Part shown: piece after piece, positions 1 to 57,153 of the stretch
Position numbering within the stretch: position 1 is the stretch's first letter
How the letters are laid out: each line of letters opens with the position of its first letter
Assembly (NCBI GenBank): GCA_003215545.1
Contig: QCKF01000007.1
Location: 1 to 57,153 of the forward strand
DNA length: 57,153 bases
Direction: 5' to 3'
Origin: Prochlorococcus sp. AG-409-L14
GTDB lineage: Bacteria; Cyanobacteriota; Cyanobacteriia; PCC-6307; Cyanobiaceae
Made by a program: the position numbers and the translations under genes
The notes under the pieces: model-generated
Databases searched by the model: none
What the model was told of the DNA's origin: nothing
Seen by the model: the letters and a program-made list of their open reading frames with translations, nothing else

Positions 1-1435
1 GTTCTGTTGATGCATTTGACGAAATCGAAAATTCCATAGCACCAAGTCCCGATACGAAACCAGCCAAAACATCCCCAAGACCAGCGCGAGCTACCCATTG
101 AGAACTTTCAGAAACTTGCCATGAAGTTCCAGAAGGATCAGCAATCACAGTATGTGCTCCTTTAAGCAAAATCCCACAACCACTTAATTTGGCTGCCTTA
201 ACAGCAGCATCTAGAGGATTCAAGCCTTCTAGATCAGGAAATAAGCGTAGGAATTCAGCTCGATGGGGTGTCAACCATGTAGGACCACAACGATCATGAA
301 TCCATTGCAATGCTCCACTAGAAGAAGACAACCGATTGATACCATCAGCATCAAGAACTAATAATCCTCCAAAAGACTGAAAAGAATCAGCCAAGTCAAC
401 AAAAGATTCATCTGCCTTTCCCAACCCAGGGCCAATTAATAAGGAGTCAAACTTTTCTAAAGAAAAACTTTTTGAAAGTCTCTCCAAAGTAACCTCACCA
501 TTAGGCAATGTCTCTAAACAGCCTGCAGAGACAACTTCAGGCGTAAAATGCCAAATCTCTTGTGCTATGGAAGCAGGCAAAATAGACTTTATGCTCGCTA
601 CACCACTTGCAAGTGCCCCCTTAATTGCCAGGAATCCAGCGCCTTTATATTCATTACTACCTGCTATAAGTAACAACCTACCTCGTTCATATTTCATTGC
701 TTCTGGTTTATGTATAGGCAATACAAAAGTAAATAAATCAGCTGGAGAAATAAGCTTAGGTTCAGAAGATATTAGAGATCTCAAAAAGACATCAGGAATC
801 CCTATATCAATCCTTACAATCTGCCCAACATGCTTTATAGCCTGATCTTGAATAAGACCTCGCTTAATCAAGCCAACGGTCAGCGTAAAAACAGCACAGG
901 CTCCACCTTCCTGCAACATCTCTCCAGAGTCCGAACACATTCCTGCGGGAACATCCAAGCTAATCAACCTTTTGGGACAAACTTCTTCTCTTGATTTCAA
1001 TAAATTTGCCAATAATGGTTCCAAAGGCCGAGATTGATCTAACCCAAAAATTGCCTCAATCCAAAGTGCTGGATTAGAGGCTTCTGGAATTACTTGTAAT
1101 TGCTTTATTCCAAGCCATTTCAAGTGTTCTAGATGTGCAAAAGTCAAAGGCTTATGCCTCTTAAATGGACTCCAAATACTTACTTCTATTCCTAATAAGT
1201 GAAGTTCTCTTGCGACAACCAAACCATCTCCACCATTATGTCCTGGTCCCACCAATACAAGTACTCCTTTATCCAGAAGATCTGGTACTTGAATTAACCA
1301 TTCGACCATTTTATGGCCTACTTTTTCCATTAAGGCCTCAACAGGAAAACCACTTTCAATGATTTCCTTCTCAACCCTTAGCATTTGCTCGGAGGTGACC
1401 ATTACATGGTCAACATCAAATTTTGGCCAGGACAC
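1..1435 (-). CDS. nnr: Bifunctional NAD(P)H-hydrate epimerase / ADP-dependent hydrate dehydratase, 3' end cut by window
   Basis: Repairs hydrated NAD(P)H: the N-terminal YjeF_N part epimerises the S/R forms and the C-terminal ribokinase-like part dehydrates using ADP. Reading the minus strand, the epimerase signature GPGHNGGDGLVVARELH lies near residue 65. The C-terminal domain shows LLIGPGLGK, VLDADGIN, LTPHRAEF, LLKGAH and AGLGDVLAG (usually AGTGDVLAG). The frame stays open to base 1, so the last residues are missing. The start is taken as the GTG at 1435, giving an N-terminus like other cyanobacterial copies; an in-frame ATG at 1402 is the alternative. It is divergent from mnmA with fewer than 80 bases between starts. 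Confidence 0.9.
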   Translation of the reverse strand, partial: MSWPKFDVDHVMVTSEQMLRVEKEIIESGFPVEALMEKVGHKMVEWLIQVPDLLDKGVLVLVGPGHNGGDGLVVARELHLLGIEVSIWSPFKRHKPLTFAHLEHLKWLGIKQLQVIPEASNPALWIEAIFGLDQSRPLEPLLANLLKSREEVCPKRLISLDVPAGMCSDSGEMLQEGGACAVFTLTVGLIKRGLIQDQAIKHVGQIVRIDIGIPDVFLRSLISSEPKLISPADLFTFVLPIHKPEAMKYERGRLLLIAGSNEYKGAGFLAIKGALASGVASIKSILPASIAQEIWHFTPEVVSAGCLETLPNGEVTLERLSKSFSLEKFDSLLIGPGLGKADESFVDLADSFQSFGGLLVLDADGINRLSSSSGALQWIHDRCGPTWLTPHRAEFLRLFPDLEGLNPLDAAVKAAKLSGCGILLKGAHTVIADPSGTSWQVSESSQWVARAGLGDVLAGFVSGLGAMEFSISSNASTE

Positions 1436-1479
1436 TAGGAACGCTTCTCTTCCCACACTATGAAGAGATAACAGAGTTA

Positions 1480-2703
1480 ATGGCAATGACGTCCACAATC
1501 GAAAACGACTCAGTCATGACCTCAGAGTCAGCAACGAAAGCTGGGGCAAAAGCTCTCAAAAAATTAAAAGCCTTCAAAGGTAACCATCACATTGCAGTTG
1601 GGCTATCAGGTGGAGTCGACAGCTCATTAACAGCAGCCTTGTTCCTTCAAGCTGGCTGGAAAGTAGAAGGGATAACACTCTGGCTAATGAGCGGGAAAGG
1701 CTCTTGTTGTTCAGAAGGCCTAATTGATGCTTCTGGACTATGTGAACAGTTAAATATCAAGCACCATGTTTTAGATACGAGAACAACTTTCCAAAGTGAA
1801 ATTGTAGAGAAAGTAATAGAAGGCTACAAAATGGGAATCACTCCATTACCTTGTTCTGAATGCAATAAATCCGTAAAATTTTCCTCAATGATTAATTGGG
1901 CCAACAAACAACAAGGTGAGTCTAAATATATCGCGACAGGTCATTACGCAAGGATAAGCTATTCAAACCAAAATGACACCATAGAACCACCGTTACCTGG
2001 AGATTCAAAAGGCAGAAATAAACTTCTCCGTGGAATAGATCTTAAAAAGGATCAAAGTTATTTTCTTTATGATTTATCGCAAGAAGTTCTAGGACAAATA
2101 ATCTTTCCTCTTGGTGATCTTACAAAAGAGGATACTCGTAAAGAAGCCCAAAAACTTGGTCTTAAAACAGCCAAGAAAGCAGAAAGTCAAGACCTATGCC
2201 TAGCAGAACACCATGGAACAATGAAAGCATTTATCGACAACTACTTACCGCCTAGAATGGGAAATATCATTTTACAAGATGGGACAATCGTTGGGAAGCA
2301 TGATGGCATTGAGCATTTTACAATAGGGCAGCGAAAAGGCCTAGGGATATCATGGAGTGAGCCACTGCATGTCATCAGCCTGGATGCTGAAAATAATCAA
2401 GTAGTAGTAGCAACTAGGCAGGAATCTGGAATCTCTAAATGTATTGTCGGGAAGATAAATTGGGTTTCAATAAATCCTCCCAACCGACCTATAAATGCAA
2501 ATGTACAAATTCGCTATAGAGCAAAACCTATAGAAGCACAAATAATACCTACTGAGCCAAATAAAACTGACATCGATGCCATGCGACCCTATCGATGCGA
2601 AATTATTTTTAAAGAAAAGCAATTCTCTGTAACCCCAGGCCAAGCAGCAGTTTTCTACGCTGGCAATTACTTACTAGGAGGAGGATTGATTGATCTTTTC
2701 TAA
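1480..2703 (+). CDS. mnmA: tRNA-specific 2-thiouridylase MnmA
   Basis: Makes 2-thiouridine at U34 of Lys, Glu and Gln tRNAs using ATP and persulfide sulfur. The PP-loop ATP motif SGGVDSS is near residue 42. The two catalytic cysteines are in CSECNKSVKF and in the ESQDLC segment, and IGQRKGLG marks the central domain. The frame is open from an ATG at 1423, but that start would overlap the divergent nnr gene; the ATG at 1480 gives 407 residues, close to family length. Later in-frame ATGs (1486, 1516) are also possible because everything before the PP-loop is poorly conserved. Confidence 0.93.
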   Translation: MAMTSTIENDSVMTSESATKAGAKALKKLKAFKGNHHIAVGLSGGVDSSLTAALFLQAGWKVEGITLWLMSGKGSCCSEGLIDASGLCEQLNIKHHVLDTRTTFQSEIVEKVIEGYKMGITPLPCSECNKSVKFSSMINWANKQQGESKYIATGHYARISYSNQNDTIEPPLPGDSKGRNKLLRGIDLKKDQSYFLYDLSQEVLGQIIFPLGDLTKEDTRKEAQKLGLKTAKKAESQDLCLAEHHGTMKAFIDNYLPPRMGNIILQDGTIVGKHDGIEHFTIGQRKGLGISWSEPLHVISLDAENNQVVVATRQESGISKCIVGKINWVSINPPNRPINANVQIRYRAKPIEAQIIPTEPNKTDIDAMRPYRCEIIFKEKQFSVTPGQAAVFYAGNYLLGGGLIDLF

Positions 2704-2720
2704 GCAAATCTACGAAAGTG

Positions 2721-4223
2721 CTATATATATTTCTTTGATACAATTAACTTAATTAAAGATGTTATAATAATAAAAATAATAGGAGCCTCTCGCCATAAAA
2801 GGTAGCCAGTCTTACCGCCATAGAAGCTAACTTCAACAGCCTTAACTTTATCCTCTAGGGGTTCAATTAATGCATTAACTTTGCCTGAGCTTGTCACCAA
2901 AGAAGAAGGCCCTGTATTCCCTGCAATAAGAACATTACGGGCAGTCTCAATACTTCTCAATTGAGCCAAAGCAAGGAATTGCCTTTGAAGTACCAACGGA
3001 TATGGATCAAGGTTAGCAATTGCAAGTATCCACTGAGCACCATCAGAAACACCATTAGCCAAGGCGAAGCCATCACTGAGCTCATAGCAAATAGCAGCCG
3101 CCAGAGAAGGTCCAGTCCAAGTAAAAAGCCTTGAAGGTTCGCCAGGCTCTAATCCACCAACCGCTGAAAGACCAGGGAAAGAAAAACCAAACAAATCAGG
3201 TGTCCATTCTCCAAGAGGGACAAGACGATTCTTATCTATAACTTTTGAAGGATTCTTTTCACTTTGATCAAAAAAAAGCAATGCACTTCTTTGTCTTCCC
3301 CTTTCCCACCTAAAGCCGCCTGAAAGGAAAGGTAATGGAGAAGGATTGAGAAGTTCCTGTCCAATTAATAAAGTACCTTCCGGTGCTACTAGAAAATCCG
3401 CCCCGATCGAACTAGCAATTTGAAGTGCAGATTTAACCCTATAAGGTAATTGATTAATTTCTTTTTCCGAAAATTTACTTCTTGTTGGAATTGATGGCTG
3501 CCATATAGCAATACTAGAGGTAGATAATGGAGTAGAGCTTTTTAACAGGAGATTCCAACCAATCAGATGAAGTAAAAATAAGCAACCTATACCTATTATG
3601 AATGATCTTACAAATTGAATTCGATTCCTAATTAAAGTTAAAATACACCATAACCACCAACCCAATAATAATTGAACCATTGCCAATCCGCCTGCACCTG
3701 TCCATCTAGCAATTCCAGCAAGAATACGATCGCTAGGCGCTACACTTCCGCCAACTCCTATCCAAAAGAAAGGAAGCCTAGCTAATCCAACTTCCCCTAA
3801 ACCCCAAATTGCAGCCATTAAAAAAATAAAAAATAGATTTCTTCTTAAATCAATTTCTTTGGTAAAAACTACTGAAAATCCCTTGCCAAGAGAACACCAG
3901 ATCCATACCAAAAAACCACCAAACAACCCACAAAAAATCCAAATTCCTAGAGCAATTGGCAAACTCAATAGCTCAGGAACCCCTATCCACATAAGAGGAT
4001 GTAACGCTAAGAGCCAAGAATGGCTAACTAAAACGGCAACCAATCCCCATAAAGCTCCTGCAAAATTAAATCTGCTAGCAGCCCAAAGGAAAGCTAGGCC
4101 TATCGGCATCAACCAAACCCCATAAGTAAATATCCCAATTCCGCTTAAAACTCCTCCAATCAAGCCCTGTAGGAGCGCCTGTTTTCGATCAGGAACAATG
4201 GCTCTAATGGAGGAATTTTCCAC
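2721..4223 (-). CDS. lnt: Apolipoprotein N-acyltransferase
   Basis: Integral membrane enzyme adding the third acyl chain to the N-terminal cysteine of lipoproteins. The 500 residues begin with several hydrophobic helices (about residues 17-225), followed by a nitrilase-fold domain. The triad is visible: Glu in VAPEGTLL, Lys in DKNRLVPLGEW and Cys in AAICYELSDG. One C-terminal helix follows. The start is GTG at 4223. It converges with mnmA, with 17 bases between the stops. Length and all three catalytic residues match the family, so function is likely intact. Confidence 0.92.
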   Translation of the reverse strand: MENSSIRAIVPDRKQALLQGLIGGVLSGIGIFTYGVWLMPIGLAFLWAASRFNFAGALWGLVAVLVSHSWLLALHPLMWIGVPELLSLPIALGIWIFCGLFGGFLVWIWCSLGKGFSVVFTKEIDLRRNLFFIFLMAAIWGLGEVGLARLPFFWIGVGGSVAPSDRILAGIARWTGAGGLAMVQLLLGWWLWCILTLIRNRIQFVRSFIIGIGCLFLLHLIGWNLLLKSSTPLSTSSIAIWQPSIPTRSKFSEKEINQLPYRVKSALQIASSIGADFLVAPEGTLLIGQELLNPSPLPFLSGGFRWERGRQRSALLFFDQSEKNPSKVIDKNRLVPLGEWTPDLFGFSFPGLSAVGGLEPGEPSRLFTWTGPSLAAAICYELSDGFALANGVSDGAQWILAIANLDPYPLVLQRQFLALAQLRSIETARNVLIAGNTGPSSLVTSSGKVNALIEPLEDKVKAVEVSFYGGKTGYLLWREAPIIFIIITSLIKLIVSKKYI

Positions 4224-4408
4224 CCAAAAACCTTGAACAGAATTTAGTTTATCTAGTTCTAATTTTAAAAGACAAAGCCTTAGGGTTGTCTCTAAAAGCA
4301 GAAACTTCCATTACACCCAAATATAAAGACATGCTTTCTAACAGAGATAAATTGGAACCATCAACAAAATTCTCTTAGTATTGATAGTGATTCAATAAAA
4401 CAAGCTCC

Positions 4409-5011
4409 GTGCGTGAAGTCTTAATTAGTTTTTCTGTCTTTCTCACTTTCTTGGTCATTGCTCTGATAAGCCAGGTCATTGCGCCCACAGAGATCCAGGC
4501 AAGTAATTTTGATGCTGTAGTTCAAGCAGAATTGAAAACTACAAAGGAGCCTTCAACTAAAAGCAACATTTTCGAACTAGATCCTGAAGAACAAAATCCA
4601 AAGCTATTTACAATGGCATCAGAAAAAGCAAATTCTGCCATCTCAGGCTTAGGGAAACCCGTGGAATCTAAAGAATCAACAGTGACTGCAAGCGGTCTCA
4701 GAATTACGGATCTAATTATTGGTGATGGAGCCGAAGCAGTACCAGGGCAAAAAGTCTCGGTTAACTACCGAGGCCGACTAGAGAATGGTACAGAATTTGA
4801 TAGTAGTTATGACAGAGGTCCTTTTAAGTTTTCCTTAGGAGCAGGGCAGGTTATTAAAGGATGGGATGAAGGAGTGGCTGGGATGAAAGTAGGAGGCAAA
4901 AGAAAGTTAGTCATCCCTTCAGAACTTGGATATGGCTCCAGAGGGGCTGGGAATGTAATCCCTCCAAATGCAACATTGATTTTTGAAGTTGAGTTACTTG
5001 GTGTCAGCTAA
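4409..5011 (+). CDS. FKBP-type peptidyl-prolyl cis-trans isomerase, membrane-anchored or exported
   Basis: Proline isomerase and folding helper. Residues about 3-25 are hydrophobic (signal peptide or anchor), then a low-complexity linker to about residue 90, then one FKBP domain with [32 protein letters not shown] and the C-terminal [16 protein letters not shown]. Export to periplasm or thylakoid lumen is inferred from the N-terminus. The start is GTG at 4409. It is divergent from lnt, with 185 bases between them holding no other gene. Confidence 0.92.
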
Positions 5012-5100
5012 TTTTTATTTCATAGCAACTACCTATACAAAAACCCCCAGTTTTGAGTATTGCCGGGTAGGGTTAATAAAGGCTACTTACTTCCTGCCAG

Positions 5101-5574
5101 ATGTTGCGTTCGGCACTTCCAACAATCCTCAACCACCTCCCAGCTAGATCTGTTGAGGCCCACTGCGACGGACCTTGTGGTGTTTATGACCCAGCCTCAG
5201 CTCGAGTTGCAGCTGAAGCTGTCCTTTCCATGACAAAAAAACTTTTGTCTTTAAGCCCTCCCCAAGCCAATGATCCTGCTGCGTGGGCTTCTTATAACAA
5301 TACTTTTTCACGCTATGTAGCGATCAAAGAGGAGCAAGCTCAAGAAACAAAAAAAGAATTACTAATCCTCTGGACAGATTATTTCAAACCTGAGCATCTT
5401 GAGATTTTTCCAGATCTACATCAAACCTTTTGGAAAGCGGCAAAACTGTGCAGTGCTTGCAAAGTAAATATTGACCAAGCAAAAGCTGAAGAGCTTATGC
5501 AAGCCGTAGAAAAGGTCCATCACATGTTCTGGAAGTCGAAAGGACGTTCCGACAACTGGGTTACAGCAAGCTAA
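5101..5574 (+). CDS. sodN: Nickel-containing superoxide dismutase
   Basis: Removes superoxide with a mononuclear Ni centre. The nickel hook HCDGPCGVY starts at residue 22. In this family the residues before that His are a propeptide removed by a dedicated protease, after which the new N-terminal His and the two Cys bind Ni. The 157-residue length matches the family, and the C-terminal helical part includes FWKAAKLCSACK. The protease gene follows at once and a NicO-like transporter lies just beyond, convergent. Ni-SOD without a visible Fe-SOD fits marine picocyanobacteria. Confidence 0.96.
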   Translation: MLRSALPTILNHLPARSVEAHCDGPCGVYDPASARVAAEAVLSMTKKLLSLSPPQANDPAAWASYNNTFSRYVAIKEEQAQETKKELLILWTDYFKPEHLEIFPDLHQTFWKAAKLCSACKVNIDQAKAEELMQAVEKVHHMFWKSKGRSDNWVTAS

Positions 5575-5595
5575 AACAAAAAGTTCTCCTAAAAG

Positions 5596-5988
5596 CTGAG
5601 TTTCCTAATTACTCTGATTTTATTAGCAATTGGGCGCCAGAGGTACTGTCGTGTCTTTGGAAATTCAATGGAACCAACCCTTTTTAATGGTGATATTGTT
5701 ATCTATAATCCTATTTCTATAAATAATAATTCATCACTAAAAGAAGGTTCACTAGTAATTGCAAGACACCCTATTAAAATCAATGTTCTTTTAATAAAAA
5801 GAATTTACCTAATCAGCAATAATGGAGTCGATCTTCGAGGAGATAACTATAAAGAAAGCAAAGATAGTAGGCACTTTGGCCTTGTTAATTTAAAGAACAT
5901 CATAGGAATTGTTGACAAGCGGATATCAAATCAAACCTCTAACAATAAAAGAGAATTAATTCAAAAAATCATTCCTGAAGTCCGATAA
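5596..5988 (+). CDS. sodX: Ni-SOD maturation peptidase, S26 family, probable non-standard start
   Basis: Signal-peptidase-like protease expected to trim the SodN propeptide. The first ATG (5668) encodes the Met of the FGNSMEPTL motif, so a protein starting there would lack the catalytic Ser immediately before it. The same frame is open back to a stop at 5590-5592 and adds a hydrophobic stretch (LITLILLAIG) ahead of RQRYCRVFGNS. No ATG, GTG or TTG lies in that stretch, so CTG at 5596 or 5614 (or ATT) is inferred. The general-base Lys is in LLIKRIY and the family box GDN..SKDSRHFG is present. It follows sodN by about 20 bases. Confidence 0.85.
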   Translation: MSFLITLILLAIGRQRYCRVFGNSMEPTLFNGDIVIYNPISINNNSSLKEGSLVIARHPIKINVLLIKRIYLISNNGVDLRGDNYKESKDSRHFGLVNLKNIIGIVDKRISNQTSNNKRELIQKIIPEVR

Positions 5989-6629
5989 ATCCAGAAGAAG
6001 CCTGTAAAAACAGAGACCCATCCAGTAAATCCAAATAAGAATGGCAAAGCTTTTTTTCCTACTTTCATAGTTGCAAAAGATATTGCTATAACAACAACTC
6101 CCATAGCTACTACTGAGCCTAATAAATAGGCAGCAACATAAGCAAATGCTCCAAAAGTTGGAAGAGCAAAGGCTGGTAAAACTGCAAGCAAGTGTCCAGC
6201 CCCTGCCACTCCATGCAACAAGCCCAAGCTTGTTGCTGCATGGGTATGCCTTAAATGCTTACGTTGACCCATAAAATGTAAATGCATATGAGTATGAGTA
6301 CTTCCATCTCTGTGTACATGCTCATGCGTATGAATATTCAAACCCAAAGATTTTTTAATTGTGATAAAGCCCGCCATCAAAAGAGTTATTCCAACAACGA
6401 ATTCAGCCATAAATGACATCAAATGCAAATCAGTGAAATCCTTTAAGAAGATTGCAACTAAGGCAAGAAAAACCACTCCACCTGAATGACCTAACCCCCA
6501 TGCCATACCTGCTCTTAAAGCCAAACGAGGTTGTCGCAGTACCATTGGTGTAATCCCAACCAAATGATCAGCACCACCTATTACATGTAAAGAGCCAGCA
6601 AGAAGGCCAGTAAGGATGCTAATCAACAT
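5961..6629 (-). CDS. NicO/UreH-like nickel (or cobalt) transporter
   Basis: Predicted polytopic membrane protein of 222 residues with about six hydrophobic segments. The first helix carries a metal-permease-like HVIGGADHLVG motif, and a His-rich loop at about residues 99-130 (HTHEHVHRDGSTHTHMHLH) would bind Ni or Co. A second half-repeat contains GLLHGVAGAGHLLAVLPA. It converges on sodX with 28 bases of overlap. The neighbourhood suggests nickel supply for SodN; this is inference, and NicO-type proteins in other organisms can export metal instead. Confidence 0.82.
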   Translation of the reverse strand: MLISILTGLLAGSLHVIGGADHLVGITPMVLRQPRLALRAGMAWGLGHSGGVVFLALVAIFLKDFTDLHLMSFMAEFVVGITLLMAGFITIKKSLGLNIHTHEHVHRDGSTHTHMHLHFMGQRKHLRHTHAATSLGLLHGVAGAGHLLAVLPAFALPTFGAFAYVAAYLLGSVVAMGVVVIAISFATMKVGKKALPFLFGFTGWVSVFTGFFWIYRTSGMIF

Positions 6630-6738
6630 ATATCTAGAGAAGTCGAAAATTCAGAAAGTTGGATTTGCATGATTATGTTCTAACTAGATCACCTCTACAG
6701 GAAAATCCGTTGTGATAAAAGCCTAATAAAACACCTCT

Positions 6739-7623
6739 TCAACTACCTATAAGCTGCCGAAGTCCATTAGAGACATCATTCTGAACCATCAAGGATTCTC
6801 CAACTAAAACAGCATTGGCACCTGCAGCCAGAACTCTATTTAAGTCAGATCGTTTAAACAACCCCGACTCACTAACAACAAGCACACCTTGATCTTTTAA
6901 TTTTGACCCGAATGTTTTTAAAAGTGATTCGGTAGTCAATAAATCAGTTTGAAAGCTTTTAAGGTCCCGGTTATTGATACCAATCAAAGGGAACCCACCA
7001 AGATTCAGAACTCTATCTAATTCACTAGAGTTATGAACTTCTACAAGAACTGTAAGTCCTAGAGAAATAGCGACCTTCTTTAAATAGGTCAGATCCTGAT
7101 CAGACAAAATTGCAGCAATTAAAAGCGCCGCATCTGAACCAGCAGATCTCGCTTGGTATAACTGGTATGGCATCACAATAAAGTCTTTGCATAAAATTGG
7201 TAAATCAACAGTTTTCCTGACATCTACAAGGACCTCAAATCCACCTTGAAAAAAAGTCTTGTCTGTTAAAACAGATAAACAGCTAGCTCCACCATCCTTA
7301 TACCCCTTAGCAATACTTACGGGATCAAAATTCTCACGAATCACGCCTTTACTAGGACTAGCTTTTTTTATTTCAGCAATAACTGCTGGCATTACTGATG
7401 CTTCTTGCAAAGCCTGAAGGAAATTCTTTGGAGATGGCAAATCTGCTATCTGAGACTTCAAAACCTCCAAAGGCACTCGTTCTCGGGCAATCTGAACTTC
7501 ACGATCTTTCTGCCATACGATCTTTTCAAGGATATTCCTTGGAGCGCCTTCAGAATGAGGGATACCATATTCAAGATTTGCAACTTTGATACTGGGATTT
7601 GGTGGTCTTCTTCGAATCTGCAT
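6739..7623 (-). CDS. trpC: Indole-3-glycerol phosphate synthase
   Basis: Tryptophan pathway TIM-barrel enzyme converting CdRP to indole-3-glycerol phosphate. Recognisable motifs are [12 protein letters not shown] (catalytic Lys), [38 protein letters not shown] and VLVGESLM. The 294 residues include an N-terminal extension of about 30 residues common in cyanobacterial copies. The start is ATG at 7623. It reads in the same direction as the upstream lpd gene, 72 bases away. Confidence 0.95.
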
Positions 7624-7695
7624 AACTGTTTAATTAGGTAAAGTTCTTTCAAAAGCAAAGTAAGAATTGGCCTTAGAGGAATTAATCCCGACAGG

Positions 7696-9141
7696 TCAAG
7701 AACTCTTTACTAACTTTGCAGCTTGCTTATACGCGACCTCTACAACTTCGCTAAGAGTTGGATGTGTATGCACCTCATTAACAAGATCAAGGACACTCTG
7801 ATGACGAGCTATTGCATTGGCTACTTCCTGAATAAGATCAGCTGCATGCAACCCATAAATATGAGCTCCGAGTACCTCCCCATTATCTTTTCTAAACAAC
7901 AATTTCATCAGTCCATCGCTCTCCAATTCAGCTAAAGCCTTTGAATTTGCTTTGAAATAGCTTCGAACAGATCCAAGGGAGAAGTCTTTTTCAGTGGCTA
8001 ATTTCTTTGCATCCTCTTCAGATAATCCAACCGAACTAATTTCAGGATGAGTAAAAGTCGCGGCTGGAATGCTTCGATAATCAATAGAACGTGAGTTACC
8101 AAGAATATTCTCCACTGCAATTGTCCCTTGAGCTGCAGCGGTATGCGCAAGCATTAATTTGCCTGTCACATCTCCTACTGCCCATAAATAAGGGATGGGT
8201 TTCCCTTTAAAGAGCACCCTCATTTGATCATCAATTGGTACAAATCCACGATTAGTCTCAACATTCATTGACCCCAAATTAAGTCCATTACTAGTTGGCA
8301 CTCGACCAGTTGCAACCAAGACTGCATCTACTTCCAATTCTTCAGAGAACTCTCTTGTTTTTACATCAGAAAGTTCAATGCGAACTGGGGAGCCTGGTTT
8401 TATTTTGCTTGCTAGCACTCCAGAGCGAGCATCTATATCTCGACTATCTATCAGATTACGGGCAGCTAATTTTGCAATATCTGGATCAAAAGTAGGCATA
8501 ACTCTATCCAATGCCTCAATCATGGTGACTTCACAGCCAAGCGCGGTGTAAACATCAGCAAACTCAAGACCTATATATCCACTTCCAATAATTGCAATCC
8601 ATCTTGGCAGCCATTCAAGATTTATAGCCTGATCACTTGTAAAAACTGTCCTTCCATCAGTTTCAATGCCAGGAGGAATGAAAGGGTCTGAACCAGTTGC
8701 AATGATCACATCCCTAGCTGTAATTACTCTATCAACTCCATTTTTTTCTCTTAAACCAACTCTTTGAGGTCCCTCCAATCTCCCCTGAGCACGAATAATA
8801 GTTACACCAGATCTTTCTAATGTTTTAGTTAAGTTATTTCTAATAGCTTCAACCAAATTATTTGCATGGTCAGCAATCTTCTGTCTTTCAAACCTCACAG
8901 GTGCAGCATGAATCCCGAAATCCAAAAGATGTTTTGCATCAGCCATCTCCCTAACTTTTCCACTCGCTGCAAGTAAAGCCTTAGAAGGTACACACCCTCG
9001 ATTTACGCAAGTACCTCCCATCTCCCTCGATTCAATTATGGCTACTCTCATCCCATTCTCTGAAGCATGTTTGGCTGCGTCAAACCCGCCATAACCCGCT
9101 CCTATAACAACTAAATCGAAATCGAAATTTGATTCAATCAC
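7696..9141 (-). CDS. lpd: Dihydrolipoamide dehydrogenase (E3)
   Basis: FAD enzyme reoxidising dihydrolipoyl groups for pyruvate dehydrogenase and the glycine cleavage system. It shows the FAD fold VIGAGYGGFDAA, the redox disulfide GGTCVNRGCVPSKAL, the NAD motif IGSGYIGLEFADVY, the second FAD motif WAVGDVTG, and a C-terminal His-Glu pair in HTHPTLSEV. The 481 residues match family length. The start is GTG at 9141, four bases from the stop of the SpoU methylase gene, so the two are probably co-transcribed. Confidence 0.95.
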   Translation of the reverse strand: MIESNFDFDLVVIGAGYGGFDAAKHASENGMRVAIIESREMGGTCVNRGCVPSKALLAASGKVREMADAKHLLDFGIHAAPVRFERQKIADHANNLVEAIRNNLTKTLERSGVTIIRAQGRLEGPQRVGLREKNGVDRVITARDVIIATGSDPFIPPGIETDGRTVFTSDQAINLEWLPRWIAIIGSGYIGLEFADVYTALGCEVTMIEALDRVMPTFDPDIAKLAARNLIDSRDIDARSGVLASKIKPGSPVRIELSDVKTREFSEELEVDAVLVATGRVPTSNGLNLGSMNVETNRGFVPIDDQMRVLFKGKPIPYLWAVGDVTGKLMLAHTAAAQGTIAVENILGNSRSIDYRSIPAATFTHPEISSVGLSEEDAKKLATEKDFSLGSVRSYFKANSKALAELESDGLMKLLFRKDNGEVLGAHIYGLHAADLIQEVANAIARHQSVLDLVNEVHTHPTLSEVVEVAYKQAAKLVKSS

Positions 9142-9144
9142 TGG

Positions 9145-10002
9145 TCAAGAATGCATATCAAATGTCATTTTGGCCCTTCGCCGCTCCAATAACAGAGGAA
9201 CAGCTGCAGATGCGACATTTAACGAATCAACTGCTTCATTATGTGGCAGCCAAATTTCATGCGTACAACAAGACCTAAGGCTCGGATGCAGTCCTGCTCC
9301 TTCGTTCCCTAAGACTAAAACTGTTGGCTTCATCCAATCAATTTCCCAATATGGAGTAACAGACTCAGAAGCCTTAGAACCTGGCACCACAGTAGCTAAA
9401 ACCTGCTGCCCATTCTTAGCCGCTTCTTCTAACTTTATTAAAAGGGCATTTAAGCCCTCCTCTTCTGAAGGCCCAAGGCGCTCATAAGGAAGATGAAGGA
9501 TTGCGCCAGCAGAAGCTCTAAGAACCTTTTGACCTAACGGGTCAGCTCCAGAAGCCAGCCATACTTCCTCAATATCTGCTGCAAGAGCAGTTCTAAACAA
9601 GGTTCCAAGGTTGCCTGGATCCTGCAATCGGTCCAAAGCCAAAGTAAAAGTAGGTTCGTTAACAAGTTTTGGTAAAGCATTAACACTAAAAACACTGGCC
9701 ACACCATCTGGGGTAGAAGTGGTCAAAGAGGCCTTTAATACAGATGGTGTAACCGTATAAATACAAACCTCTTCAGGAATTATTTGAAAAATATCTCTGT
9801 GACTATCTATCCAATCAGGAGTTGCAACTATTTCTGCAGGCTTATGATCTGTTTTTAAAATCTCCTGAAGCAGATGAGTACCTTCCAATAACAACATAGG
9901 AGAACCTTTACTACTAGAGCGCTTACACATATCTCTTAATCGCCTTACTAAAGGATTACGTCGACTCGTAATCAATTCTGATTTCAAATAAATCCTTTCC
10001 AA
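9145..10002 (-). CDS. SpoU/TrmH-family RNA 2'-O-methyltransferase
   Basis: SPOUT-type methylase of rRNA or tRNA ribose. The N-terminal substrate-binding domain begins SRRNPLVRRLRDM. The C-terminal knot shows the three SpoU motifs: LQDPGNLGTLFRTA, VLVLGNEGAGL and the SLNVASAA loop. The 285 residues are full length. The proposed start is TTG at 10002. The exact RNA target cannot be read from sequence. It precedes lpd with almost no gap. Confidence 0.9.
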   Translation of the reverse strand: MERIYLKSELITSRRNPLVRRLRDMCKRSSSKGSPMLLLEGTHLLQEILKTDHKPAEIVATPDWIDSHRDIFQIIPEEVCIYTVTPSVLKASLTTSTPDGVASVFSVNALPKLVNEPTFTLALDRLQDPGNLGTLFRTALAADIEEVWLASGADPLGQKVLRASAGAILHLPYERLGPSEEEGLNALLIKLEEAAKNGQQVLATVVPGSKASESVTPYWEIDWMKPTVLVLGNEGAGLHPSLRSCCTHEIWLPHNEAVDSLNVASAAVPLLLERRRAKMTFDMHS

Positions 10003-10014
10003 AGCTTTCCAAAT

Positions 10015-10263
10015 TTAGAATGTCAAATGACTTTTGACTTTCAAACTTTCACTGATAATAATTTCATTTTCACGAATTTCCAAACCATTGAGAGACGTAA
10101 TCTCACCTTCAAGTCCTTCTTCAGAAAGACTTTCAATCATCTTTTTAATAACTTGCTCTTCCACTGCTGATTGGTCAATTTGATCAGGAGTTAAACGTTC
10201 AAGGAATTGACCAAGTTTTGCAGCAACAAGCTCCGAAGCATTTCCAATTTTCAGCAAAATCAT
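10015..10263 (-). CDS. Conserved-type small cyanobacterial protein, unknown function
   Basis: An 82-residue acidic protein with no signal or membrane helix. The N-terminus is amphipathic (AAKLGQFLERLTPDQ), followed by an acidic middle and a short beta-like C-terminus. It lies 12 bases upstream of the SpoU methylase on the same strand and just downstream of a tRNA-Leu, which supports a real co-transcribed gene. I do not recognise a named family. Confidence 0.7.
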   Translation of the reverse strand: MILLKIGNASELVAAKLGQFLERLTPDQIDQSAVEEQVIKKMIESLSEEGLEGEITSLNGLEIRENEIIISESLKVKSHLTF

Positions 10264-10301
10264 TGTTCAGGGAAAAGGTTGTGTTTCTTGCTCAAAGATA
10301 A

Positions 10302-10384
10302 TGCGGATGGGGAGACTTGAACTCCCATAGCACTAGGCCACATGTACCTGAAACATGCGCGTCTACCAATTCCGCCACATCCGC
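10302..10384 (-). tRNA. trnL-CAG: tRNA-Leu (anticodon CAG)
   Basis: The minus strand folds as a class II tRNA: acceptor GCGGATG pairs with CATCCGC, the D-arm holds AATTGGTAGACGC, the anticodon stem is CATGT/ACATG with loop TTCAGGT (CAG), a long variable arm follows, and the T-loop is TTCAAGT. No CCA is encoded. Confidence 0.95.
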
Positions 10385-10533
10385 TAAATAGGTCGCAATA
10401 GCGACTAAAGGAACATAAGACATACTCAGGATGCAAAAACCTGATTTTCCCCCTCTCCTGAATCCACTTTCAATGCCGACCATCTAGACGTGCGCAATTT
10501 GGATGCAAAGATGGTGGAAGTTAGACAAAGTGC

Positions 10534-11847
10534 GTGATGCCCGTTGCGGCGACAATCTCAGAAGGGATTTTCAAGCCGTACCTTGAGATAGAAGGCAATC
10601 GTTGTCTTTCGGGGAAATTAGAGGTCAGTGGAGCAAAAAACTCAGCCCTAGTGCTTATGGCAGCTTCTCTTCTTACAGAAGAGAAAGTGAAAATTAATAA
10701 TGTCCCAGATCTAACTGATATTCATGGAATGGCTGAAATACTCTTGAAGATAGGAGTGAAACTAAAAAAAACTCTTCCAAATATTGAAATACAAGCTGAT
10801 AATTTGAAACATACGGAATTACCTTATGAACTAGTACATGTTTTAAGAGCAAGTTTTTTTTGCATAGGACCACTGCTAGCAAGACTAGGAAAAGTCAAAA
10901 TTTCACTGCCAGGTGGATGTCAAATAGGAGAAAGGCCAGTTGCTGAACATGTCAAAGGACTTAAATCATTAGGAGCTTTAGTAAGTGTCGAGCATGGAGT
11001 AGTAACAGCTTCTGTATGTGGTTCAAAAAAACGCCTAAAAGGTGCACATATTGTCTTCGATTGTCCAAGTGTTGGAGCCACAGAAACAGTACTCATGGCC
11101 TCGGTTTTAGCAGAAGGTAATAGCACAATTGAGAATGCAGCTCAAGAACCAGAAGTTAAAGATTTAGCAAGAATGCTTAACAGAATGGGGGCACGGATTT
11201 CAGGAGCAGGGGGTCCTAAAATAATGATAGAAGGCGTAAAAACTTTATATGGATGTGAATACAAAGTTATTCCAGACAGAATTGAAGCTGGAACTTTCTT
11301 AATTGCCTCTGCTATAACACGTTCTCCCCTTTTAATAGAACCTGTAATTCCTGGCCATCTAAGCTCTGTACTTCAGAAGTTAAAGGATTGCGGATGCAAA
11401 ATAAATATTGAAAAAGACGTCATAGAAATTATACCTAGAGAAATAATTGGGGTTGATATAACAACCCAACCATTCCCTGGATTTCCAACAGACTTACAAG
11501 CACCTTTTATGTCTCTACTCGCAACAGCAAAAGGTACAAGCGTAATTACAGAGAAAATGTACGAAAATCGTATGCAGCATGTCTCGGAGCTTCAAAGGAT
11601 GGGTGCTTCAATTCGTTTGCAAGGTAATACAGCTGTAATTGAAGGTGTACCTGAGCTCAGCGCTGCACCAATCTCAGGAAGAGACTTAAGGTCATCTGCA
11701 GCAATGGTATTGGCAAGTCTTGCCGCAAAAGGAACAAGTATGGTTTCTGGCCTAAATCATCTTGATAGAGGCTATTCAGAAATTGAGTCAAAACTCAATG
11801 GGATCGGTGCTCATATAATTAGACATCAGCCAAATTACAACCACTGA
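10534..11847 (+). CDS. murA: UDP-N-acetylglucosamine 1-carboxyvinyltransferase
   Basis: First committed step of peptidoglycan synthesis, transferring enolpyruvate from PEP to UDP-GlcNAc; target of fosfomycin. SGAKNSAL is near the N-terminus, the catalytic cysteine loop is [13 protein letters not shown] (about residue 130), and [16 protein letters not shown] with ENRM lies in the second half. The 437 residues match the family. The start is ambiguous: GTG at 10534 is followed directly by ATG at 10537. The gene is followed by tRNA-Leu(CAA). Confidence 0.95.
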
Positions 11848-11863
11848 GATAAATTAAAGACAT

Positions 11864-11946
11864 GGGAGCGTGGTGGAATTGGTAGACGCACCGCACTCAA
11901 AATGCGGCACCTTCGGGTTTGTCGGTTCGAGTCCGACCGCTCCCAC
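11864..11946 (+). tRNA. trnL-CAA: tRNA-Leu (anticodon CAA)
   Basis: Class II tRNA: acceptor GGGAGCG/CGCTCCC, D-arm AATTGGTAGACGC, anticodon stem CCGCA/TGCGG with loop CTCAAAA (CAA), a variable arm around CTTCGG, and T-loop TTCGAGT. It ends only seven bases before the argD start codon, so it is probably transcribed with argD. Confidence 0.96.
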
Positions 11947-11953
11947 TTCCCTG

Positions 11954-13135
11954 ATGAGGACTTATACAAGACTTCCTTTAAGGCTGATAAAAGGAAAAGG
12001 GTGCTGGGTATGGGATGAACAAAATACAAAGTATCTAGATGCTGTTGCAGGAATTGCTACTTGCACTCTTGGACATAGTGACAAGGCACTTGAACTTTCA
12101 CTGCGTCGACAATTAAAAACACTTCAACATATATCGAACCTTTATCACATAAAAGAACAAGAAGATCTTGCTGAATGGCTAGTGGATAAAAGCTGTGCAG
12201 ATTCTGTTTTCTTTTGCAATAGTGGAGCAGAAGCTAATGAAGCAGCAATAAAACTTGCCAGAAAGTATGGTCATAAAAAAAGAGGAATAAAAAAGCCAAT
12301 CATATTATCTGCTAAGTCTAGTTTTCATGGAAGAACTCTTGCTGCAGTAAGCGCAACGGGACAACCCAAATATCACAAAGACTTTGATCCATTAGTAGAA
12401 GGTTTTAAATTCTTTCCATATAACGATATTAATTTCATAGAAAATATTATTACAAACCTAGAAAAGTCACAGCCTTCCATTTCAGCTATAATAATTGAAC
12501 CACTTCAAGGCGAAGGTGGAGTTAATCCAGGTAATAGGAATTTCTTTTTGAAATTAAGAGAGTTATGTAATAAACACGAGATCTTGTTGATTTTAGATGA
12601 GGTCCAAACTGGTGTAGGTAGATGCGGAACCTGGTGGGGCTATGAAAAAGTCGGCATAGAGCCTGATGTTTTCACAGTTGCAAAAGGGTTAGGGGGCGGA
12701 CATCCAATTGGTGCATTATTAGTCAAGGAAAATGCGGATTTTCTAGAACCTGGAGATCATGCGAGTACGTTTGGAGGTAATCCTTTCGCATGTAGAGCAG
12801 CTTTAACTGTAGTAAAGGAAATAGAAAGAAGGAAAATACTTGAAAATGTAAATGCTCGAAGTTCTCAACTAGTAAATGGCCTAATCGACTTACACAAGGC
12901 TTTCCCAAATAATATAAAAGAGACAAGAGGTTGGGGACTTATACAAGGAATTGTGCTCAGAGAAGAAACCAAAATTACTTCCTATGATATTGTAAATGAA
13001 GCCATCAAACAAAAACTACTTATAGTGGCTGCAGGACCAAAAGTCATAAGAATGGTACCTCCATTAATTATTAAAAAAAATGAGGTAAATATACTATTAG
13101 AACGACTATATAGTACCTTGAAAGAATTCATATAA
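11954..13135 (+). CDS. argD: Acetylornithine aminotransferase
   Basis: PLP enzyme of arginine synthesis (class III aminotransferase). It contains FFCNSGAEANEAAIKLARKYG, SFHGRTLAAVSATGQ, IIEPLQGEGGV, ILDEVQTGVGRCG, the PLP-Lys in TVAKGLGGGHPIGA, and STFGGNPFACRAAL. The frame is open through the tRNA, but the ATG at 11954 gives the usual N-terminus and 393 residues. Only seven bases separate the tRNA 3' end from this ATG, leaving little room for a leader after tRNA processing. Confidence 0.94.
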   Translation: MRTYTRLPLRLIKGKGCWVWDEQNTKYLDAVAGIATCTLGHSDKALELSLRRQLKTLQHISNLYHIKEQEDLAEWLVDKSCADSVFFCNSGAEANEAAIKLARKYGHKKRGIKKPIILSAKSSFHGRTLAAVSATGQPKYHKDFDPLVEGFKFFPYNDINFIENIITNLEKSQPSISAIIIEPLQGEGGVNPGNRNFFLKLRELCNKHEILLILDEVQTGVGRCGTWWGYEKVGIEPDVFTVAKGLGGGHPIGALLVKENADFLEPGDHASTFGGNPFACRAALTVVKEIERRKILENVNARSSQLVNGLIDLHKAFPNNIKETRGWGLIQGIVLREETKITSYDIVNEAIKQKLLIVAAGPKVIRMVPPLIIKKNEVNILLERLYSTLKEFI

Positions 13136-13153
13136 TTCATATAAACAAGTAAG

Positions 13154-14380
13154 TTGGATTCATTAAATTTCAATAAAAATGAAGAGCCAATTCTTTTTCG
13201 AGAAACGGATAATATTGATCTTAAACTAAATAGAATTGAAGACTTTCTAAAAGAGATCAAAAATCCATGTGCACTCGTTCCAGCAATTCAAATTGCTGGA
13301 ACAAATGGAAAAGGCTCAATAGCAAGCTTCATTGAAAATAGTCTCAAAGAAGCCAAAATATCATTTGGAGTATATACATCACCTCACTTGAAAAATTGGT
13401 GCGAAAGAATACGAGTAAATGGTTGTGAAATTACAAAATTAGAATTTAAAAAAACATTAAAAAAGCATAAAAATTTAATCATTCAGCATAAATTAACACC
13501 TTTTGAAATTCTTTTTGCTTTAGCGCTTGACTATTTCTCTACAAAGGATCTACAGCTTATAGTTTTAGAAGTAGGCTTGGGAGGAAGGTTAGATGCAACC
13601 ACTTCTCATCCAACTCGACCGATTATTGCAATGAGTTCAATAGGTCTAGATCACAAAGAATATTTAGGTGAAAGTCTTGAAGATATAACAAAAGAGAAGG
13701 CAGCCATAATCAAACCCGGATGCACAGTCATATCATCCCAGCAACATCCTGAGGTCTGTAAAATACTTGAAGAGAAAGCCAGAGAAAATAATGCCAAAAT
13801 AAAATGGGTAAATGAAATCTCTAAAGATTGGAAGCTAGGAATACCTGGAAAAATTCAGTATAAAAATGCTGCAGTAGCCAAAGCTGTTCTGGAGGAGTTG
13901 AACCTACTGAATATAAAGATTAAGAAAGAAGACATAAAAAGAGGCCTCGAAACTGCATATTGGCCTGGGCGAATGCAATTAGTTAAATGGCAAGAAAAGC
14001 CTATTTTACTAGACGCGGCACATAACCCGCCGGCAGCTAAACAACTCTCTTTAGAAAGAAAAGATTGGCCTAATCAAGAGAATGGGGTCGTATGGATATT
14101 AGGCATACAAAAGAAAAAAGAAGGTCCGCAAATAGTTAGGAATCTAATCCAAAAAAAAGATATTGCATGGATCATTCCAATCCCTAATTTCCAAAGCTGG
14201 AGCAAAAGAGAACTTTGCAAAGCCTGTCCAGAAATAGAACTGCAATTAAGACAAGCTGATGATATTCAAGAGGTTCTTGCTGAGCTAAGTTCAGCAAGAG
14301 ACTGGCCCAAACCTCCACCAGTCTTAGCAGGATCTCTATATTTAATTGGAGATATATTGCAAAGAGAAATTTTTAATTAG
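13154..14380 (+). CDS. folC: Folylpolyglutamate / dihydrofolate synthase
   Basis: ATP-dependent ligase adding glutamate to (dihydro)folate or dihydropteroate. The P-loop IAGTNGKGSIASFIE is near residue 48, followed by TSPHLKNWCERIRVNG, VLEVGLGGRLDATT and LGESLEDITKEKAAIIKPG. The C-terminal domain includes LLDAAHNPPAAKQL. The 408 residues are typical. The start is TTG at 13154, 18 bases after argD, so the pair is likely co-transcribed. Confidence 0.93.
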   Translation: MDSLNFNKNEEPILFRETDNIDLKLNRIEDFLKEIKNPCALVPAIQIAGTNGKGSIASFIENSLKEAKISFGVYTSPHLKNWCERIRVNGCEITKLEFKKTLKKHKNLIIQHKLTPFEILFALALDYFSTKDLQLIVLEVGLGGRLDATTSHPTRPIIAMSSIGLDHKEYLGESLEDITKEKAAIIKPGCTVISSQQHPEVCKILEEKARENNAKIKWVNEISKDWKLGIPGKIQYKNAAVAKAVLEELNLLNIKIKKEDIKRGLETAYWPGRMQLVKWQEKPILLDAAHNPPAAKQLSLERKDWPNQENGVVWILGIQKKKEGPQIVRNLIQKKDIAWIIPIPNFQSWSKRELCKACPEIELQLRQADDIQEVLAELSSARDWPKPPPVLAGSLYLIGDILQREIFN

Positions 14381-14443
14381 AAATTGATAATTCTAAAAAA
14401 GTTATAAAATTATTAATTCCATATCATTGTTAAATAATCTCAT

Positions 14444-15784
14444 CTATGTCCAACCTTTTAATTTACCAGGATTCAAAAGACCGTCAGGGTCATACATCCT
14501 CTTTGCCTTAACTTGAGCACCATCAATAACTCCCAATCCACCATCTTCAACTGTAATTACATGAGGATTAAACAAAACAGCCCCTAACTCTTTGCATTGG
14601 GAAGTCAACTTTTCTAGTTCTTCAGGCCCTTTCCATCTAACAAGAGGCAAAGCCGCTACTCTCTGGACACCTTGCTGCCGAACTGCTTCTAAATGCCATA
14701 AAAGATCATCCCCCCAATCTGACTTGATTTGCTCAATAGCCTTAATCTCAGGCTGAGGTAAAAGCATTTGTAAATAGGTCCAATTCTTATCAATAGCCCG
14801 CATATGGAGAGTCGTGTGATTCCAACTAAGTTCTCTTAAGCCTGTACCACTTTTATTATTTTCTTGACCAATATGTATACAATTCGCACCAAATTCAGAA
14901 CTAATCCGTTGAATGGTGCTTATACCATCAGGCGAAACTAGTATAAGAAGCCTATGAGAACCCATATAGTCGCCAGACCAACCAGGTAATTTTTCAACAA
15001 TTTCTTTTTCAAGAAGAGTGCAAAGAAAAATATCCACTGCAACTTTTGAGCATGTTTGAAGGATTTGAAGCGCTATAGATATATCGGAACAATCAATGGT
15101 TAATTCTTGCCATTTAATAGCATTTGTAGTTGATAGTTTAATTGCTGTGATGATGCCATTAGTACCATATGAGTGATTGAGGGCCTCAGCTTCAGAAGCA
15201 TCAAGAATTAAAGTTTTAGATGGATTCTCCAGAGTTACAATTTCCAGTCCTAATAAATGACCAGGATCACGCAAAAATCCCCAACGAATAGAACCAATCC
15301 CTCCAGAACCCCCTGCTAAAAATCCTCCAATTGAGGCACTCCTCCAGGTACTAGGAAGTAAACGTAACTGACGACCATAAAGCCCCAATTGTTCATCTAA
15401 ATCTTTAAGGATACAACCAGGTTCAACAGTTACTGCCCCTGTTACTGGATCAAAATCACGAATTTTCTTGAGCTCTCCCATTAACATGACTACACCACGT
15501 TGAAGAGGTACACATTGTCCATAATTGCCTGTCCCGGAGCCTCGAAGAGTTAATGGGACCCCAAATTTTCTACACGCAGTTGCTACTGCAGATACACCAT
15601 TAATTGTCCTGGGCCTAACAACAAGATCAGCAGAACAATCTTTAAGTTCTTCACGCAAGATAGGAGAGTATTCATAAAAATCCCTAGAGAATTTTTGTTT
15701 TTCAACTTGCGAGTCTATCCAGTCTAAATCATCCAAATCTTCTAGTTCCTTTCTTAGGTTTAAAAAGCTAGCTGAAGTGTTCAT
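14444..15784 (-). CDS. FAD-linked oxidase, GlcD-like, substrate unknown
   Basis: Flavin-dependent oxidase or dehydrogenase of the FAD_binding_4 family. The FAD-binding part shows VVRPRTINGVSAVATACRKFGVPLTLRGSGTGNYGQC and the SIGGFLAGGSGGIGS segment; the C-terminal part ends YDPDGLLNPGKLKGW, typical of glycolate/lactate oxidase relatives. At 446 residues it is nearly full length. It lies 13 bases downstream of an amidohydrolase on the same strand, suggesting a two-gene operon. Assignment as glycolate dehydrogenase would be over-reach. Confidence 0.85.
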   Translation of the reverse strand: MNTSASFLNLRKELEDLDDLDWIDSQVEKQKFSRDFYEYSPILREELKDCSADLVVRPRTINGVSAVATACRKFGVPLTLRGSGTGNYGQCVPLQRGVVMLMGELKKIRDFDPVTGAVTVEPGCILKDLDEQLGLYGRQLRLLPSTWRSASIGGFLAGGSGGIGSIRWGFLRDPGHLLGLEIVTLENPSKTLILDASEAEALNHSYGTNGIITAIKLSTTNAIKWQELTIDCSDISIALQILQTCSKVAVDIFLCTLLEKEIVEKLPGWSGDYMGSHRLLILVSPDGISTIQRISSEFGANCIHIGQENNKSGTGLRELSWNHTTLHMRAIDKNWTYLQMLLPQPEIKAIEQIKSDWGDDLLWHLEAVRQQGVQRVAALPLVRWKGPEELEKLTSQCKELGAVLFNPHVITVEDGGLGVIDGAQVKAKRMYDPDGLLNPGKLKGWT

Positions 15785-15797
15785 TAATCCTCAGAAT

Positions 15798-17069
15798 CTA
15801 TGATAAATAATAAGGAATAGTGCCACTATCAAGCCATTTACCTTTAATCATTATTCTCCGTGCAGGTGGATGTTTTAAAGCTTCAACCCAACTATTTGCA
15901 TCCAATAAAACAAAATCTGCTGGGCTCCCAATTTTAAAAGTGCCATCCCATTCAAGTCCTAAAACTTTTGCTGCAGAAGTTGTGAAAGGAGCGAGACCCA
16001 ATCTTTGCCATGGAGCCAACTGTGTCAATGGCAAAGAAAATGCCATGAGAGAAATTGGATCCAAATTTCCACCAGGGAACCATGCATCCTGAACGTTGTC
16101 TCCTCCTATGGCAACTACTACCCCAGCCTCTTGTAATTGAAAAACTGGAGCAAAAGGTCGCTTAAAAGGTGTTTCTCTTGGGTTGCGCCCCAACAACCAT
16201 GCATTAGTAAGAGGCAAAGCAACAACATTTAAGTCGTGTTTAGCAATATTCTTTGCCAAACTTCTTAAAGCCTTCGGGGGAAGCAATCCCATGCTGCTGG
16301 AATGACTACAAGTTATAGGAATCTCCAATTCAACTAATTTCAAAACTTTTAACAATTGCTTTAAACCTACAGCTGGATGAACTTGAGATTCATCAATATG
16401 CAAGTCAACTCCACACCCATATTTATTAGCGAGTTGAAGCATTCTCTTAAGTAAATGTTTGGCAGATCTTTCTTTAAAAGGAGGCACAAGGACACCACCT
16501 ATAAGACCTTTAACATCAATCAAATCCCTGGCAAAGTCTTCTCCACCATCAGTATTCCAATATTCTAATGGTGCCAAAGCTACTAACTGGAGCTCAATGA
16601 AAGGACTCCATTTTAATTTAATCTTTTTTAAGACATCCCAAATTTGATCTTGATTAGGCCCAATGCTATCGATATGAGTGCGAATTGCTCGAAGTCCATT
16701 CTTAAGAGCAATTGCTAGGGATCTCTCAACTCTTTCTCTAACCTCTAATGCATTTCGCACCTTTAACTCTTTCATATTAGAAATAAAAGCAGCTTGATAT
16801 GTACCATCAAAATTAGGAAACCTTGACCAAGTAAATGCTTTATCAAGATGCGTATGCGGCTCAATCAACCTAGGTAGCAAAAGCTTTGTCGGGGCTGGTT
16901 TTACATAAAGATCAATTTCATGGAGATCAGTAATTCTTCCTCCCTCCCAACCAATACCCATAGGGCAAAGTCCTTCATTGCTCACCTGTGACTTCATTCC
17001 AATCTTGGGAAGGGTTAATAAGCCACGGGGAATTAACGCCTCTAAATAACCTTTGAAGTCACTCCTCAC
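15798..17069 (-). CDS. Amidohydrolase, cytosine-deaminase-like
   Basis: Metal-dependent hydrolase of the amidohydrolase superfamily. The metal-binding motif EPHTHLDKAFTW is near residue 72. HIDES supplies the next metal ligand, a SHSS segment lies in the middle, and IGGDNVQDAW carries the catalytic Asp. The C-terminal beta part KIGSPADFVLLDA is standard. The arrangement resembles CodA-like deaminases acting on cytosine or related rings; substrate is inferred. The start is GTG at 17069. It probably forms an operon with the FAD oxidase. Confidence 0.82.
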   Translation of the reverse strand: MRSDFKGYLEALIPRGLLTLPKIGMKSQVSNEGLCPMGIGWEGGRITDLHEIDLYVKPAPTKLLLPRLIEPHTHLDKAFTWSRFPNFDGTYQAAFISNMKELKVRNALEVRERVERSLAIALKNGLRAIRTHIDSIGPNQDQIWDVLKKIKLKWSPFIELQLVALAPLEYWNTDGGEDFARDLIDVKGLIGGVLVPPFKERSAKHLLKRMLQLANKYGCGVDLHIDESQVHPAVGLKQLLKVLKLVELEIPITCSHSSSMGLLPPKALRSLAKNIAKHDLNVVALPLTNAWLLGRNPRETPFKRPFAPVFQLQEAGVVVAIGGDNVQDAWFPGGNLDPISLMAFSLPLTQLAPWQRLGLAPFTTSAAKVLGLEWDGTFKIGSPADFVLLDANSWVEALKHPPARRIMIKGKWLDSGTIPYYLS

Positions 17070-17125
17070 TCTTTTTGACCGTTGTAATTAGAATTCTAGA
17101 GGAATTGTTAGATTCTTAAAGACGC

Positions 17126-17199
17126 GGCGGGCGTCGCCAAGTGGTTAAGGCAGCGGCTTGTGGCGCCGCTATTCGGGGGTTCGAATCCCCTCGCTCGCC
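17126..17199 (+). tRNA. trnH-GTG: tRNA-His (anticodon GTG)
   Basis: Acceptor GCGGGCG pairs with CGCTCGC. The extra 5' G (position -1) at 17126 faces the discriminator C, as in histidine tRNAs. The anticodon stem is GCGGC/GCCGC with loop TTGTGGC (GTG), and the T-arm is GGGGG-TTCGAAT-CCCCT. Confidence 0.96.
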
Positions 17200-17307
17200 C
17201 TCATCATTTCATCCCAATGGTGAATCCCTCGCCTATCAAGCCATTCAGCTTTAAACGGAGTTGCTTGTTTGCGAAACAGCAATCATCCCTAAAAGGAAAA
17301 GCGAACC

Positions 17308-18708
17308 GTGCTCACGACTCGTAAGGAACAAATACAAGAAAACGCCGAAGTCGCCGAACATATCCGAGGTAGCTATTGGATAACTACATTCGGCTGTCAA
17401 ATGAACAAAGCAGATTCTGAGCGCATGGCCGGGATCCTTGAAAGCATGGGATATATAGAGGCTTCGGCCGAACTCCATGCAGATCTAGTCCTCTTTAATA
17501 CATGTACTATCCGTGATAATGCTGAGCAAAAGGTATATAGCTACCTAGGCAGGCAAGCTCTTCGCAAACATTCTCATCCACATCTAAAATTAATAGTGGC
17601 CGGGTGCGTAGCTCAACAAGAAGGTGAGTCTCTATTAAGAAGAGTCCCTGAACTAGATCTTGTAATGGGGCCACAACATGCAAACCGTTTAGAAACTCTG
17701 CTTCAACAAGTTGATAACGGTCAGCAGGTTATTGCAACTGAAGAGAACCACATACTGGAAGATCTAACGACAGCTCGTAGAGATAGCAAAATATGTGCAT
17801 GGGTAAATGTAATTTATGGTTGCAATGAAAGATGCACATACTGTGTGGTTCCCTCAGTTAGAGGTAAAGAACAGTCAAGATCAAAAGAAGCAATACGAGA
17901 AGAAATAGAACAATTAGTCTCTTCTGGCTATAAAGAAATCACACTTCTTGGTCAAAATATTGACGCATATGGTCGAGACTTACCTGGAAGAACAATTAAA
18001 GGGAGTTTTAAAAATAGTCTTACTGATCTTCTTTATTTTATTCATGATGTTGAAGGACTTGAACGTATACGATTTGCCACAAGTCATCCTAGATACTTCA
18101 CCGAAAGGTTAATTCAAGCTTGTTCTGATTTATCAAAAGTCTGCGAACACTTTCATATCCCAGTACAGAGTGGAAATAATGAAATTTTAAATTCCATGGC
18201 CAGAGGCTATAGTGTTGAGCGTTATAAACGAATAATCGATAAGATAAAGAAGCTTATGCCAGAATCTGCAATCACTTCAGACGTAATAGTAGGTTTCCCT
18301 GGAGAGACAGATTCCCAATTTAAAAATACATTATCCCTAGTCAAGGAAATAGGTTTTGACCAAGTAAATACAGCTGCATATTCGCCACGTCCAAACACAC
18401 CAGCAGCTAAGTGGACAAACCAAGTATCAGAAGATGTAAAAGTAAAGAGACTTAAATTAATAAATCAAACAGTTGAAGAAACTGCAAAAGAAAGAAATGC
18501 TAGGTATTTAAATCAAGCATTAGAGATACTAGCTGAAGGAATCAATCCCAAGGACTCTAAACAATTAATGGGTCGTACAAGGACAAATAGGTTAACTTTT
18601 TTTGATGCAATAGGACCTAATAATCAAATTTACAAATCTGGTGACTTAGTCAAAGTACAGATAAATAAGATAAGGTCATTTTCCTTGACAGGCACGCCAA
18701 TAATTTAA
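17308..18708 (+). CDS. miaB: tRNA-2-methylthio-N6-dimethylallyladenosine synthase
   Basis: Radical SAM methylthiotransferase acting at A37 of tRNAs. The N-terminal UPF0004 domain contains [26 protein letters not shown] and VAGCVAQQ, supplying three cluster cysteines. The radical SAM motif is [17 protein letters not shown], with [11 protein letters not shown] further on and a C-terminal TRAM domain ([12 protein letters not shown]). The 466 residues match the family. The start is GTG at 17308. Confidence 0.95.
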
Positions 18709-18762
18709 AAAACTATTACTATTAAATAATTTCAATGAAGAATTAATCACAAATATTATTCC

Positions 18763-19818
18763 ATGTCATTAAACAAAAAAAATATAGGAGTTGTTTTTGG
18801 GGGTTGCTCAAAAGAGCATGATGTGTCTATCAATTCAGCAATAACTGTCATAACAGCATTACGAAGGGGACAGAACAAAAATAGATTCATTATATTACCT
18901 ATTTATATCGATCGTGCAGGAAACTGGCATCCCCCAAAGACAGGTGAGAAAGTACTGAAAGAACAAAAACCTTTGGATATTATGCATACGTTTAATATGA
19001 AAAGTTATTTCCACTTAATAGCCCAAATCTGTGAAAATATTGACATCTGGTTCCCTGTACTACATGGACCCAACGGTGAAGATGGAACAATTCAAGGCTT
19101 CTTCAAGCTTATAGATAAACCATTTGTAGGTTCAGGAATACTTGGATCAGCATTAGGCATGGACAAAGTTGCCATGAAAAGCGCATTTGGGGCTGCTGGC
19201 TTACCACAACTGCCTTATATTTCAGCAAAATCATTTGAACTTCAAGAAGAACAGTCTTTTGAAAAGCTTATTTTGCGAATAGAGAATTCATTAAATTATC
19301 CTTTATTTGTAAAGCCAGCAAACCTAGGCTCTTCAGTTGGTATAAGCAAAGTTATTAGTAGGCTTGGGTTAAGAGACGCGCTTATAAAAGCAGCTGAGTT
19401 AGATCAAAAACTTGTAATAGAAGAAGGTGTCACTGCAAGAGAACTTGAATGTGGATTACTGGGAGGTAAAGAAACAAGCTGCTCAGTTGTAGGTGAGGTT
19501 CGTTTCAAAGCAGAATGGTATGACTATGAAACAAAATATACACAAGGGTCATCTGAAACTATTATTCCAGCGGCTATACCCAAAGACGTAACCTCGAAAA
19601 TCCAAGAACTATCATTAAAAGCGTGGGACTCGATTTCAGCCAATGGTCTTGCAAGAGTAGATTTTTTTTACGATCAACTTACTGGAGATCTTTGGATAAA
19701 TGAGATTAATACGTTTCCTGGTTTTACCAATAAAAGTATGTATCCCTTGTTATGGGAGGCCTCTGGTGTCAATATCGAGCAACTAGTAGCCAAGTTAATA
19801 GACATAACTGGAGAATGA
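18763..19818 (+). CDS. ddl: D-alanine--D-alanine ligase
   Basis: ATP-grasp enzyme making the D-Ala-D-Ala end of peptidoglycan. It begins NIGVVFGGCSKEHDVSINSA. The ATP-grasp core shows LHGPNGEDGTIQGFF, MDKVAMKSAFGAAGLP, FVKPANLGSSVGISKV, ARVDFFYD and WINEINTFPGFT with the metal ligands. The 351 residues match the family. It heads a short cell-division/wall group with ftsQ and ftsZ on the same strand. Confidence 0.95.
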   Translation: MSLNKKNIGVVFGGCSKEHDVSINSAITVITALRRGQNKNRFIILPIYIDRAGNWHPPKTGEKVLKEQKPLDIMHTFNMKSYFHLIAQICENIDIWFPVLHGPNGEDGTIQGFFKLIDKPFVGSGILGSALGMDKVAMKSAFGAAGLPQLPYISAKSFELQEEQSFEKLILRIENSLNYPLFVKPANLGSSVGISKVISRLGLRDALIKAAELDQKLVIEEGVTARELECGLLGGKETSCSVVGEVRFKAEWYDYETKYTQGSSETIIPAAIPKDVTSKIQELSLKAWDSISANGLARVDFFYDQLTGDLWINEINTFPGFTNKSMYPLLWEASGVNIEQLVAKLIDITGE

Positions 19819-19862
19819 ATCCAACAACTTTTACTTGAAATTCAAATTTTCTCTCTTCTCTA

Positions 19863-20273
19863 ATGATTCACGGTCTTCTATGGTTCCCCCTTCTTCTATC
19901 CTTCCTTTTGCTAACGGCACTTGGATGGCTAGAAAGGCGTAGACAAAACCTTTATAGAATTTGGGCAGCAGGCTCAGAAATAGCCAAATTAGATAACTCT
20001 GGTGCAGCACGCCTAAAAGAAGGCCTAATTAGTTGGAGTACTTTTGAAGCAGGAAAATTCAAAGATCAAGGTTCCTTCGAAATATCAAAATTAGAACTAG
20101 CAGAACTTATGGCACTTAGCTCAGGTGATGCTCCACTCACAGATGAATCACAAGGTCTTTGCAGAATAAGATTAATTGGATCTGGGAAAGAAATGGATGT
20201 TCCATTTGCTGATGCAGATCGTGCAAGACTTTGGATCAATCAACTTATGGGTAAAGCGCGCTGTGATCTTTAG
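19863..20273 (+). CDS. Small membrane-anchored protein between ddl and ftsQ, unknown function
   Basis: A 136-residue protein with one N-terminal membrane helix (about residues 3-22) ending in WLERRR, which predicts a cytoplasmic C-terminal domain. That domain (GLISWSTFEAGKFKDQGSFEISKLELAELMAL) looks globular. It lies 44 bases after ddl and 11 bases before ftsQ, so a role linked to wall or division is suggested by position only. I do not recognise a family. Confidence 0.72.
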   Translation: MIHGLLWFPLLLSFLLLTALGWLERRRQNLYRIWAAGSEIAKLDNSGAARLKEGLISWSTFEAGKFKDQGSFEISKLELAELMALSSGDAPLTDESQGLCRIRLIGSGKEMDVPFADADRARLWINQLMGKARCDL

Positions 20274-20284
20274 CTCATACATAC

Positions 20285-21076
20285 ATGAATAATATCAATC
20301 AAAAAAGTAAGTTATCTAGAAAAAATCGCAAGCAAGAGATAATCAGAAGAAGGATAAGAAACCTAAAATACTTATGGCAGGTAATAACGTACAATTTAAT
20401 TTCTTTAATATTACTATTTACATTCATAAAACTTGGATGGAGCCCTATAAGCGCTCAACAAATAAAAATAAGAGGTAGTCAAAGTATTAATGGGGAGACC
20501 ATTGTAGAGACATCTGGGATGATCTTTCCAAAACCAATCTTATCAATAAATCCTAAAGAAATGGAGAAAAATCTTCTTAAAGAGCTACCTATAAAATCAA
20601 TATCTATTCAAAGACAACTTATCCCTCCAGGACTTGAGATACAAGTCCTGGAGAGAAAACCTATAACTTATGCAATTAGATCTAGAGGGGAGATTTCAGA
20701 GGAAGGAATGCTTGACGAAGAAGGTAACTGGATGCCCCTAAAAATAGCAAAAAGAATCAAAACTGACAAAATTCAACTATATGTAGAAGGCTGGATGCCT
20801 ACTCACAAAAGTTCCATTGCAATTATTCTTCAAGATCGCAAGAATCTAGGCATTACCTTAAGGAAAATAATATTAAGTCAAAACGGCGATATAAGTCTTA
20901 ATTCTGATGAATTTAGCCTAATTCAACTTGGATCAAATCCAAGAAGTTTAAAAAAACAAATAAAAGCATTACCCTATTTAAGCCGTAGTCTGCCATCTAA
21001 CTTTCGCAACCAGAAAGGTATTATCGTTGACATAAGAGATCCAGAAAAGCCAGAAATCCAAATACCAAAAAAATAA
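20285..21076 (+). CDS. ftsQ: FtsQ-like cell division protein (POTRA domain)
   Basis: A 263-residue bitopic protein: basic cytoplasmic tail (residues 1-31), one membrane helix (about 32-53), then a POTRA-like segment (ISAQQIKIRGSQSINGETIVETSGM) and an FtsQ beta domain (IQRQLIPPGLEIQVLERKPITYAI, EEGMLDEEGNWM). FtsQ links division proteins in the periplasm. Sequence identity to bacterial FtsQ is weak by nature; the ddl-ftsQ-ftsZ order supports the call. Confidence 0.85.
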   Translation: MNNINQKSKLSRKNRKQEIIRRRIRNLKYLWQVITYNLISLILLFTFIKLGWSPISAQQIKIRGSQSINGETIVETSGMIFPKPILSINPKEMEKNLLKELPIKSISIQRQLIPPGLEIQVLERKPITYAIRSRGEISEEGMLDEEGNWMPLKIAKRIKTDKIQLYVEGWMPTHKSSIAIILQDRKNLGITLRKIILSQNGDISLNSDEFSLIQLGSNPRSLKKQIKALPYLSRSLPSNFRNQKGIIVDIRDPEKPEIQIPKK

Positions 21077-21273
21077 ATTCACTTATAAAAGAAAAAGAGA
21101 AGTAAACCTCGCAAAAATCTGTTAAAAATAAACCAAGACAGTTAATTTAACGACTAATATGGAACAGAGTAATTAATAAATTTCTAAAAAAAATAAATAA
21201 TTCTTCGAAAACACTAGCTAATTAGGAAATTTCTAGATATTTATGTATATCAACTAATTCTCATGTAGGTCAA

Positions 21274-21678
21274 ATGACTTCGTCTAGTGAGAAATTTACT
21301 TATTGGTCCTTACTAGGCCTAGCTCCTGGAAGTGATCAGGCAGCCTTAAAAAAGGCATACAGAAGAGAAGCCAAGCGCTGGCATCCAGACTTAAATAGTG
21401 GAAGTTATAAAGCCCACGAACGCTTCCGATGGATAATAAAGGCCTACGAAGTACTAAGTGACCCTAGAAGCAGATTTGAATGGGAAATAGCTGGCAGGCC
21501 AACAATTGAGATCAAAGAGCAAGAAGAGTTCTTGAAAAAAGAAAAAGTCCCTACTGCTAAAGCCCAAAGCAAAATGGCAGCTGATAAAGCTAAAGAACTT
21601 TTTTCACCAGCTGAAAAGTTATTGCTTTTATTGATCTCACTTTTCTGCTTGACCATCTTAAACAGCTTGGGGAATTAA
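21274..21678 (+). CDS. J-domain protein with C-terminal membrane helix
   Basis: An N-terminal J domain spans about residues 9-70 (YWSLLGLAPGSDQAALKKAYRREA, then the HPD tripeptide in RWHPDLN, and AYEVLSDPRSRFEW). It should stimulate an Hsp70 ATPase. A charged linker follows, and a hydrophobic C-terminus (about 113-130) probably anchors it in a membrane. It has no Zn-finger or substrate-binding domain, so it is not DnaJ itself. It sits between ftsQ and ftsZ, preceded by about 200 AT-rich bases with no gene. Confidence 0.88.
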   Translation: MTSSSEKFTYWSLLGLAPGSDQAALKKAYRREAKRWHPDLNSGSYKAHERFRWIIKAYEVLSDPRSRFEWEIAGRPTIEIKEQEEFLKKEKVPTAKAQSKMAADKAKELFSPAEKLLLLLISLFCLTILNSLGN

Positions 21679-21841
21679 TTAAAACCTAGTATTTGCAATG
21701 GCTTTAGGAGCAATAGCCACCCTCAAGGGAAAAGCAAACAGTTTTCGATTGAGAACATTTAAAAAATAAGCTTTTTGAAAATATCAACAGAATCGTCTAC
21801 CGCAGACATAATGCACCAAACCTCCATGCTTAATCCAGCAA

Positions 21842-22966
21842 ATGGCGCTAGGTAGCGGAAACAAATCCGGCTTGATAAAGCTCGAAGAAATTCAACCCAG
21901 TCAATCAGCTCGAATAGAGGTGATTGGAGTTGGTGGTGGTGGCAGCAATGCTGTTAACAGAATGATTCTTAGTGACTTAGAAGGAGTCTCTTATCGAGTC
22001 CTAAATACAGATGCTCAAGCCCTACTTCAATCTGCCTCCCAAAACAGAGTCCAACTTGGGCAAAATTTAACTAGAGGACTTGGAGCTGGAGGTAATCCCA
22101 ATATCGGAGAAAAAGCAGCTGAAGAATCACGTGCAGAATTACAGCAAGCCCTTCAGGGTTCAGATCTTGTTTTCATTGCCGCTGGAATGGGCGGAGGAAC
22201 TGGTACAGGAGCTGCCCCGGTTGTAGCTGAAGTTGCCAAAGAAAGCGGGGCCTTAACAGTTGGAATAGTTACAAAGCCTTTTGGATTCGAAGGAAGAAGA
22301 CGAATGCGACAAGCTGATGAAGGTATTACCAAGCTGGCTGAGAGTGTAGACACTCTGATTGTTATTCCAAATGATCGTCTAAAAGAAGTTATTGCAGGCG
22401 CCCCTCTTCAAGAAGCATTTCGCAGTGCCGATGATGTACTCCGGATGGGGGTCAAAGGTATAAGTGACATTATTACCTGCCCAGGATTAGTAAATGTAGA
22501 TTTTGCAGATGTCCGGTCAGTCATGACCGAAGCAGGAACTGCTTTATTAGGAATAGGCATGGGCTCAGGTCGCTCAAGAGCAGTAGAAGCTGCCCAAGCA
22601 GCAATAAACAGCCCACTGCTTGAAGCTGCTCGTATTGATGGAGCAAAAGGTTGTGTAATGAATATTAGTGGGGGCAGAGATATGACTCTTGAAGATATGA
22701 CTTCAGCCTCAGAAGTGATTTATGAAGTTGTTGACCCAGAAGCAAATATTATTGTTGGTGCGGTGGTTGACGAAAGGCTTGAAGGAGAAGTTCAAGTAAC
22801 AGTTATTGCTACAGGGTTTCAAAGTAATCAGCCTTACCGAAATCAAAAGTCTAGAAACAAAATAAACATGCAATCTCTATACAATCAGACTGAAGTCAAA
22901 GAACCAGGAGCAAGTATTCCAGAGTTTTTACGATTAAGACAAAATCGTAAAGAACTAGATAGTTGA
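21842..22966 (+). CDS. ftsZ: Cell division GTPase FtsZ
   Basis: Tubulin-like GTPase forming the division ring. It shows the GTP-binding [18 protein letters not shown], the tubulin signature [18 protein letters not shown], the T7 loop [11 protein letters not shown], and a C-terminal conserved tail [11 protein letters not shown] that docks membrane tethers. The 374 residues match cyanobacterial copies, with a short variable linker before the tail. Confidence 0.97.
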
Positions 22967-22980
22967 CCACCTGCAAGTAA

Positions 22981-23078
22981 GGTGACCCGGAATCCACGCC
23001 TGCATTGAGCATCCCTTTTGGCTGCTACCTTCCGGTCCTGACCAGATTTGGGCGTCAAGGCCGCGTGGGTCCGAGTCA
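22981..23078 (-). ncRNA. ffs: Signal recognition particle RNA (small bacterial type)
   Basis: The minus strand contains the SRP core with GGTCAGG, ACCGGAAGGTAGCAGCC and the closing CCAAAAGGGATG, i.e. the GGAA tetraloop and the asymmetric loop bound by Ffh. The flanks (CGGACCCACGC near the 5' end; GCGTGGATTCCGGGTC at the 3' end) pair to close the long hairpin. Ends are approximate. It occupies the ftsZ-panB gap, on the opposite strand to both. Confidence 0.88.
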
Positions 23079-23120
23079 ATTAAATTCTAACAATTACACC
23101 CGAGTGGCCAGGAGAGAGAT

Positions 23121-23936
23121 ATGCTCCCCGCCGAACTAATTCATTTCAAAGAAAAAGGTCAAGCAATAACAATTCTTACTGCTTGGGACAGCATTTCCTC
23201 GTCAATTGTTGAGGCAGCAGGAGCAGATGTGGTTCTTGTTGGTGACTCCTTATCGATGGTTGCTCTAGGCCATGCAACAACACTTCCAGTGACATTGGAT
23301 CAAATGCTTCATCATGCCCAAGCAGTAGGTAGAGGGTTTACCCGTCCTCCCAAAGAACAACCTCTTCTAGTTTGTGACCTTCCGTTTCTTAGCTATCAGT
23401 GTGGAGAAGATAAAGCCGTGGAAGCAGCAGGAAAACTTTTAAAAAATTCTTCTACAGCTGCTGTAAAACTAGAAGGGGCAGAACCTGAAGTAATCAACGT
23501 TATTCAACGATTAATCAGAATGGGAATACCTGTAATGGGTCATTTAGGCCTAACACCACAATCTGTTCACAATCTTGGATATCGTCGCCAAGCTGAAAAT
23601 ATCAAAGACCAAAAGAAAGTATTGGAACAAGCAATAAAATTAGAAGAATCTGGCTGCTTCGCAATCGTTCTTGAACATGTTCCCGAAGAATTATCTATTC
23701 GAGTTAGGAATGGTCTGAAAATCCCAATAATTGGCATTGGTGCTGGTATTTGTGATGGTCAGGTTCGAGTAACCGCAGATCTAATCGGTCTTACAGAAAA
23801 ACAACCGCCATTTAGTCCAGCATTAATACCAGGGCGAGAACTTTGTATCAAAGCTCTAAAGGACTGGATAGAGAAACAGCATCATGAGGCAAAGACTCCC
23901 ACCAAAGAATTACCTCAACAAATACGCGATTACTAA
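23121..23936 (+). CDS. panB: 3-methyl-2-oxobutanoate hydroxymethyltransferase
   Basis: First step of pantothenate synthesis, making ketopantoate from ketoisovalerate and methylene-THF. It shows [30 protein letters not shown] (metal Asp), [34 protein letters not shown] and [10 protein letters not shown], then IGIGAG. The 271 residues match the family. Its last 89 bases overlap the 3' end of the convergent hemW gene. Confidence 0.95.
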
Positions 23937-25110
23937 TTTCCATTCCACAAGGATCTGTGAGAGCAACTCGCTTCCCGTAATGTTTTAAAAATCCATTTTC
24001 CCAAAAATCCTTCATCCTTTCATTTAAGGCATTCAAATACTTATCAGACTGCTCTTGATTCCAACCCCAAAGTTTTACCAACAATTCCAAGTCAATCCCT
24101 TCCCTTCTTCGCAGACCAACAATCAATTGTTCATCCAAGTCCATAGGTTTTGCGTTAGTAACTAACAAAGATTCTTCAATCCCATTACGCTCTTGTTCCT
24201 CTAACCAAGACTGATATCCCTCTCGAGTCCTAGGACGAGAAAATCTCTGTCCCCATGGAGAACTAGTTGCACCTTGCCCAAAGCCCCACCAGCCAGAACC
24301 ACTCCAATAAACCCTGTTATGACGAGAAGCATGCCCTGGTAAAGCATAATTTGAAATCTCATAGCGCCCATATCCCGCTTTATTTAGAATTGCACTTGTA
24401 AAGTTACTTATTTCAAAAGCCGAGTCCTCATTAAGCAAGACAAGTTCACCACGACGTTCTCTCCAGGCAAAAACTGTTCCAGCTTCAACTGAAATATCGT
24501 ATATAGAAATATGAGGGATTGAAAACTCTAAAGCCATCGCCAATTCCTTTTCCCACGCAGAAATATTCTTACTAGGAAGGTTTTGAATTAGATCAAGACT
24601 CCAACTTAGTAATGCTCGTTCTTTAAAGGCCTCATCAAGTAGTTTGCAAGCCTCAATTAAATCAAAGCTCCTATGCCGCCTGCCTAATTCTTCTAAAGTC
24701 TCATCCTGAAAACTCTGACCACCTAGACTTACCCTGTTTATCCCGGCATTTAGATACAACTCAAGATCTCCTTTATCAAAACTAGCAGGATCTATTTCCA
24801 TAGTTATTTCAGAACCAAACTGAAATCCAAACTTCTTTCTAAGGTGGTCAAGCAAATGACTAACCTGCGCGGGCGTTAATAACGAAGGTGTTCCTCCCCC
24901 TATATATATGGTTGATAAAGGAGTAACTTGCTCAATAAGCTCAATTTCTCTATGGAGGAGCTCTAAATAAGAATTGATCGAAGAGCTTCCTGGACGACCA
25001 TTGTCCCCACTTGCCTTGTCTCCCAAAGGCACAACTGCAAAATCACAATAGAAACAACGACGATGGCAAAAAGGTATATGCAAATATGCACTTCTTGGTG
25101 GGGTTATCAC
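23848..25110 (-). CDS. hemW: HemW-like radical SAM heme chaperone
   Basis: Radical SAM protein related to oxygen-independent coproporphyrinogen oxidase but of the HemW type. The cluster motif [14 protein letters not shown] is close to the N-terminus, followed by [29 protein letters not shown] and a SWSLDLI segment. HemW proteins are thought to deliver heme rather than oxidise coproporphyrinogen. The start is GTG at 25110. The C-terminal 29 residues overlap panB. Confidence 0.88.
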
Positions 25111-25222
25111 ATCAATACCTCTTATAGATCAATGCTAAAAAATAAATACATCTTCCCAAATCATCTAGAGCACCATCAAGTATGCAAGATGAGAAACAAA
25201 CTTAGAAGGGAAATCTAAGTTA

Positions 25223-26341
25223 ATGATTAGCCCCTTGATCCTACTGCTATTTCTCATCTCGGGAGCTGCTACTGGGTGGCTAGGCTTTGATTTATTACCT
25301 GAATGGCTGTTAGAGAAGACTGCAGAAATAGAAAACCGCAGATTCTTTATAACAGGACTAAGTGGCTTGATTGGACTAATAGCAGGATTTGCATTCCAAG
25401 AAATAAGAAAAAAATTACTAGAAAATTTTCGTAATGTTCCTTCAGATCTTTTAATTAGCCGTGCAGTTGGACTAATACTAGGCCTATTAGCTGCCAATCT
25501 CGTTCTAGCACCAATTCTGCTTATACCCCTACCTTGGGAAGCAGGATTAATAAAACCAATGATTGCAATTTTAAGCAATATTTTCTTTGGATTAATTGGC
25601 TATAACCTTGCAGAAGTTCATGGAAGAAATCTATTAAGGCTTTTTAATCCAAATAGTGCTGAAGCACTTTTAATCTCAGAAGGGATTCTAACTCCAGCTA
25701 GTGCAAAAATTCTTGATACCAGTGTAATTATCGATGGACGAATAAATGGTCTAATATCTTCAGGCCTATTAGAAGGACAAATAATAGTTGCCCAAACAGT
25801 TATAAATGAGCTACAACAACTAGCTGATTCAAGCAACAATGAGAAAAGAGCAAAAGGCAGGCGAGGCCTCAAACTTTTAAGAGAGTTAAGAGAAACTTAT
25901 GGAAGAAGACTAGTTCTAAATAGCACAAAATATGATGGTCCTGGCACAGACGACAGACTTCTAAGTTTGACATCTGATACTGGAGGGACTTTAATAACTA
26001 CTGATTTTAATCTTTCACAAATTGCGCGTGTTCAAGAACTAAAAGTCCTGAACTTAAGTGAACTATTAATAGCCCTACAACCCGATGTTCAACCTGGTCA
26101 AAAACTTAATTTAAAAATAGTGCGTGAAGGCAAGGAAGAGAATCAAGGAATAGCTTATCTAGAAGATGGCACAATGGTCGTAATAGAGAATGCTAAGAAT
26201 TCAATTGGCCAAAAGCTTCAAGTTGAAATAACTGGGTCCTTGCAAACACCTTCAGGCAGAATGATTTTTGGCAAACTTGAAAAAGATCCACCTCCTCACA
26301 AATCCAACAAAACCAAAGCAACTCAAAGCAACCCTAGCTAG
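25223..26341 (+). CDS. Membrane-anchored PIN-TRAM domain protein (YacL-like)
   Basis: Four hydrophobic segments (about residues 1-135) precede a PIN nuclease-like domain with ILDTSVIIDGRI, TVINELQQLADS, TDDRLLSL and LITTDFNLSQIA, so the four acidic residues are present. A C-terminal TRAM domain (QKLNLKIVREGKEENQGIAYLEDGTMVVIE) would bind RNA. Residue count is 372. An RNase role is inferred from the family. It is divergent from hemW. Confidence 0.9.
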   Translation: MISPLILLLFLISGAATGWLGFDLLPEWLLEKTAEIENRRFFITGLSGLIGLIAGFAFQEIRKKLLENFRNVPSDLLISRAVGLILGLLAANLVLAPILLIPLPWEAGLIKPMIAILSNIFFGLIGYNLAEVHGRNLLRLFNPNSAEALLISEGILTPASAKILDTSVIIDGRINGLISSGLLEGQIIVAQTVINELQQLADSSNNEKRAKGRRGLKLLRELRETYGRRLVLNSTKYDGPGTDDRLLSLTSDTGGTLITTDFNLSQIARVQELKVLNLSELLIALQPDVQPGQKLNLKIVREGKEENQGIAYLEDGTMVVIENAKNSIGQKLQVEITGSLQTPSGRMIFGKLEKDPPPHKSNKTKATQSNPS

Positions 26342-26364
26342 GCTCCAAATCCTAAAAAGTTTTG

Positions 26365-27042
26365 ATGCATATGACAGTTTCAGCTCCCTACTATGGCGAT
26401 TCGTCTGTAATGCGAACCCCGCCCCCTGATCTTCCTTCTCTACTACTAAAAGAGAGGATCGTTTATCTAGGGCTACCGTTGTTTTCAGATGATGATGCCA
26501 AAAGGCAACTAGGCATGGATGTGACAGAACTTATAATTGCTCAATTGCTTTATTTAGAATTTGACAATGCAGACAAGCCTATTTACTTTTACATAAATTC
26601 AACAGGTACAAGTTGGTATACAGGTGAAGCTGTTGGATTCGAAACAGAAGCCTTTGCGATATGTGACACCCTTAGCTATATCAAACCACCGGTTCACACC
26701 ATTTGCATCGGTCAAGCAATGGGTTCAGCCGCTGTAATCCTATCCGCAGGGTCTAAAGGACAAAGAGCAGCCTTACCTCATGCTTCAATAGTTCTCCATC
26801 AACCTAGAAGTGGGGCCCAAGGGCAAGCAACAGATATACAAATAAGAGCAAAAGAAGTAATACACAATAAAAAAGCTATGCTCGAGATATTATCTAAGAA
26901 CACTGGTAAAAGTGTTCAACAGCTATCCAAAGATTCTGATCGTATGAGTTATCTAAATCCACAAGAGGCTATTGAGTATGGAATAATTGATCGAGTCTTG
27001 AAAAACCAAACTGAGCTAGAAAAACAAATTCCAAATATATAA
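26365..27042 (+). CDS. clpR: ClpR: ClpP-like subunit lacking the catalytic serine
   Basis: A ClpP fold, but the nucleophile position is changed: active ClpP has GLAASMGA whereas here the segment reads IGQAMGSAAVIL, putting Gly in place of Ser. The catalytic-type His is kept in IVLHQPRSGA. In cyanobacteria such inactive ClpR subunits form mixed rings with an active ClpP; the active partner follows 77 bases downstream. The start could be TTG 26362, ATG 26365 or ATG 26371. Confidence 0.92.
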   Translation: MHMTVSAPYYGDSSVMRTPPPDLPSLLLKERIVYLGLPLFSDDDAKRQLGMDVTELIIAQLLYLEFDNADKPIYFYINSTGTSWYTGEAVGFETEAFAICDTLSYIKPPVHTICIGQAMGSAAVILSAGSKGQRAALPHASIVLHQPRSGAQGQATDIQIRAKEVIHNKKAMLEILSKNTGKSVQQLSKDSDRMSYLNPQEAIEYGIIDRVLKNQTELEKQIPNI

Positions 27043-27119
27043 ATATGAAATTCTAATTCCAAGTCTGAATCTTTACTTTCAAATTCAATCCACTTAAAAC
27101 TTTTCTTTCCTCTTTAATC

Positions 27120-27722
27120 ATGCCAATAGGTACTCCGAGCGTCCCTTATCGACTACCAGGAAGTCAACTAGAAAGATGGGTAGATATATACACAAGACTT
27201 GGTGCAGAAAGAATACTTTTCCTAGGTCAAGAGGTTAATGATGGGGTTGCCAATAGCCTTGTAGCTCAAATGCTTTATCTCGACTCAGAAGACAACAGCA
27301 AACCAATATATCTATACATAAATAGTCCTGGGGGGTCTGTAACTGCAGGACTAGCAATCTTCGACACTATCCAATATGTTAAAAGCGAAGTAGTCACAAT
27401 TTGTGTTGGACTTGCAGCATCAATGGGCGCATTCTTACTTAGCTCAGGTACAAAAGGTAAACGCCTAGCCTTGCCTCATAGCCGAATAATGATTCATCAA
27501 CCACTTGGTGGAACCGCTCAAAGACAAGCTAGTGATATAGAGATAGAAGCAAAAGAGATACTACGAATCAAAAAGATGCTTAATCAATCTCTAGCAGATA
27601 TGACTGGACAAACATTTGAAAAAATAGAGAAGGATACAGATCGCGACTATTTCCTAAGTGCATCTGAAGCTAAAGAATATGGACTAATTGACAAAGTGAT
27701 AGCTCATCCTAACGAAGCATAA
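27120..27722 (+). CDS. clpP: ATP-dependent Clp protease proteolytic subunit
   Basis: Serine peptidase subunit of the Clp protease. It has [18 protein letters not shown], the nucleophile in [13 protein letters not shown], the catalytic His in [11 protein letters not shown], and the Asp in [18 protein letters not shown]. The 200 residues match the family. It follows clpR on the same strand, consistent with a two-gene unit for a mixed ClpP/ClpR ring. Confidence 0.96.
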
Positions 27723-27877
27723 TTTTTAAAATGCTCAAAAACTAATTAAAAATTGCAAAAATATTCATTACTAAAAGGTTCCTATTTGGAATGGGCTTAC
27801 TTTTAACATCCTATTAATAAGCTTCTCGAAACAACTTCCCCCAATAGAACACCTCCATTGCCTAAGCTTTCAATTGA

Positions 27878-29915
<2,038 letters not shown>

Positions 29916-29919
<4 letters not shown>

Positions 29920-30593
29920 TAAGCACCACGATCAGTAGGCCTCAAGAGCACACTAAAAGTACGGAAAATAATTTTTAAATCCAAAAATAAATTACGACCC
30001 CTGACATAAGCCAGGTCTAAACTTACTCTTCTTTCGTAGGCCAAGTTATTACGCCCACTTACCTGCCAAAGGCCTGTCAAACCTGGCCTAACTTTTACAA
30101 TCTCGTCCATAAACTCTCCGTAACGTGAAAGCTCTTTCTCAACAATTGGTCGTGGACCAACAACACTCATATCTCCTCTTAAAACATTTAAAAACTGTGG
30201 CAATTCATCAAGGCTTGATCTCCTAAGGAAATGACCTATTTTTGTTATCCGCGGATCTTTCTTTAGCTTAAAGTCTCTTTCAAACTCCTTTCTCATAGAT
30301 GCAGATTGCGCTAGCACTTGTGGCAAAGAGATATCTGCATCAGCAAGCATTGTACGAAATTTAATACAACCAAAGCGTTTATACCTAAGTCCAATACGTT
30401 CTTGGATATAAAAAATAGGGCCAGCAGAACTAGATTTTACTAATAAAGCTATCAGTAAATAAAGAGGGAAGCCCAGTGTTAATACGCACAAGGAAAATAA
30501 GACATCAAATAATCTTTTAATAAATCGGCCTATGGGACTCTTAAGCGTTAATAATAAGCCTGATTTTTTTTTCAAATTAAACGGGGCTTGCAC
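29916..30593 (-). CDS. Polyprenyl-phosphate sugar-1-phosphate transferase (exopolysaccharide initiation)
   Basis: Bacterial sugar transferase family (WcaJ/WbaP type catalytic domain). It has one N-terminal membrane segment (about 25-50), then [64 protein letters not shown] and LDLAYVRG. Length is 225 residues, so it is the short form without the large N-terminal sensor part. It would load the first sugar onto a lipid carrier. The start is GTG at 30593; the GT4 gene lies upstream on the same strand. Confidence 0.93.
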
Positions 30594-30718
30594 TTTTTAA
30601 AATCCTTTAGGATGTGTTGATTGCGTTTAATGATTATGAAATACTGAACTTCAGCTCTATTTCTGAGGACTTTTACCCCCCAAAATAAAAACGTAGATCA
30701 AAAAACGATCTATGAAGC

Positions 30719-31927
30719 CTAAAAGGAACATAATTTGCCTGAACTGGACTTTTCAAAAGAAGACCAAGCATTTAGCAAAGCCTTCTCAAATCTAAATGTA
30801 AAGGCCTGAGGGCTGAAAGATTGAGTCCAAAGATGAATCGATTCAGAACAAAACTTGGTCCAGAGACTTTCCTCTTCAAAATGCTGAACCGCTTCAACCA
30901 AGGAAGTAACTGTTTGTTCCTTAAATAACAACCCTGTAGGCGACTCAATTCCTTGAGTTATGCAACGCACAGTATCTAGCAACCCCCCTTTTGCCAAGGC
31001 TATAACAGGTGCGCCTGAAGCCATTGCCTCAACAGGTGCTATGCCAAAGTCTTCTATGCCAGCGTAGACAAAAGCTCTGCAAATACTAAGTAATTGATTT
31101 ACTTGAGTTTGAGACTGCTCTCCTAAAAGTCTTACTGTTGGGCCAGCGAGCTTAGCCAATGGAGTAAACTCAGGGCCATCACCTATTACTATCAAAGGCA
31201 GCCTTAAATAGTTAAAGGCTTCAACAACAATATCTACTCGTTTATTTGGGACTAGACGAGATAAGCAAAGATAAAAATCCTCCCTTGGCTCCGACCAAGC
31301 GAACCTATCTATATCTACAGGTGGATGTATTACCTCAGAGTTTCTTCCCCAGAATCGTTTTATTCGCCTTGAAGTAAATGTGGAATTAGCTATTAACTTT
31401 TGAGGTCGCGCTGATGACAGTTGATCCCACTGCCTAAGTTGATGCAATTGCCATCTAAGTAAAGGTGCTAAAAAACCTTTTGCAAGCTTTGAATGTCGTA
31501 AATAGGTATGCATCTGATCCCATGCATACCTAACTGGTGTATGAACATAACTGATGTGAAATTGATCTGGACTTGTCAAAACACCCTTTGCAACAAGATG
31601 ACTACTGCTTATGACTAATGAATAAGGACTCAAGTCGAACTGCTCTATTGCTATGGGTAACAAAGGTAAATAGAATTGAGGTGATGTTCTTGCAAATGGT
31701 AAGTTCTGAATAAAACTCGTTTTGATTTGCTTTTGATAAAGCCAACTAGCCTTTTGCTTACTTTGCGCGTCAGTTACTGAAAAATAATCTATCTCTGTTC
31801 CTGCTTCAATTAGTGTCTTGTCTATTAAGTTTACGACTTGCTCCGCACCTCCTATTAAAGACGGCTTAAACCAATCATGGACGAGTGCTACTTTACTTGG
31901 AAAGTTTGCCTGCTGTTCAAACGTCAT
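30719..31927 (-). CDS. GT4-family glycosyltransferase
   Basis: GT-B fold enzyme of glycosyltransferase family 4. The N-terminal half contains VALVHDWFKPSLIGGAEQVV; the C-terminal half contains FYLCLSRLVPNKRVDIVVEAF, LIVIGDGPE, and the donor-binding GIEDFGIAPVEAMASGAPVIALAKGG. The 402 residues match the family. It lies upstream of and co-directional with the sugar transferase, consistent with surface polysaccharide synthesis. Donor and acceptor are unknown. Confidence 0.92.
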   Translation of the reverse strand: MTFEQQANFPSKVALVHDWFKPSLIGGAEQVVNLIDKTLIEAGTEIDYFSVTDAQSKQKASWLYQKQIKTSFIQNLPFARTSPQFYLPLLPIAIEQFDLSPYSLVISSSHLVAKGVLTSPDQFHISYVHTPVRYAWDQMHTYLRHSKLAKGFLAPLLRWQLHQLRQWDQLSSARPQKLIANSTFTSRRIKRFWGRNSEVIHPPVDIDRFAWSEPREDFYLCLSRLVPNKRVDIVVEAFNYLRLPLIVIGDGPEFTPLAKLAGPTVRLLGEQSQTQVNQLLSICRAFVYAGIEDFGIAPVEAMASGAPVIALAKGGLLDTVRCITQGIESPTGLLFKEQTVTSLVEAVQHFEEESLWTKFCSESIHLWTQSFSPQAFTFRFEKALLNAWSSFEKSSSGKLCSF

Positions 31928-32149
31928 CTATAAAGGCTCTGTATTAGGTATTCTAAACATTAGATTAACCGTGAATTTAATATAGCCTACAAATATAAGG
32001 CTAAAATTTGATGCAATGAAGCGAAAACTAGCCTAAATAAGAGAAAAGCTTTAGAAAATAAAAATCAAACTATATATGGCCAATTATAAAAAAGATTAAT
32101 TTGCATCTTGATTAGGTATTAAATTGATAAAATGAACAATCTAAAAACA

Positions 32150-32180
32150 TTGACATAAATTCAAATAAATAGTATATAAT
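32150..32180 (+). promoter_or_regulatory. Sigma-70-like promoter upstream of the 142-residue orphan
   Basis: A consensus -35 TTGACA (32150-32155) is followed by TATATAAT, giving -10 TATATA at 17 bases or TATAAT at 19 bases. The ATG at 32205 is about 25 bases further on, implying a very short leader. The rest of the 277-base gap before it is AT-rich and holds nothing else I can name. Confidence 0.55.
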
Positions 32181-32204
32181 TGAAGATCTTATTACTTAAA
32201 GCTG

Positions 32205-32633
32205 ATGAGCATAGAATTCAACTCATTCTATAAAAGCCTTAAAAAGATATCCGACGGAAGCGAAGATGAGATGAAAAACTTCAAAAGTCTTTTAAGCTCC
32301 TACGAATCAAAATCAGATTGCAAAAATTGCTTTGATGAACTAGGCATGACCTTCTGTTGTAATGGAATAAAATATTTATATGAATATACTGGCTTAAAAG
32401 AATTAAATTATATAAGCAATCTAAAAAGTCAAGTCTGGGAATATCTAGAGAAAAGAGTAGGTAAAACATTAACTAACTACTTAGTAAGCAAGCTAGTAGA
32501 TGCTTATTCTGATAAGGGTCTAAAAGAGGATCTGGCTCAACGGTGGGAAGTAGACGAGAAAGAGATAGAAAGAAATATAGAGCCACTTGCTTTGTACGTA
32601 GTAGAAGGGATTATTGAAGTTATTCAAAAATAG
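32205..32633 (+). CDS. Orphan protein A of a paralogous pair, unknown function
   Basis: A 142-residue, mostly helical, charged protein without signal or membrane helix. It is clearly related to the protein at 36221-36649: both have SDC, an ELG, then GI..LYEY.G.K.L..I, a W preceding E, and a C-terminal WE....IE.N....A.Y..EGII. This one has a CKNC and an FCCN cysteine cluster that the paralogue lacks. I recognise no family. It is followed 70 bases on by a methyltransferase gene. Confidence 0.75.
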   Translation: MSIEFNSFYKSLKKISDGSEDEMKNFKSLLSSYESKSDCKNCFDELGMTFCCNGIKYLYEYTGLKELNYISNLKSQVWEYLEKRVGKTLTNYLVSKLVDAYSDKGLKEDLAQRWEVDEKEIERNIEPLALYVVEGIIEVIQK

Positions 32634-32703
32634 ATCTGCGCTGAACACGGCTTAAAACAGGGAAGTAATTTGTCTTATAGCTCTAAATTTATTATAGTAT
32701 ATA

Positions 32704-33690
32704 ATGCATGTAATTAAGGTGAAATCTGCCGTGAACAAATGCGAAGAAACATATATACAATTAAATGACTTTGTTGACATTAATCAATTTTTGGAATTTT
32801 TATATCGGCTAGGATTCCATTCTTTAGCAAGGAAAATTGTTGAGATTGGAGATATTCCTAATAATTCATTAGATCCAATCATTGAGGAGTATAAAGCTGT
32901 TTTGAGAATAACAAAGGAACTGGATAGCGAAATCAAAGAAGCTTTGAGAAAAATTGGAGACGATGCAAGCCTATGCGCTTACGAAAGTTACGTGCAATTA
33001 GCAGGGATAGCTTCTACTCTTAAGTCGAATTCTAGAATTTTGGAAATCGGTGCCTTTAAGGGGGCATCTACTATTGCTCTTGCCGAGGGTTCTAAGGCTC
33101 TAAATGCACAATTAACAACAATAGATCTATTTTTTGGATATGAAGATGAACAAAGCGGTATACATTTTGGGACACCATTTCTGAATGATCTAAATACTTG
33201 GGAAAAAAATGTTGCTATATACAGAAATAGGATACGGGTAATGCCAGGAAGTTCAATTGGGATTTTGAGAGATCTAGTTCTGAATAAAGAGAAGTTTGAC
33301 TTAATCTTCTTAGATTCTTCCCACGAAATCGATACACATTATGAAATAGCTCTTATATCCTGCCTGGCCAATGATAATGCAATACTTGTCATGGATGATG
33401 TGATTGACTATCATTCAAAACAAAAATCTAAGAACATGGCTCTTGCTTGGGCAAATGGTCTTAAATACTTAACTACATTCCCAAGATTTGCTGGAGAATT
33501 AGCTGTTGCAAACTTCAAACAGACTAGCATGCCAATAAATATCAAATGGGATGTAGAGGATTACATATCTAATATTTGTGAACTATATATGCACTTATTT
33601 ACTAAAGATAATTATCAGAGTATAAAGCTTAGGATTTTAAGAAATGAAAGTGAAGGTATTAACTTGGTTGTCAGTAAAGAGGTAAATTAA
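32704..33690 (+). CDS. SAM-dependent methyltransferase, Methyltransf_24 type
   Basis: Class I methyltransferase of 328 residues. The SAM-binding motif RILEIGAFKGASTIALAEG is near residue 110, followed by LTTIDLFFGYED (acidic loop) and FDLIFLDSSHEIDTHYEIAL with LVMDDV, which resembles the CmcI/macrocin O-methyltransferase group acting on sugars. The N-terminal 100 residues are helical and not assigned. In this neighbourhood, O-methylation of a surface sugar is a reasonable inference. Confidence 0.82.
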   Translation: MHVIKVKSAVNKCEETYIQLNDFVDINQFLEFLYRLGFHSLARKIVEIGDIPNNSLDPIIEEYKAVLRITKELDSEIKEALRKIGDDASLCAYESYVQLAGIASTLKSNSRILEIGAFKGASTIALAEGSKALNAQLTTIDLFFGYEDEQSGIHFGTPFLNDLNTWEKNVAIYRNRIRVMPGSSIGILRDLVLNKEKFDLIFLDSSHEIDTHYEIALISCLANDNAILVMDDVIDYHSKQKSKNMALAWANGLKYLTTFPRFAGELAVANFKQTSMPINIKWDVEDYISNICELYMHLFTKDNYQSIKLRILRNESEGINLVVSKEVN

Positions 33691-33723
33691 CTAGATTAAA
33701 ATATTATAAAAACTAAATGGAGA

Positions 33724-35337
33724 CTAATATAGAATATCATTTAGAATTTGATCGAAGTTAATTGATGTGAGTTCACTAATATAATAATCAGGGATATCCG
33801 GTATATAACCTAGCCTGTCTTGAAGGAAGCTATGTATGCTTACCCATGACCTGGGTCGATCGTTGCAGGTGCTGATAAAATATTTAATTTCTTGTGTTAC
33901 TTGACGAGGCGACAAGTCAAAATACTCGATTACTTTTAAATCTAATTCATCAACTGTTGAGGATATTATTTTCAAAAATGTTTCTAGCATAATATTTGAA
34001 GAAATATTATGTTTAAAGGCGATATTCTTTGGGGAGTGCAGAACACTGTCGGTCAGCTGTGTAGCGGGCAAAGCACTAGTATTTAAGAACATAAGCTCTA
34101 CTCCATAATAAGTAGCCCAATGGCTTATTCCTGAAGATGTCCCTATGAAATAATCTGAATTAGCTAGCACATAAAGTTGATCCTGCAGGGTATAGTCAGA
34201 GCCAATACTCATATCTAAAAATTTAGTATTTATAAAAGAGAACTCTTTACTAGATCGGGAAATTCTTACAACACTTATACCTTGTTCAATAAGGTACTCT
34301 ATTGCATTTAGGTAATTGCTGAAATCAACATCACGTATTGAACTGCCATAAGAATAAGCTGAATCACGGGTATGTATTACGGCTATTCTTTCAGCATTAG
34401 ATACAAAGTTGAGTAAATTGGTACTATGACTTATGGGCTCTTTAAGAAAAGGGCAAGCTCTAATATTGTCAATTATAGGGCTTGAACGTACATGAGTAGT
34501 GATGGAGTAATTTTCAGCATATGAAATATAACCATGCTTAATTCGTGTACGTTTCATGAGGTTAACCCAGGAGAGATGACCACTGTGAATAATATCTTTA
34601 GAGGTTTTTGGAGTTAAAACTAGAGATGAAGTGTTTTTGATAGAAATACGCTTTAAAGTAGGCTCTTTTAAAAGATTTGCGATTGAACCAACTTCTGTAT
34701 AAGTTGTCAAGAATTGTTCCGGCTCGTAAAAAATGGCTTTAGGGATGCTTGAATTTGATTCTTCAACGTTAAATAACGCGTCAAAGATAAATGTCGGATG
34801 GCCAAAAGATAAGGAGTAGAATGGGGGGTAGGTTGTTATCTCATGAGAGTAATAGCTGGTGTTGATAAAGTTTTTTGCTGGCCAATAACAATGATTTATT
34901 CCAGTACCATTTTTCTTAGCTGTTTCACATCTATAGACATATAAGTAATAATATAGTCGTGGGATATCAGGATTGTATTTGCGAATATGTTCTCTGAGTA
35001 TCTGATAAATATCCTTATTATTAAGTCCAGAATACAAAAGGACCTCAAGCAAAATCAATAGATTACTATTATTGGTGTTATTAATTACTTCTGTAATAAC
35101 AGATCTTTCTATCTTAAAGTTATAAGTAAAAGAATTAATAGCCCGTAAACAAATATCAACTGTTTTTCTAAGTTGCTGGGAATAAGCATTAAGGGATATG
35201 AATTCAGTGGTTAAGATTAGTTCTTGCTGATATGAATAAGATATTGCTGCTGTTATAAATAGTCTAAAGTTTTCAATATTGCAAAAATGTGCTCGTTTTA
35301 TAGGGGGTAACATGTCTATCTTCCTTATTAGTAGCAA
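33724..35337 (-). CDS. Putative TIGR04372-like glycosyltransferase
   Basis: A 537-residue protein with no signal or membrane helix. The C-terminal half (about 300-450) reads HTRDSAYSYGSSIRDVDFSNYLNAIEYL, GISVVRISR, and DYFIGTSSGISHWATYYGV; these resemble the TIGR04372 family found with surface-glycan genes. The N-terminal half is unassigned. It lies on the minus strand between plus-strand genes, so it is its own unit or pairs with the cupin gene at 35443-35910. The catalytic role is inferred from family resemblance. Confidence 0.65.
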   Translation of the reverse strand: MLLIRKIDMLPPIKRAHFCNIENFRLFITAAISYSYQQELILTTEFISLNAYSQQLRKTVDICLRAINSFTYNFKIERSVITEVINNTNNSNLLILLEVLLYSGLNNKDIYQILREHIRKYNPDIPRLYYYLYVYRCETAKKNGTGINHCYWPAKNFINTSYYSHEITTYPPFYSLSFGHPTFIFDALFNVEESNSSIPKAIFYEPEQFLTTYTEVGSIANLLKEPTLKRISIKNTSSLVLTPKTSKDIIHSGHLSWVNLMKRTRIKHGYISYAENYSITTHVRSSPIIDNIRACPFLKEPISHSTNLLNFVSNAERIAVIHTRDSAYSYGSSIRDVDFSNYLNAIEYLIEQGISVVRISRSSKEFSFINTKFLDMSIGSDYTLQDQLYVLANSDYFIGTSSGISHWATYYGVELMFLNTSALPATQLTDSVLHSPKNIAFKHNISSNIMLETFLKIISSTVDELDLKVIEYFDLSPRQVTQEIKYFISTCNDRPRSWVSIHSFLQDRLGYIPDIPDYYISELTSINFDQILNDILY

Positions 35338-35442
35338 TCTAGCATGGCTTAAACAAAATATTACTTGCTTATTATTTTCAATCTAGAATATATCGATTAG
35401 TCACATCCAAGGGATAGGTTTAAATTTCTTTTTAATAGATAA

Positions 35443-35910
35443 TCAGAAGAAATCCAGCTGATTAGGCATAAAAGGACCAACTGCTGTCTCCAGGAAAACA
35501 AGCTCATCTGTTAATGGATAAAGAGAATGGTAAGATCTATCTGTGTTAAGAAAGGTTTGTCCAGTAGTAAGTTCAAATTCTGCCGAGACTGTATCTGAGT
35601 CGATAAATTGCTTATAAACGCATTTACCTCTTAAGATATGATAGGACTCATCTTTCCATTGGTGTCTATGGGGAGGATAAATAAATTTATTTAAAACCGC
35701 GATTAACATTAACATTAACTGACTTTCCTCATTGTCATGGTAACAAATCCTGCACAAATTATAGTGATTATCACGAGCAAGCCTAACAACCTCTTCGACG
35801 TGTGATTGAGTAATTAACTTAGGGCTTGAATCTGAGTAAAATACACCTTTTGCTTTCTCGTAAATCATATCGAAAAAGTTTGCCTCATTATAATAGCAAG
35901 AATAAAGCAA
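35443..35910 (-). CDS. WbuC-like cupin protein
   Basis: A 155-residue single-cupin protein. The first cupin motif contains YPPHRHQWKDESYHILRGKCVYKQF (two His and a Glu for metal). The second shows DRSYHSLYPLTDELVFLETAVGPFMP, matching the pattern of WbuC-type cupins encoded in O-antigen clusters. NLCRICYHDNEESQLMLML precedes it, as in that family. Function of WbuC-like proteins is not established; a role in sugar modification is inferred. It is upstream of the TIGR04372-like gene on the same strand. Confidence 0.75.
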   Translation of the reverse strand: MLYSCYYNEANFFDMIYEKAKGVFYSDSSPKLITQSHVEEVVRLARDNHYNLCRICYHDNEESQLMLMLIAVLNKFIYPPHRHQWKDESYHILRGKCVYKQFIDSDTVSAEFELTTGQTFLNTDRSYHSLYPLTDELVFLETAVGPFMPNQLDFF

Positions 35911-36220
35911 AGATTGACAGGGGGCAAATAAATCAGGTTATTAAACAAACAAGATTTGCACATATGGAATCTTGTTTGTTTAAATAGAAGGGATAAGCTT
36001 AGGGGTGTCGAACTAAGTCTCGGATATAATAAGAGATTGTAATACTATATAAAGGTAGAGATATTTGATAAATGTAAACAGTAACTACTATAAACGGAGT
36101 GAATTCGGATGGATTTTTATCAGTCTGAATTCATTTATCAATTCCCTTATGAAATTTGTAAAGGAAAGCTGTTAAAAAAGCTCAAAGCTATTATGATGAC
36201 TCTTAGTTGAGTTCAAAAAA
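35911..36220. other. 310-base gap between divergent genes
   Basis: It separates the cupin gene (minus) from the orphan protein B gene (plus). It holds the 16-bp inverted repeat at 35941-35983. The rest is AT-rich with two TGAATTC palindromes (near 36102 and 36126). I see no open reading frame of note. Confidence 0.6.
35941..35983. repeat. Perfect 16-bp inverted repeat with 11-base loop
   Basis: Left arm TTAAACAAACAAGATT (35941-35956) is the exact reverse complement of right arm AATCTTGTTTGTTTAA (35968-35983). It lies about 30 bases upstream of the cupin start on the minus strand. It could be an operator, a transcript hairpin, or an end of a lost element. No T-run follows to make it a clear terminator. 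Confidence 0.85.
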
Positions 36221-36649
36221 GTGGCTGCAGTAGAATTTAGCAAATTCTATATTCTGTTAAATGCAGTAAAGAATGGAGATTCCGAAAAGAGAAAGGAGCT
36301 TGAAGAAATGCTTAAAAGTTTTGAAGCTTCAAGTGATTGCGAAAGTGCTCTGCATGAACTTGGACAAAAATATATTTATGTAGGGATTAACGAATTGTAT
36401 GAATATGCTGGGACCAAGGATCTCAAGGCTATTGGTGATATTGAGAAAGAACAATGGGAAGACATTAAGAACGAAAGGAAGTCAGAACTACCACCTCATC
36501 TTGCTAATACTATGATCTCTTATGCAAAAGAGAACAATCTCTCTAAAGAGATTTCAAAGAAATGGGAATTGCCCAAGAGAGATATTGAAAAAAACCTCAT
36601 GAACATGGCTAGGTATATCACAGAAGGAATTATTGATGCGATAGATTGA
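36221..36649 (+). CDS. Orphan protein B of a paralogous pair, unknown function
   Basis: A 142-residue charged helical protein starting with GTG at 36221, paralogous to the protein at 32205-32633 and exactly the same length. Shared landmarks are F..FY near the start, SDC at about residue 44, ELG, GI.ELYEYAGTKDL, QWE, and the C-terminal WELPKRDIEKNL..MARYITEGII. The cysteine cluster of the other copy is mostly missing here. It has no membrane helix and no family I recognise. The next gene is another orphan. Confidence 0.75.
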   Translation: MAAVEFSKFYILLNAVKNGDSEKRKELEEMLKSFEASSDCESALHELGQKYIYVGINELYEYAGTKDLKAIGDIEKEQWEDIKNERKSELPPHLANTMISYAKENNLSKEISKKWELPKRDIEKNLMNMARYITEGIIDAID

Positions 36650-36775
36650 TGAAAATTTAACTCAGAAAGATAAGTATTGTGAATTATCTATTAAATCCAG
36701 TAAAATCACTGCATATATAATATGAGATACTAGATAATTCATAATACAATTGTTGAACTGAAATTGAAGCTAACT

Positions 36776-37270
36776 ATGTATAAGAAAACGCTAAAGGAAT
36801 TGTCCCCATTATATGAATACTGGAATTCCCAACAAGGTAAGGAGGACGAAGATAAGAGAATGAAAAAGTCAAACCCTAATAGCAAGGCAATCTACTTATA
36901 TAGAAACGAACCTTATAAATGGGAAAACTTATTTCGTTCTATAGCCAACGAGATAATCATGGGTGACCTTGATTCAATAAAAGGTCTAATTATAGTTATA
37001 GATTGCCTGAATTCTGATGAAAAAGATTTATTACTTTCTAACTTACAAAAGTATAGGGTTTTCGGAGAAGAAGCTATGCAAATGTTAACTTCACAAGATA
37101 GTCTATACAAAAAGACGAAGGTCAATTACCTAAGATTCCTAAGAATTTTATTTTCGATATATTTTAATCCATACAATATAGAGTTAAAGAATGAGAAACA
37201 GCATATATATGAACATACTGGATCTTTAATTCTTAAATTAAAGAACATTTTTCAGTTAAGAGTTAATTAG
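36776..37270 (+). CDS. Orphan helical protein, unknown function
   Basis: About 164 residues from ATG at 36776 (TTG at 36764 is possible). It is lysine- and leucine-rich and predicted helical, with LYEYWNSQQGKEDEDKRMKKS near the start and INEII-like amphipathic stretches (SIANEIIMGDLDSIKGLIIVIDCL). There is no signal peptide. It lies 127 bases downstream of orphan B and may be co-transcribed. I recognise no family. Confidence 0.6.
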   Translation: MYKKTLKELSPLYEYWNSQQGKEDEDKRMKKSNPNSKAIYLYRNEPYKWENLFRSIANEIIMGDLDSIKGLIIVIDCLNSDEKDLLLSNLQKYRVFGEEAMQMLTSQDSLYKKTKVNYLRFLRILFSIYFNPYNIELKNEKQHIYEHTGSLILKLKNIFQLRVN

Positions 37271-37463
37271 CTAATTCTAAAGTTACTAATAGGATAGCTT
37301 ATTGAGGAATATAAATGACTAGATTTTATTCCATAAATGGAAAAATAAAAATATATATATGTTCAAGAATATTAAAATTTTCATTCTTTGGGAGTATCTG
37401 GATACAATGGCTCACAATTTGCTATTGACTTCAGTAGAGTATAAAGTCTTTATAGTTTAGTTA

Positions 37464-38135
37464 ATGCCGGGAACTTCGAACAATAGAAATGCAACAGAAT
37501 TCCTTCTGGAAGGGAATCAAAAATTACGTGATAATGATCCTGAATCAGCCATAGCAAGCTATACAATGGCTATAGGAAAGGTACCAAACAACTCTTATGC
37601 ATATTGCAATCGAGCAGTAGCTAAAACAAAGTTAAAGCAATTCGAGGGCGCACTTAAAGATTTTCTAGAGGCATTAAAAATAAACCCTTATAATAAAAAA
37701 GCACTTTTCTCTAGTGCAATGATAAAAATCAAAAGTAAAAACTATGAAGAGGCAATGACAGATTTGGATAAACTAATTTATATTAATCCTGATTATAAAA
37801 ATGCATATTTAATACGAGGTGACACTAAATATAACCTCAAGGATTATAAAGGGGGCATTTTAGATTTAACGAAGGCTATTGAAATAGATCCAAATGACTC
37901 AATCGCTTACAATAGACGTGGAGAGTGCAAATTAGTAATAAAAGATTATCATAGTGCTATCAAAGATTTTGAAAAGGCTATTGGCATTAATCAAAAATTT
38001 GCAGAAGCTTATAAAAATCTTGGTGATACGAAGTACAAATTATACAATTACACGCATGGTTGCAAAGACTGGAAGAAGGCAGCTGAGCTTGGGAACAAAA
38101 ATGCTAGAGAACTTTTAGAGAAATACTGTGAATAA
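37464..38135 (+). CDS. TPR-repeat protein
   Basis: A 223-residue protein made of about five tetratricopeptide repeats, e.g. AIASYTMAIGKVPNNSYAYCNRAVAKTKL, ALKDFLEALKINPYNKKALF, GILDLTKAIEIDPNDSIAYNRRGECKL and AIKDFEKAIGINQKFAEAYKNLGDTKY, ending with a Sel1-like CKDWKKAAELGNKNARELL. It should be a soluble protein-binding scaffold. These are standard TPRs and lack the Trp-marked repeat of the genes at 42709 and 56843. Confidence 0.85.
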   Translation: MPGTSNNRNATEFLLEGNQKLRDNDPESAIASYTMAIGKVPNNSYAYCNRAVAKTKLKQFEGALKDFLEALKINPYNKKALFSSAMIKIKSKNYEEAMTDLDKLIYINPDYKNAYLIRGDTKYNLKDYKGGILDLTKAIEIDPNDSIAYNRRGECKLVIKDYHSAIKDFEKAIGINQKFAEAYKNLGDTKYKLYNYTHGCKDWKKAAELGNKNARELLEKYCE

Positions 38136-38253
38136 TAAACATTTTAGTGTTTATATAAATTAAATTTTGTCCTAATTTTGCCCTAAGTTTATTATATATT
38201 AAAAATTCATCCTAAATCTGTTAATATAGGATCGTTTCTGTAACCCAAATAGT

Positions 38254-39249
38254 ATGACAGGAAATGGTAGCTCACAAGACCATGTCCAAAAAGTATTTGA
38301 ATCAGTATGGGGTGACAGCAATACTTATGATAAGGCAGATACAATCTCAGATGTAAAGAGAATGAAGGATTGGTCGGACGGGAAAATTACTTCTTGGATA
38401 GACAATGTTATTAATAACAATATCAAAAATAGCTCACCACTCTCAATTGTTGATGTTGGTTGTGGCCTAGGTTTGTCATTTGATTGCCTTATGAGGTGTG
38501 CATCACCTAGAGAAAGTATTGCAGAAATAAAATACACTGGTTTGGATCTAATACCTCTAGAAAAAACAAAGGAGTATTTAACTAAACGATCAAAGCAACA
38601 CTTAGAAAACATGTACAAAATCAATATTGAGACTCGTAGAGAAAATATGCATAGTTATGGTAAGAGAAATGAAGGACGATATGATCTTGCATTTGCTTTT
38701 GGAAGCTTGCACCACACTCCTAGTGTTGAAGAAGCACTTCTATCTACATTCGTTACTCTCAAATCTGCCTCGAGACATAATTCAGAAGGGGGATACTACA
38801 TTGGCTGGATAATCAATACTCAAAGACCTCTTAGGCAAAAAACCGATGAATTTTTTAGAGAGTATTTTAATCAGTTTGATTCAATGGATCAATGTGACAA
38901 AGAATTGGAAGTTATTTCAGAAATATTCAAAGGGATAGGGGAAGCTTTAGGCGACAAGGAAATAGAAATAGGAAATGATTCCAATTTACTACAACTTAAA
39001 AAGGGTAAATATAGGTTACAGTCACTATTATATGACTACTTCTTAAAGTGCTATTACAAGGAAAATGAAAGTAAGAAAAGGCAAGTTCATCAAATCTTTG
39101 ATTGGTTTGCGCCTATTTATTATCATCAAACTAGCAGAGAACAGCTTATGTCTATATTTAAGAGACTAGACTCAGAAACAAATGGTTGCGATGTAATAGA
39201 CTGTATTACAAAAGAAAATGGGCATTTCTTTTATTTGAGGAAAAAATAA
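38254..39249 (+). CDS. SAM-dependent methyltransferase (class I)
   Basis: A 331-residue protein. The SAM motif SIVDVGCGLGLSFDCL is at about residues 66-81, motif II YTGLDLIPLEKTKEYL follows, and RYDLAFAFGSLHHTPSVEEAL gives motif IV. The C-terminal 140 residues are charged and unassigned. The next gene, a PhyH-type dioxygenase, starts two bases after this stop, so the two are probably translated from one message and act on the same compound. Confidence 0.82.
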   Translation: MTGNGSSQDHVQKVFESVWGDSNTYDKADTISDVKRMKDWSDGKITSWIDNVINNNIKNSSPLSIVDVGCGLGLSFDCLMRCASPRESIAEIKYTGLDLIPLEKTKEYLTKRSKQHLENMYKINIETRRENMHSYGKRNEGRYDLAFAFGSLHHTPSVEEALLSTFVTLKSASRHNSEGGYYIGWIINTQRPLRQKTDEFFREYFNQFDSMDQCDKELEVISEIFKGIGEALGDKEIEIGNDSNLLQLKKGKYRLQSLLYDYFLKCYYKENESKKRQVHQIFDWFAPIYYHQTSREQLMSIFKRLDSETNGCDVIDCITKENGHFFYLRKK

Positions 39250-39251
39250 CT

Positions 39252-40046
39252 ATGGAAAAATCAAATTTATTTTCTTATAAAGATCAACTGAGAAGAGACG
39301 GTTATACTGTTATTGAGCCTTGTGAAGAGTTAGAAAATCTTATTAAGGAAGGCAATGATGAAATCGACTCCATAGGAAAGTTATTTGTAGAACATTTCGA
39401 GGGTTCAAGCTCTTTGCATACACTACAAGCTAACAAGAAAGGGTTTTACAAAGCAGTAAGGAATTGTATGTGCTTATATAAAATCGCTAGTTCAGAAACA
39501 ATTAAAAGTTTATCAAAAGAGATAGGTGTTAGCTGTCCAGTTTTAGGCCCTAGTTCTATAAGGCTAGATATTAAAGAAGAATCCAACCATCAGTTTAATT
39601 GGCATCAGGATGCTGTTTCGTTACTTGGCTCAAGCAAGATGTTTACATACTGGGTACCTTTTGTTGATGTTTCTCGCAAAACTGGATCAATAGAATTACT
39701 TCCAGGGACACATAAGCACGGTATCTATAAAGTCGCTGCTAGAGACCCCGAGATAGCAGATAACAATAAAAGCTCAAATCTCCTAATAACAGAAGAGCTG
39801 GAGACCAGTAGATCTTTAGTTATAGAAGCAAAAGCAGGAAGTATTGTTATCCTAGATCCATTTATATGCCATCAAAGCTTCTATCCTCAAAAGACGCACC
39901 AACCTAGAAGAACAGCTATTATTAGGTTAGATGATTTGGGGGATTTAAAACATTTAAGATTAGGCTTTAAAAACTTTTCTAGCGGTTACAATCTGATAAA
40001 TTCACCTGAATATGAGGCGTATTACAAGGAAATTATTGGATATTGA
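39252..40046 (+). CDS. Phytanoyl-CoA dioxygenase family (PhyH) protein
   Basis: Fe(II)/2-oxoglutarate oxygenase-like protein of 264 residues. The Fe ligands are in FNWHQDAV (HxD) and in FICHQSFYP (distal His); PRRTAIIRL supplies the 2-oxoglutarate Arg. YWVPFVDVSRKTGSIELLPGTHKHG is the usual PhyH signature. Likely reaction is hydroxylation of a small molecule, sugar or lipid. The ATG at 39252 is chosen because the earlier in-frame start lies inside the upstream methyltransferase gene. Confidence 0.88.
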   Translation: MEKSNLFSYKDQLRRDGYTVIEPCEELENLIKEGNDEIDSIGKLFVEHFEGSSSLHTLQANKKGFYKAVRNCMCLYKIASSETIKSLSKEIGVSCPVLGPSSIRLDIKEESNHQFNWHQDAVSLLGSSKMFTYWVPFVDVSRKTGSIELLPGTHKHGIYKVAARDPEIADNNKSSNLLITEELETSRSLVIEAKAGSIVILDPFICHQSFYPQKTHQPRRTAIIRLDDLGDLKHLRLGFKNFSSGYNLINSPEYEAYYKEIIGY

Positions 40047-40158
40047 AACCAAAGCATATTATCACTATAACTTTAGAACTCAAAATCATATTGCAGTTGG
40101 AATATATGATAGAATTTAGCAATATAAGAACTTCTTTGTAGATGCATGGAACAACATA

Positions 40159-41169
40159 ATGGAAGAGAATAAGTCGAACAGCTATATGTCTAACAAAATA
40201 TTCCAGGCATATTTCTTCTTCACGGCAAATTCAAGCAGTCCTCCAGACTTAGTCTATTTAACGCTAAATTATGCAAAAGCTATTTTCCCAAATATCACTG
40301 TAGTAACAAACAATAATTTTAAATCAATTTTACAGGGAAAATACCCAGGGTTTAATGTTCTAGATGCAGAAGGTTTCTCAACTTACAAAGAAGAAAGAAA
40401 GTACATTGAATTGATAAATAATGGTGTAATTAGCTCGAATTATCCTCCTGTTGAACAGTTGTGCCTTAAGAGGTGGTTGATAATGAAAGAGTTATTTAAC
40501 CTTGGGACCTTAGATAAAACAAGGCCTGCCGTAGTTTTTGATTGGGATACAATATTATTTTCCCCTTTGCTGAAAATCACCAAAAAATTTACTAACAAAA
40601 TAAGTAATTCGGAAATACCTTTTGCATCAGGTTTTTTTGAACTCGGTCTTAAAACTGGACTAATTAACAATTGGCTACCGATATATGATGTCTGCCCAAA
40701 TTTAATCTTTCTAAATTTCAAAGCGCTAGAAATATATTGTAGATGCATGGACTTACTTTTATCAAAGAAAAAGAATCTTCAGTCTATATATAAAAACCGC
40801 TATTTTAATGATATGTCTATTTGGTCAATGGCAATAAGTACTATTAATAGAGAGTATCCAAATAACTTTCTATATGATCTTGACCAAATTAGTTTAGAGT
40901 CAAATATATTCTGTGACCACAACATTAGAATAGACTGGCAGGGTGAATTAAATTTTCTTATGAAAATACATAGCATACCCGAACAATTTGATTACACAGG
41001 CACAGGTAAGTTACCCATTAAGAAAATTTCAATTAATCAGGATCAGATTCCCGAGGTCAGACTATTGTCTGGGGAAAAGATAGAATTGGCGTGTGCACAT
41101 TTTTCAGGAGTGGAAGCTAAATATGTACTAATGAGTGAACTTCATAAAAATGGTAAATTCTTACCTTGA
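40159..41169 (+). CDS. Putative GT-A type glycosyltransferase
   Basis: A 336-residue soluble protein. An early beta strand (IFQAYFFFTANSSSPPDLVYLTLNYAKA) is followed by NITVVTNN. A DxD-like motif FDWDTILFSPL near residue 130 and NRYFNDMSIWSMAI further on suggest a nucleotide-sugar transferase of GT-A fold acting near a membrane. It matches no single family I can name with certainty. It lies in the run of sugar-modifying genes. Confidence 0.6.
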   Translation: MEENKSNSYMSNKIFQAYFFFTANSSSPPDLVYLTLNYAKAIFPNITVVTNNNFKSILQGKYPGFNVLDAEGFSTYKEERKYIELINNGVISSNYPPVEQLCLKRWLIMKELFNLGTLDKTRPAVVFDWDTILFSPLLKITKKFTNKISNSEIPFASGFFELGLKTGLINNWLPIYDVCPNLIFLNFKALEIYCRCMDLLLSKKKNLQSIYKNRYFNDMSIWSMAISTINREYPNNFLYDLDQISLESNIFCDHNIRIDWQGELNFLMKIHSIPEQFDYTGTGKLPIKKISINQDQIPEVRLLSGEKIELACAHFSGVEAKYVLMSELHKNGKFLP

Positions 41170-41305
41170 AAAGTTATAAATATAAATAAGTGTCGATAAT
41201 TTTTATTATGCAATAGCTGAATAAGATGACGTTTTTATTTAATATGCGAAGCTATCCATGTTATAGTATTAAGTAAATAGAAGTTGAATTCCTCTTTATT
41301 AAAAA

Positions 41306-42505
41306 ATGAAGTGCCATGCCTGTGGTGAAGTACTATTACCTCCCGTCCTACAATTAGGCAATATTCCTCTAGTAGATAAATATTTGAAAGATCAAGATCT
41401 TGCTAAAAAAGTTGAATCGAGTCCTTTATCTCTATGTCAATGCGTTTCATGTAGAACATATCAGATAGAAGAAATAGTAGATCCAAAAATTCTTTACTCA
41501 GAATATATATATAGCTCTTTTAGCTCTCCTGATCTTCATAAACACTTTGAACAATATGCTGACTATGTTAACAAATTAGTTAAATCTCATAAAAAATCTA
41601 AAATCCTTGAGATAGGAGGTAATGATGGCTTACTGTTAAACAAATTGTATAATCTCGGATTGGAAGATTTAAGTGTGATAGATCCAGCACCTCAGGTACT
41701 TTCATGTCAGAAATTTTCTAAGGTATTTAATGAATACTTTGGCTCAAAGAGATCAGAGGATCTATTGATATCTGAGGATAAGTATGACTTAATTATAGCA
41801 AATAATTGCTTGGCTCATATACCTAATCTAAAGGGAACATTTGAACTTATTAGCAAGATAATACAACCAGATGGATATCTAATATTCGAAGTTAATTCTT
41901 TGTATCATATGATAATAAATGATGTATTTGATTACATTTACCATGAGCATATATTCTACCATTCAGTTACCTCTTTAGAAAAACTACTAGGTTTATCCAG
42001 TATATATATTAACGATCTATTAATAGTTCCTACAAAAGGTGGTTCATTGAGAGTTAAGTGTTCTCTTAACCCAGGAGAAAGTCCATCGGTAAAATATTGG
42101 AAGATGAAAGAACGCTCTATAGGTCTTCATCTTAATTCACCAGATATTTTTAAATCACTAAATTCCTATATACCATTTCTTAGAGAGTCACTATTTAGCC
42201 TATTGAGTAACTTGAAATATAAGAATTTATATGCTTTTGGTGCATCTGCAACAAGTACTGTTCTTATTAATTCCTTAAACATCGGCGGCTATTTAACTGG
42301 TATTATAGATGATAATAAAGAGCGTCAAGGAAGATACTCCCCTGCATTAGGCTTGCCTGTAAATTCAACTAAAATCCTAGAGGAAGAAGATTTAGTCGTA
42401 AATTTAGCTTGGAGGCATCATTCAAGTATAATGAGATCACTTTCAAAGAGCAAAATCAAGAAGGTTATAAATCCTATCCCTTTTCCAAAAATAGAAAAGA
42501 TATAA
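41306..42505 (+). CDS. Sugar C-methyltransferase-like protein (Methyltransf_13/14 architecture)
   Basis: Three-part protein: an N-terminal Zn-binding domain (MKCHACGEVL with CQCVSCRTYQ, about residues 1-60), a central SAM domain (SKILEIGGNDGLLLNKL, YDLIIANNCLAHIPNL, GYLIFEVNSLYHMI, DYIYHEHIFYHS), and a C-terminal domain (YAFGASATSTVLINSL, GIIDDNKERQGRYSPALGLPV). This is the layout of the NDP-hexose C-3 methyltransferases such as TylCIII. The 399 residues match that group, so C-methylation of a nucleotide deoxysugar is the best guess. Confidence 0.88.
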   Translation: MKCHACGEVLLPPVLQLGNIPLVDKYLKDQDLAKKVESSPLSLCQCVSCRTYQIEEIVDPKILYSEYIYSSFSSPDLHKHFEQYADYVNKLVKSHKKSKILEIGGNDGLLLNKLYNLGLEDLSVIDPAPQVLSCQKFSKVFNEYFGSKRSEDLLISEDKYDLIIANNCLAHIPNLKGTFELISKIIQPDGYLIFEVNSLYHMIINDVFDYIYHEHIFYHSVTSLEKLLGLSSIYINDLLIVPTKGGSLRVKCSLNPGESPSVKYWKMKERSIGLHLNSPDIFKSLNSYIPFLRESLFSLLSNLKYKNLYAFGASATSTVLINSLNIGGYLTGIIDDNKERQGRYSPALGLPVNSTKILEEEDLVVNLAWRHHSSIMRSLSKSKIKKVINPIPFPKIEKI

Positions 42506-42708
42506 AAAAATATCTAAATAAAATTATGTACCATATCATTAATAATTCAGGAGCAATTATCTTGAAAGAATTTACTTAAAGAAAAAATTCAATTAATAAT
42601 ATCGTTTTGAAGTATGGTTTCAAATCAATTAATAAGATAAAGCTAGAAATTCAAATATGCGATCGGTCTACTTCTATGAAATAATAATAAAAGCTAGGCG
42701 TTGGGTAG

Positions 42709-44904
42709 ATGCCCACAACAAATACACACCCAAGCAATAGTAAAAATCCCGAGAAGGAATTGACTTCTAATGGATTCGAACTTTTTAATAACCAAAGATT
42801 CAAGGAAGCTATAGCAGCCTTCAAATTCTCTTTAACAATTAAAGAAGACTGGAAGACATACCAAGCTCTAGGATGGGCACTTTTTAATACAGAGCAAAAT
42901 GATGAAGCAATTGATGCTTTTCACAAGTCATTAACTCTTAATGAGAACTGGAGCTCTTTTCAAGGCCTAGGACTAACACTAGTAAACAATTCTAATCCTA
43001 TAGAAGCAATTACAATGTTACGTCGATCCATTTCCATAAAAGAAACTTGGGAGTCATATCAGGCACTAGGGTTAGCTCTTTTTAATACTAAAAATTACCA
43101 AGAATCTATTGATGCATTCAAAAAGTCACTAGTTCTTAAAGAAGACTGGCGCACCTTCAACGGACTTGGTTGGGCACTTTTTAAAAATAAAAATCATAAG
43201 GAGTCGATCGATTCTTTTGAAAAAGCGCTTGATATTTTAGAAGAATGGAATTCTTATCAAGGTCTAGGATGGGCCCTATTAAATACAAAAAATAGTAAGA
43301 AGGCAATTGAAGCCTTTAATAAGTCAATCACTCTGAAAGAAGATTGGAGTTCACTTCAAGGACTAGGTTGGGCTTTGATTAATTCAAAACAAAATACAAA
43401 AGCAATTGAAGCATTTCAAGCCTCACTTACTCTTAGAGAACACTGGAATTCTTTTCATGGTCTGGCCTGGGCATTTTTGAATACAAATAAAAATGAAAAA
43501 GCAATCGATGCCTTCAGTAAATCATTAACTCTAAAAGAGGACTGGAGTTCATTTCAAGGTCTCGGCTGGGCGTTTACTAACGCAGGGCGACACCATAAGG
43601 CAATAGAGGCATTTGAGAAATCAATTTCTATTAAGAGTGACTGGAATACATATTTCTCTATTGCTTTGATAAAAATAAAGCAAAATGAGTTTAAAGAGGC
43701 AGTTGAAGCTCACATAAAGTCAGTGGAGCTCAATAAAAATGAGAGTTTATATTTAGATAGTTTTTATACAGAAGTCGCAAACCAATTTGAAGATTTAGGT
43801 AAGGAAAATTCTGCAAGGCGTTGCTGGGAAATCTATTATGCAAACCAATTACCCTATGCAAAAATAAACCCCTTCTTAAATGAAAAGCCTATATATCAGA
43901 CCATAGAGCTAGAAGACTTAAATGAGATAAAGAGTCATTGCCATAGTAATGGATTTGTTTTCCAACCTTCATATGCCAATAATGATTTATATGAATTAGC
44001 TAATTGGAGAAATATGATGTATCTTCATATACCTAAATGTGGTGGTACTTCTTTTAAGATTCCTTTACTAATGTTATATCATTTATTGAGCAATTCAAAA
44101 CTTAAATCAAATGATAATTATATTAATTGTCTGGTAACAGGAAATATTGGTTCTAAAAGCCAAGAAGAAGCTCTGAAAAAGTCAATTACAAGAAATAAAT
44201 ATAAAAGTTTGGACAACATTTTCTTTACAAGCTATACAGAGAACTGGGAAGAGCTATATAGACATGTAAGCCAAGAAAGTCATAAAAATCCAAGAATAAT
44301 TGCAACGATACGAAACCCTAGAGAAAGATTGTTATCACACTTAAAAATGGTAGCCGAAAACTGTCAAACAAAAGATGAATTAATAGAAATCATTAATAAG
44401 TATAAGAATGAATATGATAATTGCATCTACAGGTATTTATTTACAGGAAAAGCCAAGGACCAAAAAAAATACTTGAAAGGACCAAACTACGATTTAATTA
44501 AAGATATAGATTTTGTAGATATATCAGACCATGAAACAATATCAAAACTTAAATCAGCTTTTTTAAGTGCTTCTAAATTACCCAATATAGTTCAATATTC
44601 AAAGCTAAATGACTCAAAGAATCGCTTAACCAGGATTGAAAATAAAATTCCTTACAAAGAAATTGAGCAAGTTTATCATTACTGTATAAAGCATAATTTC
44701 GTTGAAAAAGATGAGTCTATAAACTATGATTACTTAAAGTCAACAACAAAGAAGAGGCTTAATTTGCCATATTTTGAAAAGTCTAAAACATGCAAAGTAC
44801 ACCCTCTTACATTTATAATTAAAAGTGAAAAAGAGTATGAAATTATTCCCACACATGAATTCCTTAAATGTCCTTCAATTTCTCTTGAAAAAGATTATAC
44901 TTAA
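42709..44904 (+). CDS. TPR-sulfotransferase fusion protein
   Basis: A 731-residue protein in two parts. Residues about 16-345 form about ten 34-residue TPR units, nine marked by a W then S/T and a G/A-L-G core, e.g. EDWSSLQGLGWAL and EAFNKSITLK. Residues about 430-700 form a sulfotransferase-like domain: PAPS 5'-loop YLHIPKCGGTSFKIP at about 436, and the 3'-phosphate motif IIATIRNPRERLLSHL at about 530. No signal peptide. It may sulfate a surface glycan or protein bound by the TPR. It stands alone, 200 bases after the C-methyltransferase gene. Confidence 0.88.
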   Translation: MPTTNTHPSNSKNPEKELTSNGFELFNNQRFKEAIAAFKFSLTIKEDWKTYQALGWALFNTEQNDEAIDAFHKSLTLNENWSSFQGLGLTLVNNSNPIEAITMLRRSISIKETWESYQALGLALFNTKNYQESIDAFKKSLVLKEDWRTFNGLGWALFKNKNHKESIDSFEKALDILEEWNSYQGLGWALLNTKNSKKAIEAFNKSITLKEDWSSLQGLGWALINSKQNTKAIEAFQASLTLREHWNSFHGLAWAFLNTNKNEKAIDAFSKSLTLKEDWSSFQGLGWAFTNAGRHHKAIEAFEKSISIKSDWNTYFSIALIKIKQNEFKEAVEAHIKSVELNKNESLYLDSFYTEVANQFEDLGKENSARRCWEIYYANQLPYAKINPFLNEKPIYQTIELEDLNEIKSHCHSNGFVFQPSYANNDLYELANWRNMMYLHIPKCGGTSFKIPLLMLYHLLSNSKLKSNDNYINCLVTGNIGSKSQEEALKKSITRNKYKSLDNIFFTSYTENWEELYRHVSQESHKNPRIIATIRNPRERLLSHLKMVAENCQTKDELIEIINKYKNEYDNCIYRYLFTGKAKDQKKYLKGPNYDLIKDIDFVDISDHETISKLKSAFLSASKLPNIVQYSKLNDSKNRLTRIENKIPYKEIEQVYHYCIKHNFVEKDESINYDYLKSTTKKRLNLPYFEKSKTCKVHPLTFIIKSEKEYEIIPTHEFLKCPSISLEKDYT

Positions 44905-45507
44905 GTCTTAACCAAGGCAATATGCTCGATTTGATGAAATAACTATCAAATCAAATTTATGGTTCATGGTTGAGAGTATTTGAAAAATCACTCAAAAATA
45001 AAGAGTATGATATTTCTGCTGAATACATCTGAACCAAACCATCTATTAACAGACCTCAAACTACTTACTAAGCCCCACTTCCTCCCGAAGCGACTCCTAG
45101 GCAAAAGGCAACTAACTCTACGTAAAGTGAGCACTTTGTCTTTTTGATTCATTTTTAGTTTTTCTTTTAAAACCATCTACCTTCTTAATGACTGCAAGGA
45201 AAGAAAGAAGACCTATCCCCTCCCCCTGTCAAGATGCCAGAAAAAGCTTCAACCCAAGTTGCCCTTTTGCCCTAATAACGAAATACCTTTTGCTACAACT
45301 CACTCTTCAACTAAGCCGACCTACACTAGAAGAACCATGCAATTAGGAGCTTTCGTGAATGCATAAGTTGAGCTAGGGCTACCGCTTGAAAACATTAGTC
45401 ATTGCGGGAAAAACGACGTTCTTATTAGCAATTAGACAAAAAGTAGCCTGCTGGATTGTATGATCATGGGTCAGTATCGTTACTTCCCTAGAAGGAACTA
45501 AGGTCGT
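44905..45507. other. 603-base region without a convincing gene
   Basis: Runs from the end of the TPR-sulfotransferase gene to rpmG. The only long frame is a 62-codon minus-strand one that looks random. A possible -10 TATGAT at 45459-45464 and a purine-rich GAAGGAAC stretch just before 45508 may serve rpmG. No RNA gene recognised. Confidence 0.5.
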
Positions 45508-45705
45508 ATGGCAAAAAAAGGTACCAGAATAGTTGTCACCTTAGAGTGTACTGAGTGTCGTACGGCCTCTAATTCAGAGAAGCGTTCACCTGGAGTCTCG
45601 AGGTACACCACAGAAAAAAACCGAAGAAATACCACTGAAAGACTTGAACTCAAAAAGTTTTGCCCCCAACTCAATAAAATGACCGTCCACAAGGAAATCA
45701 AGTAG
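45508..45705 (+). CDS. rpmG: Large ribosomal subunit protein bL33
   Basis: A 65-residue L33 with the expected [14 protein letters not shown] start and the conserved [28 protein letters not shown] stretch, ending [10 protein letters not shown]. It is intact and starts with ATG. In most cyanobacteria rpsR (S18) follows directly; here the next 530 bases contain no S18-like frame on either strand. The gene is surrounded by accessory genes. Confidence 0.95.
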
Positions 45706-46237
45706 GCAATCAACGCTTCAGGGCTAGTATTTATACTCATACACCTTGCGGTAAAGAGGCAATGATATGCAATTGCCAACACCTAGCCAATGTCTCCAAT
45801 AGGTTCCATTATGGGTTAGAGAGTAACGAAGACAGTGATAACTAAAAATTAATGGAAAGATTAATTAAGAGGATGTGATCAATCAGGAAAGATGTAACAA
45901 TTGAGTTTCAAAACTTTATCGATAAAAAAACTAGTACCTCCAAAAATTAACTGCCTTGGGAATGACTGATGCAAAAGAAATGGAAGGTTCCTTGCTAACT
46001 TGAACTTTAATAGGGTGCCAAATGGATTTTCTCAGAAGAATATATTCAGATACTTACTGAGTCACCATTTTTTGTGATTTAGCTGGAAAGATAAGAGTCA
46101 TTCAACATCTCTAAGCAATTCTCCAATGAAATAAAGGAAGTAAGGGAATCAAGTCCAAATATATTTAACCTAATGAACTTAGGATTTAGGTTCGTTTTAT
46201 CAAAAGATTAGCTTGAAATAATAAGACTTTGTTCTAG
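45706..46237. other. 532-base region without a convincing gene
   Basis: From rpmG to the convergent TVP38-like gene. I looked for rpsR on both strands and found none. All frames are short and broken. It may hold decayed sequence or an untranslated RNA, but I see no specific fold. Confidence 0.5.
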
Positions 46238-46882
46238 TTATTTATTGCTAATGGAAGCTTTTCTTTTTGTAATACCTGCAATACTGGCAAGTGCAAACAT
46301 ACCAAGTAGTGCAGCGCCAAGCATCAATCCGGCTCCCTTACTTACGCCAGCACCAACAGCAACAATTATAGAATCGCTAATTAAAAGACTTACAATTAAA
46401 GCTGGGGTAAACAAACGCCAACGTGTACCACCTATTCCTATGGCATAACTTAGAAAGTCGAATAATCCTGTCATCAAAAGTCCCGTCATTAAGAAAAAAT
46501 TACCCTCTAGTTGATTCTGATTAAAACCTTCTATTCTATTCATTGCTTTAACCCCTACTAATCTTCTAACAGGTTCGCGGCCGTAGTTTCTCGCGATAAA
46601 AAATGCCGCTTGGCAAAAGACAAGATCAGCTAAAACAATGGTTACATATCCTGTTTTGAATCCCAATAAAGATCCTGCTAAAAGTGAATATGCTGAACTA
46701 GGTAAGGCAGGCAAAATTATGCTTACACCTCGAAGTAGCATTATTCCTAAAGGGGCCCAGATGCCCATACTTTCCACTGCATTGCGAAGTGGCTCAATTC
46801 CATACCTCTGTATGAAGTACACCAGAAGAACAAACAAGCCTGTATAAAAGACAATTAGGAGAAACTTGCGTAGATTATTCAT
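46238..46882 (-). CDS. TVP38/TMEM64-family membrane protein
   Basis: A 214-residue polytopic protein with about five hydrophobic segments and the SNARE-associated/VTT domain: LRGVSIILPALPSSAYSLLAGSLLGFKTGY, FFIARNYGREPVRRLVG, and NFFLMTGLLMTGLFDFLSYAIG. Members are thought to act in lipid handling or membrane homeostasis; substrate unknown. It starts at ATG 46882 on the minus strand with its own upstream gap. Confidence 0.85.
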   Translation of the reverse strand: MNNLRKFLLIVFYTGLFVLLVYFIQRYGIEPLRNAVESMGIWAPLGIMLLRGVSIILPALPSSAYSLLAGSLLGFKTGYVTIVLADLVFCQAAFFIARNYGREPVRRLVGVKAMNRIEGFNQNQLEGNFFLMTGLLMTGLFDFLSYAIGIGGTRWRLFTPALIVSLLISDSIIVAVGAGVSKGAGLMLGAALLGMFALASIAGITKRKASISNK

Positions 46883-47397
46883 GATTAAATTTCTCGGTCC
46901 ATTTTATATTTAGAATTAGATATCTTGTAGATACCGTAATGTCTGTTTTTATTATACTTTGAATCATTGAAAGTGACTTGGCGTTTCATCCAGAGTGGTT
47001 TATTGCCTAGACACTATAGGCAAAGCAAGCAATTTAAAAAGGCCATTCAGGTCAAACGAAACTATAAAAAATGAAGGAGTTTCGATCTACTTAGGTTTAT
47101 TTCAAATGAGCTTCGTCATTTTTGAACAAACTTTTCCAAGTCTTACCTTAAATACTCAAGAAATACGCTGCAAGGTTTTTGGAGTGCACTGAAGGAGGAT
47201 GTGAAAGCATTTGAGAACGCCCAATCCGCATTCTTGGCAAAGCCCCATCTCCCCGTAGTAAATAATGATTACCAACGAATATGAGCTGATTAAGCCTACT
47301 TCAGCAAGTCACGAGTTCATTATGGCCTATTTTACTGGAATTTTTCCAACTACTGGTTACTCAGAGACAATAAACTAATATTGAAAGGTGAAGTGAA
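46883..47397. other. 515-base gap with only doubtful small frames
   Basis: Separates the divergent TVP38-like and O-antigen-ligase-like genes. It contains a 65-codon GTG frame (46995-47192) and a 37-codon ATG frame (47265-47378), neither with strong support. No RNA gene or clear promoter recognised. Confidence 0.45.
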
Positions 47398-48675
47398 GTG
47401 AATTCCCTGCTTCAAATGCAAAAGAATGCCTTTCCCTACATCCCGGTTCATATAGTTTTACCATATCAGAAACTTATAACATTAATAATAGGCTTGGGTT
47501 TATTTGGGCAGATATTTTTTTCAAATTTAGCTTATCAGCTTGATATATCAAATCGATTAATAATGCTAATAATGAGATTTATAATTGCTTTACTTTCAGT
47601 TATTAGTTTATTTGGTATTAATCGAGATAAAAAGTGGCATGAAATATTTACTCCTTGGATTGGTTCATTGCTTCTCTTTTGGTTTTTATATTTTGCTAGA
47701 CTTTTAATTGATACTCAATTCTTAAGTGTTTCTACTGCAATTCCAGCATGGGAGCTTATTGCGTGGGGAATTGGAAGCTCACTATTACCATGCTGTGCTG
47801 CATACTATTTAGCTCGTAAATGCATAGAAATTCCTTCGTCAGATAAATTACTTAAATATGCTCTTCCCTTAGTGATTGCTGCAGCCCTATTATTTTCCTT
47901 AGACCCGGGTTTTCAATCAATTAAGTTTCAATTACCAAGCCTAAATCCAATTAATTCGGGACATGCTTCTGCTTCCCTTGGATTAATTGGCGCTTCTAGC
48001 TTGATGTCTGCTAATTATTCTCAACAAAACCATAAACTCAAACTAGTTGTTGCTGTTGTCTCTATAGCACTGGGTTCCTACCTATGTGTTTATAGTGCCA
48101 CTAGATCAGCTGTTCTTGCTTTCTTTATCCCTTTTCTTACTTCTTTTCTTTTAATCAAACCTTCTAGTACTCTGAAAATCCCTAAAAAAATAACCTACCT
48201 AACTATTTCAACAGGCCTTTTAGTGCTCTTTATATATTTAATTTCTCCTCCCTTGATGAATAAAATAATATCTTTCACATCACACCCACATGTTTTAACA
48301 AGAGTACGGCTTATAAGGTTTGCTCTAAATTCATTTATAGAGAATCCACTATTTGGAGTTGGTTTTGACTTGCATTCTCAGTTACAGTCTTTAAGCAGCG
48401 AATGGGGTGAGTCCTTATATTTTACTCATAACTATTTAGCTGAGTCTCTTGCTCTTGGAGGAATTACACTAACAATTCCTTTGATCGTATGTTTTGTAAG
48501 AGCTTTCTACAATATATTCATACATGTTCGTGTTCAAAGAAATCATCTTTGGATACTTCTTCTATTACAACAATCATTATTGTATGTTATGACAACTGGA
48601 CACTTTGGAGATGTACCAATGTTTTGGATTCTAATAGGATTGTCTGCTGGCATTCGCAAACCAAAATCTAATTAG
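47398..48675 (+). CDS. O-antigen ligase / polymerase-like membrane protein
   Basis: A 425-residue protein with about ten hydrophobic helices. The Wzy_C/WaaL-type landmarks are SLNPINSGHASASLGL, a CVYSATRSAVLAFFIPF segment, a periplasmic loop containing HVLTRVRLIRFALNSFIENPLFGVGFDLHS, and FTHNYLAESLALGG with the conserved His. It probably polymerises or ligates lipid-linked glycan at the outer face of the inner membrane. The start is GTG at 47398. Its end overlaps the convergent GT2 gene by eight bases. Confidence 0.88.
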   Translation: MNSLLQMQKNAFPYIPVHIVLPYQKLITLIIGLGLFGQIFFSNLAYQLDISNRLIMLIMRFIIALLSVISLFGINRDKKWHEIFTPWIGSLLLFWFLYFARLLIDTQFLSVSTAIPAWELIAWGIGSSLLPCCAAYYLARKCIEIPSSDKLLKYALPLVIAAALLFSLDPGFQSIKFQLPSLNPINSGHASASLGLIGASSLMSANYSQQNHKLKLVVAVVSIALGSYLCVYSATRSAVLAFFIPFLTSFLLIKPSSTLKIPKKITYLTISTGLLVLFIYLISPPLMNKIISFTSHPHVLTRVRLIRFALNSFIENPLFGVGFDLHSQLQSLSSEWGESLYFTHNYLAESLALGGITLTIPLIVCFVRAFYNIFIHVRVQRNHLWILLLLQQSLLYVMTTGHFGDVPMFWILIGLSAGIRKPKSN

Positions 48676-49531
48676 ATTTATTTAATTTGGCTCTAATCTC
48701 CTGCAAAATTAATGTTATTCCAGATCTACCAATTACAGTTGCGATGCAAAGAGATAGATTGCGTAGACTAAAATGGTTTATTAGTCTCACAAATGGTTGA
48801 AGTAAATTAAGAAAATAGTAACCTGCTCCTAATTTATACTTTTGAATGATTCTAAATCTTCCTATTCCATATCCCAAAGCCCTATGAAAGCTGACTTGAG
48901 AGGAGTGATGAATAATTCTGATTTCGGGCTTATGAAATATATTTTTTCGAAGTCTTATAGCACGAAAGAGAAGATCCGTTTCTTCATTCGAGATATAATC
49001 ACCATTCGATCCAGGACCAATATTCTCATCAAAGAGATTTGGTAGTAGTTCAATTATAAATTCCTTTCTAAAAAATATTTGAGATGTTTCAGCTTTACTT
49101 TTTAGTAAGTCGAGGAAAGTTCTTACCTTAACTACTGAGTTATCCAATGGAAAACTATGCTGATCTTTATAAGAAGAGATTTTTCCTCCAATTACAATGT
49201 CAATATTAATACTTTTAGTAAAACAATTTAATATTCTACTAATTGTATCCTTTACATACAAGCAGTCATCGTCTGGGAATGAGATAATTTCACAGCTAGC
49301 TAATGATGCCCCATAGTTTCGGGCTCTACTAACACCTTTAAAATTTACGCGGTAATGTCTAATGGGGAGATTTGATTGCCATTGTTGTACGACTGAATCA
49401 AGAAATCCTTCAGGATTCTGGTCAACAATTATTATTTCCCTAGGCTTTAATGTCTGGCGTGAGATAGAATCCAAAAATTTATCAACCACTTCTCTCCTTC
49501 CAAGAGTGCATAGAATAAGACTTATTTGCAC
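48668..49531 (-). CDS. GT2-family glycosyltransferase
   Basis: A 287-residue GT-A enzyme. It begins ISLILCTLGRREVVDKFLDSISRQTLKPREIIIVDQNP, has GVSRARNYGASLA and the metal-binding FPDDDCLY, and later NEETDLLFRAIRLRK. The C-terminus carries an amphipathic or membrane-associated stretch. Donor and acceptor unknown. It converges with the O-antigen-ligase-like gene and diverges from the DUF2079 gene. Confidence 0.88.
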   Translation of the reverse strand: MQISLILCTLGRREVVDKFLDSISRQTLKPREIIIVDQNPEGFLDSVVQQWQSNLPIRHYRVNFKGVSRARNYGASLASCEIISFPDDDCLYVKDTISRILNCFTKSINIDIVIGGKISSYKDQHSFPLDNSVVKVRTFLDLLKSKAETSQIFFRKEFIIELLPNLFDENIGPGSNGDYISNEETDLLFRAIRLRKNIFHKPEIRIIHHSSQVSFHRALGYGIGRFRIIQKYKLGAGYYFLNLLQPFVRLINHFSLRNLSLCIATVIGRSGITLILQEIRAKLNKSN

Positions 49532-49674
49532 TTTTTTATTCCTATTTTGAGTGTACTGAGTATAATTTGATTGTAGCCTAGAATCTTGCGAAAGGATTTG
49601 GTTACACTTAAAACCAAAATCGAATCCAATAAAAAGATATAAACAAACTCTTCTTACGTTTTTTTAATTCTGCA

Positions 49675-51090
49675 ATGACTTGGGCATTATTTCTTACTGG
49701 TTTTTTTGTTTTTAGCGGGTCAATTTGGCTACGTCATAATTGGATCCAAACTAGTGCTTGGGACTTGGGAATATTTGATCAGGCTGTTTATCTAATATCT
49801 CAAGGCTCAACCCCCTACAGCTCGCTTTTAGGATTTCATATCCTTGGTGATCATGGAGCTCTAGTACTTTACCCTATAGGCTGGCTATCTATAATTTTTC
49901 CATCAGTAAACTTGTTATTTATTCTACAGGGAGCTGCCCTCTCAGCGTCAATATTTCCATTATCAAAATTAGCCAAGAATAATAAACTCTCTCATAGTTT
50001 AACGACTGCAAGTTTGGCAATGTTTCTATTATACCCTGTTATCTTCAATACATCAATCTTTGATTTCCATCCAGAAGTTTTAGCAGTACCATTAATTACT
50101 CAGGTATTGTTGTTGCTAGATCAATCCAGCAAGAAAAATTATCTCTTAATTTTCCTATGTCTGTTCTTAGCACTTACATGCAAAATCACCGTATCTCTAG
50201 TTGTACTTGGTCTAGGAATCTGGCAAATTCTAAAAAAGAGAAGAGTACTTGGATCTTTTATTTCTGCGATTGGGTGTAGCTGGTTTCTTTTAATCAGTAT
50301 GGTTGTAATCCCATACTTTGGAGGTACTGATTCTGAGATAAATCGCCACGCCAGCAAATTTGGATTGAGAAGTGAAGAAATATTCAATCTCAACTATATT
50401 AATGAGAATATTTCTATACTTCTTCGACAGTTAATTTCAATTCAAAATCTTGAATATTTATTATTACTAATTGTTCCAGTTCTATACCTCTGTCTTTTTA
50501 AGAATCGAAAAAACACTTTATTTGATTTACTACCTTTTGCTCCTTGCCTGTTTATCAACTTAATTGCATCATCAGTAACAATGAAGAATCTAGTTCATCA
50601 GTATTCTCTATTTTTGGTACCTTTTCTAGCTGTAGTTGTTCAAAAGTCACTTTTCAAAATTCAAAATGGAATTCAATATTATCCAATTTGGTTTACAAAA
50701 AGAGCCTCAAAGATTATATTAATCTGGTCACTTTTTATATTTATCCTCCTCTCCAGAGTAACTTTCTTCTTTGGAACATTCCAAGATAGACTTGATACAG
50801 CTTTGCAATGTAGGGAAGCAATATCGATAATCGATCCAAAGTCATCAGTTCTAACTAGCAATGATTTAGTGCCTCATTTGTCCCGCAGAAAAGTAATAGC
50901 GCTTACAACTTCAGATAAATTAACTAAGTTGGAAGATTTTGATGAGATTCTTCTAGACAAAAAGCATCCTGGCTGGAAGTCTAGTATTGAAATTATTGAT
51001 GATATAATTATGAAGTTATCAAGCAATCCATCTTGGTCTATTAAATATGAAAAAGGACCAGTTATCTTGTTTGCCAAATCATCACTTTAG
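49675..51090 (+). CDS. DUF2079 multi-pass membrane protein (GT-C like)
   Basis: A 471-residue protein with about ten membrane helices. The DUF2079 signature is clear: AWDLGIFDQAVYLISQG near residue 34, GFHILGDHGALVLYPIGWLS, and FDFHPEVLAVPLI. The family resembles membrane glycosyltransferases using polyprenyl-phosphate sugars. The following gene encodes an enzyme type that makes such donors, with a 17-base gap, which supports a working pair. The C-terminal 90 residues are soluble. Confidence 0.88.
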   Translation: MTWALFLTGFFVFSGSIWLRHNWIQTSAWDLGIFDQAVYLISQGSTPYSSLLGFHILGDHGALVLYPIGWLSIIFPSVNLLFILQGAALSASIFPLSKLAKNNKLSHSLTTASLAMFLLYPVIFNTSIFDFHPEVLAVPLITQVLLLLDQSSKKNYLLIFLCLFLALTCKITVSLVVLGLGIWQILKKRRVLGSFISAIGCSWFLLISMVVIPYFGGTDSEINRHASKFGLRSEEIFNLNYINENISILLRQLISIQNLEYLLLLIVPVLYLCLFKNRKNTLFDLLPFAPCLFINLIASSVTMKNLVHQYSLFLVPFLAVVVQKSLFKIQNGIQYYPIWFTKRASKIILIWSLFIFILLSRVTFFFGTFQDRLDTALQCREAISIIDPKSSVLTSNDLVPHLSRRKVIALTTSDKLTKLEDFDEILLDKKHPGWKSSIEIIDDIIMKLSSNPSWSIKYEKGPVILFAKSSL

Positions 51091-51107
51091 CTTGACTCCA
51101 GAAAATA

Positions 51108-52226
51108 ATGAATATTGAATTAACCAAAAAAGAATATCTAACAATTGTTCTTCCTACCTTCAATGAAAGAAAAAATATCGAAAACTTAATATGCGAATTA
51201 ATATCTTTCTCCGATTCTTATGAACTAGAGATCGTTATTGTAGATGACAACTCCACGGATGGTACGACCTCTTTAGTAAGAAGCTTGGCTCAGAGAGACC
51301 GGCGAATTCGCCTAATACATCGTCTAAACAGGTCAGGATTGGCTAGTGCTATAAAAGAAGGCATTTTTAATGCGACAGGTGATTTCATAGCGGTAATGGA
51401 TAGTGATGGTCAACATGAGCCGATTTCCGTAATAAATGCAATAGGAAAATTAAGAAAAGAAGATTTAGATTTAGTTGTTGGTAGTAGATTTCTTAAAGAC
51501 TCAGTAATTAAAGGTTTAAATCTAAATAGGAAAAAAGGTTCTTCATTGGCAAATCGTTTTGCAAGATTTAGCTTGCGAAAAGAATACAAGCATATTACAG
51601 ATTATATGAGTGGTTTTTTTGTAATCAATAGAAAGTCTTGCCTGCCTTACATACATAAGGTAAATGTTAATGGATTCAAATTTCTCTACGAATTACTTTC
51701 GGTTAGTAATGGAAGGTTGAAAGTAGAAGAGCAAAAACTTATTTTCCAACCTAGGATTTTTGGCCGCTCTAAATTAGATCTTCCAGTAATATGGGATTTC
51801 TTAGTTTCCTTATTGCATTCAATTTGCTTTCGTATCTTACCTAGAAGAGCAATTGGATTTGCGTTAGTAGGTGCTATAGGAGTATTTGTCCAACTAATAA
51901 CCACTAGTACGTTAATGTTAATATTTAGTATGTCTTTTAAATCTGCCTTACCATACGCAGTTGTGATCGCTGCGAGTTCTAATTATTTAATAAATAATGC
52001 ACTTACATTTCGTTCACAAAAACTAAAGAGATGGCTTTTAGTTAAAGGCTTATTAAAATTTCTTTTAGTAGCTTCTCTACCAGCAATTGCTAATATTGGC
52101 CTTGCTACAACTTTTTACAATGTAATTTCTCCTAATACTTTTTTAGCACAGGTAGCTGGGATTCTTGTTGTATTTGTATGGAATTATGCAGCATCATCTA
52201 GGTTCGTTTGGAATACTCCTAATTAG
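51108..52226 (+). CDS. Polyprenyl-phosphate glycosyltransferase with GtrA domain (DPM1-GtrA fusion)
   Basis: A 372-residue protein. Residues about 1-235 form a dolichol-phosphate mannosyltransferase-like GT2 domain: TIVLPTFNERKNIENLI, VIVDDNSTDGT, AVMDSDGQHEP and GSRFLKDS. Residues about 245-370 are a GtrA-like domain of four helices (GFALVGAIGVFVQLIT, NYLINNALTFRS). It should make a lipid-linked monosaccharide and help flip it, supplying the upstream DUF2079 protein; that partnership is inferred. Confidence 0.9.
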   Translation: MNIELTKKEYLTIVLPTFNERKNIENLICELISFSDSYELEIVIVDDNSTDGTTSLVRSLAQRDRRIRLIHRLNRSGLASAIKEGIFNATGDFIAVMDSDGQHEPISVINAIGKLRKEDLDLVVGSRFLKDSVIKGLNLNRKKGSSLANRFARFSLRKEYKHITDYMSGFFVINRKSCLPYIHKVNVNGFKFLYELLSVSNGRLKVEEQKLIFQPRIFGRSKLDLPVIWDFLVSLLHSICFRILPRRAIGFALVGAIGVFVQLITTSTLMLIFSMSFKSALPYAVVIAASSNYLINNALTFRSQKLKRWLLVKGLLKFLLVASLPAIANIGLATTFYNVISPNTFLAQVAGILVVFVWNYAASSRFVWNTPN

Positions 52227-52608
52227 TTAATGATCAAATAACATGGAATTTATTATCTTTTTATCAGAAGTCGTATGTAGTAATCAAGATAATTTGAAAT
52301 ATGTCTCTATGTAATGAAAATCCTAAAAATCCCTCCAATCTTCTTGAACCAGAAGAAAAAAGAAATTTTTTTCCATCTCAAAGGCTTATTATGAGTAACT
52401 ATAGCAATGCAAATTTTGATGAAATCTTTTCCTTATAACTAAAAAGAAATTGCAATTATAAGCGAGTAAACTTTCTACAAAATGCAAGAAGGGGGTATTA
52501 TATGAATGACCTTGTCTTCATACTTGACCCACTATTGGATTGTTCATTTTCTTTGTTGCGATGAGCATAATGATTACAAAATTTTTTTTCAAAGGATCGA
52601 ACTAGAAA
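52227..52608. other. 382-base gap with one tiny frame
   Basis: Between the DPM1-GtrA gene and the first of a run of small orphan genes. Apart from the 45-codon frame listed at 52301-52438 I see only short broken frames and an AT-rich background. Confidence 0.45.
52301..52438 (+). CDS. Possible small protein (45 residues), unknown
   Basis: ATG at 52301 opens 45 codons: an acidic, proline- and asparagine-rich start (CNENPKNPSNLLEPEEKR) followed by FFPSQRLIMSNYSNANFDEIFSL. No signal or membrane helix and no recognised family. Only its position before other tiny genes supports it; it may be chance. Confidence 0.3.
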   Translation: MSLCNENPKNPSNLLEPEEKRNFFPSQRLIMSNYSNANFDEIFSL

Positions 52609-52815
52609 ATGATTGATTCCTTCACACTTGAGCAGTGCAAGATGGATAAAGAGATTAGGCAACTCAAAATCAAGAACTTGCAGCATGCCATCGAACAGTC
52701 AGAAACTATGATTTCCGAATCGAAAATGGATGGTGAGGCCTTGACCTTTTTGAGAAGGAAAGTCGCCGACTCAAGACAAGATCTCGAAGTGCTCTATTTA
52801 ATGAATGATCAATAG
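52609..52815 (+). CDS. Small coiled-coil protein, unknown function
   Basis: A 68-residue, highly charged helical protein (KMDKEIRQLKIKNLQHAIEQSE) likely forming a coiled coil from about residue 10 to 60. It ends three bases before the next gene and is probably co-transcribed with it. No family recognised; small coiled-coil orphans are common in picocyanobacterial accessory regions. Confidence 0.6.
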   Translation: MIDSFTLEQCKMDKEIRQLKIKNLQHAIEQSETMISESKMDGEALTFLRRKVADSRQDLEVLYLMNDQ

Positions 52816-52818
52816 TAA

Positions 52819-53130
52819 ATGAGAGCATTAATTCTATTTCTATTACTCGTACCTTTAAGTACATCAGCACAAGAAAAGGAATGGTATTGCAGTGAAAGGA
52901 CAACCCATGAGATGCGAAAATGTGCTTTCAAAAAACTTGTAGATTCAGACAAAAATTTGAAGCAGGAACTTCAATCGAAAACTTTTGAAGAGTGGGTGGG
53001 TATTAGGCAAAGTATGTGTGAAGAAGCATATAGACAATCCAAAGAAGTTACTATCTACCCACTTATGGTCTTGAAGTGTTCTGTTGACATGAATAAAATT
53101 CTGCTAGAAAAAACTAGTAGCTTCAATTGA
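52819..53130 (+). CDS. Small secreted protein, LprI-like
   Basis: A 103-residue protein with a signal peptide (residues 1-17, LILFLLLVPLSTSA, cleavage likely after SA). The mature part has spaced cysteines and the pattern CAFKKLVDSDKNLKQEL, then WVGIRQSMCEEAYRQS and LKCSVDMNKILLE, which resembles the LprI/DUF1311 domain (small Cys-rich periplasmic proteins, some acting on lysozyme). Full-length similarity is weak, so the call is tentative. Confidence 0.65.
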   Translation: MRALILFLLLVPLSTSAQEKEWYCSERTTHEMRKCAFKKLVDSDKNLKQELQSKTFEEWVGIRQSMCEEAYRQSKEVTIYPLMVLKCSVDMNKILLEKTSSFN

Positions 53131-53146
53131 TTATGAGGTTTTTACT

Positions 53147-53302
53147 ATGGACTGGGATGCTGCTCGAGCACACTGCAAAGAAAAGAACTGGAAGTGGACG
53201 CTGGATTTAATCGAGAAATACCAGAAAGAAATGCAAGAACTAAAAAACGAAAACGTGAAACTCAAGCGTCAATTAGTCCTTCGTTCTCAACTGAACAAGT
53301 AA
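53147..53302 (+). CDS. Small coiled-coil protein (51 residues), unknown
   Basis: ATG at 53147 opens 51 codons. The N-terminus is Trp-rich (MDWDAARAHCKEKNWKW) and the rest is a heptad-like helix (QKEMQELKNENVKLKRQ). The composition is protein-like, and it follows the secreted protein by 16 bases on the same strand, so it is probably real. Function unknown. Confidence 0.5.
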   Translation: MDWDAARAHCKEKNWKWTLDLIEKYQKEMQELKNENVKLKRQLVLRSQLNK

Positions 53303-53336
53303 TGCCAGGCTCCATTATTTATTGGAGCATATACGA

Positions 53337-53534
53337 ATGGAATGGTTTCAATTGTTTTTCGACAACCACTTGAATCCACAGTACGCCAACAAAGCGATGA
53401 TCAGCCAAGGGATTAATGCCCTAATAACCCAAAAAGACAGCAAAAGTACTAAAGCAGAAACGAGTACACGCTTAGTCATTGCTTTAGCTTCATTAGTCAT
53501 GTATTCCCACCGAGGGATTAAAGGCATTGGATAG
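53337..53534 (+). CDS. Small possible membrane protein, unknown
   Basis: 65 residues from ATG at 53337. A hydrophobic stretch (RLVIALASLVMYSH) lies near the C-terminus; the middle is Ser/Thr/Lys rich (TQKDSKSTKAETS). No family recognised. Support is limited to position in the small-gene run. Confidence 0.4.
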   Translation: MEWFQLFFDNHLNPQYANKAMISQGINALITQKDSKSTKAETSTRLVIALASLVMYSHRGIKGIG

Positions 53535-53700
53535 AACTTGGCTTCCTTCCTTTTTAGAGGATTTTTTTGATTTCAGTTAAATTTCAAAAGGTGGTGAGAT
53601 TTAGGGTGCCCCTTTGATTGAGACACTTTTTTCGAACCTCTTGATTTAATGGCTGGTCTAGCTCTAGTCCTCCGAAAGCAAGTCTGGATGTAATGACGCC

Positions 53701-53940
53701 CTAGTTGCCACCATTACAGAAGTGAACTGCAGCAGATCCAGTTTTCCCGCTTTCCCTGGCTTCATCAACACAGTCAGTAAAAACCTTTGCTTCCTGATTG
53801 ACGAAGCACAAACTTAAAGCGATAGCAGCCAGAGATAATGAAGAGACAACACCAGTCCCTAATTGGATAATTCCGTATGCAAGTATTGCTCCTCTCTTGC
53901 TACGGCATTGCTTCTTCTCATTGTTGCTTTCTTCAGTCAA
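53701..53940 (-). CDS. Small single-helix membrane protein, unknown
   Basis: A 79-residue protein: charged N-terminus (TEESNNEKKQCRSKRG), a membrane stretch (about residues 19-46, LAYGIIQLGTGVVSSLSLAAIALSL reading in part), then a C-terminal domain with two cysteines (DCVDEARESGKTGSAAVHFCNGG) that could form a disulfide outside the membrane. No family recognised. Confidence 0.55.
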   Translation of the reverse strand: MTEESNNEKKQCRSKRGAILAYGIIQLGTGVVSSLSLAAIALSLCFVNQEAKVFTDCVDEARESGKTGSAAVHFCNGGN

Positions 53941-54260
53941 TGCACTTTCTAGTTAGCGATTAAAACCCTATGGAATACTTCCTAGCAACGTGAATAGAGA
54001 GAGCAGGGAAAACCGTAAGGTTCCTGGCCAACCCGCATTACTCTCCCTTCTAAGAAAAGATTACTCAATGTAACCACAAAGTACTTAAGACCTAACAAGC
54101 AAAATGAAGATTATTTTTTGACTAAGGGCCTACTGCAGCAGTGGGGCAAAAGATTGAACTCTCCAAGCACGTTGTCCTGTATAGGCGCTGATCGACCAAG
54201 GTACCTTTTTCGCAATATTCGAAAAATTCAGCTATGTTCACTTAGACAATTAACTAGTAC
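53941..54260. other. 320-base gap with a possible structured element
   Basis: No gene seen. Around 53995-54055 lie complementary segments (GAGAG/CTCTC outer; AACC-GTAA-GGTT inner hairpin), which could be a small RNA or the leader of the minus-strand gene at 53701. The remainder is unremarkable. Confidence 0.35.
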
Positions 54261-54266
54261 TTGAAA

Positions 54267-54584
54267 ATGCTTCGCAAGCAAGAAAAAAATGCAATCACAC
54301 GGGGAGTCTTACTCGGTATCGGTTGGGGATGGGGCTTAGATAGGTTTTATGAGGGAGACAAGAAAGGAGGAATTCTTTCAATCATTGGATGGGCTATGAT
54401 TTTAACAAGTTTCTTCTACCTAAAATGTTCTGGAATTGAATACGTTGATGGAGTGAAGGATTATTCCAACTACAGTCCTAATCCTTTAATCATTCTTCCC
54501 CTTTTAGCTGGATTATATGGAACATATTTGATTATCAGAAAGGCATTTAGATTGGCAAAGCAATTTGAAACTGCAGAAGATTGA
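54267..54584 (+). CDS. TM2-like small membrane protein
   Basis: About 105 residues from ATG at 54267 (TTG at 54261 possible). LLGIGWGWGLDRFYEGDKKGGILSIIGW resembles the TM2 domain: a glycine-rich helix, the DRFY-type turn, and a second helix. A third hydrophobic helix (PLIILPLLAGLYGTYLII) lies near the end. Function of TM2 proteins in bacteria is unclear. Confidence 0.68.
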   Translation: MLRKQEKNAITRGVLLGIGWGWGLDRFYEGDKKGGILSIIGWAMILTSFFYLKCSGIEYVDGVKDYSNYSPNPLIILPLLAGLYGTYLIIRKAFRLAKQFETAED

Positions 54585-54630
54585 TAATCATCACCTAAAT
54601 CAAAGCCCAGCACTTGTTAATGCTATATAG

Positions 54631-55038
54631 ATGAATCTAAATTTACTTATAAATTTCTGCAAAAGTTGCCTAGTTATTCTAATTATTTTTTATCCTCTAA
54701 AAACTGATGCCCTCAAGCATGATTGGGTTTCAGTTCCAAAAAGTCAGGATGGAGAACAATTATGGGATAAAAACAGTGTGCAAAAAAACCAAGATGGATC
54801 TATAAGAATATTCAGTAAATTTATTCCTAAAAATACTACTAAGATCACACAAGATCTTCTTTACACAATGGACATAAATTGCACTGAAAAGTCTTATAGA
54901 GACGTTGCAGTTGGTGCAAAGGAATTTAATGAGTTTAAAAATAAAGATGCTCTTTGGAAAGACCCCGATGGTGATAAATTAATCATAGAAGTAATCGATA
55001 ATGTTTGTACTTTTGGTAAAAATACCGATGCAGCCTAG
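54631..55038 (+). CDS. Small secreted protein, unknown function
   Basis: A 135-residue protein with a signal peptide (about residues 5-27, LVILIIFYPLKTDA). The mature part starts KHDWVSVPKSQDGEQLWDKNSVQ and continues with beta-rich segments and two cysteines (DINCTEK, NVCTFG), a layout resembling small surface-adhesin-type domains. It follows the TM2-like gene by 46 bases. No firm family. Confidence 0.62.
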   Translation: MNLNLLINFCKSCLVILIIFYPLKTDALKHDWVSVPKSQDGEQLWDKNSVQKNQDGSIRIFSKFIPKNTTKITQDLLYTMDINCTEKSYRDVAVGAKEFNEFKNKDALWKDPDGDKLIIEVIDNVCTFGKNTDAA

Positions 55039-55218
55039 GAAGCACTGATTAATTTGGGAATAGGATTCTAAATGTATAGCTCTAATCAAGATAAGTTAAT
55101 TATCTTATCAACTAGATTCCCACTGCTCTGAGAGATTTCGATTATTGTTTCTGTTGTCTCATGGGAAAATAAAAAAAGTCTTCTGGAGATATATTTTTAA
55201 TATATAGTTTTAAAACTT

Positions 55219-56244
55219 TTATCTCTTCAAGAGTAAAGTTCTAAAACCTACCGTCATTAAATTATTTATCGATGGATTTGATTTTCTTATCTCATCTATT
55301 TCCTTTGAATATCTCTTATGAAGATTTACAGCATCTTCTCTAATTAATTCTACAACCCAAAAAGGAGATTCTGTTAGAATTCTTTCATAGTCTTCATATC
55401 TAAGCCTGTTTGGAATACGGTTAAAATTAATGCTTCCTAGAATCTCTTGAATTTCCATTGGATTAGTTATTCCTGCTTCAATTAATTTCTTACGTTGATC
55501 AATCTGGGAAAGCAAATGTAAGCCTATAGGTTTTTCTTTGAATAAATTGTGTTGAGGAATCACCCCATGATCACCAGTAGAGATATGTGAATAGATAGGT
55601 GCAAAATATGAGTATAGTTTTCCCTGTTCCTTTAAGCAATTATAACATGATCTAATTGCTGTAGATAAATCATAAATATGTTCAAAGCAAGCAACCGAGA
55701 AAATATTATCAATAGAATTATTTTCTATTTTAGAATCAATATCTTCGGCATTGCAGAAAATAGTAGATTTTTGTGGGTGCTTTGTATTTTTTTCTGAGTA
55801 AGTTGTTCCACCTTCTTCATGAATATAGTCGGGAGATTCAATATTAGTATATTTATAGACCTCTAATTGATCGAATAAAACATCATTAGGAGTTGATCCT
55901 CCAATCTCTAGAAGATGCTTCCCTGTTAAGTTTACTTTGGCGTGGCAAATAACCAACTCTCTTATTTGATAAATGTTCTTATAAATAGCTCCAACTTGGG
56001 TAAGTAAATGCATTATTCTTTTAAATGTCAAATCTTCTATATCTAATGAAGGATTTATCAGTCCAATTGTAGGTGCATTGTTGAGAGTTTTAATATGCCA
56101 GTCAAATAAAAGTCGGAATGAAATATCATTATTATAAATAATCGGTAATTCCCTCAAAAAAATCTTCCATAATTCAAATTTTACTCCTTGCGAGCTACAA
56201 TGTTCTTCTATGAATTTTAGGAATCTGATGGTTTCACTCTTCAA
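55219..56244 (-). CDS. SAM-dependent methyltransferase-like protein
   Basis: A 341-residue protein. The SAM site is GKHLLEIGGSTPNDVLFDQL near residue 112, followed by NSIDNIFSVACFEHIYDLSTAIRSCYNCLKEQGKLYSYFAPIYS, the Methyltransf_11 type motif IV to V run. The N-terminal 100 residues are helical and unassigned. Its job is unknown; it is the fourth methyltransferase in the accessory half of the window. Confidence 0.78.
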   Translation of the reverse strand: MKSETIRFLKFIEEHCSSQGVKFELWKIFLRELPIIYNNDISFRLLFDWHIKTLNNAPTIGLINPSLDIEDLTFKRIMHLLTQVGAIYKNIYQIRELVICHAKVNLTGKHLLEIGGSTPNDVLFDQLEVYKYTNIESPDYIHEEGGTTYSEKNTKHPQKSTIFCNAEDIDSKIENNSIDNIFSVACFEHIYDLSTAIRSCYNCLKEQGKLYSYFAPIYSHISTGDHGVIPQHNLFKEKPIGLHLLSQIDQRKKLIEAGITNPMEIQEILGSINFNRIPNRLRYEDYERILTESPFWVVELIREDAVNLHKRYSKEIDEIRKSNPSINNLMTVGFRTLLLKR

Positions 56245-56522
56245 AGAAATCGCCCCCCTCAGAGAAAAATAAACTTTTGATTTTATTAATTAAATATATA
56301 CTATCTTTATTTCCCGTCTAGGACTCCAAATTAATTTTTCTTTTTCCTAGCACACTTATTTTGCTCTAGAAACAAAATGGCTACTACAGGTTCTTTTTGG
56401 AACTAACTAAAAGCACAAATCTCTTAAATCCACAAATTGCATTAAAAATTAGACATTCAGGAGTTTCTTGGCGCGTCATGGGACGTAAAGAAAGCGCAGA
56501 GGGTGCATAGGAATCATCAGGA

Positions 56523-56813
56523 CTACCTTTTATAATCGGTTCTATTTTCACTACATACTTTCAAAGTCCCATAAAGAGCAAATGCTTTTGTTACTGAAAG
56601 TACTGTGTCGAAAAAACGCTGACGTCCATCGTAAATCCCCAATACACGTTCTAAACAAATTGGGAGTAGTTCTAATGCTTTAGCTGGTTCCTTGAAATTG
56701 CTCCCGACCAATCCTTGAAGGTACCCCCTTACAAGTCCACGGTTGCAAGAGGAGGGTGTCCTTTTTGATGACTGCCCGTTAATCCAGTTAGATGCTCTAG
56801 ATTTTCTAGTCAT
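56523..56813 (-). CDS. Possible small protein (96 residues), unknown
   Basis: Minus-strand frame of 96 codons, basic N-terminus (TRKSRASNWINGQSSKRTPSS) then a helical core (GLVRGYLQGLVGSNFKEPAKALELLPICLERVLGIY). Composition is protein-like. It is divergent from the TPR gene starting 30 bases away. No family recognised and no RBS that settles it. Confidence 0.4.
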   Translation of the reverse strand: MTRKSRASNWINGQSSKRTPSSCNRGLVRGYLQGLVGSNFKEPAKALELLPICLERVLGIYDGRQRFFDTVLSVTKAFALYGTLKVCSENRTDYKR

Positions 56814-56842
56814 CTGGTTGGATTGACGAACGGGAGTCCCTT

Positions 56843-57153
56843 ATGCAGGAAATCAATACACCAGAAGGTTTCTATGCTTTAGGGATAGAAAACTACAAGA
56901 GGGGAGATTTTCAAGCAGCAAAAGAAGCATTCAATGCCTCACTTGAACTGAAAGAAGACTGGCGGTCCTTCAAAGGACTCGGATGGGCGCTGTTCAACTC
57001 GCAGCAATACCAACCAGCAATAAAGGAATTCAATAAATCACTTGCTCTTCAAAAAGATTGGCAGTCCCACCAAGGTCTTGGATGGGCGCTGTTCAACACG
57101 CAGCAAGATCAACCAGCAATAGATGCATTCAATAAATCACTTGCACTAAAAGA
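56843..57153 (+). CDS. TPR-repeat protein with Trp-marked units, 3' end outside window
   Basis: ATG at 56843 opens a frame that is still open at the last base. It contains YALGIENYKRGDFQAAKEAF then 34-residue units marked KEDWRSFKGLGWALFN and KDWQSHQGLGWALFNTQQ with AIDAFNKSLALK. This is the same unit as in the TPR-sulfotransferase at 42709-44904, so a C-terminal sulfotransferase-type domain beyond the edge is possible but unseen. Two units here are near-identical in DNA, suggesting recent repeat expansion. Confidence 0.85.
   Translation, partial: MQEINTPEGFYALGIENYKRGDFQAAKEAFNASLELKEDWRSFKGLGWALFNSQQYQPAIKEFNKSLALQKDWQSHQGLGWALFNTQQDQPAIDAFNKSLALK

Follow-up and report, generated by a model that had tools for sequence, protein, structure and literature searches.

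The locus and its repeat array

The window analyzed here is a 57,153-nt stretch of a contig from Prochlorococcus sp. AG-409-L14. Positions 42709–44904 of its forward strand form a single open reading frame (ORF) of 731 residues, in which the ORF call, Pfam, and an AlphaFold model place a TPR-like array at the N-terminus and a Sulfotransfer_2-type domain at the C-terminus. The fusion of a TPR array to a PAPS-type sulfotransferase, as claimed by the initial annotation, was borne out by Pfam TPR matches over the N-terminal half of the ORF (TPR_1, E = 1.9e-48), by a PF03567 score over the cut-off, and by alignment of the domain. On the forward strand, the array comprises an initial TPR-like unit whose position 1 is not Trp (42751–42849; repeat-period analysis), nine Trp-led 33-residue units (residues 48–344; 42850–43740), recognized by their Trp spacing, by autocorrelation, and as helix pairs in the model, and a degenerate last helix pair (residues 346–379; 43744–43845; model) that links the array to the enzyme domain.

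Autocorrelation gave a period of exactly 33 residues, with a self-identity of 0.444 at lag 33 (shuffle maximum, 0.141) and values below 0.1 at all other lags from 25 to 44. The 34-residue period of canonical TPRs was rejected accordingly. The about ten regular 34-residue units described originally are thus regular far beyond chance, but 33 residues long, and consist of nine Trp-led units and one that lacks the Trp, with 11 helix pairs modelled. The Trp reported at a fixed position is indeed found at position 1 of nine units (residues 48, 81, 114, 147, 180, 213, 246, 279, and 312), but a second position is also used, with Trp at position 9 in six of the nine (residues 56, 155, 188, 221, 254, and 287). 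Set in the TPR register (L7, G8, A20, F24), the units lack one residue of the canonical loop and usually have Ser in place of A27 (90% of collected units), which makes the array a one-residue-shorter TPR variant, referred to here as Trp-33. The consensus of 171 units from relatives is W1 (0.78), Y4 (0.78), L7, G8, A20, I21, F24, and S27 (0.90). AlphaFold2, supplied with 15 sequences, modelled a solenoid of 11 helix pairs over residues 14–379, with a pLDDT of about 90 over most of its length. Together with Pfam, the model shows helix-turn-helix units carrying the TPR signature residues, and its best PDB fold matches were the TPR domain of OGT and SPINDLY.

Pairwise identities between the core units are 33–66% for protein and 45–74% for DNA. 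Codon and DNA identity between units gave no indication of a recent unit expansion in this gene, a reading that was rejected, and to judge from their sequences the repeats of the window copy are old. A second Trp-33 gene begins near the end of the window (56843–57153, forward strand) and is still in its array when the contig runs out at its final base. Another contig of the same genome, C21 (L039, 1–1374), opens inside a closely similar array that is followed by a sister sulfotransferase domain, and the two pieces are probably one gene that was split in its repeats during assembly. The C21 array holds two exact 99-bp copies, from which it follows that arrays of this family do expand. The suggestion that units can expand therefore holds for the family, where these exact copies are joined by a relative with a within-array identity of 0.93; it is not supported for the window copy.

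The sulfotransferase-type domain and Tyr509

The enzyme domain spans residues 378–731 (43840–44901, forward strand), as defined by Pfam and by alignment of relatives. PF03567 (Sulfotransfer_2) matched residues 435–580 when the whole ORF was scanned, and the isolated domain scored 27.0 bits, above the curated cut-off of 22. Alignment located the 5′-phosphosulfate-binding (PSB) motif LHIPKCGGTSF (K443, G446, and T447) at 44023–44055 and the 3′-phosphate-binding (PB) motif IRNPRERLLSHLK (R535 and S543) at 44308–44346, both on the forward strand; the quoted motifs HIPKCGGTS and RNPRERLLSH are both present in the ORF at these sites. None of these five PAPS-binding residues has been lost, a point on which the initial annotation had staked its reading. 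The domain was modelled with less confidence than the array in the full AlphaFold2 model, and reached a pLDDT of 75 and a pTM of 0.79 when modelled alone. Foldseek searches with the domain model returned mostly PAPS sulfotransferases among the top matches, but with a best E of 0.012 and TM of 0.2–0.3. Since the structural matches are weak, the assignment of the sulfotransferase fold leans mainly on the motifs and Pfam.

An alignment of 25 sequences, with relatives down to about 25% identity, revealed one His between the PSB and PB motifs in 22 of them. The window gene has Tyr509 at this site (TAT, 44233–44235, forward strand), as does a paralogue on contig C32 of the same genome, whereas the L005 protein is one of the relatives that keep the His. 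Sulfotransferases employ His or Glu as the base (PMC11625862), and the conserved His is the likely catalytic base, judging from its conservation and its position at the end of a strand before helix 513–524; a search by sequence for a solved homologue in which to place it found only fragments of weak matches. Because this His is replaced by Tyr509, the activity of the window copy, namely PAPS-dependent sulfate transfer, is uncertain. The Tyr codon could also have arisen as a single C-to-T error in amplification or assembly.

Distribution of the array and the attached enzymes

A scan for relatives, covering one genome per species in 84,980 species, returned 14 loci, all from Prochlorococcus single-cell genomes of the AG-363, AG-404, and AG-409 series, a collection described in PMC6122165. 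Within the family of the window genome, 14 of 300 genomes contain a relative of the domain. Relatives with a complete N-terminus carry a Trp-33 array, so that the repeats are not missing from the relatives. The number of units, for which comparison between strains had been proposed, varies in those with a sulfotransferase domain between about 3 and 9, strict-pattern counts that represent lower bounds. No viral or phage copies were found in IMG/VR or in phage records, and a viral origin was rejected on these grounds.

When four units were used as the query, array matches at E ≤ 1e-15 were obtained in 19 of 400 family genomes, and among 390 genomes across the class only one match fell beyond the family, a TPR with 34% identity (8e-17). 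The domains behind the array include Sulfotransfer_2 (ST2), GT61 glycosyltransferase (PF04577, E = 8e-14 to 1e-18), Methyltransf_24, TylF-type methyltransferase, and SGNH-like domains, the last being labelled by their motifs (GxSH, HCGGG, and DxxHL) and one sub-threshold Pfam match, with no match to PDB profiles. The GT61 combination also occurs in a complete genome (G057). The genome of the window, 1.15 Mb and 64% complete, encodes one such SGNH-like protein of 754 residues on contig C3 (L038, 3146–5407), in which a Trp-33 array precedes the motifs GDSH, HCGGG, and DPIHLH and a tail without a PDB profile match. The array is present in multiple copies in a few Prochlorococcus genomes, often with several in one gene cluster: SGNH-like, TylF, and ST2 genes lie within 9 kb on G052 contig 10, two ST2 genes, one GT61, and one methyltransferase gene within 29 kb on G020 contig 6, and ST2 and SGNH-like genes within about 6 kb on G042 contig 34. 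In the TylF-type gene of G052 contig 10 (L092, 9599–11107), the Trp-33 units are 93% identical among themselves, a level of sequence identity that suggests recent expansion. In two other genes (L091, 1–1116, and L097, 4682–6169), the tail C-terminal to the Trp-33 array is matched by no Pfam family.

The sequence of the array was compared with the class of the attached enzyme in a protein-level permutation test on 27 proteins, which has limited power for the small classes. Same-class minus different-class identity was −0.014 over all positions (p = 0.81) and −0.005 over variable positions (p = 0.63), and +0.018 (p = 0.15), a slight lean toward a class signal, over five positions that we take, from general knowledge of TPRs, to form the concave face. 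No genome-of-origin signal was found in the array sequences. Arrays of different enzyme classes reach DNA identities of 67–81%, whereas between the two ST2 subfamilies the domains are only about 30% identical. Identity is higher within than between arrays (0.50 versus 0.44). Because array identity ignores enzyme class, the Trp-33 array appears to act as a module common to several enzymes.

Genomic setting and proposed role

The island around the window gene encodes a Bac_transf sugar transferase, a GT4 and two GT2 glycosyltransferases, a Wzy_C protein, and several methyltransferases, and an APS kinase, which belongs to the route to PAPS, is present in the same genome. Cyanobacterial sulfotransferases of the PF00685, PF03567, and PF13469 families reside mostly in exopolysaccharide clusters (PMC8205485). 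These three observations favor a docking array for envelope-glycan tailoring. Our leading, though tentative, reading is that the window protein tailors an envelope glycan, or a glycosylated surface protein, and that the array docks several tailoring enzymes to one partner. The Trp-33 solenoid, as a docking or scaffold module used throughout the family, would recruit the sulfotransferase, GT61 glycosyltransferase, methyltransferases, and SGNH-like acyl enzymes to a common partner, presumably an acceptor, carrier, or platform for assembly that they all share, and the C-terminal domain of the window protein would bind PAPS and pass sulfate to that acceptor, a glycan by our reading. TPR arrays are promiscuous, and may bind different partners despite similar sequence. 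Also counted against the docking model are the lean toward a class signal at the concave face, the weak fold match, and Tyr509, which may leave the window copy inactive. A bolder version, conceivable but unlikely, holds that the array, specific to its lineage, is a universal docking handle, with a logic like that of dockerins, in a small and mostly uncultured Prochlorococcus group, joining the four kinds of enzyme in one glycan-tailoring platform and changing in length by gain or loss of 99-bp units.

The initial annotation had proposed a substrate-recognition array that steers sulfation, such that differences between arrays would choose the molecule to be sulfated. The variable unit number among sulfotransferase relatives agrees with this proposal, and the TPR arrays of OGT and SPINDLY do pick acceptor proteins for the fused transferase. 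However, arrays of the same type also precede enzymes of at least three further classes, and since their sequences show no dependence on the enzyme that follows, a sulfation-specialized array is disfavored relative to a shared docking or scaffold module; the proposal is weakened, and we regard it as rather doubtful. That the window copy is a non-catalytic scaffold, which may still bind PAPS or a partner, is unlikely. The conservation of the His, its replacement by Tyr in both the window copy and the C32 paralogue, and the use of His or Glu as the base by sulfotransferases speak for it, but all other binding residues are kept, no stop or frameshift was seen, the Tyr codon itself may be an error as noted above, and the role of the His was deduced from where it lies and how well it is conserved instead of from a solved homologue.

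Least probable, and improbable in our estimation, is an ordinary fusion in which a generic TPR array aids folding or oligomerization without a shared partner, and in which the likeness of the arrays reflects common origin and concerted evolution. Plain 34-residue TPR-sulfotransferase fusions occur in the same family, and the excess of within-array over between-array identity is what concerted evolution yields; against this, the arrays are joined to enzymes of the envelope-glycan type in clustered genes, and the 33-residue Trp form is kept on all of them. Those plain fusions, from marine picocyanobacteria (L004, L015, L021, and L027), resemble the window gene in that a TPR array precedes a sulfotransferase domain 24–31% identical to its own, but their TPRs are of the usual 34-residue kind and lack the Trp signature. 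L004 (739–2457) is the C32 paralogue, with canonical TPRs and a related domain.

Among better-known systems, PF03567 members such as the heparan sulfate 2-O/6-O-sulfotransferases share with the window protein the PSB motif HIPKxGGTS, the PB motif R-x-P-x-x-R-x-x-S, and the Pfam score, whereas the window protein has Tyr for the conserved His and an N-terminal TPR array; solved members match its domain weakly (HS6ST-3, 5t03, E = 0.31). OGT and SPINDLY likewise place a long TPR superhelix ahead of a transferase, and among PDB folds the array matches the OGT TPR domain best. Their catalytic domain is unrelated (no Pfam match to GT41 was found in the window ORF), their units have 34 residues compared with the 33-residue Trp form, and the Trp-33 array is common to several enzyme classes. 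The Xss sulfotransferases of the synechan cluster of Synechocystis 6803 are also cyanobacterial and located in an exopolysaccharide cluster (PMC8205485), but the window island is a different gene set.

TPR-enzyme fusions, including TPR-sulfotransferases, are already known. The literature search turned up no report of a distinct 33-residue Trp variant that is common to at least four enzyme classes and, in the genomes sampled, limited to part of a single picocyanobacterial family; nor did it find a paper on TPR-sulfotransferase fusions in Prochlorococcus. An abundance of TPR proteins is reported for low-light Prochlorococcus and has so far been explained by photosystem assembly (PMC11357015). 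Here, TPR-like proteins are tied instead to enzymes of the envelope-glycan type through a distinctive common repeat. If there is one common partner, the array would open a practical route to studying how these cells assemble and vary their surface, a trait that affects their contact with phages and grazers. Elsewhere in the glycan island, two similar 142-residue ORFs (32205–32633 and 36221–36649) are apparently paralogues. A few genes upstream of the fusion, 37464–38135 encodes a 223-residue protein of ordinary 34-residue TPRs.
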